DNA of 64,000 bases from NCBI RefSeq assembly GCF_903645355.1, contig NZ_CAHJXR010000006.1:62001-126000 (forward strand). The letters are read 5' to 3'. This stretch comes from Schaalia sp. Marseille-Q2122. Lineage in GTDB: Bacteria; Actinomycetota; Actinomycetes; Actinomycetales; Actinomycetaceae. Positions 1 to 64,000 of this stretch are shown piece by piece. Each line of letters opens with the position of its first letter. The first letter of the stretch is position 1. A program made the position numbers and the translations under genes. The notes under the pieces are model-generated. The model was not told where the DNA came from. It saw only the letters and a program-made list of their open reading frames with translations, and did not search any database.

Positions 1-54
1 GATCGCGAGGGCGCTGAGTGTGGCGGCGGAGATTCGTGCAGGATGCTGAGTCAT
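1..54 (-). CDS. N-terminal 18 codons of an unidentified gene running off the left edge
   Basis: An ATG at 54-52 on the minus strand opens a frame that reads MTQHPARISAATLSALAI up to the window edge without a stop. A weak GTGAG sits upstream. The hydrophobic run after residue 9 would fit the first membrane segment of a transporter or a signal peptide, but 18 residues are too few to name a family. A TetR-type palindrome lies about 20 bases upstream of the start, which would suit a regulated efflux or surface gene. Function unknown. Confidence 0.4.
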   Translation of the reverse strand, partial: MTQHPARISAATLSALAI

Positions 55-74
55 GGGATTCTCACTTGTGTTAC

Positions 75-93
75 TGAACGGGACATTCGTTCA
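75..93. promoter_or_regulatory. TetR-type operator palindrome TGAACG-N7-CGTTCA
   Basis: Positions 75-80 (TGAACG) and 88-93 (CGTTCA) form a perfect inverted repeat with a 7-base spacer. It lies 21 bases before the start codon of the partial left-edge gene. Spaced 6-bp palindromes of this composition are common TetR-family operators. The regulator is not in the window. Confidence 0.4.
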
Positions 94-320
94 ATGACCG
101 TAGTCCGATGCTCAGAAGAGACACAAACCGCAGTTGAGAAGCCTCTCCTTAGGCTCACCTACTGAAAACTGCTGAAATTACACGGAAAACTTTCAGGATC
201 TTGCTCGACAACCCCTCCAAAGTGAAGCATCTTTGTGACGAAGTAGATACACACCTGTCTTCAGGCCGAACACCCACCCCAGGCCAAAAAGTCCCAAGCG
301 CTCCACCCGTGACAAAACGT

Positions 321-352
321 TGTAGCCCCAGGCCAGAAGGCCTGGGGCTACA
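321..352 (-). terminator. Hairpin terminator of lsr2
   Basis: Fourteen perfectly paired bases (321-334 with 339-352) enclose the loop AGAA, 19 bases downstream of the lsr2 stop. The T-tract on the lsr2 strand is short (GTTTTG). Confidence 0.75.
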
Positions 353-370
353 CGTCTTACGCTGGAAAAC

Positions 371-712
371 TCAGCAGGTCGCCGGATTCTCCTGGTAGTA
401 ACGCTCAATAATCTCGGTCGAAATGCGACCACGATCAGAAACGGTAATACCCTTGCCACGCGCCCATTCACGAATGGCGGAGGTGTCATGGGCGGAAGTC
501 GAGCGCGAGGAGGAGCGTCGCTGCTGACGGGCAGCCCGACCAGTCACGCGACGCGCGGCGGACATCCACTTTGCAAGTGCTTCATCCATCTCAGCAATAT
601 GCTTCTCGCTGAGATCAATCTCGTAGCACACGCCCTTGTAAGCGAATTCCACGGTGTCGACGGCTTCGGTTTGATCAAGATCGTCGATCAAAAGAACCTG
701 TGTCTTTTTCAT
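371..712 (-). CDS. lsr2: Lsr2-family nucleoid-associated protein
   Basis: A 113-residue protein with the Lsr2 layout. An N-terminal dimerisation part (residues about 1-60) starts MKKTQVLLIDDLD and contains YKGVCYEIDLSEKH. A basic linker follows (RAARQQRRSSSRS), then a C-terminal DNA-binding part (IREWARGKGITVSDRGRIS, near the end). The RGR core is an AT-hook-like element that reads the minor groove of AT-rich DNA. Lsr2 is the actinobacterial xenogeneic silencer, functionally like H-NS. The start at 712 is chosen over the ATG at 784 because AGGAAGG lies just upstream and because the family begins this way. The gene stands alone with its own terminator. Three large surface-protein genes in this window have AT-richer leaders and are plausible targets; that link is inference. 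Confidence 0.93.
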   Translation of the reverse strand: MKKTQVLLIDDLDQTEAVDTVEFAYKGVCYEIDLSEKHIAEMDEALAKWMSAARRVTGRAARQQRRSSSRSTSAHDTSAIREWARGKGITVSDRGRISTEIIERYYQENPATC

Positions 713-764
713 TTTAAAGTAACCTTCCTGTCTGTTCAACAGAAACGGTGAATCGGCCTTACAT

Positions 765-795
765 ATCATAACAGTTAGACGCATTTAGAAATCAA
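765..795 (-). promoter_or_regulatory. Possible sigma-70-type promoter of lsr2
   Basis: On the minus strand TTGATT (795-790) and TATGAT (770-765) resemble -35 and -10 boxes, about 55 bases before the lsr2 start. The 19-base spacer is longer than ideal, so this is only a candidate. Confidence 0.3.
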
Positions 796-961
796 ATCGA
801 GAGATACTCAATGCGCACACTTGCAGGAATCCGATAGCAACAATTGCACATCCGCATTGGCTCCCACTTCCGCCCGGGAGGTAGCATGTCAGCAGTTCAT
901 TCAACACTACCCTTGAGCTAAACCACCCCACACAACCCTCCACTGACCCGCTAGGACTGGC

Positions 962-1408
962 ATGAGCATCGAAATCGCACGCACCGCTAACGCCGAACTT
1001 GTCTCCGCCATGGAACGCCTCATCCCCCAGCTTTCGCGCAGTTCAGCACCCCTTGACACCAGCGGCTGCGAGCGCCTTCTTACTCAGCCCGGCGTCACTC
1101 TTTTCCTTTTTCGCCCCGACACTCCCAACGGCGACGAAGAGCAACCAATTCTTGGCATGCTGTCATTAGTCACTTTCGAGATTCCCACCGGTATCCGCGC
1201 CTGGATTGAGGACGTCGTTGTCGACAATGAAGCTCGCGGACAGGGCGCCGGTCAGGCCCTTGTGGAGGCCGCCATTGCTCACGCCAAAGAACTAGGTGCT
1301 CGCACCGTAGACCTCACTTCCCGCCCCTCTCGAGAAGCAGCTAATCGCCTCTACCAGCGTTGTGGTTTTCTTCTGCGTGATACCAACGTTTACCGGTTTA
1401 ATGGATGA
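962..1408 (+). CDS. GNAT-family N-acetyltransferase
   Basis: 148 residues, a single GNAT fold. The acetyl-CoA pyrophosphate loop is visible as RGQGAG at residues 92-97, straight after the beta-4 strand WIEDVVVDNEA. The later AANRLYQRCGF matches GNAT motif B, with a tyrosine usually placed near the CoA thiol. Such proteins transfer an acetyl group from acetyl-CoA to an amine on a small molecule or protein; the substrate cannot be read from sequence. AGGA lies about 10 bases before the ATG. The gene is monocistronic between lsr2 and the broken sortase. Confidence 0.85.
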   Translation: MSIEIARTANAELVSAMERLIPQLSRSSAPLDTSGCERLLTQPGVTLFLFRPDTPNGDEEQPILGMLSLVTFEIPTGIRAWIEDVVVDNEARGQGAGQALVEAAIAHAKELGARTVDLTSRPSREAANRLYQRCGFLLRDTNVYRFNG

Positions 1409-1529
1409 CCCAGGTACGCACATCCAGAACTCTTCATTAAAATCCGACACTTCCCCAAAAAATAGGCGCCCAAATTCCCCGTAATTCTCATAGAGACTTT
1501 CACAAAGTGTCGGACATTTGCGGTATGCC

Positions 1530-1554
1530 GATTCTTCGATAGATCCGAAGAATC
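1530..1554 (-). terminator. Hairpin downstream of the sortase remnant
   Basis: GATTCTTCG (1530-1538) pairs with CGAAGAATC (1546-1554) around a 7-base loop, 26 bases past the sortase stop. A longer-range repeat, TCCGACACTT at 1443-1452 and AAGTGTCGGA at 1505-1514, also lies here. Confidence 0.5.
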
Positions 1555-1579
1555 AGCGCGTCAGCCTCTGATTGAGCGG

Positions 1580-2287
1580 TCAATTTTTCACGCCACGAAC
1601 ATGCTTGCGGAGGTGCTGAGGAGCCATGCGCACGCCCTCGTCCTGCTGCGCAGCGCCCCCTCCTTGTGCCTGTAGCGAGGCAGCGGATAGACGGTTTTCT
1701 CGACACTGTCGGCGATAGAACACCCAGGCATGCAGGGCGTTTGCTGCAGCCAGGAGAATGAAGAAGAGCGCCCAGATCGCCCACCACGGGAAGCGCGGCA
1801 GCTGGGATTCATCCTGTGATTGCTCAACATCCTTCACCGGAGTGGGGGTGACTCGTTCACCGGTGACAAGAATACGGTGGGAGTTAATCCCCAAAGGCGT
1901 GCAGGTCACCAGTGAGGCAATATCTTTTTCTGCGACCGCACGAAGGCTTTGGTTTTCTTCAGGTTGAACAACTTCCTTTTTGTAGACCCTATAGGTCAGC
2001 ACCTCCCCAAAGATTTCCACAGTGAAGGTGTGACCCTTTTCCAGCTGATCCAGATCGGTAAACAGTCGCGATTGGGCCAGCCCACGATGAGCGGTCAACA
2101 CCGTGTGCGTGCCAACTCCCCCCACGGGCAAGGAAGTGCCCTGAAGGTGCCCAACCCCGCGACTGAGCACGGTTTCACTGGTGCCGTGGTAGATAGGCAG
2201 GTCAACGTCGATGGAGGGGATGCGGACGCGCCCCATAAGGCCTTCGTAATCTGCATTCAGCAGCTCTTCATACGGCCAGAGATTGTC
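1580..2287 (-). pseudogene. Class C (pilin-polymerising) sortase, N-terminus lost to an insertion sequence
   Basis: The frame reads DNLWPYEELLNADYEGLMG and on into a typical class C sortase. Counted from the internal ATG at 2236, the catalytic His50 lies in LTAHRGL, Cys112 in LVTCTPLG and Arg121 in SHRILV. A membrane segment at about 148-173 and a basic tail follow, as in pilus-assembly sortases, which link pilin subunits through LPxTG signals. The N-terminal membrane anchor and lid, normally some 60-100 residues, are missing. The reading frame runs into the inverted repeat of an insertion sequence at 2288 and meets a stop there. No pilin gene is nearby. The catalytic core could be translated from 2236 (218 residues) but would lack a membrane anchor at the N-terminus, so I treat it as a broken gene. 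Confidence 0.85.
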
Positions 2288-3731
2288 GGCTCTTCACAGA
2301 TGAGGGTGTGGGCGTGGGTGTGGTTTGACTGTTGTGGGCGTGGTTGGGGTGGGTAGGGGTCGAGGTCCCCTGATGATGGAAGGCGACTAAAACCCCACTA
2401 CAGAAGACCCCGACATGGTTGACGTTACCCTCTTGCCTGCTTCTCTTGCTACTTTCCTTGGTCTAGAGCCCTTGGGAGTGGAAACAACCGGCTTGTCCCT
2501 GACTGCGGCCAAGGCAGTGGTCTATTGCCGGGTCCTGCCCCAGGAAGGGGAAGGGTTTTGTTCCTCGTGTGGAGGCCAGGGCCAACGCGCCGGTAGCGTG
2601 ACTCGTAGCCTGGTACACCTGCTCTTGGGACAACGCCCCACCCATCTGACGGTGCGCGTCCCACGCTGGAAGTGCGCTTGGCGCAGGCGAGTGTGGCGCG
2701 CTGATCTAGCCCGGTTGGCCAAGAGCCGGGCGAAGTTGACCCATCACGCAGTGCATTGGGCCCTGACCGGGTTAGCGGTTGACCAAATGTCCATCTCCCG
2801 CACGGCCAGGATTCTGGGCGCGGCGTGGAACACGGTCAATGACGCGGTCCTAGAGGCCGCAAAGGCCCATCTGTTTACTGATCCGCAACGTTTCGCCGGT
2901 GTAGAAGTCATCGGGGTAGACGAACACGCCTGGCGCCACAAACACGGTTCGCGTTTCGTTACCGTCATCATCGACCTGACCGCGGTGCACCAGGGCAAGG
3001 GCCCAGCCCGGTTACTGGACATGGTTGCAGGGCGCTCCAAACAGGTCCTGGCTACCTGGCTTGAACAACGCTCCCCTCAGTGGCGTGCGGGAGTCAAGGT
3101 AGTAGCAATGGAGGGGTTTAGTGGTTTCAAGACCGCCACCACCAGCCACCTGCCCGGCGCCCAAGCAGTCATGGACCCCTTCGACGTGGTTCAGCTAGCA
3201 GGCCAGGCCCTGGAAGAGTGCCGCCGGCGCGTCCAACACGAAACCCTGGGCAGGCGCGGGCGTAGCGGCGATGAACTCTACGCAGCTAGACCCACCCTGC
3301 TTACCGGCGCTGACTTGTTAACCCAAAGACAAGACGACAAACTCTGCGCCCTGTTCGCCAACCCGCAACATGCCGCTGTAGAGACCACCTGGATGATCTA
3401 CCAGCGCGTGGTGGCAAGCTACCGCGACCAAGATCGCCCAAGGGCCAGAGCCACACTCGCAGACCTGATCGACAAGATCTCAAGTGGGGTACCAGCCGGG
3501 CTAATCGAGATAAAACGTCTGGCAGCCACGCTCAAACGCCGAGCCAGTGACATCCTGGCCTATTTCGACCATCCCAGGACCAGCAACGGCCCCACCGAAG
3601 CAATCAACGGCCACCTAGAACACCTACGCGGCACCGCGCTGGGCTTTCGCAACCTCACCAACTACATCGCCAGAACCCTCCTCCACGCCAGAGGACTCAA
3701 ACACCACCTACACCCTTATCTGTGAAGAGCC
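2288..3731 (+). mobile_element. ISL3-family insertion sequence, about 1.44 kb
   Basis: The element is bounded by 21-bp terminal inverted repeats, 2288-2308 and 3711-3731, which match at 20 of 21 positions and begin GGCTCTTCACAGAT. It holds one transposase gene. ISL3 elements normally leave an 8-bp target duplication. Here the flanks read agattgtc (2280-2287) and cctttaaa (3732-3739), which do not match. This suggests a deletion or recombination at one end after insertion. The left end cuts the class C sortase; the missing part of that sortase is not present at the right flank. Confidence 0.9.
2415..3725 (+). CDS. ISL3-family transposase (DDE type)
   Basis: 436 residues, close to full length for ISL3 transposases, filling the insertion sequence to within 6 bases of its right end. 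An N-terminal zinc-finger region starts with CSSC at residues 49-52. The second pair expected near residue 87 reads Cys87-Ala-Trp-Arg90, so one zinc ligand seems to be replaced by arginine (codon CGC at 2682-2684). A helix-turn-helix follows at about 120-145. The catalytic domain shows D169 in VIGVDEHAW, an aspartate near 253-256 in MDPFDVVQ and a glutamate near 395 in GPTEAINGHLEHLRG. The reading frame is intact. Confidence 0.93.
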   Translation: MVDVTLLPASLATFLGLEPLGVETTGLSLTAAKAVVYCRVLPQEGEGFCSSCGGQGQRAGSVTRSLVHLLLGQRPTHLTVRVPRWKCAWRRRVWRADLARLAKSRAKLTHHAVHWALTGLAVDQMSISRTARILGAAWNTVNDAVLEAAKAHLFTDPQRFAGVEVIGVDEHAWRHKHGSRFVTVIIDLTAVHQGKGPARLLDMVAGRSKQVLATWLEQRSPQWRAGVKVVAMEGFSGFKTATTSHLPGAQAVMDPFDVVQLAGQALEECRRRVQHETLGRRGRSGDELYAARPTLLTGADLLTQRQDDKLCALFANPQHAAVETTWMIYQRVVASYRDQDRPRARATLADLIDKISSGVPAGLIEIKRLAATLKRRASDILAYFDHPRTSNGPTEAINGHLEHLRGTALGFRNLTNYIARTLLHARGLKHHLHPYL

Positions 3732-3836
3732 CCTTTAAACACTGACCACTCTCACTAGCAATCACCGTCTTGCCAGGCTCGCGTCGGCTACCCGCACGAA
3801 CATAACCGCTTCTGGCCTGCGAAAATAACAATTCGA

Positions 3837-3861
3837 CCTCTCTTCGGAACCCAAAGAGAGG
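3837..3861. terminator. Weak hairpin between the insertion sequence and the aldo/keto reductase
   Basis: CCTCTCTT (3837-3844) pairs with AAGAGAGG (3854-3861). It lies 41 bases past the stop of the leftward aldo/keto reductase gene and could terminate it. Confidence 0.45.
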
Positions 3862-3901
3862 CTTGTCACCTTGACAACTCCGTCAAGACCCACACGACCA
3901 G

Positions 3902-4756
3902 CTAAAACTCCTCATAATGAGCCGGATCCTGCCCCTTCATCCGCCCATCAACACGCCCCAAAGCCGTCATCGCCTCCAGCTCAGCCTCACTCAGACGACA
4001 CTCCACCGCCATCAGATTCTCCCGCTGACGCTCAGCACTCGCCGACTTCGGCAACGGAATACTCCCCCGCTGCACATGCCACGCCAACACCGCCTGCACC
4101 GGCGTCACCCCATGCGCACGAGCAACCTCACGGACAACGCCCTCGTCAGTCGACCCATTATTACGACCCAACGGACTCCACGACTGAGTACGCACCCCCA
4201 ACTCCTCATGCACACGCAAAGCCTCAACCTGCGGAAAATACGGATGCAACTCAATCTGATTCAACGACGGCAACACACCCACCTCATCACGCAGACGCAA
4301 CAAATGCTCCGGCAAGAAATTCGACACACCCACCGAACGAATCAAACCCTGCTTCTGCAAATCCACCAGCGCCTGGAAAGCCTCCACATACAGGCCCACC
4401 CTCGGATTCGGCCAATGAATCAGATACACATCCCAATACTCCAAGCCCGCCCGATACAACGACTCACGCACCGTATCAACCGCCTGATCATACGCATGAC
4501 GCCTACCCGGCAACTTCGAAGCGAGCACCAACTCCTCACGCCGAACCCCGCAACGACGCTCAGCCTCGCGCACCGCCTGACCCAAAGCGCCCTCATTCTC
4601 ATAATTAAACGCCGAATCAAGAAAGCGATAACCCTGCTCAATCGCACTCACCATCGCCGCGACACCCGCAACGCCATTCAACCTGTACGTCCCCAGCGCC
4701 ATCGCCGGAACACTCACGCCATCATTCAAGGTGTACTGCGGGACATTCACACTCAT
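3902..4756 (-). CDS. Aldo/keto reductase (AKR superfamily)
   Basis: 284 residues forming one AKR barrel. The NADPH-dependent catalytic tetrad is visible: Asp in YRFLDSAF, Tyr in NYENE, Lys in VLASKLPG and His in VYLIHWPNP. GVSNF and the C-terminal IPLPKSASAERQREN match the NADPH phosphate-binding segment. Such enzymes reduce aldehydes and ketones in the cytosol; the physiological substrate is not deducible. The start at 4756 (MSVNVPQYTL) is preferred to the upstream ATG at 4804, because the extra 16 residues do not resemble the family. The gene is divergent from the aminopeptidase gene, with a 59-base shared promoter gap. Confidence 0.92.
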   Translation of the reverse strand: MSVNVPQYTLNDGVSVPAMALGTYRLNGVAGVAAMVSAIEQGYRFLDSAFNYENEGALGQAVREAERRCGVRREELVLASKLPGRRHAYDQAVDTVRESLYRAGLEYWDVYLIHWPNPRVGLYVEAFQALVDLQKQGLIRSVGVSNFLPEHLLRLRDEVGVLPSLNQIELHPYFPQVEALRVHEELGVRTQSWSPLGRNNGSTDEGVVREVARAHGVTPVQAVLAWHVQRGSIPLPKSASAERQRENLMAVECRLSEAELEAMTALGRVDGRMKGQDPAHYEEF

Positions 4757-4815
4757 GTGTCGAGCATAACCCCCACCCCAAACTCCCGCCCGATTTTCAG
4801 GCATAGGATTGAACC

Positions 4816-6117
4816 ATGACTTTCTCCTTCGACCCCACCACCGCCAACGCCCTCGACTACACCCACTTCCTCAACGACTGCCCCTCCTCCTACCACGCCG
4901 CACACGTCGTCGCCGGACGCCTCGTCGACGCCGGTTTCACCATGCAGGACGAAACCCAACCATGGGACGCCACCCCCGGCGGGCACGTCATGATTCGCGA
5001 AGGCGCCGCCATCGCCTGGGTCGTACCCCAACAACTGGCGGACACCGCCGCCTTCCGCATCGTCGGAGCACACACCGACTCCCCCACCTTCACCCTCAAA
5101 CCCAACGCCTCCACACAAACCGCCGACGGATGGAACCAATTCGGCGTCGAAATCTACGGCGGCATGCTCATCAACTCCTGGCTCGACCGCGAGCTCGCCC
5201 TCGCCGGACGCGTCATCACCCACGACGGACGCGAACTCCTCGTACGCACCGGGGCGCTCGCCCGCATCCCACAACTCGCCATCCACCTCGACCGCAGCGT
5301 CAACAGTGAGGGGCTGAGCCTCAAACGCCAACAGCACATGCACCCCATCTGGGCAGTCGACACCCCAGGGGCTGACATCCTCGACATCATCGCCCGCGAC
5401 GCCGGGCTCGACTCAGCCGAAGAAATCGCCTCCTACGACATCGTCACCATCCCCCAACAAGGCGCCGGATTCTTCGGAGTCAACGGCGAATTCATCGCCT
5501 CAGGACGCCAAGACAACCTCTCCTCCGTACACGCCGGCCTCGTCGCACTCGAAAAGGTCGCCGCTGAAGGGGTGCCCGCCGACGGCGACATCCTCGTCTT
5601 CGCCTGCTTCGACCACGAAGAAATCGGATCGAATTCCCGCACCGGCGCTGCGGGTCCCCTGCTCAGCGACGTACTTACTCGCACCGCGCACGCCCTGGGG
5701 CGCGACGCCGAAGACCTGGCACGCATGATCGCCGCATCCTTCTGCGTCTCGGCCGACGCCGCACACTCCGTGCACCCCAACTACGCCGAACGCCACGACC
5801 CCGACACCCGCCCCATGATGGGACGCGGCCCCGTCGTCAAAATCAACGCCAACCAGTCCTACGCCACCGACGCCACCGGCATCGCCCGATGGAAGCAGGT
5901 ATGCGCGGCCGCAGGAGTGCCCGTGCAAGAATTCGTGTCCAATAACGACATGCCCTGCGGCTCCACCATCGGCCCCATCACCGCCACCCGCCTAGGCATC
6001 CGCACCGTCGATATTGGCGTGCCACTACTGTCCATGCACTCGGCCCGCGAAATGGCCCATGTCGACGACCAATTCGCGCTGACAACCGCGCTGGCAGAGT
6101 ACTGGGCACAAAGCTGA
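4816..6117 (+). CDS. apeB: M18-family aspartyl aminopeptidase
   Basis: 433 residues, normal length for M18 enzymes. These are dodecameric cytosolic dizinc exopeptidases that remove N-terminal (often acidic) residues. Metal ligands are recognisable in GAHTDSP (His-x-Asp), in FDHEEIGS (the Glu pair that supplies the catalytic base and a ligand), in SADAAHSVHPNY, and in the C-terminal MHSAREMAHVDD. KINANQSYATD and SNNDMPCGSTIGP are typical of the family. The gene stands alone. It is followed by a repeat-rich noncoding stretch, so no operon is suggested. Confidence 0.95.
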   Translation: MTFSFDPTTANALDYTHFLNDCPSSYHAAHVVAGRLVDAGFTMQDETQPWDATPGGHVMIREGAAIAWVVPQQLADTAAFRIVGAHTDSPTFTLKPNASTQTADGWNQFGVEIYGGMLINSWLDRELALAGRVITHDGRELLVRTGALARIPQLAIHLDRSVNSEGLSLKRQQHMHPIWAVDTPGADILDIIARDAGLDSAEEIASYDIVTIPQQGAGFFGVNGEFIASGRQDNLSSVHAGLVALEKVAAEGVPADGDILVFACFDHEEIGSNSRTGAAGPLLSDVLTRTAHALGRDAEDLARMIAASFCVSADAAHSVHPNYAERHDPDTRPMMGRGPVVKINANQSYATDATGIARWKQVCAAAGVPVQEFVSNNDMPCGSTIGPITATRLGIRTVDIGVPLLSMHSAREMAHVDDQFALTTALAEYWAQS

Positions 6118-6211
6118 GGGTTTGCCCGGGGGCGCTGTGGGGGTGTTTCAGCGCCTTGGGTATGGATTAGCGCTGTGGGTTTGGCTCGGCGCCTTCCCTT
6201 GGCCTGGTGTC

Positions 6212-6455
6212 GGTATGCTCCAGCGCTTTCGGTACAGCTCAGCGCCTTCCCGGGGCCTGCTGTCGGTATGCTCCAGCGCTTTCGGTACAGCTCAGCGCCT
6301 TCCCTTGGCCTGGTGTCGGTATGCTCCAGCGCTTTCGGTACAGCTCAGTGCCTTCCCGGGGCCTGCTGTCGGTATGCTCCAGCGCCTTCGGTACAGCTCA
6401 GTGCCTTCCCGGGGCCTGGTGTCGGTATGCTCCAGCGCTTTCGGTACAGCTCAGT
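6212..6455. repeat. 53-bp tandem repeat array, about 4.6 copies
   Basis: GGTATGCTCCAGCG recurs at 6212, 6265, 6318, 6371 and 6424, giving an exact 53-base period. The rest of each unit alternates between two slightly different segments (cttggcctggtg and cggggcctgctg). The period is not a multiple of three, so the array is not a coding repeat. There are no unique spacers. Confidence 0.95.
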
Positions 6456-6493
6456 GCCTTTGGTACGCGGCACACCCCGTACCAATGGCGCCC
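6452..6493. repeat. Hairpin repeat copy 1 (19-nt arms, loop CACA)
   Basis: Arms at 6452-6470 and 6475-6493, imperfectly paired, with the shared core TTTGGTACG/CGTACCAA. It closes the 53-bp tandem array and is followed by the tail cgtaccaatagcaac. Confidence 0.75.
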
Positions 6494-6593
6494 ACACGTA
6501 CCAATAGCAACAAAACCTACCAATACCAGCAGGGACTGCTGGCATTGGTACGCTTCATCGCCTCATGCAGCCGCTGGGACTGGGGGGAGATGT

Positions 6594-6659
6594 TGGCGCA
6601 TCGGTATGCCTCAGCGCCTTCCTGAGGAGTGGTATCGGTACACTTCAGCGCCTTGGGTA
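6594..6659. repeat. 66-bp direct repeat, left copy
   Basis: Matches 8153-8218 at 63 of 66 positions and in the same orientation. The two copies bracket the toxin-antitoxin remnant. Confidence 0.9.
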
Positions 6660-6730
6660 CGGGGCACACCCCGCACCAAAGGTGCTGAAACCTACCAATC
6701 GCAACAAGACCGACCCATTGCAGCGAAGCA
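6646..6730. repeat. Hairpin repeat copy 2 with conserved tail
   Basis: Arms 6646-6664 and 6669-6687 around CACA, with two or three mismatches. The tail at 6688-6730 (starting aaacctaccaatcgcaacaa) matches the tail of copy 3 at 8338-8380 almost base for base. Confidence 0.85.
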
Positions 6731-6857
6731 ATCCGACCAGGGTTCGGAGCAAAAGAATGCCACTTTCCAGTCCTTCCAGCGGCAGGAAAGCGGTAACGTC
6801 GAAACCATCAAGACCAGTTCGGCCTGCTTCATGCCCTGGGCAGATCGGCATCTTGTA

Positions 6858-7437
6858 TCAGCGGCGTCTTTCGCCATTAACCGACAAAGTCGCAACCACG
6901 CGGGCAAAATCTCCCGCGCCTGCGTGCTTCAATCGCTCCGCAAGGGAGTAGTTTCCCTCACGAGAAACGCGATACTCCTCCATTTGGGCATAGACACTCT
7001 GAACTATTTCAGGCTGGGATTGCCACACGAGCATCAGAAACTCGTCCGGCGTATAGATCTCATATGGAAGTTCGTCAGGGTCACGACCTGTGCCGATAAA
7101 GTCGGCAACATTTGAAGTCAATAAAATGTCGGCGCCACCGGCTACAGCGGCACCGTGGACATGGGCGTCTCCCGGATCAGGCTGCCCTGGTGGGCATTCG
7201 TAGTCTCGGATTCTTCCCTCGGGAAAGATCTCCCTCACCTTTTCTACGATGTCCGCAACGTAGCCCCCCGGCACATCAGGATAACGTTTTCTGAAGTTAC
7301 GAACTGGTCTCAGCAAGAATATCTTCAGTCCACAAGACGTCATAAAGGGGGCCCGTTCCACTGGCTAGCGCCAACAGGAACACCCAGTCTCTCAATGTCC
7401 GAGAGTAGAGAACATTCGCGTCAACTAGGACCCTCAT
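6858..7437 (-). pseudogene. PIN-domain toxin (VapC-like) broken by a one-base frameshift
   Basis: The start at 7437 gives MRVLVDANVLYSRTLRDWVF, a clean PIN N-terminus with the first metal-binding Asp (D6). This frame runs into TAA at 7299-7297 after ...WTEDILAETSS. The rest continues one frame away as VRNFRKRYPDVPGGYVADI and includes the later acidic residues in GDAHVHG and SNVADF. Removing one base near 7300-7308 would join both parts into about 192 residues. PIN toxins are Mg-dependent RNases neutralised by a partner. The partner gene lies 26 bases upstream and is intact. The break is either true inactivation or a sequencing indel. Confidence 0.85.
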
Positions 7438-7463
7438 TCTCACAGCCTGCCACCCAGTTTCGT

Positions 7464-7925
7464 CTACCTGAAATCTCCATGTTCGTTAGCGAGATCCATC
7501 ATCTCAAATACGGCTCGCTGCTGGGCTTCAATTCGTTCGCGACGCAATGCCAGAACATCCTGAGTCGCAAGGCGATGGTGTGTTCCAACCATATGAGCCT
7601 TGATTCTTCCGGCTTTGATCATCTTCATCAGGGTGGGACGAGAGACATTCAGCATCTTGGCAGCCGCGCTCGTCGTGAGTTCCTCGGGCATTACCCCAAC
7701 AGAAAATGCACCCCCCTCACGCACCGCGCGAAGGGCAGCAAGAACAATAGGAACCAACTCACGGGGAAGCTCAACCTCCCGGCCACTCCCGTCATGCAGT
7801 CGAAGGCTCACCTCTGGAGTGTTGCCTCGAATGAAGAAACATTCATCGATGTTTCGCGCGAGGATCTGTTCCCTGTCAGTAACGCTAATGCTCTCACTAG
7901 GCGCACTCAACAAAGTCGTTGTCAC
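7464..7925 (-). CDS. Excisionase-type DNA-binding antitoxin paired with the PIN toxin
   Basis: 153 residues. The N-terminal half (SLRLHDGSGREVELPRELVPIVLAALRAV) is a small domain of the type often found in PIN-linked antitoxins. The C-terminal half holds a MerR/excisionase-like winged helix: LTTSAAAKMLNVSRPTLMKM, then IKAGRIKAHMVGTHHRL. The expected roles are to bind the toxin and autoregulate the pair. It lies 26 bases upstream of the PIN gene on the same strand, the usual antitoxin-first order. Unlike its partner it has no visible lesion. Confidence 0.85.
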   Translation of the reverse strand: MTTTLLSAPSESISVTDREQILARNIDECFFIRGNTPEVSLRLHDGSGREVELPRELVPIVLAALRAVREGGAFSVGVMPEELTTSAAAKMLNVSRPTLMKMIKAGRIKAHMVGTHHRLATQDVLALRRERIEAQQRAVFEMMDLANEHGDFR

Positions 7926-8152
7926 GAAACCCCTCCTTCACTCCCATTACCTGTGTTCAACCATTGTGGGTGGCTGCGCCTTTCCCCTCACCAGCCTAAG
8001 TCGTTGCACATATAACTGCAACTGGATGCGCTTGTATCCGAAACCTGCCAGAACTATCGGTGCTGCAAGTAAGAAATGGGGCTGAGGGTAAGGACCAGCA
8101 CCTCGGGTAGGAGCTGGCGCAGGGGGCAGGTGCTGACGCTGGGGGTAGATGC

Positions 8153-8218
8153 TGGCGCATCGGTATGCCTCAGTGCCTTCCTGAGGACTGGTATCGGTAC
8201 GCTTCAGCGCCTTGGGTA
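8153..8218. repeat. 66-bp direct repeat, right copy
   Basis: 63 of 66 bases identical to 6594-6659, offset by exactly 1,559 bases. Confidence 0.9.
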
Positions 8219-8295
8219 TGGATTAGCGCTGTGAGTATGGCTCGGCGCCTTCCCGGGGCCTGCTGTAGGTATGCTCCAGCGCTTTCGGTACAGCT

Positions 8296-8380
8296 CAGCG
8301 CCGTTGGTACGGGGTATGCCCCGTACCAACGGCGCTGAAACCTACCAATCGCAACAAGACCGACCCATCGCAGCGAAGCA
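8296..8380. repeat. Hairpin repeat copy 3 with conserved tail
   Basis: Arms 8296-8314 and 8319-8337 pair perfectly over 19 bases around TATG; one more pair can form outside. The tail at 8338-8380 is shared with copy 2. Confidence 0.9.
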
Positions 8381-8636
8381 CCCAACAAGGCAAGACCTAA
8401 AGAGGGCCGAAAGACGCAATTCCCCCCAGTCAACCACCGACCAGGCAAACAAAAGCACGGCAAACAAGGAATGGACTGAGGGTACAGACCGGCACCTCAG
8501 GTAGGAACTGGTGCTGCGGGCAGGGGATGCTGCCGGAGGTAGAGACTGGTGCACGGGTACAGACCAGCGCCTGGGGTATGGCTCAGTGCCTCCCTAAGGA
8601 CTGGTATCGGTACGCTTCAGTGCCTTGGGTACGGCT

Positions 8637-8710
8637 CAGCGCCTTTGGTACGGGGTGTGCCCCGTACCAAAGGCGCCCACACGTACCAATCGCAACAGGA
8701 CTGACCTACC
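8637..8710. repeat. Hairpin repeat copy 4
   Basis: GCGCCTTTGGTACGGGG (8639-8655) pairs perfectly with 8660-8676 around TGTG. The tail starting near 8683 (accaatcgcaaca) is a diverged form of the tail of copies 2 and 3. It lies 60-100 bases past the stop of the leftward transporter gene and may double as its terminator. Confidence 0.85.
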
Positions 8711-8737
8711 GCAACAAGACCTACAGCGCCCAAGCCC

Positions 8738-10306
8738 CTACAGCACCCAGAGCAGCGGTACCAGCAGGATCTTGACAATGATGGTGAAGGCAAAGAGCGT
8801 CGCATAGGCGGCCTCGATGCGCTCATCAGCCACTCGCGCATCCGCCGCCTGCAACACTGCAGGCTGACCCAAGAAACCGGCAACCGCACCGGCCGTGCGC
8901 GCAGCCGACAAGCCCATCACACGCCCCACCAACGCCTGCAATACGCAGCACACCGTGACAATGACAGCCGCCAAGAGCACAGCTTTCCAGCCCGTACCGG
9001 TGGCCAACAGGGCCGCCAAATCTCCACCTGCCACCAGGCCCAGAGCAGCCAAGAACAACATAATGCCGATCTGACGGATCGTCATCGCAGCCGAAGCCGG
9101 CAACGTCCACACCAGAGGCCCCGTCCGGCGCAGCGCCCCCAACAGCAGACCCACCAGCAGCGGGCCAGCAGCCGAGCCCAACTGGAAAGACGCCCCTCCT
9201 GGCATGGGGAAAGGTATGGCGCCTAGTAGCATGCCCAGCACCATGCCGATACCAATAGCCATGGCATCCACTTCGGCAACGCGCTTTTCTGAATCCCCCA
9301 GCCAAGTCTGGATAGCGTCAAGCTCTTCAGTGGGTACCACGACCGCAACATGGTCACCCATTTGCAAGGCCAAATCATCACGGGCCAGCAAGTCCAAGTC
9401 ACCGCGGCGCACGCGGGTAATGACAGCACCAAAACGTGCCGCCGTATTCAGCTCTGAAATGCTGCGCCCCGCCACATCAGGATTCGACACAACAATGCGC
9501 TCAAAGGCTACGTCGGAACGGTCATGCGCCAAGTGGTGATCGAGCACCTCGCCCACGCTCGCCGCAGCCTTTTCTACGGCATCGGGAGCCCCGACCATAA
9601 TGACCTCATCCCCGGCCAGAAGATCCTCGCCCGGCACGACTACGCGCATGCGGTTGCCTCGTCGAAGGTAGCTCATGCGCAGACGCTGCTGGCGCCACCC
9701 CGGCACCTGACGCGTATTGATATCCTCACGCACGCGCACCGTCACCGCATCCAAACCCAGACCCGCCATTGAGGGCGTGTCCTTCGCGCCCACCCATGAG
9801 CGTGTCACCGTTAAGGACACAATGACCACGCCGACAATCACGCCCACCGGGTAGCCCAGCGCATAACCAACGGCCGCCTGCGGATCGCCCGTCACGCGCG
9901 CTGCCGCATCCAAAGCCGGAGCAGCCGTCAACGCACCGGTAAAGACGCCGATCGTCAAAGACTTTTCCAGCTCAAAAAGGCGTCCACCCATCAAGGCCAA
10001 CCCCGCTCCCACGACACTGATGACAGCAGCGGCCGTCAACAGCCCAGACTGGGAACGCAGATCATGGAAGAACGCCGCGCCTGCGGACACGCCCACGGTG
10101 TAGACAAAGAAGGCCAAGCCAATCTGCTGGACAATCTCCAGACCCTCGCCCACTCCCGGGTAGAAAGCCGACACCGCCAAGCCCACAAATAGGGCCCCGG
10201 CTGCGCCGAAACGAATTGGGCCGAAGCGGATTGCGCCAATAGCGGCGCCCACCGCCACCACAAGGAAAAGGGTAAGCAAATGGTTTGCCGAGAGTAAGTC
10301 CGCCAT
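8738..10306 (-). CDS. AspT/YidE-type membrane transporter with TrkA-C (RCK_C) domains
   Basis: 522 residues. Each half contains about five or six membrane helices around a soluble centre of roughly residues 185-340, where two RCK_C-like modules are seen (AVTVRVREDI... and ...GDHVAVVVPTEEL). This arrangement defines the AspT/YidE/YbjL family, whose characterised member exchanges aspartate and alanine. The glycine-rich repeats GALTAAPALDAAARVTG and GYALGYPVGVIVGV in the first half and GLVAGGD...FLGQPAVLQAAD in the second are family hallmarks. The substrate here is unknown. The gene is monocistronic and faces the divergent DUF2510 gene across a 178-base gap. Confidence 0.9.
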   Translation of the reverse strand: MADLLSANHLLTLFLVVAVGAAIGAIRFGPIRFGAAGALFVGLAVSAFYPGVGEGLEIVQQIGLAFFVYTVGVSAGAAFFHDLRSQSGLLTAAAVISVVGAGLALMGGRLFELEKSLTIGVFTGALTAAPALDAAARVTGDPQAAVGYALGYPVGVIVGVVIVSLTVTRSWVGAKDTPSMAGLGLDAVTVRVREDINTRQVPGWRQQRLRMSYLRRGNRMRVVVPGEDLLAGDEVIMVGAPDAVEKAAASVGEVLDHHLAHDRSDVAFERIVVSNPDVAGRSISELNTAARFGAVITRVRRGDLDLLARDDLALQMGDHVAVVVPTEELDAIQTWLGDSEKRVAEVDAMAIGIGMVLGMLLGAIPFPMPGGASFQLGSAAGPLLVGLLLGALRRTGPLVWTLPASAAMTIRQIGIMLFLAALGLVAGGDLAALLATGTGWKAVLLAAVIVTVCCVLQALVGRVMGLSAARTAGAVAGFLGQPAVLQAADARVADERIEAAYATLFAFTIIVKILLVPLLWVL

Positions 10307-10405
10307 ATCTCTAGCTTAGTGATGGGCATTAGGGTGCCCACTATCGGAGGGGAGTTCTGCAAAAATGCGCATTTCCTGGCACGATTAACAGCAGCATTAT
10401 TTCTT

Positions 10406-10448
10406 CTTGGCGCCCCCTCTCAGTTGAGGCGGGGGGCAGGCCGCCAAG
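10406..10448 (+). promoter_or_regulatory. GC-rich stem-loop in the leader of the DUF2510 gene
   Basis: CTTGGCG (10406-10412) pairs with CGCCAAG (10442-10448), and CCCCCTC within it pairs with GAGG-GGGG bases beyond a short loop. It ends 36 bases before the start codon. It could be an attenuator or a leader structure; it does not match a riboswitch I know. Confidence 0.3.
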
Positions 10449-10484
10449 GGCTTCGGTCGGTGTCGCGCGAAAGGATGGTCGCCC

Positions 10485-11438
10485 ATGACGCACCCTCCCC
10501 AAGGCTGGTACCCCGACCCGACCGGCCAGAGTGCCTACCGCCGGTGGGATGGCGAAAAGTGGTCCGATCTGACCAGTAACGACCCCTCCTCGCCCGATGC
10601 CGTTGTCCTCTCCCCCCACGAGGCCACCGCCCCGGCAGCGCCGCCGCGCCCTCGCCACTCCGCCCCGGCAGCGCCGCACAGCCCCACGAGGCCGTCGCCC
10701 CACCCACCCCAGCCTCTTGACGATCTTTTCCCCTCGCGCCCGGCCTCGCCAGCCACACTGCGCCGGCGACGCTGGCGCAAAGCCCTGGCGTGGACGCTCA
10801 TCGCCAGCGCCCTGCTCATCCAGATGGGTGCCATTGGGATGCTCGCCGTAGAGAATCTGTCACTTGAAACCCAGGTGCTTGAGCAGCGCCAGGAGATCAA
10901 TGACCTCAAGCGCCAGCACGAAGAGGAAAACGAGCGCCGCGAACAAGAAGCAAAGACCCAGGCAACCGCCTGGTGTGCGGGGGTGTCCGTTGAAAACCGG
11001 CGGGCTGTGCCTGAGCTGTTCATGAAGTACCAGCGTGCGGCGCGACTGACTCAGCAGGCCACGCAGAATGAATGCGCTGATCGTGTGGCAATCGCCCACG
11101 CCGTCTCAGAGGTGGACTTTTCCCTGCTGCAATCAATAGCCATTGAGGAGTGTTCCCAACTTCCCGGCCAGGACACCGCCCTCGTGCGCGGCACCCTCAC
11201 CTACTCCGGGCCCGCTGAAGGCACCAAGGTTTCCGACACGCTGAGCACAGGCGACGTGTGGATCGACGTCACCCTCGTTGGAAGCCAGAGCGCCTCCCCA
11301 GCAGCAACCACCCGAGTCGAGGCCGTCACCCCCGGCGAATCCCGGAACTGGGAAGTCACCCTGCCCTACGCGGGCCTCTCCGACATCCACTCCTGCCGTA
11401 TCCACTCCGTGTCATGGTGGCCCTCCAATGCACTCTGA
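10485..11438 (+). CDS. DUF2510-domain membrane protein with coiled coil
   Basis: 317 residues. DUF2510 is at about 5-38 (QGWYPDPTGQSAYRRWDGEKW), a short module found at the N-terminus of many actinobacterial membrane proteins. A Pro/Ala/Arg-rich linker leads to one membrane helix at about 104-126. An outside coiled coil at about 127-165 (LETQVLEQRQEINDLKRQHE) and a globular domain of about 150 residues with two widely separated cysteines follow. The C-terminal part resembles no named enzyme. AAGGA lies before the ATG. The last 11 bases overlap the S4-protein gene, implying coupled translation. Confidence 0.8.
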   Translation: MTHPPQGWYPDPTGQSAYRRWDGEKWSDLTSNDPSSPDAVVLSPHEATAPAAPPRPRHSAPAAPHSPTRPSPHPPQPLDDLFPSRPASPATLRRRRWRKALAWTLIASALLIQMGAIGMLAVENLSLETQVLEQRQEINDLKRQHEEENERREQEAKTQATAWCAGVSVENRRAVPELFMKYQRAARLTQQATQNECADRVAIAHAVSEVDFSLLQSIAIEECSQLPGQDTALVRGTLTYSGPAEGTKVSDTLSTGDVWIDVTLVGSQSASPAATTRVEAVTPGESRNWEVTLPYAGLSDIHSCRIHSVSWWPSNAL

Positions 11439-11868
11439 GCTCGACACAGAACAGGCGCCCGCAGCGCCCCCGCCGGCCAACGCCCTCGCCAGCGGCAATG
11501 AGGTGCGCGTCGATACCTGGCTGTGGGCCATCCGCCAAACCAAGTCCCGCTCTGCCGCCACCGCCGCCGCCCGCTCCGGCCACGTCAAGGTCAACGGGAC
11601 CACGGCGAAGGCCTCGCAAAAGATTCGCGTCGGAGACGAGGTTCGCCTGCGCGTCGACGGCTTCGACCGGATCCTTATCGTCACGGGGCTGCTCGTCAAA
11701 AGGGTGGGCGCGCCCCAGGCGCGCGCCTGCTACGAGGACCGCTCGCCGCTGCGGCCTCGTCTGGCGGGAGCTGTGCCGATCCGCGAGCGCGGCTCTGGCC
11801 GCCCCTCGAAGAAAGAACGCCGCGAATTGGACCGTTTACGAGGGCGTGACTCGCATGAACACTACTGA
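11428..11868 (+). CDS. S4-domain RNA-binding protein (RqcP/Hsp15-like)
   Basis: 146 residues with a single S4 domain at about 27-75 (VRVDTWLWAIRQTKSRSAATAAA, then GHVKVNGTTAKASQKIRVGDEVRL). The basic C-terminal tail (RERGSGRPSKKERRELDRLRGR) is common in Hsp15/RqcP relatives. RqcP and Hsp15 bind stalled 50S subunits carrying peptidyl-tRNA and take part in ribosome rescue; this role is by family. The start at 11428 is chosen because it follows GGTGG and overlaps the end of the preceding gene; a longer upstream frame has no family resemblance. Confidence 0.85.
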   Translation: MHSELDTEQAPAAPPPANALASGNEVRVDTWLWAIRQTKSRSAATAAARSGHVKVNGTTAKASQKIRVGDEVRLRVDGFDRILIVTGLLVKRVGAPQARACYEDRSPLRPRLAGAVPIRERGSGRPSKKERRELDRLRGRDSHEHY

Positions 11869-11931
11869 TCATCTGCCCCGCTTTGGGCGCCGCCCTCGTT
11901 CTTTTGCCCTCCTCCACCGTCGTAAGGAAGC

Positions 11932-12782
11932 ATGATGTCCACCACCCCATCCCCTACCTGCCCCTCCCCACGGGTGCGCTCATTCCTCAGTTGGGTTTTG
12001 GTACCTACAAGGTCACTGAAGGCGTGTACGAGGCGGTCTCTTCGGCCCTGCGCATCGGCTACCGTCATATTGACACCGCGCAGATGTACGGTAACGAGGC
12101 TGAGGTTGGCCGCGCGATCGCCGATTCGGGGATTCCCCGCGAGGAGCTGTTCATCACCTCCAAGCTCAATAATGACGTGCATGAGCCCGGCCCCGCCCGA
12201 GAAGCCTTCGCTAAAACCCTCCGTGACCTGCGCACCGACTATGTGGACCTGTTCCTTATTCACTGGCCGCTGCCTGGCCTTTACGGTGGGGACCTGTTGA
12301 TGCCCTGGCGTGTCCTCGAAGAGTTCTACGCTGCGGGGCAGGCCCGTGCCATTGGCCTGTCGAATTTTGAGCAGCATCATGTGGAAGCCATCCTTGAGGG
12401 CGGCACGGTCGCGCCGCATGTCAACCAGTTCGAGGCCCACCCGTACTTGCCGAATGATGAGCTGAGGACCTTCTGCTGGCGTCAGGGCATTGTCACCGAA
12501 GCGTGGTCGCCTCTGGCCCGCGGGAAGGCGACGCAGGATGCGCGCCTGGCGGCCATTGGCGAGGCCCATGGGGTGAGTGCTGCGCAGGTTGCCTTGCGGT
12601 GGGCGCTGCAGCGGGGGGACATTATTTTCCCCAAGTCGGTGACCTCCGCCCGGCAGGAAGAGAACTTTGATCTCTTTGGGTTCTGCTTGAGTGATGAGCA
12701 GATGGCGGCCATTGCAGCGCTTGACGAGGGCGAGGCGGGGCGGGTTGGGTCACATCCCGACGTGATGAACCGCTTGCGTTGA
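11932..12782 (+). CDS. Aldo/keto reductase whose natural start codon is out of frame
   Basis: The AKR barrel is complete from LPTGALIPQLGFGTYKV onward: Asp and Tyr in HIDTAQMYGNE, Lys in FITSKLN, His in LFLIHWPLP, and the cofactor segment IFPKSVTSARQEEN. The only well-placed start, ATG-ATG at 11932/11935 behind GGAAG, reads in a different frame (MMSTTPSPTCP). One additional C in the run CCCC at 11945-11948 would give MMSTTPIPYLPLPTG and join the frames. In the present sequence translation would need a TTG at 11883 without a ribosome site. This is either a one-base deletion or an assembly error. The coordinates given span from the ATG to the stop. Confidence 0.8.
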
Positions 12783-12902
12783 GCGAGGAAATGGCGGATT
12801 TTCAAGGGTTTCTGTTCTGAGGTGGGAGAGTGCAGACAGAGGTGTTTTCTCGTTCCACGGACAGCGCTTTAACACCTGTCGGGATGGGGATACTCTCGAA
12901 AC

Positions 12903-13340
12903 ATGTCCGCATTGTCAGATCTTGATCAGGTCCTCGCCTCCCTCGACCCAACCCCCGAGGGTGTCTACGTTTTTGCTTCCGTAGATGAGGTTCCTGCTGG
13001 CCTTCATCCTTTCGCGCAGATCCGCGAAGCCGAAGGCATTACCGTCATCACTACCTTTGAAGACGCCAAAGAAGCAGGCCTGCCTTTGGATGAAACCTAC
13101 GCGCGTATCACGCTGGGAGTTCATTCGGCTTTGAATGCTGTTGGCCTGACGGCCACGGTTGCCCAGACCATGGCAAGCCGTTCAATCTCGTGCAATGTCA
13201 TCGCTGGTTACCATCATGATCACCTATTCGTTCAGGCTGACCGTCAGGCGGAAGCCGTGGCACTGCTGAAGGAACTGGCTGAGAGTGCTCAAGGCTGGTT
13301 GCCTACTGCTGAGGATCTCCTCGACGACGATATCTTGTAG
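12903..13340 (+). CDS. ACT-domain protein (COG3602-like)
   Basis: 145 residues made of two ACT-like halves. The first contains GVYVFASVDEVPAGLHPFAQ and ITVITTFEDA. The second contains YARITLGVHSALNAVGLTATVAQTMA, followed by SCNVIAGYHHDHLFV and an acidic tail. Proteins of this type are small cytosolic ligand-binding domains, probably for amino acids. No enzyme domain is attached. A terminator follows at 13386. Confidence 0.8.
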   Translation: MSALSDLDQVLASLDPTPEGVYVFASVDEVPAGLHPFAQIREAEGITVITTFEDAKEAGLPLDETYARITLGVHSALNAVGLTATVAQTMASRSISCNVIAGYHHDHLFVQADRQAEAVALLKELAESAQGWLPTAEDLLDDDIL

Positions 13341-13385
13341 TTTTTGCCCTTCGCGTGTCCGTTTGAAGCGGATCGCAGCCCAATG

Positions 13386-13415
13386 AACCCCGGCACCGTG
13401 AACGGCGCCGGGGTT
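13386..13415 (+). terminator. Rho-independent terminator of the ACT-protein gene
   Basis: AACCCCGGCACCG (13386-13398) pairs with 13403-13415, with one mismatch, around TGAA. GTTTCTTTG follows. Confidence 0.8.
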
Positions 13416-13786
13416 GTTTCTTTGTGTGGGCGTGGGCCACGGTTACGCCGGTGGCTTCCTGTTGCGCTGGTGCCATGTGTTCGCACCAGTAGCTTCTGGT
13501 TGCACTGGCTGCTTCTGGTTGCACCAGACGCTCCGGGCCCGGCGCATCTCGATCGACCAGGCGCCACCAGTGCAACACGGCGCCACCAGTCAGCACCCAG
13601 CACCCCACGGACTCTGCGCCCGGGTTACTGAGGGGTCACTGGTAGTTCCTAGGCGCACTTGAAGCCACACCGGTGGCTTCTGGTTGCACTGGTATTCCCT
13701 GGTTGCACCAGACGCTCCGGACCCGGCGCATCTCGATCGACCAGGCGTCACCAGTGCAACGCGGGGCCCCTACAAGTCCGGACCTT
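13416..13786. repeat. Intergenic block with two 89-bp near-identical repeats
   Basis: Copies at 13492-13580 and 13676-13764 agree at about 90% of positions, with no gaps. Each begins and ends with an inverted repeat (GTTGCACTGG ... CCAGTGCAAC; 13499-13508 and 13567-13576 in copy 1). A more degenerate related stretch lies at 13451-13490. The block sits between convergent genes and holds no supported gene. Confidence 0.9.
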
Positions 13787-14911
13787 CTACAAGCGCTTCA
13801 GACCACGCACGTACTGGCCTGGCAATTCCGGCTCGCAGCGCAAGCGCGAACGCCACAGCTGGGGCAGCATCGGATCGGTCAACAGGCCGCGTGCCACCTC
13901 AACGACATCGGCCTGCCCGGTGGCAAGAATCTGCTCACCCTGCTCAGGAGCCTGAATCAGACCACACACCGACACGGGAGCCTCAACGCCCTGCTCGCGC
14001 AAGGAAGCGCGCACGGCCTGAGCGCCAAAGACCTGGTAGCCCGGTCCGGCAGGAATCTTCGCATCCGGGTAGCTGCCACCCGAGGACATGCAGAACATGT
14101 CCATTCCGTCCTCGGCCAGCAACGAGGTCAACGCCACCGTCTCTTCCAAGGTCCAGCCCGGTCGACCATCGGCGGGATTCTCCACCGTCCAGTCGGTCGC
14201 CGAGAGGCGGATGAGCAGCGCCTTGTCGCCAATGGCTTGACGGACACGGCGGGTGACCTCGCGGACAAAACGCGTGCGCCCCTCTAAGGAGCCACCCCAG
14301 GCGTCCTCGCGCTGATTCGATGCGGGCGAGAGGAACTGGTGAATCAGGTAGCCGTGCGCTCCGTGGAGCTGCACCCCGTCGAAACCGGCCTCCACCGCGC
14401 GGCGCGCAGCCTGGGCGAAAGCCTCGACGGTCTGCCAAATCTCCTCCTCCGAGAGCTCATGGGGGGTGGGCTCACCCTCAGCAAAAGGAATGGGGGAGGG
14501 GGCCAAGGTTTCCCAGCCGCCCTCGCCAATCGGTAGCGGACCATGATCCAACCAGCCCTGCGGGCGCGACCCCTTCCGCCCCGCATGCCCCAACTGGATG
14601 AAGGCCGCAGCCCCACCCTGGTGGATGACATCAGCCAACGAGGCGAACGCTGGGATCAGCGCATCATCATGCAAGCTCAGGCAGTGGCTGGAAATACGGC
14701 CCTCCGGGGTGACGCCCGTGGCCTCGACAATGACTGCGCCAACCCCGCCCAGGGCGCGCGTGAAATAGTGATGACGGTGCCAGTCGGCGGGCGCACCCAG
14801 GTTAGCTCCTTCGCTGACAGCCGAGTACATGCACATCGGAGGCATCCACAAGCGGTTCCGAACAGTCACTGAACGGACGGAAATCGGTTGAAAGACACGT
14901 GCTCGCGACAT
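13787..14911 (-). CDS. NADH:flavin oxidoreductase, old yellow enzyme (YqjM-like)
   Basis: 374 residues, one TIM barrel. MPPMCMYSA near residue 25 carries the Cys that contacts FMN in the YqjM subclass. IQLGHAGRKGS, QLHGAHGYLIHQFLSP (the paired substrate-binding positions), NQREDAWGGSLEGRTRF and LIRLSATDW follow in family order, and AQVL-type C-terminal FMN phosphate residues appear in QADVVEVARGLLTDP. These FMN enzymes reduce activated C=C bonds of enals, enones or nitro compounds using NAD(P)H. The gene is divergent from the DUF4921 gene across 41 bases. Confidence 0.93.
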   Translation of the reverse strand: MSRARVFQPISVRSVTVRNRLWMPPMCMYSAVSEGANLGAPADWHRHHYFTRALGGVGAVIVEATGVTPEGRISSHCLSLHDDALIPAFASLADVIHQGGAAAFIQLGHAGRKGSRPQGWLDHGPLPIGEGGWETLAPSPIPFAEGEPTPHELSEEEIWQTVEAFAQAARRAVEAGFDGVQLHGAHGYLIHQFLSPASNQREDAWGGSLEGRTRFVREVTRRVRQAIGDKALLIRLSATDWTVENPADGRPGWTLEETVALTSLLAEDGMDMFCMSSGGSYPDAKIPAGPGYQVFGAQAVRASLREQGVEAPVSVCGLIQAPEQGEQILATGQADVVEVARGLLTDPMLPQLWRSRLRCEPELPGQYVRGLKRL

Positions 14912-14952
14912 GTCTTTAGGCTACACCGCCGGAAGCAAACTAGAGTGGTCAT

Positions 14953-16275
14953 ATGGCAAAGGAGCATCCCGCTGGAAAAGACGCAGCAATCATCCGACTG
15001 GCTGATGGCACGATTAAACAGAAAAACCTACTGACCGGCACTGAAGTGTGGACCGTTCCTGGACGAGGCCACCGCCCCCTTGCTACCTCTGAACCTGACC
15101 TCTCCCCCATTGAAGCCGCCGACCACGGCCGCTACTGCGCCTTCTGCGAACAGCGCTACTTGGAAACCCCGCCCGAAAAGTCGCGCCTCATCCGCGACGC
15201 CGAGGGGAACTGGCACAAGCTTCACACCCTGAGCGCCGAGGAATTGCATGACACTGTCGCTGAATTCCGCCGCATCCCCAACCTTTTTGAGATCGTCTCC
15301 TACAACTACTGGCACCTTAACCACGGGCATGTGCCTTCTGAGGACGAACACCGTCGCATGGCTGAATATCTGGCCTCCGGCACGGGCTTTGATCATGTCA
15401 TGCAGCTTGTACGGGCGCGGCTCATGGCCTCGGGGATGAGTGAGGAGGAATTCGCTGCCCTGTCGGACTCGGATAAGCTCCGCCAGGCCAATGGTTTCTT
15501 TTCGGGCGGGCATGATGTGATTGTTGCGCGTCGCCACTACGTTCATGGGGCAGACAATAAGTCTCAGTTGGCGTCTTCGGGAACGCTCACCCCCGAGGAG
15601 CACTACCAGTACACGAAGTTCACCGCCGACGCGATGGCTGAACTGTACGGGCTTGATCCGGCCGTGCGCTACGTTGCCGCCTTCCAGAACTGGCTGCGGC
15701 CTGCTGGGGCGTCCTTTGATCACCTGCATAAGCAGCTTGTCGCTATTGATGAGCATTCCGTGCAAACCCAGGCCGAGATTGATCGTTTGCGGCATGTTCC
15801 CGAGCAGTACGAGGATATCCTCCACGTTGCTGCCACCCGTAAGCTCCTGCTCGCCCAGAATGACCACGCGGTCGCCATCGCGGGCTTCGGGCACCGCTTC
15901 CCCTCCATTGCGATCTGGCCGCTGCATGCGCCTCAGAACCCGTGGGAGGTGAGCGACGAGGTGATGCGCAGTGTCTCTGACCTGCTTCACGCCATGCACG
16001 CCGCTACTGGCGCTGAGGTGCCCTGCAATGAGGAGTGGTATCACCGTCCGCCCGATGTCAATATCCCCATGCGGTGGCGCATCCTGCTCAAGTGGAGGAT
16101 CTCCACGGTCGCTGGGTTCGAGGGCGGCACGCGCATCTACCTCAACACCATGGACCCTTGGGCCGTGCGTGAGCGCGTCCTGCCGCGCCTGGAGGAAATG
16201 CGTGCGGCTGGCACGATTGCGCCGATGAAGCTGGGTGATGAGTGCAAGGTCTCGCGGGAGATGCTGCGCGACTGA
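14953..16275 (+). CDS. DUF4921 family protein, HIT/GalT-like fold
   Basis: 440 residues. An N-terminal CAFC near residue 60 suggests a structural zinc site. FDHLHKQLVAID, in the second half, resembles the His-x-His-x-Gln core of the HIT/GalT nucleotidyltransferase fold, supported by YNYWHLNHGHVPS in the first half. The whole reads as an actinobacterial DUF4921 protein, a family without an assigned reaction. A nucleotidyl-transfer or phosphorylase reaction is a reasonable guess from the fold only. The gene is monocistronic, with GAGTGG ahead of the ATG. Confidence 0.8.
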   Translation: MAKEHPAGKDAAIIRLADGTIKQKNLLTGTEVWTVPGRGHRPLATSEPDLSPIEAADHGRYCAFCEQRYLETPPEKSRLIRDAEGNWHKLHTLSAEELHDTVAEFRRIPNLFEIVSYNYWHLNHGHVPSEDEHRRMAEYLASGTGFDHVMQLVRARLMASGMSEEEFAALSDSDKLRQANGFFSGGHDVIVARRHYVHGADNKSQLASSGTLTPEEHYQYTKFTADAMAELYGLDPAVRYVAAFQNWLRPAGASFDHLHKQLVAIDEHSVQTQAEIDRLRHVPEQYEDILHVAATRKLLLAQNDHAVAIAGFGHRFPSIAIWPLHAPQNPWEVSDEVMRSVSDLLHAMHAATGAEVPCNEEWYHRPPDVNIPMRWRILLKWRISTVAGFEGGTRIYLNTMDPWAVRERVLPRLEEMRAAGTIAPMKLGDECKVSREMLRD

Positions 16276-16357
16276 GGCCGCTGGCGGGGTTGCCCGTTAC
16301 CAGCCCGGCCCGCTCCCAGCCCCTTTTACGAGCCCGGCCTTTGACGAGCCCAGTCTT
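16276..16357. repeat. Short degenerate repeat between convergent genes
   Basis: ACSAGCCC recurs about every 17-20 bases (accagcccggcc, acgagcccggcc, acgagcccag, accagccc). Confidence 0.5.
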
Positions 16358-17452
16358 TCACCAGCCCTGCGGCGTGGGCTGCAGCTGCTCAGCGCTGAGG
16401 GCAACGGTGTCCTCCCTCGGCGCGGCATAGAGCTCAGTGGCCGTGTGTTTCGCCTGCTCACTGTCAAGGGGGTAGGCAGCCCCCTGCTCAGCGAGGAGGG
16501 CCTGCGCGGGGCGCGTGTACAGGTAGGCCATGAAGGACCGCGCACCATCAGGGTTGCTGGCCTGCACGTGCTGGGCGGCGTAGAGCGTGCGTGAGACGCA
16601 GCTGCCCGCAACGGGCGCGAGGTAGGACTCCGTGCCCGTGTTGGTTATAGTCCGCGCTGCGCGGGACAAGGGGGCAACCGCTAGGGGACGCGCGCCGCCG
16701 GAGAGGGTCCACGCGGCCTCGGCCTCGTCAAAGGGGAGGACCTGCATGCCCGCAGCCTTCGCGTTGGCAAGCCAGGTGGAGATCTGGGCGCCCTGCAGCG
16801 AGGCCATGAGGTGGGCGAAAGTGGCTCCTGCGGGCGATTCCTTCGGGGAGGGGACGATCAGGCGGGCGGCGTGGTCGGCGGTGGCAAGGTCGTTGACGCT
16901 GCCCGGCGGGGTCAGGCGATTGGCGGCATACCACTGCGTGTCTGCCATGACGCATACGTCGTCGTGTGCGTAGGGCAGGGCGCCGGGCGCCTGGGCGAGC
17001 TGAGCGTCTGCGGGCGGCTGGAAGCCTTCGGGGGCCTCTGGGGAGAGGGTGGGAGTCATGCGCAGCATTGCGCCGCCGTCGAAACCGACGAGTACGTCAG
17101 CGTGGTGATCTGTTTCCTTGAGGGGGTTGAGGATCTGCAGGGTGTAGCCGGTGGTGGCTTGGAAGTCGTTGGCGAGCGTTTCGGGCAAGGTGGCGTCTGG
17201 GGCGAGGAGGGCCCGAACTACTGTGGTGCCGCTACTTGGATGCGGTCCGACGAGGGCGGTGCTCGTGCCGGGCTCTGAGGGAGCATCTGCGGCGGGGGTG
17301 TTGCCTGCGAGAGCAGGACGAGGGGGGTTGCCGGGGAAAGGATCCGTGGTCAGGGTTGTTCCCGGAGCGATTGACGAGGTGCAGGCGCTCAGGAGCAGGG
17401 CACAGAGTGCCAGACCCGCTGCTGGGCGCTGCAAGTGACGTGTCGTGCTCAT
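16358..17452 (-). CDS. ThiB-like solute-binding lipoprotein
   Basis: 364 residues. The start at 17452 follows GAGG and opens a lipoprotein signal peptide with lipobox LSAC (Cys24). The mature part reads as a periplasmic-binding-protein fold of the thiamine/iron type: LPYAHDDVCVMADTQWYAANRL, followed by VPSPKESPAGATFAHLMASL, resembles the two hinge-flanking segments of ThiB. ThiB delivers thiamine or its phosphates to an ABC importer. No permease or ATPase gene is adjacent, so either the importer is encoded elsewhere or the ligand differs. The call is moderate, since the ligand-contact residues were not checked by alignment. Confidence 0.75.
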   Translation of the reverse strand: MSTTRHLQRPAAGLALCALLLSACTSSIAPGTTLTTDPFPGNPPRPALAGNTPAADAPSEPGTSTALVGPHPSSGTTVVRALLAPDATLPETLANDFQATTGYTLQILNPLKETDHHADVLVGFDGGAMLRMTPTLSPEAPEGFQPPADAQLAQAPGALPYAHDDVCVMADTQWYAANRLTPPGSVNDLATADHAARLIVPSPKESPAGATFAHLMASLQGAQISTWLANAKAAGMQVLPFDEAEAAWTLSGGARPLAVAPLSRAARTITNTGTESYLAPVAGSCVSRTLYAAQHVQASNPDGARSFMAYLYTRPAQALLAEQGAAYPLDSEQAKHTATELYAAPREDTVALSAEQLQPTPQGW

Positions 17453-17696
17453 GGGAACCTCTTTTCGGTGATGCACTTCCAGTGTATGAGGCTTTAGGCA
17501 GATGCCCTCTGCTGCGCTGCGGTGTGTGGCGCAACGCCACGCACACCACATATCGCAGAGCCCACAGGGTCTTCTGGTGGGCAGATATCTGTGAGTTGCT
17601 CGCAAGGATCCGCGTCAGTAGTGCATGATGGAGGGGATAGATGCTCTCCCCCGGCGTGCTTGTGGGGCGGGTTCTCGCCTTCTTTGAGGAGTCCCT

Positions 17697-17963
17697 ATGG
17701 ATATTGGTTGGAAGCTTGCCAGCACTGCTGCCCTGGCCTTGTCAGCAATGGCTGCTGGCAAGGTCGCTGAAGTTGGATGGAAGCTTGTTACCGGCAATGA
17801 TGCTCCCACTGATGATGACGACACTGCGACCATTGTTGGCGTGATTGCTTTTGCTGCGGTGTCGGCTGCTGTGGTGGCTGTGGCGCAGCGCTATGCGATT
17901 CGTGGTGCTGCTGCGATCTATGATCCTGACGGCGCCAAGGGTGTTCGCTCAATTTCTGCCTGA
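17697..17963 (+). CDS. DUF4235 small membrane protein
   Basis: 88 residues behind a clear GAGGAG ribosome site. Two membrane helices: WKLASTAALALSAMAAGKVAE at about 5-25 and a second at about 45-65 (TIVGVIAFAAVSAAVVAVAQ). An acidic linker containing WKLVTGNDAPTDDDD joins them. This is the DUF4235 pattern of actinobacteria. Function unknown. Confidence 0.8.
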   Translation: MDIGWKLASTAALALSAMAAGKVAEVGWKLVTGNDAPTDDDDTATIVGVIAFAAVSAAVVAVAQRYAIRGAAAIYDPDGAKGVRSISA

Positions 17964-17985
17964 GCACACTACCGGTTCATGTTTA

Positions 17986-18045
17986 GTCGCACCTGGTGGT
18001 AAAAAGAGGGCCATTTTTTGGCCGTTTTTTACCACCAGGTGCGAC
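17986..18045. terminator. Long nested palindrome, probable bidirectional terminator
   Basis: Twenty perfectly paired bases, GTCGCACCTGGTGGTAAAAA (17986-18005) with 18026-18045. Inside the loop GGCC-ATTTTTT-GGCC can form a further small stem. It lies between the convergent DUF4235 and giant surface-protein genes. Confidence 0.7.
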
Positions 18046-18070
18046 CATTTTGAGGTCCGGGCTGTGACAT

Positions 18071-18109
18071 GCAGGGGGCCGCCACGCTTTCGCGTGGCGG
18101 CCCCCCTGC
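18071..18109 (-). terminator. Terminator of the giant surface-protein gene
   Basis: GCAGGGGGCCGCCACGC (18071-18087) pairs with 18092-18109, with a single bulged C, around TTTC. It lies 43 bases past the stop. Confidence 0.75.
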
Positions 18110-18151
18110 TTGAGCCAGGAACACCCTCAGGGGAGTCCCTTCAGGCCAGTA

Positions 18152-21100
18152 TCAGCCCTGACGGCGGCGGCGAACACCAGCAATGGCGAACATGCCAGCA
18201 CCCATCAGCAGGACTGCTGCTCCGGCAAGGTTTTGAGCGATAGAGCCGGTAGCCGGGATAGCACTCTTCTTCTTGGGAGTCAGGGTCTCGGCCTTTGCAG
18301 GCGGAACCAGGGTGTGGGTGGTTTCGCAGCCGACGGCCTTATCGCAAGAGCCTCGCTGAGCGTTCTCAGTGGTGGCCTCAACGGTATTAACCAGGGTGGC
18401 AGCCTTGTCGGCGGTGACCTTCACCGAGAAGGTGATGGTTGCTTCGGCCTTGCGGGCAAGGTCGCCGGTCCAGTAGATCTTGCCCTCCTTGTACTCGACC
18501 GTACCCAGGTCAGCCTTGGCATCTCCGTTGTAGGAGGCGTAGGGCAGGACCTTAGCCAGGTCATCGACAATGGCGGCACCAAGGATGCGGTCACCCTCGT
18601 TATGGCGGGCCTTGAGGGGGTAGGTGATGGTGTCACCCTTCTTCACCTGAGAGCCCGAGGGCACTTGAGCGACCTTGGAGTAGACGAACTTGCCTGCGGG
18701 CACCACGTGGGTGGTGGAGCAGCCCTTCTCGTCATCGCACATGCCGCGCGCGTCCTCAGAGGTGACACTGTTGTCCAGGGTGGCGTCCCCGCTGGCCTTC
18801 ACGGTCACCGAGAAGGTGATGGTGGCGGTCGCAGCGCGTTCAAGATCGCCCTTCCAGGTCAGGACGCCATCTTCGACCTCGACCTTGCCCGAGGTTGCCT
18901 GAGCGTCCTCGTTGTAGACGGCCTTCCCCGTCAGGGAGGTGAAGTCGTCCTTGATGGTGGCACCCAGCACGCGGTCGCCCTCATGGTGAGAGACGTTGAG
19001 CGTGTAGGTCAGAACGTCACCGGAGTGGAGGGTTTCATTGTTGGGCGCGCTGGCCACCTTGGAGTAGGTGAACTTACCTGCGGGTACCTTGTGGGTGGTT
19101 TCGCAGCCGACAGCCTGGTCACAGGTTCCGCGAGCGTGGTCGCTGGTCACCCTGTTGGTCAGTGTCGCCGCTTCTTTAGCATTCACGCTGGTGGGGATGA
19201 TGATGGTTGCCGAAGGAGCGGTCTTTCCATCAAGGTCACCGGTCCAGGTCAGGACATTGCCCTGCCAGGTAATCGCACCGGCGCTTGCCGTCACCTTGGT
19301 GCGGTCAACGTCGAGGTGCGCGAGCAGCTCGGTGAGGTCATCGGAGACGGTGGCCTGCTTGATGCGGTTACCGCCCGTGTGACGCACGTTGATCGTGTAG
19401 TTCAGCGCGTCGCCGGAGTACACGTTGGCAGCGTTGGCCACGTTCGCGACCTTGGAGTAGACGAAGCTACCTTCGGGCACGGTGTGGTCGGTGCGGCACA
19501 TGCCCGCAGCCACGCAGGTACCACGAGTGTCGGTCGAGCCAAGGGTGTTGGTCAGTGTCACGGTGGCGTCGGTGTCGACCTCTACCGTGAATGTCACGAC
19601 GGCTTCGCGTGCCGTGGTGTCGTTCAGCGTTCCTCGCCACTCCACTCCGGTGACCTTCTGGTCGTCGTTGGGATCCTTAAGGAGACGGGCCACGCCCGGG
19701 CCTTCAACCGTGGGGTCGCTCACCACGTGTGCGTGCTTGAGGATCTCAGAGAGGTCGTCAGTGAAGAACGCGTCCTTCACGCGGTCGCCACCAGCGTGGG
19801 TGGCGGTCAGCGTGTAGGTGATGCGATCCCCGGAGACCACGGCAGCGTTGTTGGCAACGTCAGCGGTCTTGGAGTAGGTGAAGGAGCCCTGCTGGACCGT
19901 GTGGGTGGTCTGGCAGCCGACAGCGGTGTCACAGGAGTGACGGGTCGCGTCGTTGTCCTCGCTGGTGAGGGTGTTGACCAGGGTGGCTCCACCCTGTGCG
20001 TCAACCTCCACGGAGAAGGTGATTTCCTCCGTGGCACCCACGGCGAGGTCGCCCTCCCAGGTCAGTACGCCAGCGTCGGTGACATTCAGTGTTCCGTTCC
20101 CGCTCTTGACCTTCGCGTCCTTCTTGTAGGTCGCGTGGGCGAGCAGTGCGGAGAAGTCATCCTTGATGGATGCGTTCTTCACGCGGTCACCTGCAGAGTG
20201 CTTCACGACGATGGTGTAGGTGATGACGTTGCCGGACTTGACCACCGTTCCGGAGGCGGGATCTGCTGTCTTGGAGTAGGTGTACTGTCCCTTGGGCACG
20301 GTGTGGGTGGTGGTGCAGGCTTCAGCGCTTTCGCACTGGCCGTTGCCTTCCTTCACGGTGACGGTGTTGCGCAGGGTTTGTTCACCCTGGGCGTTGACCT
20401 GCACCGTGTAGGTGATGCGCACGGGATCTGCAGCCCTGTGGGAGATGTCGCCGGTCCAGGTGATCTTCTTTTCTGCCGCGTTGTAGGTGGCAATGCCAGA
20501 AGATGCGGTGAGACTGTCGGCCTTGTAGGTGGCCTTGGTGTCGCCCAGCACCTCTACGAGGTCGTCCTCGATGCGCGCGCCGCGAACGGTGTCACCACCG
20601 GCGTGCTTGACCGTCAGGGTGTAGGTGACCTCCTGGCCGGAGAGGACCTGGCTTCCCGTTGCCGGGTCAGCGGTCTTGGCCACGGTGAAGCTGCCAGGCG
20701 TCACGGTATGCGTGGTTTCGCAGGCTTCACCTGTTTTACAACTACCGGCAGTATTCCCACCATTCGTCACACCGTTGACCAGGGATTCGTCACCATTAGC
20801 ATTAACTTGAATGCTGTATGTGATGGTGATGGTGTCACCCTTGGCAAGATCACCCGTCCACGTGAGCATTTGATCGTGGCCAAGTGTCACATGGCCTTCA
20901 GAGGCAGTTGGTGCAGCCACGATCGCGGCATCGTCAAGCACCTTGGTCAGATCGTCAACCACCTTGGCTCCCAGCAGGTCCAACCCTGCAGCATGGGCGA
21001 CAGTAATCGTGTAGTCGACGATGTCTCCGGTGAGCACGGCGGTGGCACCGGGTTTGTTCCGCACGGCAGCGGTCTTGAAGAAGGTGTAGCTACCTGGAGC

Positions 21101-24100
21101 GAAGTCATGTCGAGTGGTGCATGCATCGGGCAGACAGCGACCCTTGGGATGGCTGGCAGGACTCACCTCATTTTCAATGAAACCATTGATTCCGAAACGG
21201 CTAGTCACTGAGTAGGTCAGGGTCACGACCTGATCCTTCACAAGGTCACCGGTCCAGGTGATGGCGTTGCCTGTCTTCTGGGCCGTGCCGGGTTCACCAC
21301 CTTCGGTACGCACGACAAGATCATCGTTGTATTCAGCATCCCCGAGAACCTTTGAAAGCTCGTCACTCAGCGTTGCATTACGTACCGGCAGGTCACCAAC
21401 ATGGCGAACCGTGATCGTGTAGGTGAGTTTCTGGCCGACCTCAATGGCGACACCATTGGCAGGGTTAGAGGTCTTTTCGATGGTGTAGGAACCGTCGCCC
21501 TTGGGTGGAATCTTGTTGGTTTCCTCGTCCTCAACTTCCTGGTTACGAGGGCTTGTGCCCTTAACCTTGGCCACGTTGGTGATGAAAGTGCCCAGTTCAA
21601 GATCCTCGGCCTTCACTGTGTAGGTGGCGGTCCACACGATTTTCTCGCCAGGGGCCAGGCGTGCAACGGTGCCTGTGGAGTTGGCGTTATCAACTACGGG
21701 GGCCGCATCTAGGGTGATGGCTTGGCCCTTACCGTTGGTGAAGGTGTGATCGTCCAGAGTGACATTCGTCAGAGGCGCTGAGCCGGTGTTGGTGGCGGTG
21801 AAGGTGTAGGTCACCGTATCACCGGCGGCTACTTCCGTGCGATCCGCCTCTTTCACGAGGTCGATCGCAGGCTTAACAATGCCGGCATCAATATCGGTCT
21901 TGTCTTCACCGGGACGCAGAACAATAGAAGAAACCCTCCCATCAGTATCGGGGTCGGAGTCACGATCGTGCTCTCCCGCATTGGTGGAAGTGAACTCGTA
22001 CTTTTCGGCTTTGAGAGTATCGGGAATGGTGAAGGTCACCGCATAGCCCGCATCGTTTGATGCGCGCAGGCCAGTGAAGGAGTAGGTGCCGTCTGCTTGG
22101 GTGCGTGTCTCGCGGCGAACTGGGTTGCCCAGGTCGTCAGTACCCTCAAGTCTGACCAGAGCATCGCCCACGGGCGCCTCGCCATCCTCATACAGACCAT
22201 TACCGTTCGCGTCGATCCACATGCGGTCACCGAGGGATGCGGCGATAGTAGTTTCTGCACGACGCAGAGGACCGACAGCGTAGGCGAGGTTGGATGCGCT
22301 GGCGGCAACCGTGTTGATGTAGTCTTCGGCGGGCACGTTGCCCACGCCGGTCATTGCTACTTCGAACTCAATGCTGCTATTTGCGGGCAGGGCACCTGGG
22401 CGAGTCACGCGGATCCCCGTCACTTCGCTCTTGGTGGCAGGGCATGCACCTGCGGCTCCTGCGACAGGTTGGCCACCCGCATCAGCGTCACACCAGACGG
22501 TGCTGCCGCCAGGTTGGTTACTTGCGTGCTTCGGGTCTGGGTTCAGGTCGGCAGCGGGGGTGGAGGTGTACTGAATGACCCAGCTTGCCGCATCGGCACT
22601 CTTGGGGACCATCTCTGTGAAGGTGAAGTCTCCCGTGTAGCGGGTGCCGTTGATGCCCTGTGCGGGCAGAACGTCAATGACGGTCGCATCATTGACTGCC
22701 TGGGTGTTACCGGAGCCAACATTTGTCACTGCCACCTTCCAACGATGCACGTCACGGTGGGTGGAGTCAGCAGGGTTCACCTGCAGGACCGGGGTCAGAG
22801 CAATCTTTGCTAGCTGCAGACCTGTCTTGTTTCCAACGGAAATACCGGCGCTGGAGCGGCGCTTTGCCAAAGGTGAGGCGTCGCCTTCACCCCAGATTTC
22901 AACGTTGTTAACGTACACGCCGTTGGGAACGGTTCGCAGCACTTCAGTGGTAACAATGATGGGGTCGATGACCGCGTTAGCCTCGGCCTTGGGAAGGATC
23001 CAACGGATGTAGGTATCACCAGGGGCGCAGGCAGTGCGCTTGATGTCTGCAGGGTTGCTTCCGGGGAGTACCAGGTCAGGTGTGCGTGATGCGCTGACGA
23101 AGGCAGAAGCGCCGGGCAGACAGTCCTCAATCCACACGTCCTTGCGGATTCCAGCGATGATGGAGCCAGAGGTGAGGGACGGGGTGATCTTGTAATCGAC
23201 GAGGTCATCGCCGGTGACCAGTGGCGTGGTCGAACCGAAGTCGCCACTTTGTCCCTTGCGCACCTGCTTGTTGATGCGCACATTGGCATCGGCGGCGATC
23301 AGACGGTCACCGAGGGTGCCCGAATTACCCGTGGCAAGACTTGTTCCTGGCTCGAAGCCGGACTCAGCCCACGGAGCGGAATTGTCAGCCAAGACCTGAT
23401 CCATGGTGTAGCTGATCTTGTCAGTAGAGATCACGCGCTTGGTTGACGCCCAGTTGGGAATGACCGTGCCGGGCTCAAGGTCGGGTGCGACCTCGAAACC
23501 GAAGGCAATATTCACGCTGTAGCCATTACCGATGGAGCTGTAAAGGCCAACAACCGGTGGGCTCACAAAGTAAGCGCGCGCACGGGACACTGCTGTGTAA
23601 ACACCGCGGGCGGCCTTTTCCTGGTCATTACCGGGAACGTCACCCGGGTTGTCGTACCACGGTCCCTTATCATCACCACAGGTTGAAGCGGCGCCGTTTC
23701 CGCCGGGCGTTGCGGAGTATTGGACCTTGAGTTCGGGAACCTGGTCTGCGCGGATAGCATCCGTAGTGGATCGTCCGCTAGGAAGCAAGACATTGTTGTA
23801 ACCGGTGAACCAGACGGCTTTGCCGTTGGAGGCGACGCCTCGGCCAAATCCCGTTGGGATGCCCTCACGGGAGTCGTAGACAGCGCCCTTCCAGTTCTTT
23901 TCCTTCAGATGAAGTTTAGAGTTGTCCCATGCGTCACAGACGATGGTCGAACCCGTGAAGTCGTAGAGCGGACTTGCTGCAGTACCTCGGATCAGGGCCA
24001 CAACATCTTGGGTCCCAGCTACACCGGTGTCACCCGAGCGGTAGGTACCACCCCCAGGCAGACCTTCGCCCACCCAGCCGTTGCCGGGCGAAAATTCCTC

Positions 24101-25780
24101 AGGATTCGAGTTTCCAGGCTTACCGACATCGCCACCAAAGTACTTGGAGAATCCACCGGGAAGGCCGATTTTCAGGGTTTTGGGCAGCCAGTTGTTTCCT
24201 TCGTACACATCCTGGGTCTGTCGATCGGCGGGAGTGAAGCCCTGGGCAGTGAAATCGGTGTAAGTGTTTCGCAGGAGAAGAGCACGCTCACCGTTATCGA
24301 GTTCACCGAAATCCCGAACAATGTCGGCGGGGGTGTGCACCATGAAGGTGTGTGCAACGGCGTAGGCCCTGTTCGCAGGCACAGCCTCATTATTGGGACG
24401 TACAGCCTTTGACGGGTAGGTGCGCAGCGTAAAGTCGGCGTTCTTGACCGTTAGCGTGACGGGAGTGCCGGGGCCGCCTGGCTGGGCGATTTGAAGGGCT
24501 CCCGAGTCACGCACGGAGTTCTCCACCGTGTTCAGAACATTGTTGGAGTATTCACCGATTTTCCGGCCCGGCATCCCGTAGTAGGTGTATCCGGCGGTAG
24601 CACGACTGCCGTACTTTTCTAGGTTTGCGTTGACTTGGTTGATCTGATCGGGCGTTAGACCAGGAATCTTGGGGTCGGTCTTCTTGTAGATAGTCTCTGG
24701 ACGAAGATCATCTTGGATAACGACGTCTCCGATGACAGGCATGGCCCCCTTTCCGCCAACAGCCGAAGAGATCAGCAGATTGTAGCGGGTGGCAAAACAC
24801 GCGCGAGTTCGGTCCCAGAAACAGTTTTCAATTGCAGGACCATAGGCATACCCAATACCGTCGCGAGTTGACATGGAGTTCTTCGAAACGTCCCACTTCA
24901 GAGCTGCAGAAGCCCTGACCTCAGGCAGTGCCTCATCGGTGGGAACCTCAGCGATACCATCTGCAGTAGCGGTAAGGGACTTGATAGCCAGGCGTTCGCC
25001 ATGGTGGACAAGGTTGGATACTTTAGCGACAAGCTCAACCTTCAGAGCTGAGGTTTCGGTAGCGCCAAGGTTACACAGCAGAGTCTGTTCCTGGAGCTGA
25101 TCACGGGAGTTTTCTGTAAGGGGAAGGGTGACATTCGCCGTGGGGTCAGCGGGGTTGAGACTTGAGCCTGGTTGGCGGCAAACGCCAGGCAACTGGGTGA
25201 TGTAAAGACCCTTGGGGAAAACGACCTTCGCGGTGAAGTTATCTGCGGGCCCGACTTTGGACCGGTATTCAAGGGTGTAGGTGACTGTGTCATTAACGCG
25301 GACGATACCGTTGGCGGCGCTGGAGTCATTACCAGCGGAATCATCGACGGTGAAGTCAGGCTGTCCGTCGCCAGTGCGGTCATCATCGGGAGTGCCATCG
25401 GCCTTGATTTCCATATGAACACTGAGTTCGTTGGCAGCAGCCGCATCAACCTTACGGAAGGGGCTGCGGTTTGTCGGGGCCGGGGCAGTGTCAACGTTTT
25501 CGGCTGGGGTGGGGACAGCCTCTGGAGTGGAGGGTTCCGGCGTTGCGGGGGCATTTGCAGGCGCATCGGATTCGCTTGATTCGGCTACGTTTGCCGCGCC
25601 TTCATCAGGGGTAACTGACGCATTACCGCTGTTGACCTCAGTGATGTGAGCCTCTGATTGGGGTGCCACATCGCCATCGTTAGCGAAGGCGAAAGTGTTG
25701 GTCCCAATCACTAATGTCACACACAGCGCGCCGACAAGGGCGGCGCTGGGACGTATCTTTGTCGAAAGCCGACCGAACAT
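18152..25780 (-). CDS. Giant cell-wall-anchored surface protein, 2,542 residues, DUF11 and DUF7927-like repeats
   Basis: A signal peptide spans about 1-34 (basic start, hydrophobic core, then NTFAFAND). A Pro/Glu/Ala-rich stretch at about 50-115 is followed by a large head to about residue 1165 with no recognisable enzyme. Next come an SdrD-B-like domain at about 1168-1297 (SLGDRMWIDANGNGLYEDGE) and a DUF11-type domain at about 1300-1430. Eight tandem repeats of about 133 residues begin near 1428, 1563, 1695, 1829, 1963, 2102, 2235 and 2363. Nearly all carry ...TWTGDL... and end in a Cys-x(5-6)-Cys-x-T-x-H motif. The C-terminus has the sorting signal IPATG, a membrane helix and the tail RRRRQG. 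It is likely a fibrillar adhesin fixed to peptidoglycan by sortase. GAGGGGAAGAG precedes the ATG. Ligand unknown. Confidence 0.9.
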   Translation of the reverse strand: MFGRLSTKIRPSAALVGALCVTLVIGTNTFAFANDGDVAPQSEAHITEVNSGNASVTPDEGAANVAESSESDAPANAPATPEPSTPEAVPTPAENVDTAPAPTNRSPFRKVDAAAANELSVHMEIKADGTPDDDRTGDGQPDFTVDDSAGNDSSAANGIVRVNDTVTYTLEYRSKVGPADNFTAKVVFPKGLYITQLPGVCRQPGSSLNPADPTANVTLPLTENSRDQLQEQTLLCNLGATETSALKVELVAKVSNLVHHGERLAIKSLTATADGIAEVPTDEALPEVRASAALKWDVSKNSMSTRDGIGYAYGPAIENCFWDRTRACFATRYNLLISSAVGGKGAMPVIGDVVIQDDLRPETIYKKTDPKIPGLTPDQINQVNANLEKYGSRATAGYTYYGMPGRKIGEYSNNVLNTVENSVRDSGALQIAQPGGPGTPVTLTVKNADFTLRTYPSKAVRPNNEAVPANRAYAVAHTFMVHTPADIVRDFGELDNGERALLLRNTYTDFTAQGFTPADRQTQDVYEGNNWLPKTLKIGLPGGFSKYFGGDVGKPGNSNPEEFSPGNGWVGEGLPGGGTYRSGDTGVAGTQDVVALIRGTAASPLYDFTGSTIVCDAWDNSKLHLKEKNWKGAVYDSREGIPTGFGRGVASNGKAVWFTGYNNVLLPSGRSTTDAIRADQVPELKVQYSATPGGNGAASTCGDDKGPWYDNPGDVPGNDQEKAARGVYTAVSRARAYFVSPPVVGLYSSIGNGYSVNIAFGFEVAPDLEPGTVIPNWASTKRVISTDKISYTMDQVLADNSAPWAESGFEPGTSLATGNSGTLGDRLIAADANVRINKQVRKGQSGDFGSTTPLVTGDDLVDYKITPSLTSGSIIAGIRKDVWIEDCLPGASAFVSASRTPDLVLPGSNPADIKRTACAPGDTYIRWILPKAEANAVIDPIIVTTEVLRTVPNGVYVNNVEIWGEGDASPLAKRRSSAGISVGNKTGLQLAKIALTPVLQVNPADSTHRDVHRWKVAVTNVGSGNTQAVNDATVIDVLPAQGINGTRYTGDFTFTEMVPKSADAASWVIQYTSTPAADLNPDPKHASNQPGGSTVWCDADAGGQPVAGAAGACPATKSEVTGIRVTRPGALPANSSIEFEVAMTGVGNVPAEDYINTVAASASNLAYAVGPLRRAETTIAASLGDRMWIDANGNGLYEDGEAPVGDALVRLEGTDDLGNPVRRETRTQADGTYSFTGLRASNDAGYAVTFTIPDTLKAEKYEFTSTNAGEHDRDSDPDTDGRVSSIVLRPGEDKTDIDAGIVKPAIDLVKEADRTEVAAGDTVTYTFTATNTGSAPLTNVTLDDHTFTNGKGQAITLDAAPVVDNANSTGTVARLAPGEKIVWTATYTVKAEDLELGTFITNVAKVKGTSPRNQEVEDEETNKIPPKGDGSYTIEKTSNPANGVAIEVGQKLTYTITVRHVGDLPVRNATLSDELSKVLGDAEYNDDLVVRTEGGEPGTAQKTGNAITWTGDLVKDQVVTLTYSVTSRFGINGFIENEVSPASHPKGRCLPDACTTRHDFAPGSYTFFKTAAVRNKPGATAVLTGDIVDYTITVAHAAGLDLLGAKVVDDLTKVLDDAAIVAAPTASEGHVTLGHDQMLTWTGDLAKGDTITITYSIQVNANGDESLVNGVTNGGNTAGSCKTGEACETTHTVTPGSFTVAKTADPATGSQVLSGQEVTYTLTVKHAGGDTVRGARIEDDLVEVLGDTKATYKADSLTASSGIATYNAAEKKITWTGDISHRAADPVRITYTVQVNAQGEQTLRNTVTVKEGNGQCESAEACTTTHTVPKGQYTYSKTADPASGTVVKSGNVITYTIVVKHSAGDRVKNASIKDDFSALLAHATYKKDAKVKSGNGTLNVTDAGVLTWEGDLAVGATEEITFSVEVDAQGGATLVNTLTSEDNDATRHSCDTAVGCQTTHTVQQGSFTYSKTADVANNAAVVSGDRITYTLTATHAGGDRVKDAFFTDDLSEILKHAHVVSDPTVEGPGVARLLKDPNDDQKVTGVEWRGTLNDTTAREAVVTFTVEVDTDATVTLTNTLGSTDTRGTCVAAGMCRTDHTVPEGSFVYSKVANVANAANVYSGDALNYTINVRHTGGNRIKQATVSDDLTELLAHLDVDRTKVTASAGAITWQGNVLTWTGDLDGKTAPSATIIIPTSVNAKEAATLTNRVTSDHARGTCDQAVGCETTHKVPAGKFTYSKVASAPNNETLHSGDVLTYTLNVSHHEGDRVLGATIKDDFTSLTGKAVYNEDAQATSGKVEVEDGVLTWKGDLERAATATITFSVTVKASGDATLDNSVTSEDARGMCDDEKGCSTTHVVPAGKFVYSKVAQVPSGSQVKKGDTITYPLKARHNEGDRILGAAIVDDLAKVLPYASYNGDAKADLGTVEYKEGKIYWTGDLARKAEATITFSVKVTADKAATLVNTVEATTENAQRGSCDKAVGCETTHTLVPPAKAETLTPKKKSAIPATGSIAQNLAGAAVLLMGAGMFAIAGVRRRRQG

Positions 25781-26124
25781 AGGCTCTCTTCCCCTCTTTC
25801 AGATGATGTGGGGAACCCTGGCCGGATACGACACCTACTCAAACGCTATGCGCACGGTAGAACACTGCGGGAACCCCAAAGATCTTCAATATCCACAGTC
25901 ATTCCTCATAGTACTTTCAGGATCCCTTAATTCACAGGGTGGATTTTCTCCCCAAAACAGCATCAATATTTTGACTACTGCAAGCAAATGGTCAAACTTC
26001 CGCAGAAGATCAGGGCAGAGAGGAAGATGGATTGCAACTTTAAATCACATCTATCAGCTTTGATTGGGGAATCTCACAGCTTCACCTCAGAGTAAAGAGG
26101 CTCACTATCAGCTAGTGTCCCTCG
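25781..26124. promoter_or_regulatory. AT-richer leader of the giant surface-protein gene
   Basis: 344 bases without a gene. The composition between about 25860 and 26100 is visibly richer in A and T than the surrounding coding DNA (for example catcaatattttgactact). This stretch should hold the promoter of the leftward surface-protein gene. I could not fix a -10/-35 pair. Confidence 0.5.
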
Positions 26125-26478
26125 TCATTCCTGAAAACAGTCCGTCAAGTCAGCACGCTCCCCCGACGCCTGAACCCGACCTTGCGCCACGACCTCGTCC
26201 CACGACCATTGTCCCAGCACAAGGCGCAACCACGTCTGCATATCCATCTCCACCACTGCAGGCGGCGTTCCTCGACGATGGGTCGCGCCCTCAAGAATTT
26301 GCACGGCCCCTGCGGGCGGCACGCGAACTTCGACCGAACGACCAGGAAATCTGTCCGCAAACTCCTCCAAAGTGAAACGCACAGCGGTCAACATCACCGC
26401 GCGCGAAGCCTCGTCCGGAGCAGCCCTCCACGCATCCAAGGCTGCACGCCCCTGTTCAACAGTTATACGCCGCACCAT
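26125..26478 (-). CDS. Sterol-carrier-family (SCP-like) protein
   Basis: 117 residues. The segment VRVPPAGAVQILEGATHRRGTPPAVVEMDMQTWLRLVLG, quoted here only as its key parts VPPAGAVQ, HRRGTPP, VVE and TWLRL, is the signature of small actinobacterial sterol-carrier-family proteins. It ends VQASGERADLTD. These are lone SCP2-like domains with a hydrophobic pocket; the ligand is not known. The gene is monocistronic. Confidence 0.75.
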   Translation of the reverse strand: MVRRITVEQGRAALDAWRAAPDEASRAVMLTAVRFTLEEFADRFPGRSVEVRVPPAGAVQILEGATHRRGTPPAVVEMDMQTWLRLVLGQWSWDEVVAQGRVQASGERADLTDCFQE

Positions 26479-26701
26479 GACTCCACCCTAGAACATGCCC
26501 CCAACACCAGTGGCCACTCGGGGACACTACACAAACGAGGGCGTTGCACTCCAGACCACCCCTGGGGCCACAAAACTTCGTACATCACAGCGAGAAAATG
26601 TGACCATGAGTGCACACGGAACACCCTCAGGGCCATGAGAATATGGCTAACGTGAAGCTGGATCTGATTGACGAGAATACGGCGTAACGAGGAGGACGCA
26701 A

Positions 26702-27625
26702 GTGTCTCAGGCATATTTTCAAGGCAGTAAACAGTATCTTCCCGTAGCCCCCCACTTAGACGGACTAAGCGCGGTGGGCAGTTCAACGAAGGTTTCCTAT
26801 CACCTTCTTAATGCTGCGTTTGTTCTTGGCCCATATCTCCTCGGTTTGGGCACCGTTTTTCTCGCCTCTAAGGCAGACTCGGAATCTGTCGTACAGACAT
26901 TCCTCGGCGTCATCGCCATGATCTTCATGCTGATGCTCTACGTTATTCCGGTCATCAACCTGGTGATGATCCTCATGCGGGGACGCACCCTGCCGATGGC
27001 AATGATGAAGGTTCGCGCGGTGGACGTACGCACCGGAAAACCCGCAACAGGAATGCTCTTCCTGAAGATCTTGCTTGAGGGAGTCATCGCCTATTTCTCG
27101 CTGGGGATTGGCTTTGTCATCGTTGTTTTTCTCAGCCAAGACGAGTTCGGGCGAACCTGGTTTGACCGCGTCGCTAACACGATGATGGTATCGACCGCGC
27201 GTGGCCGCGACCCCTACAAGACTCCGATCCTTGCGCATTCTGCTCCTCTGGGCTACTCCGAAGCTTCTATGAGCCAACAGTCGCCACTTCACGGCCACGC
27301 AACCTATGGTCAAGCTCCAGCTGGACACGCACAAAATGGCCAGCCCCCATTCGGGCAAGCGCAGTACGGACAAGCGCAGTACGGACAGGTGCCCGACACT
27401 CCACGGGCGTATCCGGGAGCGCCCTCCCCTTACCCTCCCTCAACGACAGCGCAGGCGCCCTACGGCCAAGCTCCTCATGAGCACTCTCCCAGCGCACAGG
27501 CACCCTTCGCTCAGCCCGCCCAAGCGCCCTTTGCCAATGGCTCGCCTTACCCGCCACCTGCGCCCCAGACGCCACATGCCACACCTGATCCGACGAATCC
27601 TGACGAACAAGGACGCCAGATCTAA
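26702..27625 (+). CDS. RDD-family membrane protein with a Gln/Pro/Tyr-rich tail
   Basis: 307 residues from a GTG behind GAGGAGG. Residues about 30-165 form an RDD domain with three or four membrane helices. RGRTLPMAMMKVRAVDVRTG is the family's arginine/aspartate core, and EFGRTWFDRVANTMMV matches its C-terminal DR..A.T.V segment. From about 195 to the end the protein is low-complexity, with YGQA/FGQA-type repeats rich in Pro, Gln, Ala, His and Tyr, probably a disordered cytosolic tail. The role is unknown; some RDD proteins are Na+/H+ antiporters or accessory membrane factors. Confidence 0.85.
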   Translation: MSQAYFQGSKQYLPVAPHLDGLSAVGSSTKVSYHLLNAAFVLGPYLLGLGTVFLASKADSESVVQTFLGVIAMIFMLMLYVIPVINLVMILMRGRTLPMAMMKVRAVDVRTGKPATGMLFLKILLEGVIAYFSLGIGFVIVVFLSQDEFGRTWFDRVANTMMVSTARGRDPYKTPILAHSAPLGYSEASMSQQSPLHGHATYGQAPAGHAQNGQPPFGQAQYGQAQYGQVPDTPRAYPGAPSPYPPSTTAQAPYGQAPHEHSPSAQAPFAQPAQAPFANGSPYPPPAPQTPHATPDPTNPDEQGRQI

Positions 27626-27632
27626 GGCCCTA

Positions 27633-27678
27633 TAAGTGTTTCTCCCCGAATGGTGACCCATTCGGGGAGAAACACTTA
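27633..27678 (+). terminator. Strong hairpin after the RDD gene
   Basis: 21 perfectly paired bases (27633-27653 with 27658-27678) around TGAC, 8 bases past the stop. It can act in both directions. Confidence 0.85.
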
Positions 27679-27722
27679 TTCAGGCTCTACCTGCCCGGCA
27701 GAGGACCTCACATGGCCCAGCC

Positions 27723-27783
27723 CTCAGAAACGCTCACGCAGCGCGGCCTCGGACTGCTCGCGCAGCTCATCGAGCCCCACAAT
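27723..27783 (-). pseudogene. Detached second copy of the purL 3' end
   Basis: 61 bases match 30312-30372 at 56 positions. On the minus strand they encode [19 protein letters not shown] and a stop, identical in protein sequence to the PurL C-terminus; all five differences are silent. Upstream of the match the sequence departs at once into the RloB-gene flank. This is the displaced or imported end of another purL allele, 2.6 kb from the real one. Confidence 0.9.
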
Positions 27784-27807
27784 GGGCAAGATGTGGCATT
27801 AGCCTTC

Positions 27808-28392
27808 TTACCTTCCTGACAGCAATCGTTGAACAAGGTGCACCATCCCTGAGCCTGGCGAGGGCGGCATTTGCCCTCGCTCGTGTGCATCAGCAGAAGG
27901 GAGTTCACACTGCACACAGGCATGATGCATATTTTCGAAGGGGAAGTCTGCTGGTAGCGACTTCTCTGTGGGCTTTCGTCCCGTGATCTGTCCAAGATGT
28001 CTCTGTGCATCTGCCTGAGAGTGATAGGTCTTCACTCGCTCATAGTGGGCGATCAACCAGACCTCGAAGCATGGGCGAGAGATCACGGGCACCCAGAGCT
28101 GATTCTTCCTGGTCCGTTTTTCACATCCACGAATTAGTGGCAACAGATCACGAGCGTCCTCATCAACGACAATCCAGATCTCGGTATAGCCACTGAGATC
28201 ATTGGCATCGAGCTTGCGCAAGAGGGTTGAGGCTTCGCCAGGAAGAAACTGCACCGTAATGGAGAGGCGAGAACCCTTCGCTTCACTTTTGAGGCGTTTC
28301 AGATAGGAATATTCCGTTCGTTCACCATTGGTGACAAAAAGGATCGCCGGACGAAGCGGACGTTTCTGCCGCAGGCGTGCCACCGTTCTCAC
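27808..28392 (-). CDS. RloB-like protein (TOPRIM-like nuclease partner of RloA)
   Basis: 194 residues. The N-terminal FVTNGERTEYSYLKRL contains an invariant-looking Glu24. IWIVVDEDARD supplies an Asp-x-Asp (77 and 79). Together they give the acidic pattern of a TOPRIM-like metal site. SRPCFEVWLIAHYE in the middle and the C-terminal ending are also typical of RloB. Its start overlaps the end of the ATPase gene by 4 bases (ATGA), so the two are co-translated. RloA/RloB genes were first noted as open frames linked to type I restriction loci, and similar ATPase plus nuclease pairs act as phage-exclusion systems. Function here is by analogy. Confidence 0.85.
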   Translation of the reverse strand: MRTVARLRQKRPLRPAILFVTNGERTEYSYLKRLKSEAKGSRLSITVQFLPGEASTLLRKLDANDLSGYTEIWIVVDEDARDLLPLIRGCEKRTRKNQLWVPVISRPCFEVWLIAHYERVKTYHSQADAQRHLGQITGRKPTEKSLPADFPFENMHHACVQCELPSADAHERGQMPPSPGSGMVHLVQRLLSGR

Positions 28393-29732
28393 CCCCCAAG
28401 AGGCTGAGTGAGGAAGTCATACAGAAGGGCATCGTCGACATCAGGCACCGCTCCAAATTGGCCAGCCATATAACGGCGCTCGCTATTGTTACCGACGCGA
28501 TTGTCGAAGTCTGCCAGGGAGAAGAGTTCTGAGAGCCCCGCATCATCCTTCTCCACGAACCACACATTCTGGGGTGCCAGTAGGCGTGCGGGCGCATTGC
28601 CCAGCAGCGTGACATCGTGAGTGGTGAAGATGAGCTGGGCACTCTTGAGATTCGTGCGCTCACTGGCGAAGAGCTCCACAATGTAACGCACGAGGCCAGG
28701 GTGCAGGCTGGCATCAAGCTCATCGACGAGGAGCACGCCACCTGAGCGCAGCGTGGTGAGCGCATGCCACACGATGGTGAGCCATGTGAGGGTGCCCGAG
28801 CTTTCCGCACTGAGAGGGAGCTCGAAGGATTGACCATCTTTGCCGCAGTGGGTGAAGAATACTTTCTCGCGCGGCGCAGAGAGGGCTTGAGCATAATTCG
28901 CCACGGCTGCCGCTACAAACGGCGCCGTGCTTACAAAGCTGCGCCACAGTCCGTCAGTGGATTTGAGGTCCGGGCTTGCTTTCCCAATATCCATGGCACG
29001 TCGGACGTCAATCTTCTCAATACCAAGGTCACCCGCCTTAAGGACAGCAGTGACGAGATCCCTCTGTTTTTCTGGAGCTTTAACCATCTCCTCAAAAAGA
29101 GGCAGAAGCAGCTCAACATCTGCTGCTTCACGGAATGACACCTGGCGAACACCCGCGCCGCTCGCAAGAGCCGATGCCACAGGTGCGAGCATGCTGTGCT
29201 CATAGCGAAACGCCAGGGCAAGGAAAAGAACCCTGGACGTCGTTAGTTTCAGCACCTCAGAGCTCGGCCCTTTCAGACTTGGCCCTTTAGTGAAGGACAT
29301 TTCCGCACCCTCACTCTCCTGGGTGCGCTCGAAGAGAGTCCGGGCAGTCCCTCGAGGGTAGGCATACAGGCCTTCGAAACTCACGCCCCATTGACGCACT
29401 TCCACTCGATAGCGGTAGCGGACTTCCTCAGCGACAAAATCCACGTCATATGAGGTGCGTCGCTCCGGCTCCTCGATCGCAGCGCAGGGCTGGTACAGCA
29501 AGGTCGTGGATTGCTCAGGCGAACTCAGCGCACGCGCCAGGCTGTCCATGGCCTGGATCAGCGTTGTTTTACCCGAGGCGTTCGGGCCGTAGATTGCCGC
29601 AATTGGCTCTACACAATCCGCCCAGGTCTGCCCTTCGCGGGGGACATTCGTCTTGAAGGAACGCCGCGTGAGATCAAGGGTCGCTTCTTCTGCGAAGGAT
29701 CGGAAACCGGAAACGCTAAATGACAGCAGCAT
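28389..29732 (-). CDS. RloA-like AAA/ABC-type ATPase
   Basis: 447 residues, SMC/ABC-like. The N-terminus LLSFSVSGFRSFAEEATLDL is the usual start of OLD/RloA ATPases. Walker A is GPNASGKTT (49-57). A signature-like AESSGTLTWLTIVWHALTTL precedes Walker B LLVDELDASLHP near residue 332, and IFTTHDVTLL gives the H-loop. It should be the sensor or motor half of a two-gene system with the overlapping RloB-like gene. The pair is the only cargo between purL and the duplicated purL end, which supports a horizontally moved defence cassette. Confidence 0.9.
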   Translation of the reverse strand: MLLSFSVSGFRSFAEEATLDLTRRSFKTNVPREGQTWADCVEPIAAIYGPNASGKTTLIQAMDSLARALSSPEQSTTLLYQPCAAIEEPERRTSYDVDFVAEEVRYRYRVEVRQWGVSFEGLYAYPRGTARTLFERTQESEGAEMSFTKGPSLKGPSSEVLKLTTSRVLFLALAFRYEHSMLAPVASALASGAGVRQVSFREAADVELLLPLFEEMVKAPEKQRDLVTAVLKAGDLGIEKIDVRRAMDIGKASPDLKSTDGLWRSFVSTAPFVAAAVANYAQALSAPREKVFFTHCGKDGQSFELPLSAESSGTLTWLTIVWHALTTLRSGGVLLVDELDASLHPGLVRYIVELFASERTNLKSAQLIFTTHDVTLLGNAPARLLAPQNVWFVEKDDAGLSELFSLADFDNRVGNNSERRYMAGQFGAVPDVDDALLYDFLTQPLGG

Positions 29733-30311
29733 GCCACAATACTATCAAGATAGACTAATATCGGGAATACTTTTCCGAAAACGACCCTAACTCAAGCAGG
29801 CTCCCCCTCTCTCGGGTTATAAGACAGGATGTGTCGCATTGGACTGAATGAACTGTCCTGGGTTTTGTTCCTAGGCGGTGACTAGTTCATTGTTGTCGGT
29901 GTGGGGTAGTGGAGTTGTGCCCAGACGATGACCTCTCCCCATCAGGGATGCTGGCACTGGTTTTTCGCGCTCACGGAGTTGCTGGCAGCAGGTTTCAATG
30001 CTGACCATGAGGTGTGCCCACCTCCCTGCGCTGGTTTTATCTCGACCAAGCAAGTTACGTGACACTTGTTGCATAATGTGACACTTATAGCTGTCCCAAA
30101 AAGTTACAACTGCTCCGCAGCGCAACAACTGTCACGTAACTAGGAGTTCTACAGGCGCACTCCCCTTCTCTCTTGCCCCCATCAAAGAGAGGAGGCCCAA
30201 AGGATCACTCCTTGGGGCCTCCTCAACCAGATGCACTCAAGCGGCACAGCCGCTCACTCAGTCACGCCTATTGGCGACGCGGTCTCACGCGCCCAGAACC
30301 ACCCACGCTCG
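29733..30311. other. Noncoding stretch between the RloA/B pair and purL
   Basis: 580 bases. The first 80, next to the ATPase gene, are AT-richer and should contain its promoter (aagatagactaatatcgg). A leftward open frame at 29871-30128 (85 codons, containing SLMGRGHRLGTTPLPHTDNN) resembles nothing I can name and may be a fragment of a mobile gene. A palindromic element lies at 30054-30140. Confidence 0.5.
30054..30140. repeat. Long palindromic element, copy 1
   Basis: GTTACGTGACACTTGTTG (30054-30071) is an inverted repeat of 30123-30140, matching at 17 of 18 positions, with a 51-base centre. A diverged second copy lies at 52973-53055. Both share GTGACAYTTGTTGCATA and a following GACACTT. Confidence 0.85.
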
Positions 30312-30312
30312 C

Positions 30313-32691
30313 TCAGAAACGCTCACGTAGCGCAGCCTCAGACTGCTCGCGCAGCTCATCCAGGCCCACAATCCAGCCAGCGCCATTGCCCATGTCCGAC
30401 AGCAGGTCGGCGCCAACGATGGCCAGCATGTCGCCACCGGTAGTGCCGATACGCACTGCCGGGACGCCCTCGGCCTCGGCGGCGGCGTAGACAGCGGGCA
30501 ACGCACCCTCGGGCACGACCACCAGCGCACGCGCCTGAGTCTCGGTGAAGAGCAGCGTGAAGTCATCCAACTGCGCACCCTGCACGGAAGCACTCAGATC
30601 GAAGCTGCCGCCAATACCGAAACGCAGCGAAGCATCCACCAGAGCCTGCAGCAGGCCGCCATTGGAGAGGTCGTGTGCGGCGCGCACCAGCGGGCGGCCA
30701 TCGGGGCCGTCGGTGGCGGACAGTGCGCGCACGACATTACCCAGGGAGACCTCGGCATTGAAATTCACCAGCGGAGGCATACCACCCAGGTGCTTGTGGA
30801 CAATGCGAGCCCACGCCGAACCGTCGAGTTCCTCGCGGCTCTCACCCAGCAGGACCACGGCCAGTCCCTCTTCGGTAAAGCCCGAAGGATTCGCGCGGCG
30901 CACGTCCTCCATAATGCCCAGCATGCCGACAACGGGCGTGGGATTAATGGAGGAATCGGGCTGGCCCTTGACGGTGCCCGAAGAGTTGTAGAGGGAGACG
31001 TTACCGCCGGTGACGGGCACACCCAACTCAATACAGCCGTCAGCCAGACCGGTCATGGCCTGCACGAGCTGCCACATGGCGTCGGTGTCTTCGGGGTTAC
31101 CGAAGTTCAGGCAGTCGGTGATGGCCACGGGGGCTGCGCCGACGACGGCCACGTTCCGGTAGGCCTCGGCCAGGGCCTGCTGCGCGCCACGGTAGGGGTC
31201 AAGCTTGGTGTACCAGCCGTTGGCGTCGGTGGAGATCGCCACGCCCAGGTTTGTGTCCTCATCCACGCGCACCACGCCCGCGTCGTCAGGCTGGGCCAGG
31301 GCGGTATTGCCCTGCACGTAACGGTCGTATTGGTCGGTGATCCACGCCTTGGAGGCCTGGTTGACGTCGGTGAGGACGGTGGTCATGGTCTCGCGTAGTT
31401 CCTCGGGCGTCGCAGGACGAGGCAGCCGCTCAGCGGAGTCAGCGTTGAGGGCATCCTGCCATGCGGGCCGGGCGTAGGGGCGGTCGTAGACCGGGCCGTC
31501 GTGGGCGACGGTCTTGGGGTCAACGTCGACGATACGATGGCCGTAGTGGTCGATGGTCAGGCGCCCATCGCCGGTCAGGTGGCCGATGACGGAGGCCTCG
31601 ACGTCCCACTTGTCGATAATGGCGAAGAAGGCGTCACGGTCCTCGGGGGTGACGATGGCCATCATGCGCTCTTGGGATTCGGACATGAGGATTTCGCCTG
31701 CGGTCAGCGTCGGGTCACGCAGCAGCACATTTTCGAGGTCAACGTGCATGCCCGAGTCGCCGTTAGAGGCGAGCTCAGAGGTCGCGCAGGAAATACCGGC
31801 GGCGCCGAGGTCCTGGATGCCCTGGACGACGCCCGCGGCGAAGAGCTCCAGGCAGCATTCGATGAGGACCTTTTCCATGAAGGGGTCGCCCACCTGCACG
31901 GAGGGGCGCTTGGCGGGCATGCCGTCCTCGAAGGTTTCCGAGGCGAGGATGGAGGCGCCGCCAATGCCGTCGCCGCCGGTGCGCGCGCCAAAAAGAACCA
32001 CGAGGTTGCCCTCGCCGGTGGCGTTGGCCAGGTGGATGTCCTCATGGCGTAGGGTGCCCACGCACAGGGCGTTGACGAGGGGATTGCCCTGGTAGGAGGA
32101 GTCGAATTCGGTTTCGCCGCCGATATTGGGCAGGCCCAGGCAGTTGCCGTAGCCGCCCACGCCCGAGACAACGCCGTGGACGACGCGCGCGGTGTCGGGG
32201 TGGTTGACGTCGCCGAAACGCAGCTGGTCCATGACGGCGACGGGGCGTGCGCCCATGGAGATAATGTCGCGGACGATGCCGCCCACGCCCGTTGCTGCGC
32301 CCTGGTAGGGCTCAACGAAGGAGGGGTGGTTGTGGGATTCGACCTTGAAGGTCACGGCCCAGCCCTGGCCGATGTCGACCACGCCGGCGTTTTGACCCAT
32401 GCCGACGAGCAGGCGTGAGCGCATTTCGTCGGTGGTGCGCTTGCCGAATTGTTCGATGAGGTGCTTCTTGGAGGACTTGTAGGAGCAGTGCTCGGACCAC
32501 ATCACCGAGTACATGGCGAGTTCTGCGTTGGTGGGGCGTCGGCCCAGGATCTCGCAGATGCTCTCGTACTCGTCGGCTTTGAGGCCCAGTTCAGCCCAGG
32601 GCATCTCCTTGGTGGGAGTTGCTGCGGCGTCGGCGGTGGTGTCGGGGAGTTCGCGAGGGTAGTCAGCGTTGGGGGCGACCTCGGCGGTCAT
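30313..32691 (-). CDS. purL: Phosphoribosylformylglycinamidine synthase subunit PurL
   Basis: About 792 residues, the normal size of the small PurL that works with PurQ and PurS. It converts FGAR, ATP and ammonia (from PurQ) to FGAM, step four of purine synthesis. The N-terminal [18 protein letters not shown] carries the catalytic His. [40 protein letters not shown] and [16 protein letters not shown] are ATP- and substrate-binding segments in usual order; [12 protein letters not shown] is also present. The start at 32691 (MTAEVAP) is favoured over 32703 by GGAG six bases upstream. The 3' end is duplicated at 27723-27783, beyond the RloA/B pair. Confidence 0.95.
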
Positions 32692-32703
32692 GTGTGGCTC
32701 CAT

Positions 32704-32876
32704 CGGTGTTGTGCTGCGCCAAAAGTACAGGCGGGAGAACGGAAGAATCGGTTATCCACAGATTCTGTCCACAGGGATGTGGAAACCCTTGGGGATTGGC
32801 CTATTCACTTGTGGATAGTTCTGTGGATGGCGGTGCGTGTGCAGCTCAGAAGCCACACGTTTCACGACGTTTCGGA
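32704..32876. promoter_or_regulatory. Cluster of four DnaA-box-like 9-mers between purQ and purL
   Basis: TTATCCACA at 32752-32760 is a consensus DnaA box. CTGTCCACA (32765-32773), and on the other strand CTATCCACA (32818-32810) and CCATCCACA (32830-32822), differ by one to three bases. Four sites fall in under 80 bases. The span also holds the purL leader. No dnaA, dnaN or long AT-rich unwinding element is nearby, so this is more likely a DnaA-binding regulatory or titration site than the origin. Confidence 0.55.
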
Positions 32877-33584
32877 CTAGCTCACCATGTCGCGCAGAAG
32901 GGAGGTGAAAATCCCCAGGCCTTCCACGCCACCATGCCCCTGCATACCCTGCGCGCCCGCAGCCAGAGGACCAAAACCGGTCTCGACAGCGTGCTCAGGG
33001 TGAGGCATCAGGCCCACCACATTGCCCGCAGCATTCGTAATGCCGGCAATGTCGTTAGCCGAACCATTGGGGTTGAAATCAACGTAGCGGAAGACCACGC
33101 GGCCCTCGCCTTCCAGACGCTCAATCGTCTGGGGAGCAGCCTGGAAGCATCCCTCGCCATTCTTCAAGGGCACGGTGATCTCATCACCCACCTGGAAGGA
33201 GGCCGTCCACGCAGTCGAGGCGTTCTCCACACGCAGCTTCTGGTCACGGCAGAGGAACTTCTGGTGATCGTTACGGATGAGCGCGCCCTCCAACAGGTGC
33301 GCCTCGCACAGGATCTGGAAGCCATTGCAGATGCCCAGCACCGGCATACCCTTTCCAGCAGCCTCCACGACGGAGCCCATCACGGGGGCGACAGCGGCAA
33401 TAGCGCCGCAACGCAGGTAGTCACCGTAGGAGAATCCGCCGGGCAGAACCACGGCGTCAACCTCACGCAGGTCAGCGTCCTTGTGCCACAGGGCAACGGG
33501 TTCGCATCCTGCCAGGCGCACGGCGCGCGCAGCGTCCCGGTCATCAAGGGTGCCGGGGAAGGTGACGACGCCAACTCGCGTCAC
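32877..33584 (-). CDS. purQ: Phosphoribosylformylglycinamidine synthase, glutaminase subunit PurQ
   Basis: 235 residues, a class I glutamine amidotransferase. The nucleophile Cys86 lies in [11 protein letters not shown] and the catalytic His and Glu in [21 protein letters not shown] is the PurQ-specific loop. It hydrolyses glutamine and channels ammonia to PurL. The GTG start overlaps the purS stop by 4 bases (GTGA), so the two are translationally coupled. Confidence 0.95.
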
Positions 33585-33850
33585 AGCGCACCCCCAGCAG
33601 CATCGGTGAGTTCTTCGACGCGCACGACGTCTTCAATAATCGGGTTCGACAGCACTTCCTCGGCCGCGCGGCGCGCGTCAGCGAGCAGCTCGTCGGTGAC
33701 AGGTCCATCCACCGTCAGGTGGAAGCACTTGCCCTGACGTACCGAGGTGAAGCTGGTAATTCCCAGCCTCGGCAGCGCCGAGCCGACAGCCTTCCCCTGG
33801 GGGTCCAGGATTTCCGGCTTCGGCATCACTTCAACAATGATTCGCCCCAC
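33581..33850 (-). CDS. purS: Phosphoribosylformylglycinamidine synthase subunit PurS
   Basis: 89 residues. [21 protein letters not shown] and [21 protein letters not shown] are the standard PurS strands. PurS is the small structural subunit that bridges PurQ and PurL and helps ammonia transfer. The GTG start lies behind AAGGAGG. It sits between purC (99-base gap) and purQ (overlap). Confidence 0.95.
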
Positions 33851-33949
33851 GGCGTCCTCCTTGCGTGAGCTGAGGGGTGTCCACGCTCCCCTCTCTCGGT
33901 GAGTGCGGCCGGTTGGCCGCCCCCGAAAATGTTCCCGGCTGGTGTCCGG

Positions 33950-34861
33950 TCACAGTTGTGGTTCCTCGCCGGTCAGGCGGCGGAAGGCTTCGATGTAGCG
34001 TTCGCGGGTAGCGGCAACGACCTCGTCGGGCAGCGAGGGCGCCGCAGCGTCCTCAGCGTTGCGGTCCCACCCGGATGCGGGGGAGGTCAGCCAATCGCGC
34101 AGATACTGCTTATCGAAGCTGGGTATGACCTGGCCTTCGACCCACTGGTCGGCCGGCCAGAAGCGTGAGGAATCCGGGGTGAGGATTTCGTCGGCGAGGA
34201 CAACCTCCCCCGAGTCAGGGTCGAGGCCGAACTCAAATTTCGTGTCGGCCAGGATCAGGCCCCGCTCAGCGGCGATGTCGCGGGCGCGCGAGTAGACGGC
34301 GATGGAGAGGTCCCGCAGGCGTTCGGCAAGCTCAGGCCCGACCATCTCCGCAGCGCGTTCAAAGCTGATGTTCTCGTCGTGATCGCCCAGCTCTGCCTTG
34401 GCGGCGGGTGTGAAGATCGGCTCAGCCAAGCGGGAGGCTTCGGTGAGGCCCTCGGGCAGGGGCAGGCCACACACGGTGCCGCTCTGGCGGTATTCGACCA
34501 GGCCAGAGCCCGTCAGGTAGCCGCGCACCACGCACTCAATGGGGATCATATTCAGGCTGCGGCACACGACCGCGCGGCCCGCAGCCTCGGCGGGCACATC
34601 AAGGGCGCCGGGAGCCAGGTGGTTGGGGACGATGTCTTCCATCTGCCGCATCCACCAGATGGCCAGCTGGTTGAGGACCTTGCCCTTATCGGGGATAGGG
34701 GTGGGCATGATGACGTCGTAGGCGCTGATGCGGTCGGAGGTAACCATCAGCAGTTCGGAGGGACCGCTGGCAGCGTGAGGGTCCAGCTCGGGGGCGTAGA
34801 TGTCACGCACCTTGCCTGATGAGAGGTGCACCCATCCGGGAATAGTCATGTGCTCGGTCAT
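33950..34861 (-). CDS. purC: SAICAR synthetase
   Basis: 303 residues, typical of the longer eukaryote-like bacterial PurC. It joins aspartate to CAIR using ATP. The N-terminal SSGKVRDIY is the phosphate-binding segment. SDRISAYDVIMPTPIPDKGKVL, cited by its core SAYDVIMPTPIPDKG, and ECVVRGYLTGSG are signature motifs. ADTKFEFGLD and ILTPDSSRFWP complete the active site. AGGAGG precedes the ATG. It follows purD by 24 bases in the leftward pur cluster. Confidence 0.96.
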   Translation of the reverse strand: MTEHMTIPGWVHLSSGKVRDIYAPELDPHAASGPSELLMVTSDRISAYDVIMPTPIPDKGKVLNQLAIWWMRQMEDIVPNHLAPGALDVPAEAAGRAVVCRSLNMIPIECVVRGYLTGSGLVEYRQSGTVCGLPLPEGLTEASRLAEPIFTPAAKAELGDHDENISFERAAEMVGPELAERLRDLSIAVYSRARDIAAERGLILADTKFEFGLDPDSGEVVLADEILTPDSSRFWPADQWVEGQVIPSFDKQYLRDWLTSPASGWDRNAEDAAAPSLPDEVVAATRERYIEAFRRLTGEEPQL

Positions 34862-34885
34862 TGTCGTGCGCCTCCTATGGTGGTG

Positions 34886-36217
34886 TCAGGGTCGCCAGTG
34901 ATCCGCGAGGATGTCGCCCGGCCAGGTGGCAATGTCGCTGCGATGCTGTTCGCCGCTGAAGCGGATGCGCGCCACTGCCGCGTAGGCGGCCTCGCGGGCG
35001 ACCTCGACGGTGGAACCCCGCCCCACGACATTGAGCACGCGCCCACCGGAATTGACCAGGGTGTCCTCGGGTTCAACGCCGCAGCAGTTACCCGCGCCCT
35101 TAGGGTCGGGCTGGGCGGGAATGAGCGTCGTGCCCGCGTGGATGACGTGCACACCCTCAAGTGCTTCGGCGTCTTCAATGCCGGTGATCGTTTCGCCGGT
35201 GCGCAGGGTACCGGGGTAGCCTGCCGAGGCCATGACCACGCAGACGGCGGCATCAGCGGACCAGCGGGGGGCGGGAACCTCGTCAAGCGTGCCGGTCGCC
35301 GCGCCGTAGAGCAGGTCCACGAGCGGGCTGTCGAGGCGTTCGAGGACGGCCTGGGTTTCGGGGTCGCCGAAGCGGGCATTGAATTCCACGACGCGCACGC
35401 CTCGCGAGGTCAGCGCCAGGCCACAGTAGAGCAGGCCAACGAAGGGCGTGCCGCGGCGGGCCATTTCGGCCACCGTCGGCAGGGCGACGGTGTCAACGAC
35501 ATGCTCAACGACGCCCTCGGGCAGCCAGGGCAGGGGCGTGTAGGCGCCCATACCGCCAGTATTGGGGCCCTCATTCGCATCCAGCAGGCGCTTGAAGTCC
35601 TGGGCGGGCACGAGGGGCACAACATTCGCGCCATCCGACAGGCAAAAGAGCGAGACTTCAGGGCCGTCAAGGTAGTCCTCAATGACCACGGCCCCGTCGG
35701 GGCGGGCCAGGCAGGCGGCCGCGTGGTCACGAGCCGCCTGGCGGTCCTCGGTGACGACGACGCCCTTACCGGCAGCCAGCGCGTCATCCTTGACGACATG
35801 GGGTGCGCCCAGCTCATCAAGGGCGGCGTCGACCTGCTCCAGGGTGGTGCAGGTGAAGGCGCGGGCCGTCGCCACTGCGGCGGCTTCCATGACGTCCTTG
35901 GCGAAGGACTTAGAGGCTTCAAGCTGAGCGGCGGCCTGTGTCGGGCCAAAGCAGGGGATGCCCGCGTCAGTTACGGCATCGGCGACGCCAGCGACCAGGG
36001 GGGCCTCGGGGCCAACGACGACGAGGTCAACAGCCTCGTCGGCGGCAAGGGCACACACGGCCACAGGGTCAAGGGGGTTGAAGCGATGAGGTACACCCAG
36101 CTCATCAAGGCCGGGGTTGCCTGCTTGGACAAGCAGTTCAACATCATCGGAGGTACGAACCATTGCACGGGCAAGGGCGTGTTCACGCCCGCCATTTCCC
36201 ACAAGCAGGACCTTCAC
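34886..36217 (-). CDS. purD: Phosphoribosylamine-glycine ligase (GARS)
   Basis: 443 residues from a GTG at 36217, chosen because [16 protein letters not shown] is the universal PurD start; the open frame upstream is not conserved. The ATP-grasp domain shows [13 protein letters not shown] and [26 protein letters not shown] carries the metal ligands. The enzyme condenses phosphoribosylamine and glycine, step two of purine synthesis. It is the first pur gene of the leftward cluster; the 670-residue gene ends 79 bases upstream. Confidence 0.96.
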
Positions 36218-36296
36218 GCTGCCAGCGTAGCCCGGCCGCACCCTTCGCGTCGGCCCTGCCCACGTACTGGGCAGCCTCCCGCAAAGAATCCCTGCC

Positions 36297-38309
36297 TCAA
36301 CTCCCCCAGCCGAAGCCACAACGCCACGTATCGAAGTGGGCGAAAGCGGCGATGACCTCGTCCTTGACAGACAATCCCCACCCGCCAGTCGTGCCGCTCA
36401 GCTGAGACGAAATCCTCCACCCCAGCCACAGCGCTAAATACGCCAGAAGAAGAATCGGCAGCCAATCCTTGAGGCCGAGTTTGCGCCCACCCCCCTGCGA
36501 CGCTGCGGCGTTCTTTCCGGCGGTGCGGCTGAGATTATTGCTCCGAGGCGCAGAGTTTTCCCGCATATGGTCGCTATTGAGCGCTACCTGGGCGACGCGG
36601 CCCCCACCCCAGGGCGCGGGAATCATGGCGCCCGTGCTTTCACCGTAGTTTTTTGCCTGCAGGAGGCGACGCATGTGGCCGCGCATTTTTTCCCAGCGTC
36701 CGCGGGTGATCATCGCTCCGGCTTCCCGGCACTGCTCACGTTTGGCGGCGAGGAGTTCCCAGATGCGTTCAGCGTCGGGGAACAGGCCGGGCAGCAGGTC
36801 AAAGAATCGGCCGGCACTGTCAATCAGGACCAGGCCTTCACCGACACTGGCCCACACCATGAGTTCCTCCCATGCGAGGGCTTGACGCCGGATGAGGGCA
36901 GAATTCGGGGTGTGTTCGGAGAACCATTCGGCGACGATTTCTTCAGGGCCAATGGTGAGTCGGTGGGGTGCGCTTTGGACGCTGTCAACGTCGTGGAAGA
37001 GCAGGCCCGTCCAGAAGTGCTCCCCTGCGGGTTCAAGGAAGTCGCGTTGGAGGTCCTCGGCGTCAATGGGCGGGGGATTGACTGCGCCCTGCCCGCCCCC
37101 GTAGGAGACGAGCCATCCGCGCATGGGGGTGAGGGGTGGGAAGTCATTGACGAGGTTTCCCGTGGCGATGCTTGCGGGAATGTGCAGGTGGCTGAGGAAT
37201 TCGCGGAGGGCCTCGCGCACGTCCTCGGTGCGGATCTGGGAGTATGCGATGTGGTGGAGCCAGAGTTGCCCCTCCCAGTATTCATGGAGGCCGTTCACTT
37301 CGATGATTTCTTCAATGCGACTGTCGCTCAGTTCAGCGTCAATACCGCGTGAGTCAACCTCGTTGTCTGTGCCCAGCAGTGCGCAGACGAGTTCGTGGGC
37401 GTCAATGTCGAGCCAGTCGCCTTCGAGGCCGTAGCTGACGATGATCTGACGATTCCGCAGGCCTTGGCTGGTGCGCACCTGCGCCCGTGAGCCCGCGATT
37501 TTTTCGATCATGGCGTTGAGGAAGCCCGAGATAATGCCGTAGGCGATAAAGGCTTCGGGGCTGATGGTGGCCGACATGGACAGGAGAGGGCGGGGGTCGT
37601 CGGTTTCGAGGCAGCCTGCGTCTTCGTAGGCGGGTGGGCGCTGTTCAACGCTGCGGAGGAAGGCCTCTTCTGTCATGTGCCTGGGAGGGGTGGTGAAGAT
37701 GCGGCCGATGAGTTCTGGAGCGTTGGTGATGAAGAGGTGGGTGCGGTCGCCGTTGTGGGGCGAGATTTCCTGGGCGAGGGCGCGCATCTTGCGGTCGCGT
37801 TCGTCAGGGGCGTGTTCAATGTCGAGGGGGCGGACGGCGATGCTGGTCAGTCCGGTGCGCAGGACAGCGTCGTTGTGCCATGCGATACCGGAGTAGAAGT
37901 TCGCGTCGGGGCTTGGCCCGGTGGCGGGCTGGGGATTGTGGAAGAAGTCGGAGAGGAAGCCTAGGGCTGCTTCGAGGTCGTTGAGGGTGGTGGCGCCGAG
38001 CATGATGGCGCTGGGGCGCGGTAGGGCCTCAACCCAGATGCTGAGGTTTTTGGCCGTGGGGTGGGCGCGGACCCGTTCCTTTTTCCACTGTGTGAAGTGG
38101 AAGATCACGCAGGAGAGGAGGTATTCGAAGATGCCGCTGTCCTGGGCGGCTTCATCCCAGATGCTGTAGTCGGTACATAGTTGTACGAGCAGTGGGGTGG
38201 CGCTCAGGTTGATTCCGTCTTCGATGGCGCCTTTGCTCAGCATCCAGTCGTGTCCATGGAAGGTGTAGATGCTTCCAGGCGTGTAGGACTGCGGGCTGTT
38301 GGCTGTCAT
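36297..38309 (-). CDS. Uncharacterised 670-residue protein with a C-terminal membrane helix
   Basis: I do not recognise a family. The protein begins MTANSPQSYTPGSIYTFHGHDWMLS with no signal peptide. The bulk is a mixed, Trp-rich soluble region that includes RTHLFITNAPELIGRIF and LLSMSATISPEAFIAYGIISGF. A basic segment near 560-580 (RGRWEKMRGHMRRLL) and a low-complexity stretch precede one membrane helix at about 608-628 (DWLPILLLAYLALWLGW). A short tail follows. The layout suggests a tail-anchored protein with a large cytosolic part. It lies directly upstream of purD on the same strand (79-base gap) and could be read into the pur cluster, though nothing in it suggests purine chemistry. Confidence 0.75.
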   Translation of the reverse strand: MTANSPQSYTPGSIYTFHGHDWMLSKGAIEDGINLSATPLLVQLCTDYSIWDEAAQDSGIFEYLLSCVIFHFTQWKKERVRAHPTAKNLSIWVEALPRPSAIMLGATTLNDLEAALGFLSDFFHNPQPATGPSPDANFYSGIAWHNDAVLRTGLTSIAVRPLDIEHAPDERDRKMRALAQEISPHNGDRTHLFITNAPELIGRIFTTPPRHMTEEAFLRSVEQRPPAYEDAGCLETDDPRPLLSMSATISPEAFIAYGIISGFLNAMIEKIAGSRAQVRTSQGLRNRQIIVSYGLEGDWLDIDAHELVCALLGTDNEVDSRGIDAELSDSRIEEIIEVNGLHEYWEGQLWLHHIAYSQIRTEDVREALREFLSHLHIPASIATGNLVNDFPPLTPMRGWLVSYGGGQGAVNPPPIDAEDLQRDFLEPAGEHFWTGLLFHDVDSVQSAPHRLTIGPEEIVAEWFSEHTPNSALIRRQALAWEELMVWASVGEGLVLIDSAGRFFDLLPGLFPDAERIWELLAAKREQCREAGAMITRGRWEKMRGHMRRLLQAKNYGESTGAMIPAPWGGGRVAQVALNSDHMRENSAPRSNNLSRTAGKNAAASQGGGRKLGLKDWLPILLLAYLALWLGWRISSQLSGTTGGWGLSVKDEVIAAFAHFDTWRCGFGWGS

Positions 38310-38332
38310 AGATCTAACTGTATCCCGACGAC

Positions 38333-38370
38333 TGCGGCCTGGTTTCTGTATCCACAGAAACCAGGCCGCA
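38333..38370 (-). terminator. Hairpin between the SdrD-type adhesin and the 670-residue gene
   Basis: TGCGGCCTGGTTTCTG (38333-38348) pairs perfectly with 38355-38370 around a 6-base loop, 45 bases past the adhesin stop. Confidence 0.8.
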
Positions 38371-38414
38371 GCTTCAGGTGAGGTATCCCCTGTGGGGATT
38401 CTCGTGTGCCTCGT

Positions 38415-41400
38415 TTATCGGGTCATGCGTCGGCGTGCCCACACACCAGCAGCACCAGCAGCCACGATCAACACCGCGATACCGCCAGCCACTGCCGCAT
38501 CAGCACCAGTCTTAGCGACCTTGCCAGGCACAGGATCCTTGACCTTGACAAAACCAAAGTCCAAGGTCATGTCCTGATCACCATGCTTGACCAAGCTCAC
38601 CGAAGAAACCGAACCCGACGACGAATCATTCGACACATCCCCAGTGGCATTGGGCTTAGTCGCCACATAGCCCGACGGAACCTTCACAGACACCGTGTAC
38701 TTCTGACCATCCTTGAGCACAGGCAACTTCTCAAAGACATACTTACCGTCCTTGTCAGTTGTCACCACCGGCACGACCTTACCGTCAACATCAGTCACAG
38801 ACTTACCATCAGGACCAGTCAAGGTCAGCTCAACACCAGCAATACCAGGCTCACCAGCATCCTGACGACCATTGCCATTGGAATCAAACCACACGAAATC
38901 ACCAACAGACACAGTCGCGTACACAAGACCAAAGTCAAGACTCAGATCCTGATCGCCATCCTCAAGAAGATCACCAGAAGACTCCGACCCCGTCGAAGAA
39001 TCATTATCCCTAGTAGTCCCCTCAGCCTGAGCCACAGTATGCGTGTACTGAGCAGGATAAGCAATGCTCACCGTGTAGCTCTGACCAGGCTGAAGAACAG
39101 GCAGATTCCCAAACGTGTACTTGCCATCCTTATCAGTGGTAGCAACCCCCACAGGATTACCATCCACATCCACCACAGGCTTACCATCAGGGCCAGTCAG
39201 CGTCAGCTCGATACCTTCAACACCAGGCTCATCCGCGTCCTGCTTGCCATCCTTATTGGAGTCAAACCACACGAAATCACCAACAGACACCGTCGCCTTG
39301 ACAAAACCAAAGTCCAACGTGTCATCCACACGCCCATCAGCCACCAACGGCTTAATCGTCTGATCACTACCCGTCGCCGAGTCATTCGTCGGATCAGTAC
39401 CCGGAGCCTGCGCAATAGTCGGCGTCATATCGTAGGGGAAACGCGTCACCTCAACCGAATAACGCTCCGCATCCGCAAGAACGGGGAGGTTTTCGAACAG
39501 GTACTTACCATCACCCTTAGTGGTCAACACCGCGTTGTAGGGCTTGCCATCGGCATCAACAGCAACCTTCTGACCATCAGGCCCAAAGATAGTCAGCTCA
39601 ACACCAGCCAAACCAGGCTCACCAGCATCCTGCTTACCATCCTTATTGGAATCAAACCACACAAAGTCACCAACAGAGACCCGCGCATTGACGAAACCAA
39701 AATCCAACGTCCGATCCGACGCGCCATCCACAGTCAGCTCCTGAGCGGTAGCCTTCCCAGCCTGCGCATCAGAATCCTTAGCAGGATCATCATCACCAGC
39801 TTCAACGGTGGGAGTGTACTTGGCAGGAACCTGAACCGAAACCACATACTTCACACCAGCAGGCAACACCGGCAGGTTTTCGAACAGGTAAGCACCATCA
39901 GCCTTGGTCACAATCGCAGCGACCGGCACAGCATCAGCCTTATCCACATCATCAACATGCACAACCGGCTTGCCATCAGTGCGGCTAATAGTCAAGGTTG
40001 CCCCTTCAATACCGGGCTCACCATCATCCTGGAGACCATTCTTGTTGGAATCAAACCACACAAAGTCACCAACAGAGACAGCGGCACGAACATACCCAAA
40101 GTCAAGGGTCATATCGGACGCGCCATCGGTGGTCAGATCCGCAGACTCAGCCTTACCAGCCTTCGCATCAGAATCCTTAGCAGGATCATCATCACCAGCC
40201 TCACTGGTGGCAACCCATCCGCGAGGCAGATCGGTGACCTTGACAACGTAGTGAGTACCAGCAGGCAACGCCTGCAGATTCTCAAAGGAATACAAGCCCT
40301 GCTCATTAGTCTTCGTCGTCAAAGCAGCCAGAGGCTGACCATCAGCACCATTGACAGCAGCACCATCCGAACGAGAAATCGTCAGAGTCACGCCCTCAAT
40401 ACCAGGCTCACCATCACCCTGAAGGCCATCCTTATCAGAGTCAAACCAGACAAAGTTACCCACAGACACAGCAGGCTTAATGAAACCAAAGTCCAAGCTC
40501 ATATCAGAGGCGCCATCGGTGGTCAGATCCGCAGACTCAGCCTTACCAGCCCCAGCCTCAGAATCCTTCTCAGTATCGGCACCCTGCTTATCCTTCGTCG
40601 CCTGGTAACCAGCCGGAGCAGTCACACTCACAACATAGTGAGTACCAGCAGGCAACGCCTGCAGATTCTCAAAGGAATACAAGCCCTGCTCATTGGTCTT
40701 CGTCGTCAAAGCAGCCAAAGGCTGACCATCAGCACCATTGACAGCAGCACCATCCGAACGAGAAATCGTCAGGGTCACGCCCTCAATACCAGGCTCACCA
40801 TCACCCTGAAGGCCATCCTTATCGGAGTCAAACCAGACAAAGTTACCCACAGACACAGCAGGCTTAATGAAACCAAAGTCCAAGCTCATATCAGAGGCGC
40901 CATCGGTGGTCAGATCCTTGGACTCAGCCTTACCAGCCCCAGCCTCAGAATCCTTCTCAGTATCGGCACCCTGCTTATCCTTCGTCGCCTGGTAACCAGC
41001 CGGAGCAGTCACACTCACAACATAGTGAGTACCAGCAGGCAACGCCTCAAGACCAGTAAAGGAATACTCACCCTGAGGATTAGTCACCGTCGTCAAAACA
41101 GCCAGAGGCTGGCCGTCAGCACCGTTGACAGTAGCGTCATCCGAACGAGAAATCGTCAGAGTCACACCCTCAATACCAGGCTCACCATCACCCTGAAGGC
41201 CATCCTTATCAGCATCGAACCACACGAAGTTACCAACAGACACAGCAGGCTTAATGAAACCAAAGTCCAGCGTCATGTCGGAGGCGAGGTCTTCTTCAAG
41301 CGGACCTTGCGAGAGCACCCAGTCGGTGCTGGAGTTCAAGTCAACCGTCACGCCCGCGGTGTCAGCCTCGGTCGGAATGTATCCGCCCGGAGGGGGAGTC

Positions 41401-43211
41401 ACCATCGTGACCTTGTACTTCTTGCCTGCGTGAGCACCGGTCAGCGGGGGCAGCTTATCGAAGACGTAGCGGCCATCAGCCTTGGTGGTCAGATCAGTGA
41501 CCGGCTGACCTTCAACATTGGTCACCGGGGTGTCGTCATCGTAGGTGAGCTTGAGAACAGCGCCAGCAAGGCCACTTTCAGTGTCGTCCTGCTTGCCGTT
41601 CTTATTCTCATCGAACCAGACGTAGTTACCCACGGATACCGACGGCGTCAGCTTGGCAGTGTTTTCCAGCTGGACGGTGGTGACCTTCTGCGATTCGATC
41701 ACGAAGGAGATTTCGTTCTTACCCTTTTGATCACCGACAGTGAAGAGGGGTTCGCCCCAGACGACGTCGCTGGGCAGAGCAGGGTTCGTTCCCGCTGCAT
41801 CTTCGACGAGGCGAATGGTGGTGCCAACGGGGAAGGGCATATCGCCGCCGTTGGGGTAGGGGTTGACCGCGTCGAATGCCAGAGGCATCTTCACGGGGTT
41901 TTCAGGAGCGGTCCAGCCGGGGTAGTCGGTGGCTTGCCTTCCCACGGGCAGAGTCCAGTGGACGTTGAGCATCGCCTTGCGTGCGGGGTCGGCGAGGACG
42001 GCGTCACGCTTGGGTCCGCCCAGGGTCTTGGAGACGCGGAAGGAGCCGTAGTTGTCCTGCATGACAGCGGTTGCGCCTGCAGATGCGGTGTAACCTGCCG
42101 ACTTCACCTGGCGGAAGAAAGGCTCGTTTTGGCCATCGGAGAGTTCAACGTTGTTCTTCAGTACGACGCCGTCGACGACCTTGCCGTCGTGCTTGGTGAT
42201 GTAGAGGAACTTGTAGTTGACATCGTCTTGCCATTCGCCCGAGAGCTTCGTAATCCGGTAGGTTGCGGTCTTACGATCAGGGGAGATGTCGGTGTCAATC
42301 TTGAAGCTTCCCAGCTCAAAGTCATCGGGGAATCGACCGGGGACCGAAGGAGTGGAGTCTCCGCCGGTAGCGTCGGGACGACCAACGAGGGTGGTCCAGG
42401 GAAGCTCGGGGTTCTCCTTGGTCTGGATGATGTAGAGCTCGGTGATGTCGGTGAAGGTCTGAGGACCTTCCAGCGTGTCCTTAATGACGATGGGGTTAGG
42501 CAGCGCCTGACCCTTCTTCTCCGCAGCAGCCTTCAGGGAGCGGCCACTGAAGACCACGTACCAGCGCAGGAAGCGGGCGTCAGAGGGGACACCGTCATGG
42601 CTCTTGTGCAGGGGCTGATCGACCCACTGCTTGGGGCGGCGCCCCTCTACGGCCTGCCCTTCAGGCATGGTGGCCTCGCGGGGGACGCCATTACCATCGA
42701 AGTTAATGGTCGTGCCGGTCTTATCGACAACTGCGGCGGCGAAGTAGCCGCTGCCTCCCACACCGGTCCTACCGGTGAAGTCGATCTGATTTTCAAAGAT
42801 ACAGGTGATGGCCTTGCGTTCGGGGTAACAGGTACCGATCTTCTGATCGCCCCACATGAAGTCGAACTTGTTCGTCTCGTTGATATTGAGTTGAACGGGC
42901 ACACCGACACGGAGGGAGTCGCCTGGTTGGGGACGAGGAGCGGTGTCGTCGAGGCTCCACTTCCAGGTGATCAATGCGGACTCGTTGAGGTAGACGGGGC
43001 CGGCAACGCCAGTCTTATCACTGCCGCCGCCCCAACGCTTCATGACAAAGTCAGAAACGACGATGTCTGCGCGGTTCGTGTGGTTCGTCGGCGGGGCTTC
43101 TGCACGTGCCGCGAAGTGTGGCGAGGCAAAGAACACTCCGCTCACCACGAGTACAAAGGCGATGAGGATCGCCAAGGGCCCCCTCAAGGACCGCATTCCA
43201 ACAGGTTTCAT
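38415..43211 (-). CDS. Cell-wall-anchored SdrD-B-repeat adhesin, 1,598 residues
   Basis: A signal peptide covers about 1-40 (LAILIAFVLVVSGVFFAS). A head region of about 480 residues with no named domain follows. Eight SdrD B-type repeats begin near 524, 655, 784, 913, 1044, 1176, 1307 and 1434, each opening SVG(N/D)(Y/F)VWFD and carrying a DxDxDG-like calcium loop such as DSDKDGLQGDGE. Repeats 3 and 4 are almost identical in DNA as well as protein. The C-terminus shows VAKTG, a membrane helix and ARRRMTR, a variant sorting signal. SdrD-B stalks are calcium-stiffened rods that hold an adhesive head away from the wall; the ligand is unknown. GGGAG precedes the ATG. The gene is monocistronic, with a terminator downstream. 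Confidence 0.92.
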   Translation of the reverse strand: MKPVGMRSLRGPLAILIAFVLVVSGVFFASPHFAARAEAPPTNHTNRADIVVSDFVMKRWGGGSDKTGVAGPVYLNESALITWKWSLDDTAPRPQPGDSLRVGVPVQLNINETNKFDFMWGDQKIGTCYPERKAITCIFENQIDFTGRTGVGGSGYFAAAVVDKTGTTINFDGNGVPREATMPEGQAVEGRRPKQWVDQPLHKSHDGVPSDARFLRWYVVFSGRSLKAAAEKKGQALPNPIVIKDTLEGPQTFTDITELYIIQTKENPELPWTTLVGRPDATGGDSTPSVPGRFPDDFELGSFKIDTDISPDRKTATYRITKLSGEWQDDVNYKFLYITKHDGKVVDGVVLKNNVELSDGQNEPFFRQVKSAGYTASAGATAVMQDNYGSFRVSKTLGGPKRDAVLADPARKAMLNVHWTLPVGRQATDYPGWTAPENPVKMPLAFDAVNPYPNGGDMPFPVGTTIRLVEDAAGTNPALPSDVVWGEPLFTVGDQKGKNEISFVIESQKVTTVQLENTAKLTPSVSVGNYVWFDENKNGKQDDTESGLAGAVLKLTYDDDTPVTNVEGQPVTDLTTKADGRYVFDKLPPLTGAHAGKKYKVTMVTPPPGGYIPTEADTAGVTVDLNSSTDWVLSQGPLEEDLASDMTLDFGFIKPAVSVGNFVWFDADKDGLQGDGEPGIEGVTLTISRSDDATVNGADGQPLAVLTTVTNPQGEYSFTGLEALPAGTHYVVSVTAPAGYQATKDKQGADTEKDSEAGAGKAESKDLTTDGASDMSLDFGFIKPAVSVGNFVWFDSDKDGLQGDGEPGIEGVTLTISRSDGAAVNGADGQPLAALTTKTNEQGLYSFENLQALPAGTHYVVSVTAPAGYQATKDKQGADTEKDSEAGAGKAESADLTTDGASDMSLDFGFIKPAVSVGNFVWFDSDKDGLQGDGEPGIEGVTLTISRSDGAAVNGADGQPLAALTTKTNEQGLYSFENLQALPAGTHYVVKVTDLPRGWVATSEAGDDDPAKDSDAKAGKAESADLTTDGASDMTLDFGYVRAAVSVGDFVWFDSNKNGLQDDGEPGIEGATLTISRTDGKPVVHVDDVDKADAVPVAAIVTKADGAYLFENLPVLPAGVKYVVSVQVPAKYTPTVEAGDDDPAKDSDAQAGKATAQELTVDGASDRTLDFGFVNARVSVGDFVWFDSNKDGKQDAGEPGLAGVELTIFGPDGQKVAVDADGKPYNAVLTTKGDGKYLFENLPVLADAERYSVEVTRFPYDMTPTIAQAPGTDPTNDSATGSDQTIKPLVADGRVDDTLDFGFVKATVSVGDFVWFDSNKDGKQDADEPGVEGIELTLTGPDGKPVVDVDGNPVGVATTDKDGKYTFGNLPVLQPGQSYTVSIAYPAQYTHTVAQAEGTTRDNDSSTGSESSGDLLEDGDQDLSLDFGLVYATVSVGDFVWFDSNGNGRQDAGEPGIAGVELTLTGPDGKSVTDVDGKVVPVVTTDKDGKYVFEKLPVLKDGQKYTVSVKVPSGYVATKPNATGDVSNDSSSGSVSSVSLVKHGDQDMTLDFGFVKVKDPVPGKVAKTGADAAVAGGIAVLIVAAGAAGVWARRRMTR

Positions 43212-43445
43212 AAACTCTCCCGGGTCAGATCAGTGACAGAATTGAGTTGAAATTTGCACCGAAATTGGGTTATTTCGGTCAACTTTCCTCGTTCATCAGA
43301 TCCAGTGTATTGAGGAATATGAAAGGCCGCAATAGAAAATGGGAATTCGCTGGGAGAAAGCCCCATAAACCCTCTTAATTCGGCTTGAATTTTATATAAG
43401 ACCTGGTCAGCGACTATCAGTTTTCTCCCAGATTCCGCCAAAGAA
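43212..43445. promoter_or_regulatory. AT-richer leader of the SdrD-type adhesin gene
   Basis: About 230 bases with stretches such as ttgaattttatataag. CTGGGAGAAA (43350-43359) and TTTCTCCCAG (43422-43431) form a spaced inverted repeat and could be paired regulator sites. No gene is supported here. Confidence 0.5.
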
Positions 43446-43488
43446 CACTGAAGGCCCCCGCCTCATATTGAGGCGGGGGCCTTCAGTG
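43446..43488. terminator. Strong hairpin after pckG
   Basis: Twenty perfectly paired bases (43446-43465 with 43469-43488) around a 3-base loop, 58 bases past the pckG stop. Confidence 0.85.
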
Positions 43489-43546
43489 TGCGAACAATCA
43501 CCAGCGCTGAATATGACCGCTCAGCAGCTCAGTGATGAGCTCATCA

Positions 43547-45382
43547 TCAGTCGCGTGCAGCGGCAATACGCTCACGGAACTTGGCCAGCTGCTCGAGGAT
43601 CGGAGCAGGCACCTTGTCGCCGAAGGTCTTGAAGTACTCTTCGGTGTCATCCATCTCTGCAGCCCATGCGTCGGGGCAGATATGGAAGAGCTTGGCCCAG
43701 GATTCCTCGGTGACATCAAGGCCGTCGAGGTTGAAGTCCTCGAACTTGGGGTAGCGGCCGGTCACGCCGTCGATGGCCTCAACCTCACCAGCGACGCGGC
43801 GAACAATCCAGTCCAGAACGCGGCTGTTGTCGCCGTAGCCCGGCCACAGCCAGTTACCCTCATCGTCCTTACGGAACCAGTTGACCTGGTAGGCCTTGGG
43901 GAACTTGTCGCCCAGCTTGGCCTGCATGTCCAGCCAGTGGCCCCAGTAGTCGGCCATGTTGTAGCCGCAGAAGGGCAGCATGGCGAAGGGGTCGTGACGC
44001 AGGGCGCCAGCCTTGACGTCGGTGGCAGCAGCGGTGACCTCGGAGGCCACGGAAGCACCAATGAAGACACCGTGAGCGGGCTCGTACTGCTCAGCAACCA
44101 GCGGCACGTTGGAAGCGCGGCGGCCACCGAAGAGGATGGCATCAACGGCCACGCCCTCGGGAGCTTCCCAGTCAGAGCAGATGATGGGGCACTGCGAGGC
44201 GGGAACAGTGAAGCGGCTGTTCGGGTGAGCAGCCTTCTCGCCGGACTCGGGGGTCCAGTCGTTGCCATGCCAGTCAATGAGATGAGCGGGGACCTCGCCA
44301 TCGATGCCTTCCCACCACACGTCACCATCGTCGGTCAGAGCGACGTTGGTGAAGATGGAGTTGGCCTTCATGGTCTCCATAGCCATCGGGTTGGTGGAGT
44401 AGGAGGTGCCGGGGGCAACACCGAAGAAGCCAGCTTCGGGGTTGATGGCGTAGAGGCGGCCATCGGGGCCAGGACGCATCCAGGCGATGTCGTCACCAAC
44501 GGTCTCGACCTTGTAGCCGGGGATGGTGGGCTCAAGCATGGCCAGGTTGGTCTTGCCACAAGCCGAGGGGAAGGCAGCGGTGATGTGGAACTGGCGGCCG
44601 TCGGACTCGCGGGTCAGACGGAGGATGAGCATGTGCTCAGCCATCCAGCCATCGCGCTTAGCCATGGTCGAGGCGATACGCAGGGCGAAGCACTTCTTAC
44701 CGAGCAGGGCGTTGCCGCCGTAGCCCGAACCGAAGGACCAGATCTCGTTGGTCTCGGGGAAGTGGGTGATGTACTTCTCGTCGTTGCAGGGCCAGGTGGT
44801 GTCTTCCTGACCGTCTTCGAGGGGCACGCCAACGGAGTGGACGGCGGGAACCCACGGCTTGCCCTCAGCAATGAGGTCCATGGCTTCCTTACCCATACGG
44901 GTCATGATGCGCATGTTGCACACCACGTAGGGGGAGTCGGAGATCTCGATACCCAGCTGCGAGATCGGACCACCCAGGGGGCCCATGGAGAAGGGAATGA
45001 CGTACATGGTACGACCCTTCATGCAGCCGGTGAACTTTTCCTTAAGGGTGGCCTTCATTTCCACCGGATCTGCCCAGTGGTTGGTGGGGCCTGCATCTTC
45101 TTCCTTCTCGGAGCAGATGAAGGTACGGGACTCCACGCGAGCAACATCGGAAGGAAGCGAACGAGCAAGGAAAGAGTTGGGGCGCTTCTCTTCGTTCAGG
45201 CGGGTGAACACACCGGTCTCAACCATGAGGGAGGTGAGGCGATCCCACTCTTCCTGGGTGCCGTCGGAGAACTCAATGGCGTCGGGGGTGGTCAGAGCTG
45301 CAACTTCAGCAACCCATGCCAGCACGTCTTCGGGGGTGTTCGCGGGCGCTGCTGCGCGCACGTCCTGTTCAGTCACGGACAT
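43547..45382 (-). CDS. pckG: Phosphoenolpyruvate carboxykinase (GTP)
   Basis: 611 residues, full length for the GTP-dependent class. The kinase P-loop [13 protein letters not shown] includes the hyper-reactive Cys of this class. [23 protein letters not shown], noted by its core GDDIAWM, binds metal and [15 protein letters not shown] and [13 protein letters not shown] are also class hallmarks. It interconverts oxaloacetate and PEP with GTP, at the link between glycolysis and the C4 acids. The start at 45382 is fixed by AGGAGG seven bases upstream; the in-frame ATG at 45448 lacks one. The gene is divergent from the phosphate genes. Confidence 0.97.
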
Positions 45383-45614
45383 TTTGCCTCCTGAGGCTAT
45401 CGGTAATTCCGGGACGCGGATCCGTCCCTGATCTACATGTTCAATCATCCCTGACTGATCCCGATTTTGCAGGGGCGGTAGGTCCCGTGAACACCGTGTG
45501 CAGTGTCACAATCGGAGAAAATGGCTGAATTCTGCCCCTTCGGGTTATCGCACTTCGGGACGATCTGGCCTAATCTGGATTTGTTGATATTCCCTGACCA
45601 ATTCAGGAGGAACC

Positions 45615-46244
45615 GTGGGACTTCGCAAGCCCGAGGGTCCGTCATTCTTTGACCTCTTCACCACCCAGGCAACAAAACTCGTCACCGGCGCCGAGATCCT
45701 CGCTGCCCTACTCGGAGCATCACCCGAAGAGCGCGTCGCCCTTCGCGACCAACTCCACGACGTTGAACACGAAGGCGACGAGATCAACCACCTCGTCGTC
45801 CGTAAGCTCAACCAGTCCTTCGTCACCCCCTTCGACCGTGAAGACCTCGGCTTCCTGGCAGCCCGCCTGGATGACTGCATGGACCTCATGGACGAGGCCG
45901 GCGACCTCATCGTCCTCTACGGCATCCACGACCTCCCCGAGGAGATCAACAGCCTCCTCGCCGCACAGGTCGACGTCCTCACACGTTGCGCCGTACAGAC
46001 CGCTGAATCCATGCCCAAGTTGAAGTCCCCCCTGGACCTGCGTGACTACTGGATCGAGATTAACCGCCTCGAAAACGAGGGCGACCGCGCCTACCGCATC
46101 ACCCTCACCACCCTCTTCGACTCCGGCCTTGACCCCGTGACCATCATTAAGGTCAAGGACGTCATCGAAGTCCTTGAGCGCTGCTCGGACCGCTTCGAAG
46201 ACCTCGCCAACGGCATCGAAACCATCGCAGTGAAGGAGTCCTGA
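45615..46244 (+). CDS. DUF47 (PhoU-like) phosphate transport regulator
   Basis: 209 residues from a GTG behind AGGAGG. All-helical, with the DUF47 landmarks HDVEHEGDEINHLVVRKLNQSFVTPFDREDLGFLAARLDDCMDLMDEA represented by EHEGDEI, TPFDREDL and LDDCMDLMDEA. ENEGDRAYR and KDVIEVLERCSDRFEDLAN are the second copy of the same PhoU-type metal-binding pattern. Such proteins sit in the cytosol beside low-affinity Pit transporters and modulate them. The gene is followed after 4 bases by pit, a common pairing. Confidence 0.93.
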   Translation: MGLRKPEGPSFFDLFTTQATKLVTGAEILAALLGASPEERVALRDQLHDVEHEGDEINHLVVRKLNQSFVTPFDREDLGFLAARLDDCMDLMDEAGDLIVLYGIHDLPEEINSLLAAQVDVLTRCAVQTAESMPKLKSPLDLRDYWIEINRLENEGDRAYRITLTTLFDSGLDPVTIIKVKDVIEVLERCSDRFEDLANGIETIAVKES

Positions 46245-46248
46245 GACC

Positions 46249-47310
46249 GTGGACCTCAACCTGGTCCTGGTAGTCACGGTCATCGTCATCGCGCTGGCCT
46301 TCGACTACACCAACGGCTTCCACGATGCTGCCAACGCCATCGCAACATCGGTCTCCACCCGCGCCCTCACCCCCCGCGTGGCCCTCATTATGGCCGCGAT
46401 TATGAACGTGATCGGCGCACTCCTGGGCACCGACGTCGCCAAAACCATCGGTAAAGGCATCATCGACATTCAACACTACTCAGCCTCCCCTGACATTGGC
46501 ATGCAGCGTGAAGGCCTGATTATTGTGCTCGCAGCTCTCATCGGCGCTGTCGTCTGGAACCTCATCACCTGGTGGTTCGGCCTGCCTTCGTCATCCTCCC
46601 ACGCCCTCATCGGCGGCCTGGTGGGTGCGGGCCTGGCCTCGGCTACCCAAATCGAGTGGTGGGGGATCTTCACCCACGTCATCATCCCGATGTTCGGCTC
46701 GCCCCTCATTGGCTTCTTCCTCGGCTACTTCCTCATGAAGTTGGTCCTGAGGATGCTCGCCAACCTGCCCTACCACCGAACCATGCGTCACTTCCGAGTC
46801 CTGCAAACCATCTCCGCAGCCGCAATGGCACTGGGACATGGCCTGCAGGACGCACAAAAGACCATGGGCGTCATCGTCATGGCCCTCCTGGCGGGCGGCT
46901 ACGGGGAACACCACAACATCCTTGACCCCGTCACCGGCGAAATGACCATCCCCCTGTGGGTTAAGCTCGCCGCCGCCATCGCCATCTCGGCAGGCACCTA
47001 CGCGGGCGGCTGGCGCATCATGCGCACCCTCGGCCGTAAGATCATCGACCTTGACCCCGCCCGCGGATTCGTCGCCGAGGGCGTGGCCGCAACCGTCCTC
47101 TACGTGTCAGCCTTCGCCCTGCACGCCCCCATCTCCACCACCCACACGATCACCTCAGCAATCCTGGGTGTGGGCGCCACGCGCCGCTTCTCGGCAGTGC
47201 GCTGGGGAGTTGCAGGCAATATCGTCGTGGCATGGTTCCTCACCCTGCCCGCAGCCGCCCTCGTCGCGGCCCTATGTTTCTGGGCAACACACGCGATCCT
47301 GGGCGTCTAA
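46249..47310 (+). CDS. pit: Low-affinity inorganic phosphate transporter (Pit family)
   Basis: 353 residues, about 10 membrane helices. The PiT signature GFHDAANAIATSVSTRALTP occurs near residue 25, and the matching second signature around ISTTHTITSAILGVGATRR near the C-terminus, noted by STTHTIT. SSSHALIGGLVGAG is also typical. It moves metal-phosphate complexes with protons across the cytoplasmic membrane. GTG start 4 bases after the DUF47 gene; the two form an operon ended by a hairpin at 47326. Confidence 0.94.
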   Translation: MDLNLVLVVTVIVIALAFDYTNGFHDAANAIATSVSTRALTPRVALIMAAIMNVIGALLGTDVAKTIGKGIIDIQHYSASPDIGMQREGLIIVLAALIGAVVWNLITWWFGLPSSSSHALIGGLVGAGLASATQIEWWGIFTHVIIPMFGSPLIGFFLGYFLMKLVLRMLANLPYHRTMRHFRVLQTISAAAMALGHGLQDAQKTMGVIVMALLAGGYGEHHNILDPVTGEMTIPLWVKLAAAIAISAGTYAGGWRIMRTLGRKIIDLDPARGFVAEGVAATVLYVSAFALHAPISTTHTITSAILGVGATRRFSAVRWGVAGNIVVAWFLTLPAAALVAALCFWATHAILGV

Positions 47311-47325
47311 GTACCGCGCGTGACC

Positions 47326-47365
47326 GGGGCTGGCCCCGTGGACAACAGTTCACGAGGCCAGCCCC
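47326..47365 (+). terminator. Terminator of the DUF47-pit operon
   Basis: GGGGCTGGCCCCGTG (47326-47340) pairs with 47351-47365, with one mismatch, around a 10-base loop. Confidence 0.75.
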
Positions 47366-47453
47366 ACCACTATGTTCAGCCCACTCCCATTCGCTATTCA
47401 TCCAGGCGGGGAATACTCTAAAGACGTTGTCACCACACGAAGGGCCAATCACC

Positions 47454-47906
47454 ATGAGCGTCACCCAACGCAGGAAGGGCATCCCACCCGCTTCTGTGCG
47501 TTACGCCCTGGCAGCCGCCGCCGCCCTCCTCCTTTCCTCCTGCTCCCAATCCCTCATCTTGCACCTCAAGGAAGGCCAGTGCGTCAACCTTCCCACTGAG
47601 GCCAGCGCCGCCACCATTGACGTCCTCTCCTGCTCTGCCGATCACGACGCGGAGATCGTTGGCGTCGAAGAAATCCGCGAAGAGGCTCTTCCACCAGAAA
47701 GTACCCTCGAAGAACTCGCCTTCACCCAATGCCACGCGCACTTCACGCGCTACGTAGGGGTGGACGCTCACGACTCCCATCTTGACGCCATGTGGCTACT
47801 ACCAACGCCGGCCTCATGGAAAGCGGGCGATCGCTCCATCGTGTGCCTGGCCGTCGTCTCAGATGACACTCCACTGACATCCAGTGTGAAAGACAGCCAC
47901 TTTTAG
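47454..47906 (+). CDS. Small lipoprotein, septum-formation-like
   Basis: 150 residues. A basic N-terminus and hydrophobic core lead to the lipobox LSSC (Cys30). The mature part holds four spaced cysteines (QCVNLP, VLSCSADHDAEIVG, TQCHAHF, IVCLAV). The pattern GQCVNLP...VLSCSADHDAEIVGVEE matches the septum-formation lipoprotein domain of actinobacteria, where cysteines are expected to pair. The start at 47454 is set by the signal peptide. The gene is convergent with the NUDIX gene, with only 18 bases between stops. Role inferred from family only. Confidence 0.7.
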   Translation: MSVTQRRKGIPPASVRYALAAAAALLLSSCSQSLILHLKEGQCVNLPTEASAATIDVLSCSADHDAEIVGVEEIREEALPPESTLEELAFTQCHAHFTRYVGVDAHDSHLDAMWLLPTPASWKAGDRSIVCLAVVSDDTPLTSSVKDSHF

Positions 47907-47924
47907 GCCGACAGCTGGCGTCAC

Positions 47925-48989
47925 TTAGCGCGAAGCACCGTGGCGCTCCACAGCAAGAACCACACGCTCTCCCCCACGCTCAACGCCCTCGGGCATCTGC
48001 GCCACATGCGCCACTACCGCCTCTGCCGTTCCCAACCACGGGGACTCCTGCGGGAAAGCCAGTTGCACCTGCGCATTTGAGCGCCCCTGAAGGACCGAGA
48101 ATATCGCTGGCAAGGTCGGACGATGAGCGCACAGCACCGTCGGCTCCGACAGGTCAGCGAGCACGCCCACCACCGCCTGCGCCACGCCCTCAAGGCGCTC
48201 CTTCGCGGCATCCTCGGTCAACTCCGCGCGGGCATCAACAGGCAGATCAGCCAGGCTCGCATAGGGAAGAAGAGTCTGAACGCAGCGCGTCCACTCCGAG
48301 GACACCAAGCGCGCCACACCAAAAGCAGACAGCATATCCACCGCCGCCATACTCTGACGCACGCCCGTGCGCGTCAGCACGCGCCCAGCCTCACTGCCCT
48401 GCCACGAGGAGCGCGACACAGCCTTCGCATGGCGCAGCACCACCAGCGGCATCGTCACCAGCGTGCCCGCATGAGCATGGGCCAACACCTCCGTCAGCAG
48501 ACGGCGATCCCCCCGCCGAGTAAGCAAACGGTCAGCCTTTGACGGAGACACCCAGCGGGCCTGATCAATCTCCCGACGAGGCGCCCGCTCCACCGGGGGA
48601 CGCACGCGCGCCGCAGGAGAATCCTCAGCCACATGACCCACCCAGTAGCGCACCTCTTTAATCTGGCCGCTGCCCAGACGGTAGCGCTGCACAGTCAGAG
48701 GCATGCCCAGGCGAATCAGTTCGCCAGTTTCTTCCTCCACCTCACGCACCGCGGCAGAAACAATAGGTTCGCCGACCTCACTCTTACCCTTCGGCCACGA
48801 CCAGTCGTTGTAACGAGGGCGGTGAACAATGAGGATCTCAATATCCTCATCACGAATGATTTCCCCCAGCTGAGCCCGGCGGGAAGGATCCCTGAACCGC
48901 CACACGACAGCACCAGCCGAGCGCACCAAGTGCGAGGGGATCGGACGCGGGCGAAAACGAGACACGCCTATAAGAGTAGCCGTGTTCAC
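47925..48989 (-). CDS. NUDIX hydrolase fused to a histidine phosphatase (MutT1-like)
   Basis: 354 residues. The NUDIX half (about 20-165) has the box GKSEVGEPIVSAAVREVEEETG (residues 68-89; Gly, Glu, Arg-Glu and Glu-Glu in register). The second half (about 178-354) starts VVLRHAKA, an RHxK-type SixA-like histidine phosphatase, with CAHRPTLPAI supplying the second His. This fusion is the actinobacterial MutT1 arrangement, which cleans oxidised nucleotides and can act on diadenosine polyphosphates or polyphosphate-linked nucleotides. It lies 140 bases downstream of ppk on the same strand, the neighbourhood typical of these enzymes. Confidence 0.92.
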   Translation of the reverse strand: MNTATLIGVSRFRPRPIPSHLVRSAGAVVWRFRDPSRRAQLGEIIRDEDIEILIVHRPRYNDWSWPKGKSEVGEPIVSAAVREVEEETGELIRLGMPLTVQRYRLGSGQIKEVRYWVGHVAEDSPAARVRPPVERAPRREIDQARWVSPSKADRLLTRRGDRRLLTEVLAHAHAGTLVTMPLVVLRHAKAVSRSSWQGSEAGRVLTRTGVRQSMAAVDMLSAFGVARLVSSEWTRCVQTLLPYASLADLPVDARAELTEDAAKERLEGVAQAVVGVLADLSEPTVLCAHRPTLPAIFSVLQGRSNAQVQLAFPQESPWLGTAEAVVAHVAQMPEGVERGGERVVLAVERHGASR

Positions 48990-49129
48990 AGCGCCTTGCG
49001 CCCTCCGTCACGGTGATGGACCCTCGGCTATCACCCACAGAGCGCACACCCACGCGGTTTTCCCCAAAAAGGTGAGATGAGCGGCTTTCCTTCAAACCTC
49101 AAGAGGCTCAGGCGCGACCACTCCCCCAC

Positions 49130-51751
49130 TCAGGTAGCTGAACGGCCCACGACGCGCGCGGACGCCTCGTCCATCAGGACGGACTGCATATCCTCCAAAC
49201 GCGCCCCGTCCTTCGCGCGGATGCGACGCTTCCACGTGCCATTCTTCCGCAGGTTCCACGAGGCCGTCTGCGGGGCCACCCCACGGCGGATCAGCGCAGC
49301 CAAACGGGCCGTGTGCTCAGGTTCCGTCAGCCGCACGAGCGCCTCCACCCGACGGTCAAGATTGCGATGCATCAGGTCAGCCGACCCGATCCACACTTCC
49401 TCTTCCCCCTCAGGGCCAAAGGCGTAGATCCGCGAATGCTCCAGATAGCGGCCCAGAACCGAACGGACCTTAATGTTCTCCGACAGTCCCTGCACCCCGG
49501 CTCGGATCGCGCAAATGCCGCGCACCAGCACATCGACGCGCACCCCCGCCTGGGACGCCCGGTAGAGAGCGTCAATGACGGCCTCATCGACAACGGCATT
49601 GACCTTAATGCCAATCCACGCATCCTTGCCCTCCTGCTTGCGGGCAATCTGGCCGTGAATACGTTCAATGAGCCCATCGCGGATCGACATCGGGGCCACC
49701 AGCAGACGATGGAAGGTGGAACGAGGCGCATAACCCGACAGTTGGTTAAACAGGCGGGTCATATCCTGGGCGACGTCAAGATCATCGGTGAGTAGCCCCA
49801 GGTCCTCGTAGCCGCGAGCGGTCTTGGGGTGGTAGTTGCCGGTGCCGATATGGCAGTAGCGGCGCAGACGATCGCCCTCTTGGCGCACCACGAGGGAGAG
49901 CTTGCAGTGAGTCTTGAGGCCGACCATGCCGTAGACGACGTGAACGCCCGCGCGCTCAAGCTTGCGCGCCCAGGAAATGTTGGCCTCTTCATCAAAGCGG
50001 GCTTTAATCTCGACAATGGCGACCACCTGCTTACCCGCGCGCGCCGCCTCAATGAGGGCCGACACAATCGGCGAATCCCCCGAGGTGCGATACAGGGTCT
50101 GCTTAATGGCCAGCACCTGCGGGTCGCGGGCCGCCTGGGTGATGAAGGACTGCACCGAGGTCGCGAAGGAATCATAGGGGTGGTGCAAGAGCACGTCACG
50201 CTGCCGGATCGAGGCAAAGATATCTGCCGGGCGGGCCGACTCCACAGCCGCCAAGCCCGCCGATGTCACCGGCACATACTTGGGGTACTTGAGGTGGCTG
50301 ACCTCCAGGTCGTGCAGGGTATTGCACAGGGTGAGGTCTAGGGGGGCGGGCAGGGTGAAGACATCCGCTGCGGTGATCTCCAGCTTTTCCATAAGGAAAT
50401 CAAGGATGACCTTCGAGGTCGTCTCGGCCACCTCCAGGCGCACCACCGCGCCGAATCGACGCCGCGCGAGCTCCTCTTCCATTGCCGTCAGGAGGTTTTC
50501 AGCGTCGTCTTCTTCCACCTCCACATCGGAGTTGCGGGTGACCCGGAAGGCGTGGGCTTCGACGATTTCCACACCCGGGAAAAGATGATCCAAATGGGCC
50601 TTGACCAGGTCCTCGACCGTGATGAAGGTGGCGCCTTCAGGGCGGCGAATAAAGTGCTCTGCGCTGCCGTCACGCCCTGCAGTGTCCACGTTGATGACAC
50701 GAGGCAAGGAACGCGGCACCTTCACGCGCGCAAAGTGCAGCTTACCCGTCAACGGGTTGCGCACGAGGACGGCCAGGTTAATTGAGAGGCCTGAAATGTA
50801 GGGGAACGGGTGGGAGGGGTCGACCGCGAGCGGGGTGAGGACCGGGAAGAGCTGGCGCCGGAAGAAGGTGGTCATACGTTCTTGCTGGTCAGAAGACAGA
50901 TCCTGCCAGGAACGCAGGTGGATCCCCTCTTCAGCGAGGGCGGGAACAATGACATCTCGGAAGTGCTCAGCCTGACGGGTCGTCAATTCGCGGGTGCGCG
51001 TGCGGATCGCGTCCAGGACCTGCGTGGGTTCCAAACCCGAGGCCGACATCTTCGCGATCCCCGCAGCGAGGCGACGCTTGAGGCCAGCCACACGCACCAT
51101 GAAGAACTCATCCAGATTGGACGAGAAGATCGCGCTAAACCAGGCGCGCTCCAGCAGGGGCAGTTCCACGTCTTCGCTTTGTTCAAGGACGCGCTGGTTG
51201 AAGGCCATCCAGGAAATCTCACGGTCAGCGAAACGTCCCTTCGGCAGAGGGTGTTCGGCACCCATCGGCTGACTCATGTCCATACGCAAGGACAGGTCAG
51301 GCAGGGTGAAGCCGTCCTCTTCCCAGTCGAGGTCGTATTCGGCGTCCTCATGCTCGCAGCCAACCAGTTGCGCGGCATCAGCGGGGACAAAGAAGTCCTG
51401 CGCGCGGGGGCTGGCCACATTGTCAGTATTGAGCTCGTCGGCGAGGGCGGCGTCCGTGGCGGGGGAAGGTGCGGACATGACCTGCTCGACCTCCGCTGGG
51501 CTCTGCGCTAGGTCTTCGGCTGGGCTCTGGGCCGGAGCTTCCGCTGGGGTGGCCTCTGAGCTGTCCTGTTGGTCTTCCTGCTGGTCATCCTGCGGTTCAC
51601 CCGCGAGGGGGGCCAGCGCGGCGGCCTCGTTCAACGGGACGTCTTGAGCGTCAGCCTCGTCCAGCGCATCTTGCGAATCTTGGGCGAACTCAGGCACAGT
51701 CTCCATGCCCGCCTCATCAGCAGCTTCAGGAACAACCACAGCGTCAGACAT
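49130..51751 (-). CDS. ppk: Polyphosphate kinase 1
   Basis: 873 residues. The first 165 or so are a Glu/Gln/Ala/Ser-rich acidic extension, probably disordered. The conserved enzyme begins at [16 protein letters not shown]. The [11 protein letters not shown] segment belongs to the N-terminal and head domains. [13 protein letters not shown] and [25 protein letters not shown] carry the catalytic histidines, the first of which forms phosphohistidine. It polymerises the ATP gamma-phosphate into polyphosphate at the membrane. Start 51751 (MSDAVV) is preferred to 51757 because AGGGG is then well spaced. It heads a leftward pair with the NUDIX-phosphatase gene and lies near pit and DUF47. Confidence 0.96.
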
Positions 51752-51870
51752 CGCCATCCCCTTCGAAAAACCTTCGCCCGCGCATCCACCATCGCAATGC
51801 AGCCCGAGCCCTACTCATTCTGTCGATGAGTTCTCCCAGACTAGCGCAGAACAGGAAAGCCGTGGCGGCC

Positions 51871-52587
51871 CTAGTCCAGCTTCCCCACGCGAGCTCGAGA
51901 TGCCGCATCCTCTAGCTCCTCCGCTGTGCGCAGCAAAGCCCTCGCGCGGGTCGTCACCGGATGCGCCAGCGGGTCGGAGGGATCCTCAATCCACTGCGCA
52001 TTCTCACCAGCAGCCAACACCCGCATGAGCGCAGCAGCCTGGAGGCAAATGCCCTCAAGGTCATCATCGCTTGCCTGCCCGTGCAGCAACGCCAGACAGC
52101 GCGCGTCCACGGCCTCGACGCTCAGAGCCTCCGGCCAGCGAGAATGGCCGTCAGGATTTCCTGAAGCCTTCTGGCTGGCCTGGCCATCCTGGCTGCGCTG
52201 CTGCTCTTGGCGACACTCCTCTTGGCGACGCTGCTCCTCTTGGCGACGCAGTGCGCTCACGCCCTGCGCGAAGCGCTCCTCCACGAGGGCATGATCACGC
52301 CGCACCCACTCGCTGAGCAAAAAGATGCGCCACATGGCGCCAGGAAGGGTGAACTCCGGGCTGCGCGACCACATGTGCGCAACCGCATCGACGCCCTCGT
52401 CAGCAATGGAGGCGCGCAGACGCTCCACCGCCGCATCAAATTCCTCATCCCCCACCCCAAGGAGTGCCCAGGCGGAGGTGTGCGCAAGTTCGGAGGCAAG
52501 TGCTGGATCGGTATCGCCCACAATGGCGTCCGCAGCCTGCGGATCAAGCATCGCGGGGCGTCGAGGCTGGAAAGGGCGTTCGGCCAT
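51871..52587 (-). CDS. Conserved actinobacterial protein of unknown function
   Basis: 238 residues, cytosolic, no signal or membrane segment. AVAHMWSRSPEFTLPGAMWRIFLLSEWVRRD, seen here through its core SPEFTLPGAMWRIFLL, is the most family-like part and recurs in actinobacterial proteins without a role. A Gln/Arg/Glu-rich repeat (RRQEEQRRQEECRQEQQR) at about 114-131 interrupts it. The C-terminal third is helical. AAGGA precedes the ATG. The gene lies between ppk and tRNA-Lys. Confidence 0.7.
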   Translation of the reverse strand: MAERPFQPRRPAMLDPQAADAIVGDTDPALASELAHTSAWALLGVGDEEFDAAVERLRASIADEGVDAVAHMWSRSPEFTLPGAMWRIFLLSEWVRRDHALVEERFAQGVSALRRQEEQRRQEECRQEQQRSQDGQASQKASGNPDGHSRWPEALSVEAVDARCLALLHGQASDDDLEGICLQAAALMRVLAAGENAQWIEDPSDPLAHPVTTRARALLRTAEELEDAASRARVGKLD

Positions 52588-52679
52588 TGCAGTGTCCTTC
52601 GTTTTGTAGAATGGGAAAGTCTGCCTACACTCTGTAGGTAACGTGTTCGGGTCACGCGGTGATCGCGGACCGTGACAGT

Positions 52680-52751
52680 GGGCCTATAGCTCAATGGTAG
52701 AGCAGCGGACTTTTAATCCGTGGGTTCGGGGTTCGAGTCCCCGTGGGCCTA
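52680..52751 (+). tRNA. tRNA-Lys (anticodon TTT)
   Basis: 72 bases fold into a full cloverleaf: anticodon stem GCGGA/TCCGT around CTTTTAA, T-arm CGGGG-TTCGAGT-CCCCG, D-arm GCTC-AATGGTA-GAGC. The acceptor stem has two G-U pairs, including the first. CCA is not encoded. Confidence 0.95.
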
Positions 52752-52773
52752 CATTTTCCCTGATGGGAAAGCC

Positions 52774-52807
52774 GATCCCCCGGCTGGCGTGAGTTGGCCG
52801 GGGGATC
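52774..52807 (+). terminator. Terminator after tRNA-Lys
   Basis: GATCCCCCGGC (52774-52784) pairs perfectly with 52797-52807 around a 12-base loop. Confidence 0.7.
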
Positions 52808-53224
52808 AGTCTATCCGCCAGGCACAGATCCCGCCCGCCGGGCACAGGTCCTACCACCGGGCCCAGATAGCACCCGGCAGTCACAGGTCCCAGCCAACGA
52901 CCTCCGATTCCACCCACCTGGCATAGACCCTGCCCAACACTCAGCAATTTCGCCCGGGCACAGCGCCAGTAAGGTGACATTTGTTGCATAGCGCGACACT
53001 TGCGACCTTTTGAGACGCCCATACCCGTCACACAAGACAACAACAGTCACACAACTCGGCTCCGCACTGTGTCGCACCGACATGCCCTCGCGCCTCCCCA
53101 CCATGGTCGGCCCTGAGCTTTCACAGCGCATTCTTAAGTTCCTCAAATCAGTGTGATAACCCGCATTGCGACAGTAGAGGCAGTTGATCGGACTCACCGA
53201 TCCCCGACCCTGTGAAGGACTGTT
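52808..53224. repeat. Noncoding block with degenerate GGCACAG repeats and palindromic element copy 2
   Basis: Between 52810 and 52970 the motif (C/G)GGCACAGRTCC and variants recur about every 20-25 bases. At 52973-53055 GGTGACATTTGTTG and its imperfect inverse (CAACAACAGTCAC) form a diverged copy of the element at 30054-30140. The rest holds the promoter of the next gene. I see no gene. Confidence 0.7.
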
Positions 53225-53719
53225 ATGTCTCCCTCCTCCCTCGTCCCCAGCATCTCTGCCCTGCCCTCGCAGATGTCCAGCATTCTGCCCGGTGCAACAT
53301 CCCAGATCGCCACGCGAGTGGGCGGCCCCGACGCCAGCCTCCGCATCCTCTTTAACCTGGTCGAAGGCCTCGTCATTGCCGGACTGATTGCCCTGGTCAT
53401 CGCAGTGTCCTGGTGGGTAGCCAAACGCTACCTCCCCACACCTCCCGCGAAAGATCTCCTGACGCGCCTGGATGAAAACCTCGTCAATGGCCGCGTCCCC
53501 CCCGAGGACTATGCGCGCATCCGTGCTGAACTGATCCGCGCTCGCTCAGGCCAGAGCCAGGCACCAGCCTCTCCTGCCGCCGCGCCTTTCACTGAAGCAA
53601 CGCCCGCACCAGAGGCAACGCCCGCCACGCAAACCTCGCCCGCCACGCAAACCACCCAAGCTTCACCCACGAGCCTTACCGAGCACACCCCCGACAGGAA
53701 GGAGGACACCCCCAACTAA
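53225..53719 (+). CDS. Single-pass membrane protein with a SHOCT-like motif
   Basis: 164 residues. One membrane helix at about 44-64 (NLVEGLVIAGLIALVIAVSWW). It is followed by LLTRLDENLVNGRVPPEDYARIRAELIR at about 78-105, which has the spacing of a SHOCT short C-terminal oligomerisation motif. The tail is a Thr/Pro/Ala low-complexity segment with repeated ATP and TQTSPATQT units. Role unknown. AAGGACTGTT precedes the ATG. Confidence 0.7.
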   Translation: MSPSSLVPSISALPSQMSSILPGATSQIATRVGGPDASLRILFNLVEGLVIAGLIALVIAVSWWVAKRYLPTPPAKDLLTRLDENLVNGRVPPEDYARIRAELIRARSGQSQAPASPAAAPFTEATPAPEATPATQTSPATQTTQASPTSLTEHTPDRKEDTPN

Positions 53720-53801
53720 ACCCTCACGCACTCCACCAGGAGTTCTCTCCCCCTCACACGTACGGCATGAGAACCGTACCGAGGCACAACAATGACAGAA
53801 C

Positions 53802-53835
53802 AGGGCCCAGGCATGCCTCCGCATGCCTGGGCCCT
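53802..53835. terminator. Bidirectional terminator between convergent genes
   Basis: AGGGCCCAGGCATGC (53802-53816) pairs perfectly with 53821-53835 around CTCC. It lies between the SHOCT-like gene and the leftward EamA gene. Confidence 0.85.
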
Positions 53836-53887
53836 CACACATGGACACGCAACCACCCCAGGTCAACGCCCCCTCACGCACCCAGCA

Positions 53888-54769
53888 CTAGGGGCGAGAC
53901 GTGCGCGAGGTAATGGCCACCGCCACCGAGATCAACACCAGCCCCAACAATTCACCCACACCGGGAATCTGGCGTAGCATCAACGCGCCAACCAAGGCCG
54001 ACGTCGCAGGCAACAGAGCCGTGAAGAGGGCGAAGGTCGACGCACTCACCCTCGACATTGCTACAGCCTCCAGGGAGTAGGGCAACACCGTGGACAGCAC
54101 ACCCACCCCCAGAAGAGCCACAAACACACGCCAATCGGCCCCAACCACGCTGATAGACGACGCGAAGAGAGGAGCAGTCACTAGCGCACCAACACTCGAC
54201 CCCAGCGCCAAGTTGGTAATCCCCGAGCGCTGCGAAGCAATGTGCTGCCCCAGCATGATGTACAGCGCCCACATCGCAGCCGCCGACATAATCCACGCCA
54301 CGCCAATCACCACATTGGGATCACTCAGATCAATGCCGATGCCGCCAATAGACACCACCCCACCCAAGGCAAAGAGGGCAGCGATACGAGGCGCCCAGCC
54401 CCGGCCTCGTAAAACGGCAACAGAGACGGGGCCGATGAACTCTAAAGACACGGCCGTACCCAGCGGCAGGTACTCAATGGCCTGGTAGAAGGTCATATTC
54501 ATCGCCGTCATCGCCAGGCCAAAAACCCCCGAACGCAGCAGGTCAGCGCGGGTCAAGCGATCACGCCACGGGCGGCGCCACGCCAGCAGCATGGCGGCGG
54601 CAATAAGGATCCTCCACCACGCCACCTCCGACGGGCTCATCACCGCAAACAAGCCCACCGCAATGGCCGCGCCAATGTATTGAATGAGCGCCGATCCAAC
54701 AATGAACACCTGCGGCGGAACACGGTCAACCAGGACACCAGAGGCGCCCCGCGAGTCACTCGGCGGCAT
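53888..54769 (-). CDS. EamA/RhtA-type drug/metabolite exporter
   Basis: 293 residues with 10 predicted membrane helices in two EamA halves. [46 protein letters not shown] (core [15 protein letters not shown]) and the second-half [31 protein letters not shown] (core [15 protein letters not shown]) match RhtA-type threonine/homoserine exporters more than other EamA clades. The substrate is inferred. The gene overlaps msrB by 14 bases and is the last of a leftward group MscS-msrB-eamA. Confidence 0.88.
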
Positions 54770-55187
54770 CGAAAGACAAAGACACAGAGTTCATGCAGTA
54801 ACGCAACCCCGTCGGCTGATCGGGAGCATCCTCGAACACATGACCCAGATGAGAATCACACGCAGCACACAAAACCTCGGTGCGCACCATACCGTGAGAG
54901 CGATCCTCACGGGTGACAACCGCGGCATCTTGCGGATCGTAAAAGCTTGGCCACCCGCAGTGGGAATCAAACTTCGTGTCCGACCGGAAAAGCTCAGCGC
55001 CGCAGGCGCGGCAACGGTAGATACCCTCGCGTTTCTCGTCGAGCAATTCGCCGGTGAAAGGACGTTCCGTGCCCGCCTCACGCAAGACGTGATACTCCAT
55101 GGGGGTCAAGACGCGCCGCCACTCAATCTCCGTGCGGCGAGCAGACCCAGCAGGCTGAGGAACGCCCGAGGTAGCATCCGTGGTCAT
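54756..55187 (-). CDS. msrB: Peptide-methionine (R)-S-oxide reductase
   Basis: 143 residues. Two CxxC zinc pairs (CRACG and CAACD), GWPSFYDP, and [23 protein letters not shown] with the catalytic Cys in RYCMNS are all present. The usual residue after that Cys is Ile or Val; here it is Met. It reduces methionine-R-sulfoxide in oxidised proteins with thioredoxin. Start 55187 (MTTDATS) is favoured by AAGGA 8-9 bases upstream; two ATGs farther up are less likely. Confidence 0.95.
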
Positions 55188-55246
55188 CGTCAACATCCTT
55201 TCACTCTCATCTTTCTTCACAGCGTTAACAGGCGAATATACACCTG

Positions 55247-57022
55247 TCACGTCAAGGCGTCGGCCTCACCAGAATGTTCGTCACGGTTACTGGAACCGAG
55301 TGCGGATGCGCCCGAACTGTGAGCCTTGCGACCTTCTTCCGCCTCACGCTTGTGGCGCGCACGGACGGCGGCCTCACGCTCCTCAATGGCCTCCTGGCCG
55401 GGGCCGGCGAAGATCTGGGAGCGTTCCTCCGCGTCCGGCGACCCCGAGTACAGGCGCGAGCCTCGCCCATCAGTGTCCGCCTTCGCAGCCGCAGTCGCCC
55501 CCTCAGTTGCGCCATTCTTCTGGCCGCGAATCGCAGCGAGGATCTCTCCCACCTGCGACATGGACAGGATCTGCGTTTTCTCCTCCGACGAGGCCACCGC
55601 AGCCGGTTCCTGACGCCCCTGCGCCAAGTCGCGCTGGCGCTGAGCGAAGGCGCGCCGCCGCGCCTTCTTCGCCTTCTGGCGGGCTGCCGTCAGACGCGCG
55701 GCATGGACCGCGTCATCAGCATCCTCCTGCACCGCCTGCGGCACGCGAGGAGTGGAGGCGGGCGCGGCCGTCGTATCGGCGGCGATACCGGACAGCTCAG
55801 CTGCCAGGCGGGCGACGACCTCGTGAGAGGGATCATGCTCGACGCGAACGGCCTCGTAGCGCTGGTAGCGGGTCGTGGGGCGCACCCATGGCTCTTCCTC
55901 AACGATCCACTGGATAAGGCTTTCACGCACGTGACAGCGCAAATCCCACAGGCGGCCTGAGTTCTCCGCCGACAGGAGGACACGCACCACGACAGAATCC
56001 TTATCCGAATCCGTCATCTGCACCGCCCAGCTGCGCCCATCCCACAGGTCCGTGGCGGTAATGATCTCCTCAACCTTCGCACGGATGAGGGCCATGGGCG
56101 CGGCCCAATCCAGGCGCAGCTCCACCGTGCCCAACTGCTTGGCGGCGCGCCGCGTCCAGTTTTCAAAGGTTGTCGTCGTGAAGAAGGAGGAGGGAATCAC
56201 CAGTCGGCGCTCATCCCAAATGCGCACCACCACGTAGGACAGGGTGATTTCCTCAATCGCACCTGACTCGTTCTTCGGTCCGGCAACGACGACGTCACCC
56301 ACGCGAATGGCATCGGTGAAGGCCAGCTGGATGCCAGCGAAGACGTTGCCCAGCGTGGATTGGGCGGCCAGGCCCGCAACGACAGAAATAATGCCCGCCG
56401 AGGCCAGTACTGTCGCCATCCCCTGACGCGCACCCGGGAAGGTGAAAGCGACGAAGCACAGGCCCAGAATGAGGACGATGAGTTGGCCGAGGCGGCGCAG
56501 GACTTGCGCTTGGGTTTCAAAGCGGCGCGAGCCTCCCCCGTCTGCCTCTTGGCGGATGCGGGCGGCGTCCTCGAGGATCCACAAGGAGGCGCGCACAACC
56601 CAGGTTGTCGCCAGGATCCCGAGGATCAGCAGCGCGTGCAGGGCGATCTCGATGATCGCCCCGTTGGGGTAGGTGGTCAGGTCCTCACCCCACACAGCAA
56701 AGAATTGCCCCAGGTAGGCGCCCCAGGTGATGAACATCCAGTAGCCCGGTCCGCTGGTTCGTTTGACGAGGGCGGTGAGGATGCGGGACTTGCGGACGAG
56801 CATCCTCAGGATCGTTGCGGCGATGACCGCCACCACCAAGCCGATGCCCGCGCCAGCAAGGGGCAGCACGATGTGTTGGGTGACTTCAAGGATCCGCGCG
56901 CCCAGATCACCGCCCGTGACGGCCTCGGGGTCGAGGGAGCATCGGGGATGGGAGCTCCGGGGCGGGGACCTCGGGCGTGGGCGTGCGGGGGTCAGCAGGG
57001 GTGTCGTCACTGTGTGCTGCAT
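55247..57022 (-). CDS. MscS-family mechanosensitive channel
   Basis: 591 residues. Four or five membrane helices lie at about 45-215. The pore helix region [33 protein letters not shown], seen by its core [14 protein letters not shown], is the MscS TM3. The beta domain ([42 protein letters not shown], core [14 protein letters not shown]) and the alpha/beta domain follow. From about 430 to the end there is a long charged, Ala/Arg/Glu-rich cytosolic tail not found in small MscS. It opens under membrane tension to release solutes on osmotic downshift. The gene heads a leftward group with msrB and the EamA exporter. Confidence 0.92.
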
Positions 57023-57181
57023 GGCTTCAGCCTACGGGGATCGCGCTTTGCGCGAAAAGCCGAAATATCGCCACTTTCCGCGCCTGTGATGGGCCTCACC
57101 GCGAATGGATTTGCCAAGAGGGGTACTCGCATGGATATTATTTACTTCGTCCTCAGGGCGGCTAGCCCAGAGGGTCGCAAG

Positions 57182-57254
<73 letters not shown>

Positions 57255-57306
57255 CTCCTCGTGTTGAACGTGGAAAACAAGTGAATAGGTCTTGTACTTA
57301 TCGCAA

Positions 57307-57380
57307 GGCCCCGTAGCGCAGTCGGTTAGCGCGCCGCCCTGTCACGGCGGAGGTCGCGGGTTCGAGTCCCGTCGGGGTCG
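57307..57380 (+). tRNA. tRNA-Asp (anticodon GTC)
   Basis: 74 bases. Acceptor GGCCCCG/CGGGGTC, anticodon loop CTGTCAC, T-loop TTCGAGT, discriminator G as expected for Asp. CCA is not encoded. Confidence 0.96.
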
Positions 57381-57406
57381 CCGACCAGATCGGTTGATCA
57401 GGTCCT

Positions 57407-57482
57407 GGCTCTGTAGCTCAGTTGGTAGAGCGTTCGACTGAAAATCGAAAGGTCACCGGATCGACGCCGGTCGGAGCCACCA
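57407..57482 (+). tRNA. tRNA-Phe (anticodon GAA), CCA encoded
   Basis: Acceptor GGCTCTG/CGGAGCC, anticodon loop CTGAAAA. The T-loop reads ATCGACG instead of the usual TTCRANY, so positions 54 and 60 are atypical. It is the only tRNA of the four with an encoded CCA (57480-57482). Confidence 0.95.
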
Positions 57483-57488
57483 CTGAGG

Positions 57489-57516
57489 CCCGGAATCCCA
57501 AGGATTCCGGGTTTTT
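57489..57516 (+). terminator. Rho-independent terminator after the tRNA cluster
   Basis: CCCGGAATCC (57489-57498) pairs with GGATTCCGGG (57502-57511) around CAA and is followed by TTTTT. Confidence 0.9.
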
Positions 57517-57658
57517 CGTATGCCCAGCTTGAAGCCCCTCGCTGACACCTAGCCCTGCCTCCCCCTCGCCCGCTAGCCCGCAGTAGCGTTAAGGTGAGTA
57601 ACTCACGCAGGCGTCGCCCCACCGCCACACGAGTCCATCAGGGAAGGGAAAGCACCAC

Positions 57659-58329
57659 ATGTCCATCGACCTCATGTTCTACCTATACTCCCTTCTGAAG
57701 TTCACCACCGGTTTCCTCATCATTGCCACCTACCTCAGCTGACGAATAAGCTTCAAAGCGGGCCGGTCACCCCCATTGATTACATTGGCAACTTCGTGCT
57801 CGGCGGCATTATCAGCGGCATCATCTACAACAGCGAAATCCCCTTCCACCGTTTCGTCCTCGTCCTGCTTATCGCCATCGGCATGATCTCCCTGCTGAAC
57901 TTCATCACCATGCGTTTCCTCAGCGTCCGCCAGGCCGTCACCTCCGACCCTTTGCCCATTATCGTCAACGGCGTCTTCCAAGTGGGCACAGAGGAAGGAG
58001 GCAATGCCTTCGACATCATCACCTTCATCTCTCAGCTGCGCGCCCGTGGCATCTACTCCCTTGAGGACATTGCCTTCGCTCAAGTCGAGCCCGACGGCTC
58101 CCTGACCGTCATTAAGAAGGGCGAGGGCGTGATCAACACCCTGCTGGTGCGCCATGGGCAGATTCTTCACAACTACCTGGAAGCCATTGAACGCGACGAG
58201 GCATGGCTAATGGGTGAGCTTGCTGAGGAAGGCCTCGAGCTTGACGACGTGTACATCGTCGAGTTCTCCCGGGAAAAGCACCTGTTCATCGTCAAGAAAG
58301 ACGGAAGCTGTATCGCCAAGGAGATCTAG
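57659..58329 (+). pseudogene. DUF421 (YetF-like) membrane protein with a one-base frame break
   Basis: The ATG at 57659 lies behind GGGAAGGGAAAG and gives MSIDLMFYLYSLLKFTTGFL followed by IIATYLS and a stop at about 57740. The rest of the family continues one frame away as QLTNKLQSGPVTPIDYIGNFVLGG to the stop at 58329. One extra C near 57736 would restore YLQLTNKL and a protein of about 223 residues: three membrane helices plus a cytosolic DUF421 domain containing DPLPIIVNGVF, ARGIYSLEDIAFAQVEPDGSLTV. The roles of this family are poorly known. The remaining conservation suggests a very recent loss or an assembly indel. Confidence 0.85.
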
Positions 58330-58360
58330 CCCCGCCACGGCGACGATCACGCCCTGGAAC

Positions 58361-58392
58361 GGCCTGAGGGAGGGCTCGTACCCTCAGAGGCC
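58361..58392 (+). terminator. Hairpin after the DUF421 gene
   Basis: CTGAGGG (58364-58370) pairs with CCCTCAG (58381-58387), extended by GGCC at both ends (58361-58364, 58389-58392) with a small bulge. Confidence 0.55.
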
Positions 58393-58489
58393 GCTAAGGG
58401 GGAGGGCCACGTGGTGCCCCTGGCTCTATCAGGCACTTTCCCTCACTCCACAGACACCACCCCTCAGAGCGACGCATACACGACATAGA

Positions 58490-58521
58490 GAGGCGGGCGA
58501 GGGTAACCCCTCGCCCGCCTC
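58490..58521 (-). terminator. Terminator of the DUF5979 adhesin gene
   Basis: GAGGCGGGCGAGGG (58490-58503) pairs perfectly with 58508-58521 around TAAC, 33 bases past the stop of the leftward adhesin. Confidence 0.85.
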
Positions 58522-58553
58522 ACATTGAGCGCTCTATCTAGCGATAGCCAGAC

Positions 58554-61500
58554 TCATCGACGGCGCCGCACGATCCAGGTGATAGCGCCACCGAGAATCA
58601 GAGCCACAGCAGCGATACCAACCACAGTCATTGCAGTCGAACCCGTGGAGGCAAGCTTGCCATAGGCCTTCTTGGTGGGAGCCTGAGCCTTCGGAGTGTC
58701 CTTGCCTGTGCCGGAGGTGGAATCCTTCGACTGGTCCTTACCGGTCTGGGGCTGATCCGTGCCCGGCTGACCAGGCTTGGTGTCGTCGGGCTTGTCCTGG
58801 GGCTTTTGGGTGTAGGCGTTGACGAAGTTCAATGCCACTACGTCATCCGCTGCACCAATCGTGGCCGTTTGTGCGTCAGGAGCCGCCAGAGTGAATCCGG
58901 GGATCTGAGCACTGTCGACGTTTTCGGTGAAGGTGCATTCGGTGCCCACAGGCATGGGGTCGCCAGCCTGTACAGCAACACCATCAGCCTTAACCATCAC
59001 CTGTCCCTTGACGTTACCGGTGCAGCTGTAGTGGAAGAGGAAGTCCTTGTCCTTGAGCTCATCCTGGACGCCGGTCGCAGTCTTGGCGATGGTGAAGGTG
59101 CCGCGGTCAAGCGTGTAGGTGTTGACAGCGTTGACACCCACCGGATCACCATCTTCGGGGATGTCGATGGTGATGGGGCCAGCGCCGCGATCCACGCCGT
59201 TGACCGCGAAGGCAAGCCCATGCTGAGTGTGCTCGATAGGTGCGGCCTCTTCAGAAATCACACAGGAGCCGGGACGAGCGTCAATAGAGGCGTTTTCACC
59301 TGCAGCGATCTCAACGGACTTCTTCCCCTGGGAGGCTCCGTAGAGGTCGGTGCACTCGTAGGTGAAGGTGAAGTTCTTCCCCTGAGCCTTCCCGGCGCCG
59401 TCACCGGCAAGCGACTTGGCGATCACGAAGGAACCGGTCAGTGGGGTGTAACGGTTGGTGACCGTCACGGTTGCTTCAGTGTCCTTCTTCATGACCACTG
59501 TGGGATCATCGATCGAGACGACGTTCGCGTAGCCCTTCTGGTAGGCGCCGACAGTGCTTTCATCGACCGAGCACTCAACGCCGGAGGGGATATCGGCGAT
59601 CGTGGCCGATTCTCCGTTGGCGAGGCTAACCGTGCCAGCCTTGACCGGGTTGGCAGGATCACCACAGGTGTAGGTGATGTCGAAGGAGCGTCCTACGAAG
59701 GGAGCACCGTCTTCAACCTCGACCTTCTTAGTGATCACCAGGGAACCCAGGTCGCGCACGTAACTGTTAGTCACGGTGACGTTGGCGGTAGCATCACGAG
59801 TGATCTGAACGGGCGAGCCGTCAATCTGGACGCTCTCCGTAAAGCCGTCAACCCTGGGGGCGACCTCGGTCACGGTGCAGGTGCGACCTGCGGGGATGTT
59901 GGCAACGGTGTGGGTTCCATCAGCGGCGAGGTTGACTGTATCGGCCTTCCCTGCACCGCAGTCGTAGGCGATTGGGAAGGTCGTCCCAGCGGCGATAGCA
60001 CCATTGGGATCAGTGAGCTTCTTGGTGATCACCAGGGAGCCGGGCTTCTCAGTGTAGGTGTTCGTCACGACAGCAGCCGATTCTTCATCGGCCTTGATGG
60101 TCACATCTGCAGGTAGAACGACCTGCTTGTCGTAGCCGACCTTATCGGGGGCAGTTTCGGTCACGGAGCAGACGGTTCCTGCGGGGATACCGGTGATCGT
60201 CTCATGCTCATCATGGCCAAGAGTGAAGGTCTTGGTGATAGCAGGAGTCGAGTTGCAGCTGACATTGATGGGGAACTTCTCTTGAGCGAAGGCCGTGCCA
60301 TCGGGAACGTTGAGCTTCTTAGTGACCTTCAGCGAACCGGGCTTGGGGCTGTAGGTGTTGGTCACGGTGACCTGAGCGATGGACTCGTCGCTTCCATCGT
60401 TGTGCTTGATCGTGACGAAAGCAGGGGTGATCACCGTATCGCGGTTCATCTTGTCGACGTCAGCGTTCACTTCGGCGATCTTGCAACGTTCGCCTTCAAG
60501 CAGTTCGTTGACCGTCGCCGACTCCCCGTTCTTGAGGTTGACAACCTTCGGTTGGGGCAGGCTCGGGCAGGAGACGTTGATCTCGAAGGAACGGTCAGCC
60601 TCAGCGGTGCCATCAAGGCCGTTGACCTGCTTGGTGATCGTGATCGAACCGTAGCGCGGGGTGTAGGTGTTCGTCACCTCAATGGTGTTGGCACCGCCGA
60701 CGGTCACCTCGAGGGCACCATTGTTGGGGGCAGTGAAGGCATGATTAAAGCCTGGGATCGCGGCGGCGGCGACGTCCTCGGTCACGCGGCAGGTCGAGCC
60801 TGCGGGCACGAGGCCGGACTCGACGGTTCCGTCAGCCGTGACGGCTGCGAAGGCGCCTGCGATTTCCTTACCGTCCTTGGAGCAGACGTAGGAGAGATTG
60901 AACTTCTTGTCGCCGGAGTCGGTACCAACAACCTTCTTCGTGACGGAGAAGGTCACACCGGGAACATAGACGTTATCGAACTCGGCAACGGCCGCCTGGC
61001 CGTCCTGAATGACGACCTTGGCGATGGCCGGAGGATTCTCAAGGGAGAGTCCGTCAATTTGAGCCTTGGTGACGTCTTCAGCGACAGTACACTTCGTTCC
61101 CACAGGCAGTTCGAGCGGCTGCCCGTTCTTCCCGTTGACGGGGTGGTCGGCGCCGTCACCCAGGATGCCCTGCGCGGTACCAGTGGTGCCATCAGTACAG
61201 GAGTATTCGAAAGAGTAAGCGTGGGTCGCGCCCTTACCGCCATCACCACCGGTGGTTTTACGGATCGACAGGCGACCCTTTTGCTTCTCAACGGTGTTCT
61301 TCACGCGGACCTTGGCAACCTGCTGGTCTGCGAGGACAAGAGTGTGCGACTTCGTTGCCGAAGGTGCAGAGCTCACACCATCGACGACGAAAACAGGATC
61401 GAGCCACTGCGCTCCGGGAGTCAGGGCGCGGTCCTTTTCGGTAATAGTGATGCTCGTGCCCGCGGGCAGAGCGGCGAGGGCAACGGGGGTTCCACCTGCG

Positions 61501-62900
61501 ATGATGTTCATCGGGCCGGTGCCGCCCCTCTTGTCGGGCGTGAAGGTGACGCCTGGCCATTCCTGGACAAGACCTGCTTCGAAGCTTGCTTGATCGTCCT
61601 GGACGCGCGCGCGGTAGGCCTGGTCGAAGTCGGAGGCGACGCCACCACCGGGAAGGGTGAAGGCGACGTCGAACGCGTAGGGGGCTGCCGGCTCAGTGAT
61701 GTGGCCAAGGCCGGTACCTAATACTTCCTTAGCGAGGGTGGCGGTCGCCCATCCCTGCCTCATGGTGATTGTCACCTGGGCGGCAGCGTTGAGCGGGCGC
61801 TCTGCGCGGGCGCCCATGCCGGTGTCGCGTTCAGTGACAGCGTTGCTGTAGGTGTAGCCGTAGATCACGCCCTTGGGGGAGGTGTTGGCGTGAACGGAGG
61901 GAACGACGGTGTAGACGACGCCGGTCTTGAAGGGGCCGGTGAGGGTGATATTGACGGCGGTCTGTCCTCGGAAAGCCTGAGGGTCAGCGCTCACCGCGAA
62001 GCCGTCTGCGACAGTGCCCCTGAGGATGGATGCCAGTTGGAAAGGAACCCAGCTGGGAAGGATTGCTCCGGTGGGCTCGTCGACGCGCGTACCGACAACC
62101 ATACGATTCAAGGTGATGTTCGGACCAAGCACCTGACCCGGACCAAGTGTGTCTTCGAGGACGATGGTTTGCGGGGTTACTCCGTCACCTGCGAGTGGCG
62201 CCAAACCGCGCTGGACGCGCGCAGCGTTGAGGCCTTCAATGGTGAAGGAAATTGTGTACCCCAGATTGGGCTGGTCGAGCACGGTGGGAACCAGGCTCTT
62301 GGACAGTGGAATGGAACGGTAGGGGGTCATTCCGGGGCGGACAAGCGCTTCACCGCGGGGCAGAGCCACGCGGGTCTGGGTGCCGTTGAGATTCATGTTG
62401 ACGAAGGAATCATCATTTTCACGAATGGCGGTCACCAGGATCTTGGCGGTGCCTTTCACCTCGATACCGCCCTTGGCGCGCAGCTCGTCAAGTTTGGCAT
62501 TGAAGCTACACACAAAGTTTGGCCGGGTCAGCTGGCAGCTGCCGACGACCTCTCCTGTGGGCAGTGTGAGGTCCAGGGTATCGATCTTTGATACCGAGGT
62601 CGGTGCGCCGAGGAAGTTGTCTCCGAAGCCGACGGTGAAGGACTGCCCCGATCGGGGATCAGCATTGCTGGCGTCCCAGTCGAAGGAGAGACGGGCGACA
62701 TTGCCGACCTTTAAGGCAGGGTCAGTGGGGTCGACATTGAGATCGCGGTCTGAAGCCTGAATCTTCGGATTCAAGATGGTGATGTCGGTGTTGTCGGCCG
62801 CATGGCTCGCTGTGAAGCCGGAGGCTCCGACTAGCATGCCGAGGCCGAGCGCCACTGCTGAGAATGCAGCAATAGGCTTGCTCAGTAGTCTCAAAGACAT
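58554..62900 (-). CDS. Cell-wall-anchored DUF5979-repeat adhesin, 1,448 residues
   Basis: The start at 62900 (MSLRLLSKPIAAF) follows AAGGAAAAAT; the in-frame ATG at 62966 would only add a non-signal stretch. The signal peptide ends near SHAAD (about 34). A head region runs to about 535. Eight DUF5979-type repeats of about 100 residues begin near 538, 648, 750, 853, 952, 1052, 1153 and 1265. Each starts G(S/T)xxITKK-like, has one Cys early (YxC) and one in PxGxxC-V-E, and most end VTNTY. The Lys, Glu and Asn positions resemble those that form isopeptide bonds in CnaB-type domains. A Lys/Pro/Thr-rich wall spacer leads to LASTG, a membrane helix and RRRR. It is probably a fibrillar adhesin; ligand unknown. 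Confidence 0.92.
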   Translation of the reverse strand: MSLRLLSKPIAAFSAVALGLGMLVGASGFTASHAADNTDITILNPKIQASDRDLNVDPTDPALKVGNVARLSFDWDASNADPRSGQSFTVGFGDNFLGAPTSVSKIDTLDLTLPTGEVVGSCQLTRPNFVCSFNAKLDELRAKGGIEVKGTAKILVTAIRENDDSFVNMNLNGTQTRVALPRGEALVRPGMTPYRSIPLSKSLVPTVLDQPNLGYTISFTIEGLNAARVQRGLAPLAGDGVTPQTIVLEDTLGPGQVLGPNITLNRMVVGTRVDEPTGAILPSWVPFQLASILRGTVADGFAVSADPQAFRGQTAVNITLTGPFKTGVVYTVVPSVHANTSPKGVIYGYTYSNAVTERDTGMGARAERPLNAAAQVTITMRQGWATATLAKEVLGTGLGHITEPAAPYAFDVAFTLPGGGVASDFDQAYRARVQDDQASFEAGLVQEWPGVTFTPDKRGGTGPMNIIAGGTPVALAALPAGTSITITEKDRALTPGAQWLDPVFVVDGVSSAPSATKSHTLVLADQQVAKVRVKNTVEKQKGRLSIRKTTGGDGGKGATHAYSFEYSCTDGTTGTAQGILGDGADHPVNGKNGQPLELPVGTKCTVAEDVTKAQIDGLSLENPPAIAKVVIQDGQAAVAEFDNVYVPGVTFSVTKKVVGTDSGDKKFNLSYVCSKDGKEIAGAFAAVTADGTVESGLVPAGSTCRVTEDVAAAAIPGFNHAFTAPNNGALEVTVGGANTIEVTNTYTPRYGSITITKQVNGLDGTAEADRSFEINVSCPSLPQPKVVNLKNGESATVNELLEGERCKIAEVNADVDKMNRDTVITPAFVTIKHNDGSDESIAQVTVTNTYSPKPGSLKVTKKLNVPDGTAFAQEKFPINVSCNSTPAITKTFTLGHDEHETITGIPAGTVCSVTETAPDKVGYDKQVVLPADVTIKADEESAAVVTNTYTEKPGSLVITKKLTDPNGAIAAGTTFPIAYDCGAGKADTVNLAADGTHTVANIPAGRTCTVTEVAPRVDGFTESVQIDGSPVQITRDATANVTVTNSYVRDLGSLVITKKVEVEDGAPFVGRSFDITYTCGDPANPVKAGTVSLANGESATIADIPSGVECSVDESTVGAYQKGYANVVSIDDPTVVMKKDTEATVTVTNRYTPLTGSFVIAKSLAGDGAGKAQGKNFTFTYECTDLYGASQGKKSVEIAAGENASIDARPGSCVISEEAAPIEHTQHGLAFAVNGVDRGAGPITIDIPEDGDPVGVNAVNTYTLDRGTFTIAKTATGVQDELKDKDFLFHYSCTGNVKGQVMVKADGVAVQAGDPMPVGTECTFTENVDSAQIPGFTLAAPDAQTATIGAADDVVALNFVNAYTQKPQDKPDDTKPGQPGTDQPQTGKDQSKDSTSGTGKDTPKAQAPTKKAYGKLASTGSTAMTVVGIAAVALILGGAITWIVRRRR

Positions 62901-63329
62901 ATTTTTCCTTCCAACAGTCCGCACACTGTCCTGACCATCAGGTCGGGACGTTGCAGTGATCGGCACCGAAGCCCCTATAAAAGGGACACCTCTGGCACGA
63001 GTAGATAGTTCCAGCCTATGTGCCTGAGCAGGAGAAAGATAGGGTGGAAATTGACTGGGGCAGGGGGAGAAAGTGCGGTATCACATTCTCAGGCACAAGA
63101 AGTAACTTAGGATTCAGATTTGGTGAGGAGATTGGTTTCCGACTCCATATCGGACGCATCCGCACATCTCGCAGAATTCCAAGTCTTGTCCAGTTCGGGA
63201 CTATAGCGCTCCGGGAAAAAATGACCGCCGGTATGAATTTCAAAGTCAGGAAAATAACTCATTATTTTCCTGACGTGGAATATGTCACCTTTGCAACTAA
63301 ATGACATTCCGTAACAAAAGAATCATGCC
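62901..63329. promoter_or_regulatory. AT-richer leader between tadA and the DUF5979 adhesin gene
   Basis: About 430 bases without a supported gene. GTGCCTGAG (63020-63028) and CTCAGGCAC (63088-63096) form a spaced palindrome, and a perfect AT-rich hairpin lies at 63245-63274. A rightward open frame at 63020-63304 has no family resemblance and overlaps these palindromes, so I leave it out. Confidence 0.5.
63245..63274 (-). terminator. AT-rich hairpin downstream of tadA
   Basis: GTCAGGAAAATAA (63245-63257) pairs perfectly with 63262-63274 around CTCA, 56 bases past the tadA stop. It could also be a regulator-binding palindrome for the adhesin gene. Confidence 0.5.
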
Positions 63330-64000
63330 TCAGCGCAAAGAGACCCCACCACGACGACGCACGGTAATGCCGGGAAGAACCCGGCCATGAACCACAGCAT
63401 CCGCCTCCACAGCAGGAACAACAGACTCAACCACAGGAGCAATAGGCTCCGCACGCACCTCCAACCGCTCCTCATCCGCCCCCGAAATAACGACGAAAGC
63501 CTCGTCAGGCAAAGAACCATAACGCGGCGCCTGCCCAATCGGCGGAACGGTCAAACGCGGCCCCTCAACGGGCGCCACCTCAGGCTCACGGGCCTGCGCA
63601 AGCTCCTGCTCAACCTTCTCATAACTCACACCCTCCACCAAGGGAGCACCCGAATTCGAGCGGCGCACATCAAAGAAAGCCTTCAACTGCACCGAAGCTT
63701 CCTGAGCCAAAACCCCCGGAATCACCTCAACCGTGTGATTCAAGCGAGAATCACGCAACACATCACGCAAAGAACCCGCAGCACCCGCCTTCGGATCCCA
63801 CGCACCAAACACCACACGATCAACCCGAGACTGCACCGCAGCACCCGCACACATCGTGCACGGCTCAAGGGTCACCACCAGCGTGCAGCCCACCAGATTC
63901 CACCGCTTCAAGCGACGACCCGCATCACGCAAGGCCACAATCTCAGCATGGCCTGCCGGATCATGATCCGACTCGCGGCAATTCCAACCCTCGCCAATGA
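63330..64000 (-). CDS. tadA: tRNA adenosine(34) deaminase TadA, 5' end beyond the window
   Basis: The frame is open to the right edge, so the true start is outside. At the edge it reads IGEGWNCRESDHDPAGHAEIVAL, whose HAEI holds the zinc-binding His and catalytic Glu. LEPCTMCAGA gives the two Cys ligands. RVVFGAWDPKAGAAGS is standard for TadA. TadA deaminates A34 of tRNA-Arg(ACG) to inosine. After the usual end near QLKAFFDVRR the protein continues for about 100 residues of Pro/Val/Glu-rich, probably disordered sequence, a longer tail than most TadA enzymes have. Confidence 0.93.
   Translation of the reverse strand, partial: IGEGWNCRESDHDPAGHAEIVALRDAGRRLKRWNLVGCTLVVTLEPCTMCAGAAVQSRVDRVVFGAWDPKAGAAGSLRDVLRDSRLNHTVEVIPGVLAQEASVQLKAFFDVRRSNSGAPLVEGVSYEKVEQELAQAREPEVAPVEGPRLTVPPIGQAPRYGSLPDEAFVVISGADEERLEVRAEPIAPVVESVVPAVEADAVVHGRVLPGITVRRRGGVSLR

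Follow-up and report, generated by a model that had tools for sequence, protein, structure and literature searches.

The RloA and RloB genes of type I restriction loci are of Campylobacter origin, and AriB, the effector of the PARIS system, is a DUF4435 protein that is partnered with the ATPase AriA. AbiL, first described in Lactococcus lactis, is an abortive infection system of two genes; proteins of the RloB family also occur in type I restriction operons and are related by HHpred to OLD_TOPRIM (PMC10440598). In a 2014 screen the AbiLii protein of F. nucleatum was toxic to E. coli and was not counteracted by its partner AbiLi; the L. lactis AbiLi and AbiLii left E. coli growth uninhibited (PMC3985639). 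In PARIS, the ATPase holds a tRNase, which is freed by a phage trigger (PMC12409363, PMC11455837). AbiL is just named or tested for toxicity in the portions of the literature searched, and neither its trigger nor its substrate was found in them.

The locus described here lies in a window of 64,000 nucleotides, the whole stretch of DNA analysed, from Schaalia sp. Marseille-Q2122. It consists of two minus-strand genes, abiLi for an ATPase (start codon ATG) and abiLii for an RloB protein (start codon GTG), which lie and overlap exactly as a preliminary description of this DNA, made from its letters, had placed them (Table 1). Both products pass the curated cut-offs of Pfam (AAA_21 at 1.7e-32 for the ATPase and RloB at 7e-18 for the second gene, the latter match spanning the whole length of the family), and a chance pair of open reading frames is therefore excluded. 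The search against defence-system profiles, proposed in that description, returned a system that already has a name: the ATPase is matched by the PADLOC model for AbiLi (PDLC02335) at 5e-80 and the RloB protein by that for AbiLii (PDLC02337) at 1.5e-17, the latter over profile positions 24-85 of 170 only. The AbiLi, AbiLii and RloB matches together assign the pair, on its sequence, to an intact AbiL-type system of an already known kind, so that the earlier proposal of an ATPase with a Toprim-like nuclease as a candidate phage defence is supported as a family assignment and a defence activity may be inferred from it.

Table 1. Features of the abiL locus and its purL-side surroundings (window coordinates)
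Feature	Position	Strand	Evidence or remark
abiLi / rloA-like gene, 447-aa ABC (OLD/Rad50-type) ATPase, presumed sensor and nuclease holder	28389..29732	-	PADLOC, Pfam, AF2 model
abiLii / rloB-like gene, 194-aa Toprim-like protein, presumed nuclease effector	27808..28392	-	Pfam, PADLOC, AF2 model
Stop/start overlap of abiLi and abiLii, 4 nt, GTGA	28389..28392	-	Sequence
Walker A GPNASGKT, ATPase residues 49-56	29565..29588	-	G49, N51, G54, K55 in 53/53
Hypervariable segment at ATPase residues 244-290, ahead of the ABC signature	28863..29003	-	S. canis comparison; AF2 pLDDT
ABC signature-like S311-S-G-T314 of ATPase	28791..28802	-	S311, G313, T314 in 53/53
Walker B VLLVDE, ATPase residues 333-338	28719..28736	-	D337, E338 in 53/53
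Switch-type histidine H372 of ATPase	28617..28619	-	53/53
RloB Glu27, invariant acidic residue of first Toprim-like loop	28312..28314	-	58/58
RloB Asp77-Glu-Asp79, DxD motif	28156..28164	-	D77 in 58/58; position 79 D 49, E 9; aligned with OLD DxD
RloB S105-x-PCFEVWLI-x-H116 after strand 4, invariant Glu110	28045..28080	-	P107-I114 invariant; S105 57/58, H116 55/58
purL, upstream flank	30313..32703	-	AIRS and AIRS_C domains
Native purL 3' end, left copy of 61-nt direct repeat	30312..30372	-	Repeat comparison
Inverted repeat following purL, a possible terminator ahead of abiLi	30189..30224	-	Distinct from the two T-tailed terminator sites found
89-nt palindromic dispersed repeat (MITE/REPIN-like), purL-abiLi spacer	30053..30141	.	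15 further partial own-genome matches
Duplicate of the final 61 nt of the purL region (92% identity), downstream of the abiL pair	27723..27783	-	Repeat comparison

The pair resembles AbiL in its arrangement, a gene for an AAA_21-type ABC ATPase followed by an overlapping or adjacent gene of the RloB family, and in matching both AbiL profiles. It differs from the AbiL of L. lactis in being chromosomal, at the 3' end of purL of an actinobacterium; further differences are the distance of its RloB protein, which is at most 50% identical to any aligned relative other than Schaalia canis OH770 (the nearest among the fetched loci, at 91%), and an asparagine, Asn22, at the place of the canonical Toprim glutamate. 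Like PARIS, it joins an OLD/ABC ATPase, alike in fold, to a separate, presumed Toprim-type effector, but the effector is RloB and not AriB; relatives of AriB were found in only 1 of 246 genomes of the class, too few for a profile comparison. Like the OLD nucleases and GajA of Gabija, it would combine an ABC ATPase with Toprim chemistry, and RloB Glu27 and DxD align with metal-site residues of OLD (PMC6755086). Unlike in Gabija, the ATPase and the Toprim-like part reside in two proteins instead of being fused as in GajA, and no defence helicase such as GajB was found among the 49 other window ORFs scanned. The Pfam family RloB is shared with the RloA/RloB genes of type I restriction loci, from which the present locus differs in having no hsd genes beside the pair.

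Relatives of RloB were collected at 69 loci in one scan of genome contigs, mostly from actinobacteria and proteobacteria; a cyanobacterium, an archaeon and a few others make up the rest. The view that the two genes travel as a unit is borne out by these loci, since an AbiLi-like ATPase lies just upstream on the same strand in 67 of the 69 (tblastn with the window ATPase, E <= 0.01), the exceptions being L099 and L107. The genes overlap in 41 of the 66 pairs measured and are spaced by -53 to +15 nt in 62 of them, with a fixed rule that took as RloB start the first start codon close to the stop of the ATPase. Viral contigs of IMG/VR, queried with the ATPase, yielded no relative, and the RloB protein found one plasmid record and three weak phage records, none covering 80%, so no close mobile carrier was found.

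The absence of a restriction system beside the pair, also asserted in the preliminary description, holds in a PADLOC scan (E <= 1e-5) of the 49 other window ORFs, which detected neither restriction genes nor a defence helicase and gave as sole matches PDC-S07 (5e-8) and dCTPase (5e-6); the 49 comprise sets of 35, 10 and 4 ORFs, most of the last 14 being doubtful or overlapping frames, and cover frames of at least 90 aa plus purS. The supposed link of the family to restriction loci turned out to be rare in the loci examined. Among 139 of the 141 flanking proteins, taken up to two per side at 36 of the 69 loci, Pfam detected one N6_Mtase and one Methylase_S, and the neighbours, judged from the 25 of 90 families listed, are mainly metabolic and mostly differ from one locus to another. 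The 25 of 108 PADLOC models listed for the same neighbours include mad3 in two proteins and mad2, PDC-S06, PDC-S15 and PDC-S01 in one each. Standing alone is thus usual for the pair in this sample, and other restriction types could hide among the matches not listed. At the level of whole genomes, an N6_Mtase match occurs in 44 of 50 genomes of relatives (50 of the 69), counted wherever in the genome it lies, and the own genome has two (1.5e-112 and 3e-4), both on another contig, C2.

The key residues of the Walker A, signature, Walker B and switch-type histidine motifs are all intact in the ATPase, as judged from 53 aligned sequences; the Walker motifs had been recognised beforehand at residues 49-57 and near 332, and the second ends in Asp337-Glu338. 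The AF2 model of the ATPase (pLDDT 88.5) is closest to Rad50 (Z 20.2), followed by PtuA of retron Ec83 (Z 19.2) and AriA of PARIS (8v46_B, Z 16.8, rmsd 3.6, 261 residues), and an AriA-type fold is thus present. The PADLOC AriA model also matches the protein, at 1.2e-32, over the same stretch and with the same profile length as Pfam AAA_21. Both AriA matches would suit a strict PARIS-like tRNase system, in which an AriA-type hexamer sequesters the effector and the trigger is a DNA-mimic anti-restriction protein such as Ocr, and a type I N6-methylase is encoded elsewhere in the own genome, on a different contig, so anti-restriction triggers could matter. However, the AbiLi profile score lies far above that of AriA, Rad50 and PtuA fit the model better than AriA does, and the effector is an RloB protein (PF13707), DUF4435/AriB (PF14491) being unmatched in the pair and absent from the own genome. 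A system of this strict kind is considered unlikely.

The residues G23, E27, Y30, D77 and P107-I114, with E110, are invariant across 58 aligned RloB proteins. Three acidic residues, Glu24, Asp77 and Asp79, had been named beforehand for the RloB-like protein; Asp77 stands, Asp79 stands with glutamate as its substitute, and Glu24 does not, as position 24 is variable (K 17, E 16, R 10, Q 8) and the invariant glutamate is Glu27 instead. A profile of RloB was compared with 28 of the 35 fetched OLD-Toprim loci. The alignment places Glu27 opposite the second acidic residue of the EGxSD/E motif, Asp77 and Asp79 opposite DxD and Asn22 opposite the canonical glutamate, which is therefore absent from this RloB; position 22 among the 58 sequences is E in 25, N in 19 and G in 9. 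The alignment score of 24.7 stands against maxima of 23.9 in 100 column shuffles, one of which thus comes close, and 22.2 in 100 block shuffles, with 14.4 for the reversed profile, and the hhalign probability is only 6.8%. In BpOLD, metal A is bound by E400, D455 and D457 and metal B by E404 and E508 (PMC6755086), and by analogy Glu110, which follows the fourth strand of RloB, is a candidate for the role of E508.

Structure prediction, the further check proposed for RloB, gave a mixed outcome. The AF2 model (pLDDT 90.4) has the elements E16-21, H26-37, E44-49, H54-62, E71-77, H84-93 and E98-106, that is, the strand and helix order of Toprim, with Glu27 after strand 1, Asp77 closing strand 3 and Asp79 just beyond it. 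A prediction lacking a Toprim-like fold, which the preliminary description had named as adverse to the proposal, was thus not what the model gave. On re-alignment to PDB structures, the OLD Toprim 6nk8_A comes first (Z 7.8, rmsd 4.4, 147 residues), but it is tied with the unrelated sheets of lumazine-synthase-type chains (Z 7.8-7.7), and the small Toprim protein 2i5r reaches Z 5.5. Foldseek returned nothing for the model at E <= 0.001, its weaker matches being led by lumazine synthases, and a PDB sequence search with either the single sequence or the profile had no match to RloB.

The pair is very probably an AbiL-type anti-phage system in which, by analogy with PARIS, the ATPase would hold a Toprim-like nuclease until a phage product frees it, with abortive infection as the result. 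For the AbiL pair we infer complex formation, trigger sensing and nuclease action with its target along the following lines. AbiLi, as an ABC/OLD-type ATPase, would assemble with ATP and bind AbiLii, keeping the nuclease inactive. A phage product recognised by AbiLi, perhaps via residues 244-290, would release or activate AbiLii, which would then cut nucleic acid with metal ions bound on Glu27, Asp77, Asp79 and probably Glu110. The target may be tRNA, by analogy with AriB of PARIS, or DNA, by analogy with OLD; the infected cell would stop, which amounts to abortive infection. The F. nucleatum AbiLi did not neutralise its toxin in the E. coli test, so a simple step in which the ATPase neutralises a toxin is unsupported for AbiL itself (PMC3985639). 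The same result counts against a toxin-antitoxin-like or selfish module kept by addiction, with defence as a secondary effect, as does the stable position of the pair in two sister species. The toxicity of the F. nucleatum AbiLii (PMC3985639) and NetFlax, which joins AAA (D29) with RloB (D44) in its toxin-antitoxin network (PMC10440598), speak for such a module, which on balance appears improbable.

The gene upstream of the pair is named purL here on the basis of its sequence. The order on the minus strand of the window is purL, the possible terminator, the 89-nt repeat, abiLi, abiLii, the purL-end copy, a perfect 22-nt inverted repeat, an RDD gene on the opposite strand, SCP_3 and a 2542-aa protein, presumably of the LPXTG type from its sequence. 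The arms of the 89-nt repeat are of 20 nt and 95% complementary, with a DNA fold z of -3.87. An Rfam scan gave a single mir-789 match, far under its cut-off and taken as chance, and a promoter scan gave 2 sites against 0.9 expected. In S. canis the order is purL, abiLi, abiLii, SCP_3 and the large protein; abiLii there abuts SCP_3 directly (TAATG), and no purL copy is present.

Of the 29 other genus genomes in which purL was matched, 26 supplied a flank on the 3' side of the gene, about 19 kb at most and less than 2 kb in two of them. Among the resulting 27 regions, own genome included, the abiL pair is at purL only in the window and S. canis. The interval from purL to SCP is a variable slot, measuring between 135 and 10542 bp where SCP was found (21 genomes); in the remaining 6 of 27 SCP was not found within the fetched stretch. 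The slot of genome G008 (locus L114) holds an Abi_2 protein (1.3e-44), a second kind of Abi gene there.

Identity at four-fold degenerate codons between the window and S. canis is 0.664 for abiLi and 0.742 for abiLii, as against 0.638 for purL, 0.645 for purQ, 0.605 for purC, 0.589 for purD, 0.542 for SCP and 0.748 for the large protein. The values of the abiL genes are thus about that of purL, so the pair, on this measure, was most likely present before the split of the two species, and a recent transfer of abiL between them is unsupported. Such retention directly after purL since the species split (0.66 for abiLi vs 0.64 for purL), together with the closeness of the ATPase fold to Rad50, would speak for a housekeeping role of an SMC/Rad50-like ATPase and its Toprim partner in purine synthesis or DNA repair and not in defence. 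This role is nevertheless very improbable: a purL C-terminus was found in the fetched flanks of just one locus, L041 of S. canis, among the 69 relative loci and 8 genus loci (the latter with just 1.5 kb of flank), the RloB match is present in just 9 of 35 genus genomes, own genome counted, the neighbours elsewhere mostly differ among the families listed, and the sensor ATPase carries a rapidly changing segment. The consistent linkage to a housekeeping pathway, which the preliminary description had named as adverse to the defence proposal, was thus not found, the pair lying at purL only in S. canis and the window among the loci and genus regions searched.

The 61-nt repeat is absent from the fetched purL 3' flanks of the 26 other genus genomes. 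Its two copies differ at 5 positions, all of them third positions and all synonymous, so the extra purL end seems to have picked up its differences while still in use as a coding sequence, prior to being joined here. The TAATGCC pattern of S. canis is retained right after abiLii in the window, and the start of SCP recurs after the RDD gene, which fits either the insertion of a segment of purL end plus RDD after abiLii, or an older insertion of abiL at purL with a later deletion in S. canis. Site-specific integration at purL, with the repeats as attL and attR, may be one reading; against it, the repeat is missing from S. canis, where the pair is present. The stretch between the repeats contains no integrase, and the only two PF00589 genes of the own genome are both on other contigs.

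The difference between the two sister ATPases is concentrated in one segment. Residues 244-290 are identical to S. canis at 10 of 47 positions, against 222 of 243 in residues 1-243 and 145 of 157 in residues 291-447 (91-92% amino-acid identity in these flanking parts), and the AF2 confidence is lowest here (pLDDT blocks of 55-59 at residues 251-290). At the DNA level, 25 of 300 shuffles of the segment reach the real alignment score, while the flanks are 0.877 and 0.854 identical; the segment alignment being no better than many shuffles, a compensated frameshift is unsupported as the cause. In a simulation of substitutions alone, indels excluded, unconstrained change at the four-fold rate leaves about 37% amino-acid identity in the segment.

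Among 48 close pairs of relatives, which are not independent, the 40-residue window of lowest identity begins at 240-279 in 34 and at 180-199 in 11. In 16 non-overlapping pairs, identity is lower inside the segment than outside in 13 and not lower in 3, and the minimum falls within the segment in just 7, which refutes the idea that it always lies there in close pairs; it falls within a wider arm, 165-312 in the own numbering of each first protein, in 13 of 16 as counted from the ranges. In these comparisons the arm before the ABC signature thus tends to be where the family changes fastest, the window and S. canis being an extreme case. Segment 244-290 is regarded as a candidate patch for trigger recognition. 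That this helical segment serves AbiL as its module for recognising the trigger, and is diversified or exchanged from locus to locus against a conserved core and nuclease, is a tentative suggestion about which we are doubtful, the dull alternative being loss of constraint in a loop together with indels. The duplicated purL end may in addition be the scar of an exchange of abiL-bearing DNA at the purL-anchored slot.

The locus is an ordinary-looking member of AbiL, a relative of PARIS, and what it adds is the sensor segment and the purL-end repeat. RloB proteins retain DxD and a second acidic residue though not the canonical Toprim glutamate, which offers a checkable point on their chemistry. 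The window and S. canis form a natural sister-species pair whose sensors differ mostly in one segment of about 45 residues, which makes the question of what AbiL senses directly addressable by domain swap. If the suggestion of a recognition module is true, different AbiL systems would respond each to a phage product of its own, like the specificity subunits of restriction systems.

The two copies of the 3' end of purL, the gene upstream of the AbiL-type abiL pair (abiLi and the rloB-like abiLii), share 92% identity over 61 nt and are spaced 2589 nt apart (start-to-start), with the five differences between them being third-position, synonymous changes; no integrase was found between the copies in the window. 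Among the purL regions of 27 genomes, the RDD-family gene occurs in the variable interval between purL and the SCP_3 gene in the window only, and its best homologues in the genus, located elsewhere, are merely 27-36% identical. In another genus member, G008, this interval carries an Abi_2 family protein (PF07751, 1.3e-44; L114:18088-19005).

Features located in the window
Feature	Position	Remark
61-nt direct repeat, purL 3' end	27723-27783 and 30312-30372	copies on either side of the abiL pair
89-nt palindromic dispersed repeat	30053-30141	ends AGTTACGTGACA...
Second short repeat family	about 29845-29892	purL-abiLi spacer
RDD-family gene	26702-27625	purL-SCP interval
1614-aa open frame	38406-43250	plus strand

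The long open frame had no Pfam match at 1e-5 and no PADLOC match. An ISL3-family transposase is present at 2415-3725 (DDE_Tnp_ISL3, 7.4e-55).

Of the repeats in the purL-abiLi spacer, the second family has three other matches in the same genome (C1:220221, C1:221499 and C7:196397). The 89-nt palindrome, missing from the corresponding spacer of the sister species Schaalia canis, has 15 more partial matches in its own genome, at 69-85% identity and in both orientations, and is MITE-like or REPIN-like.
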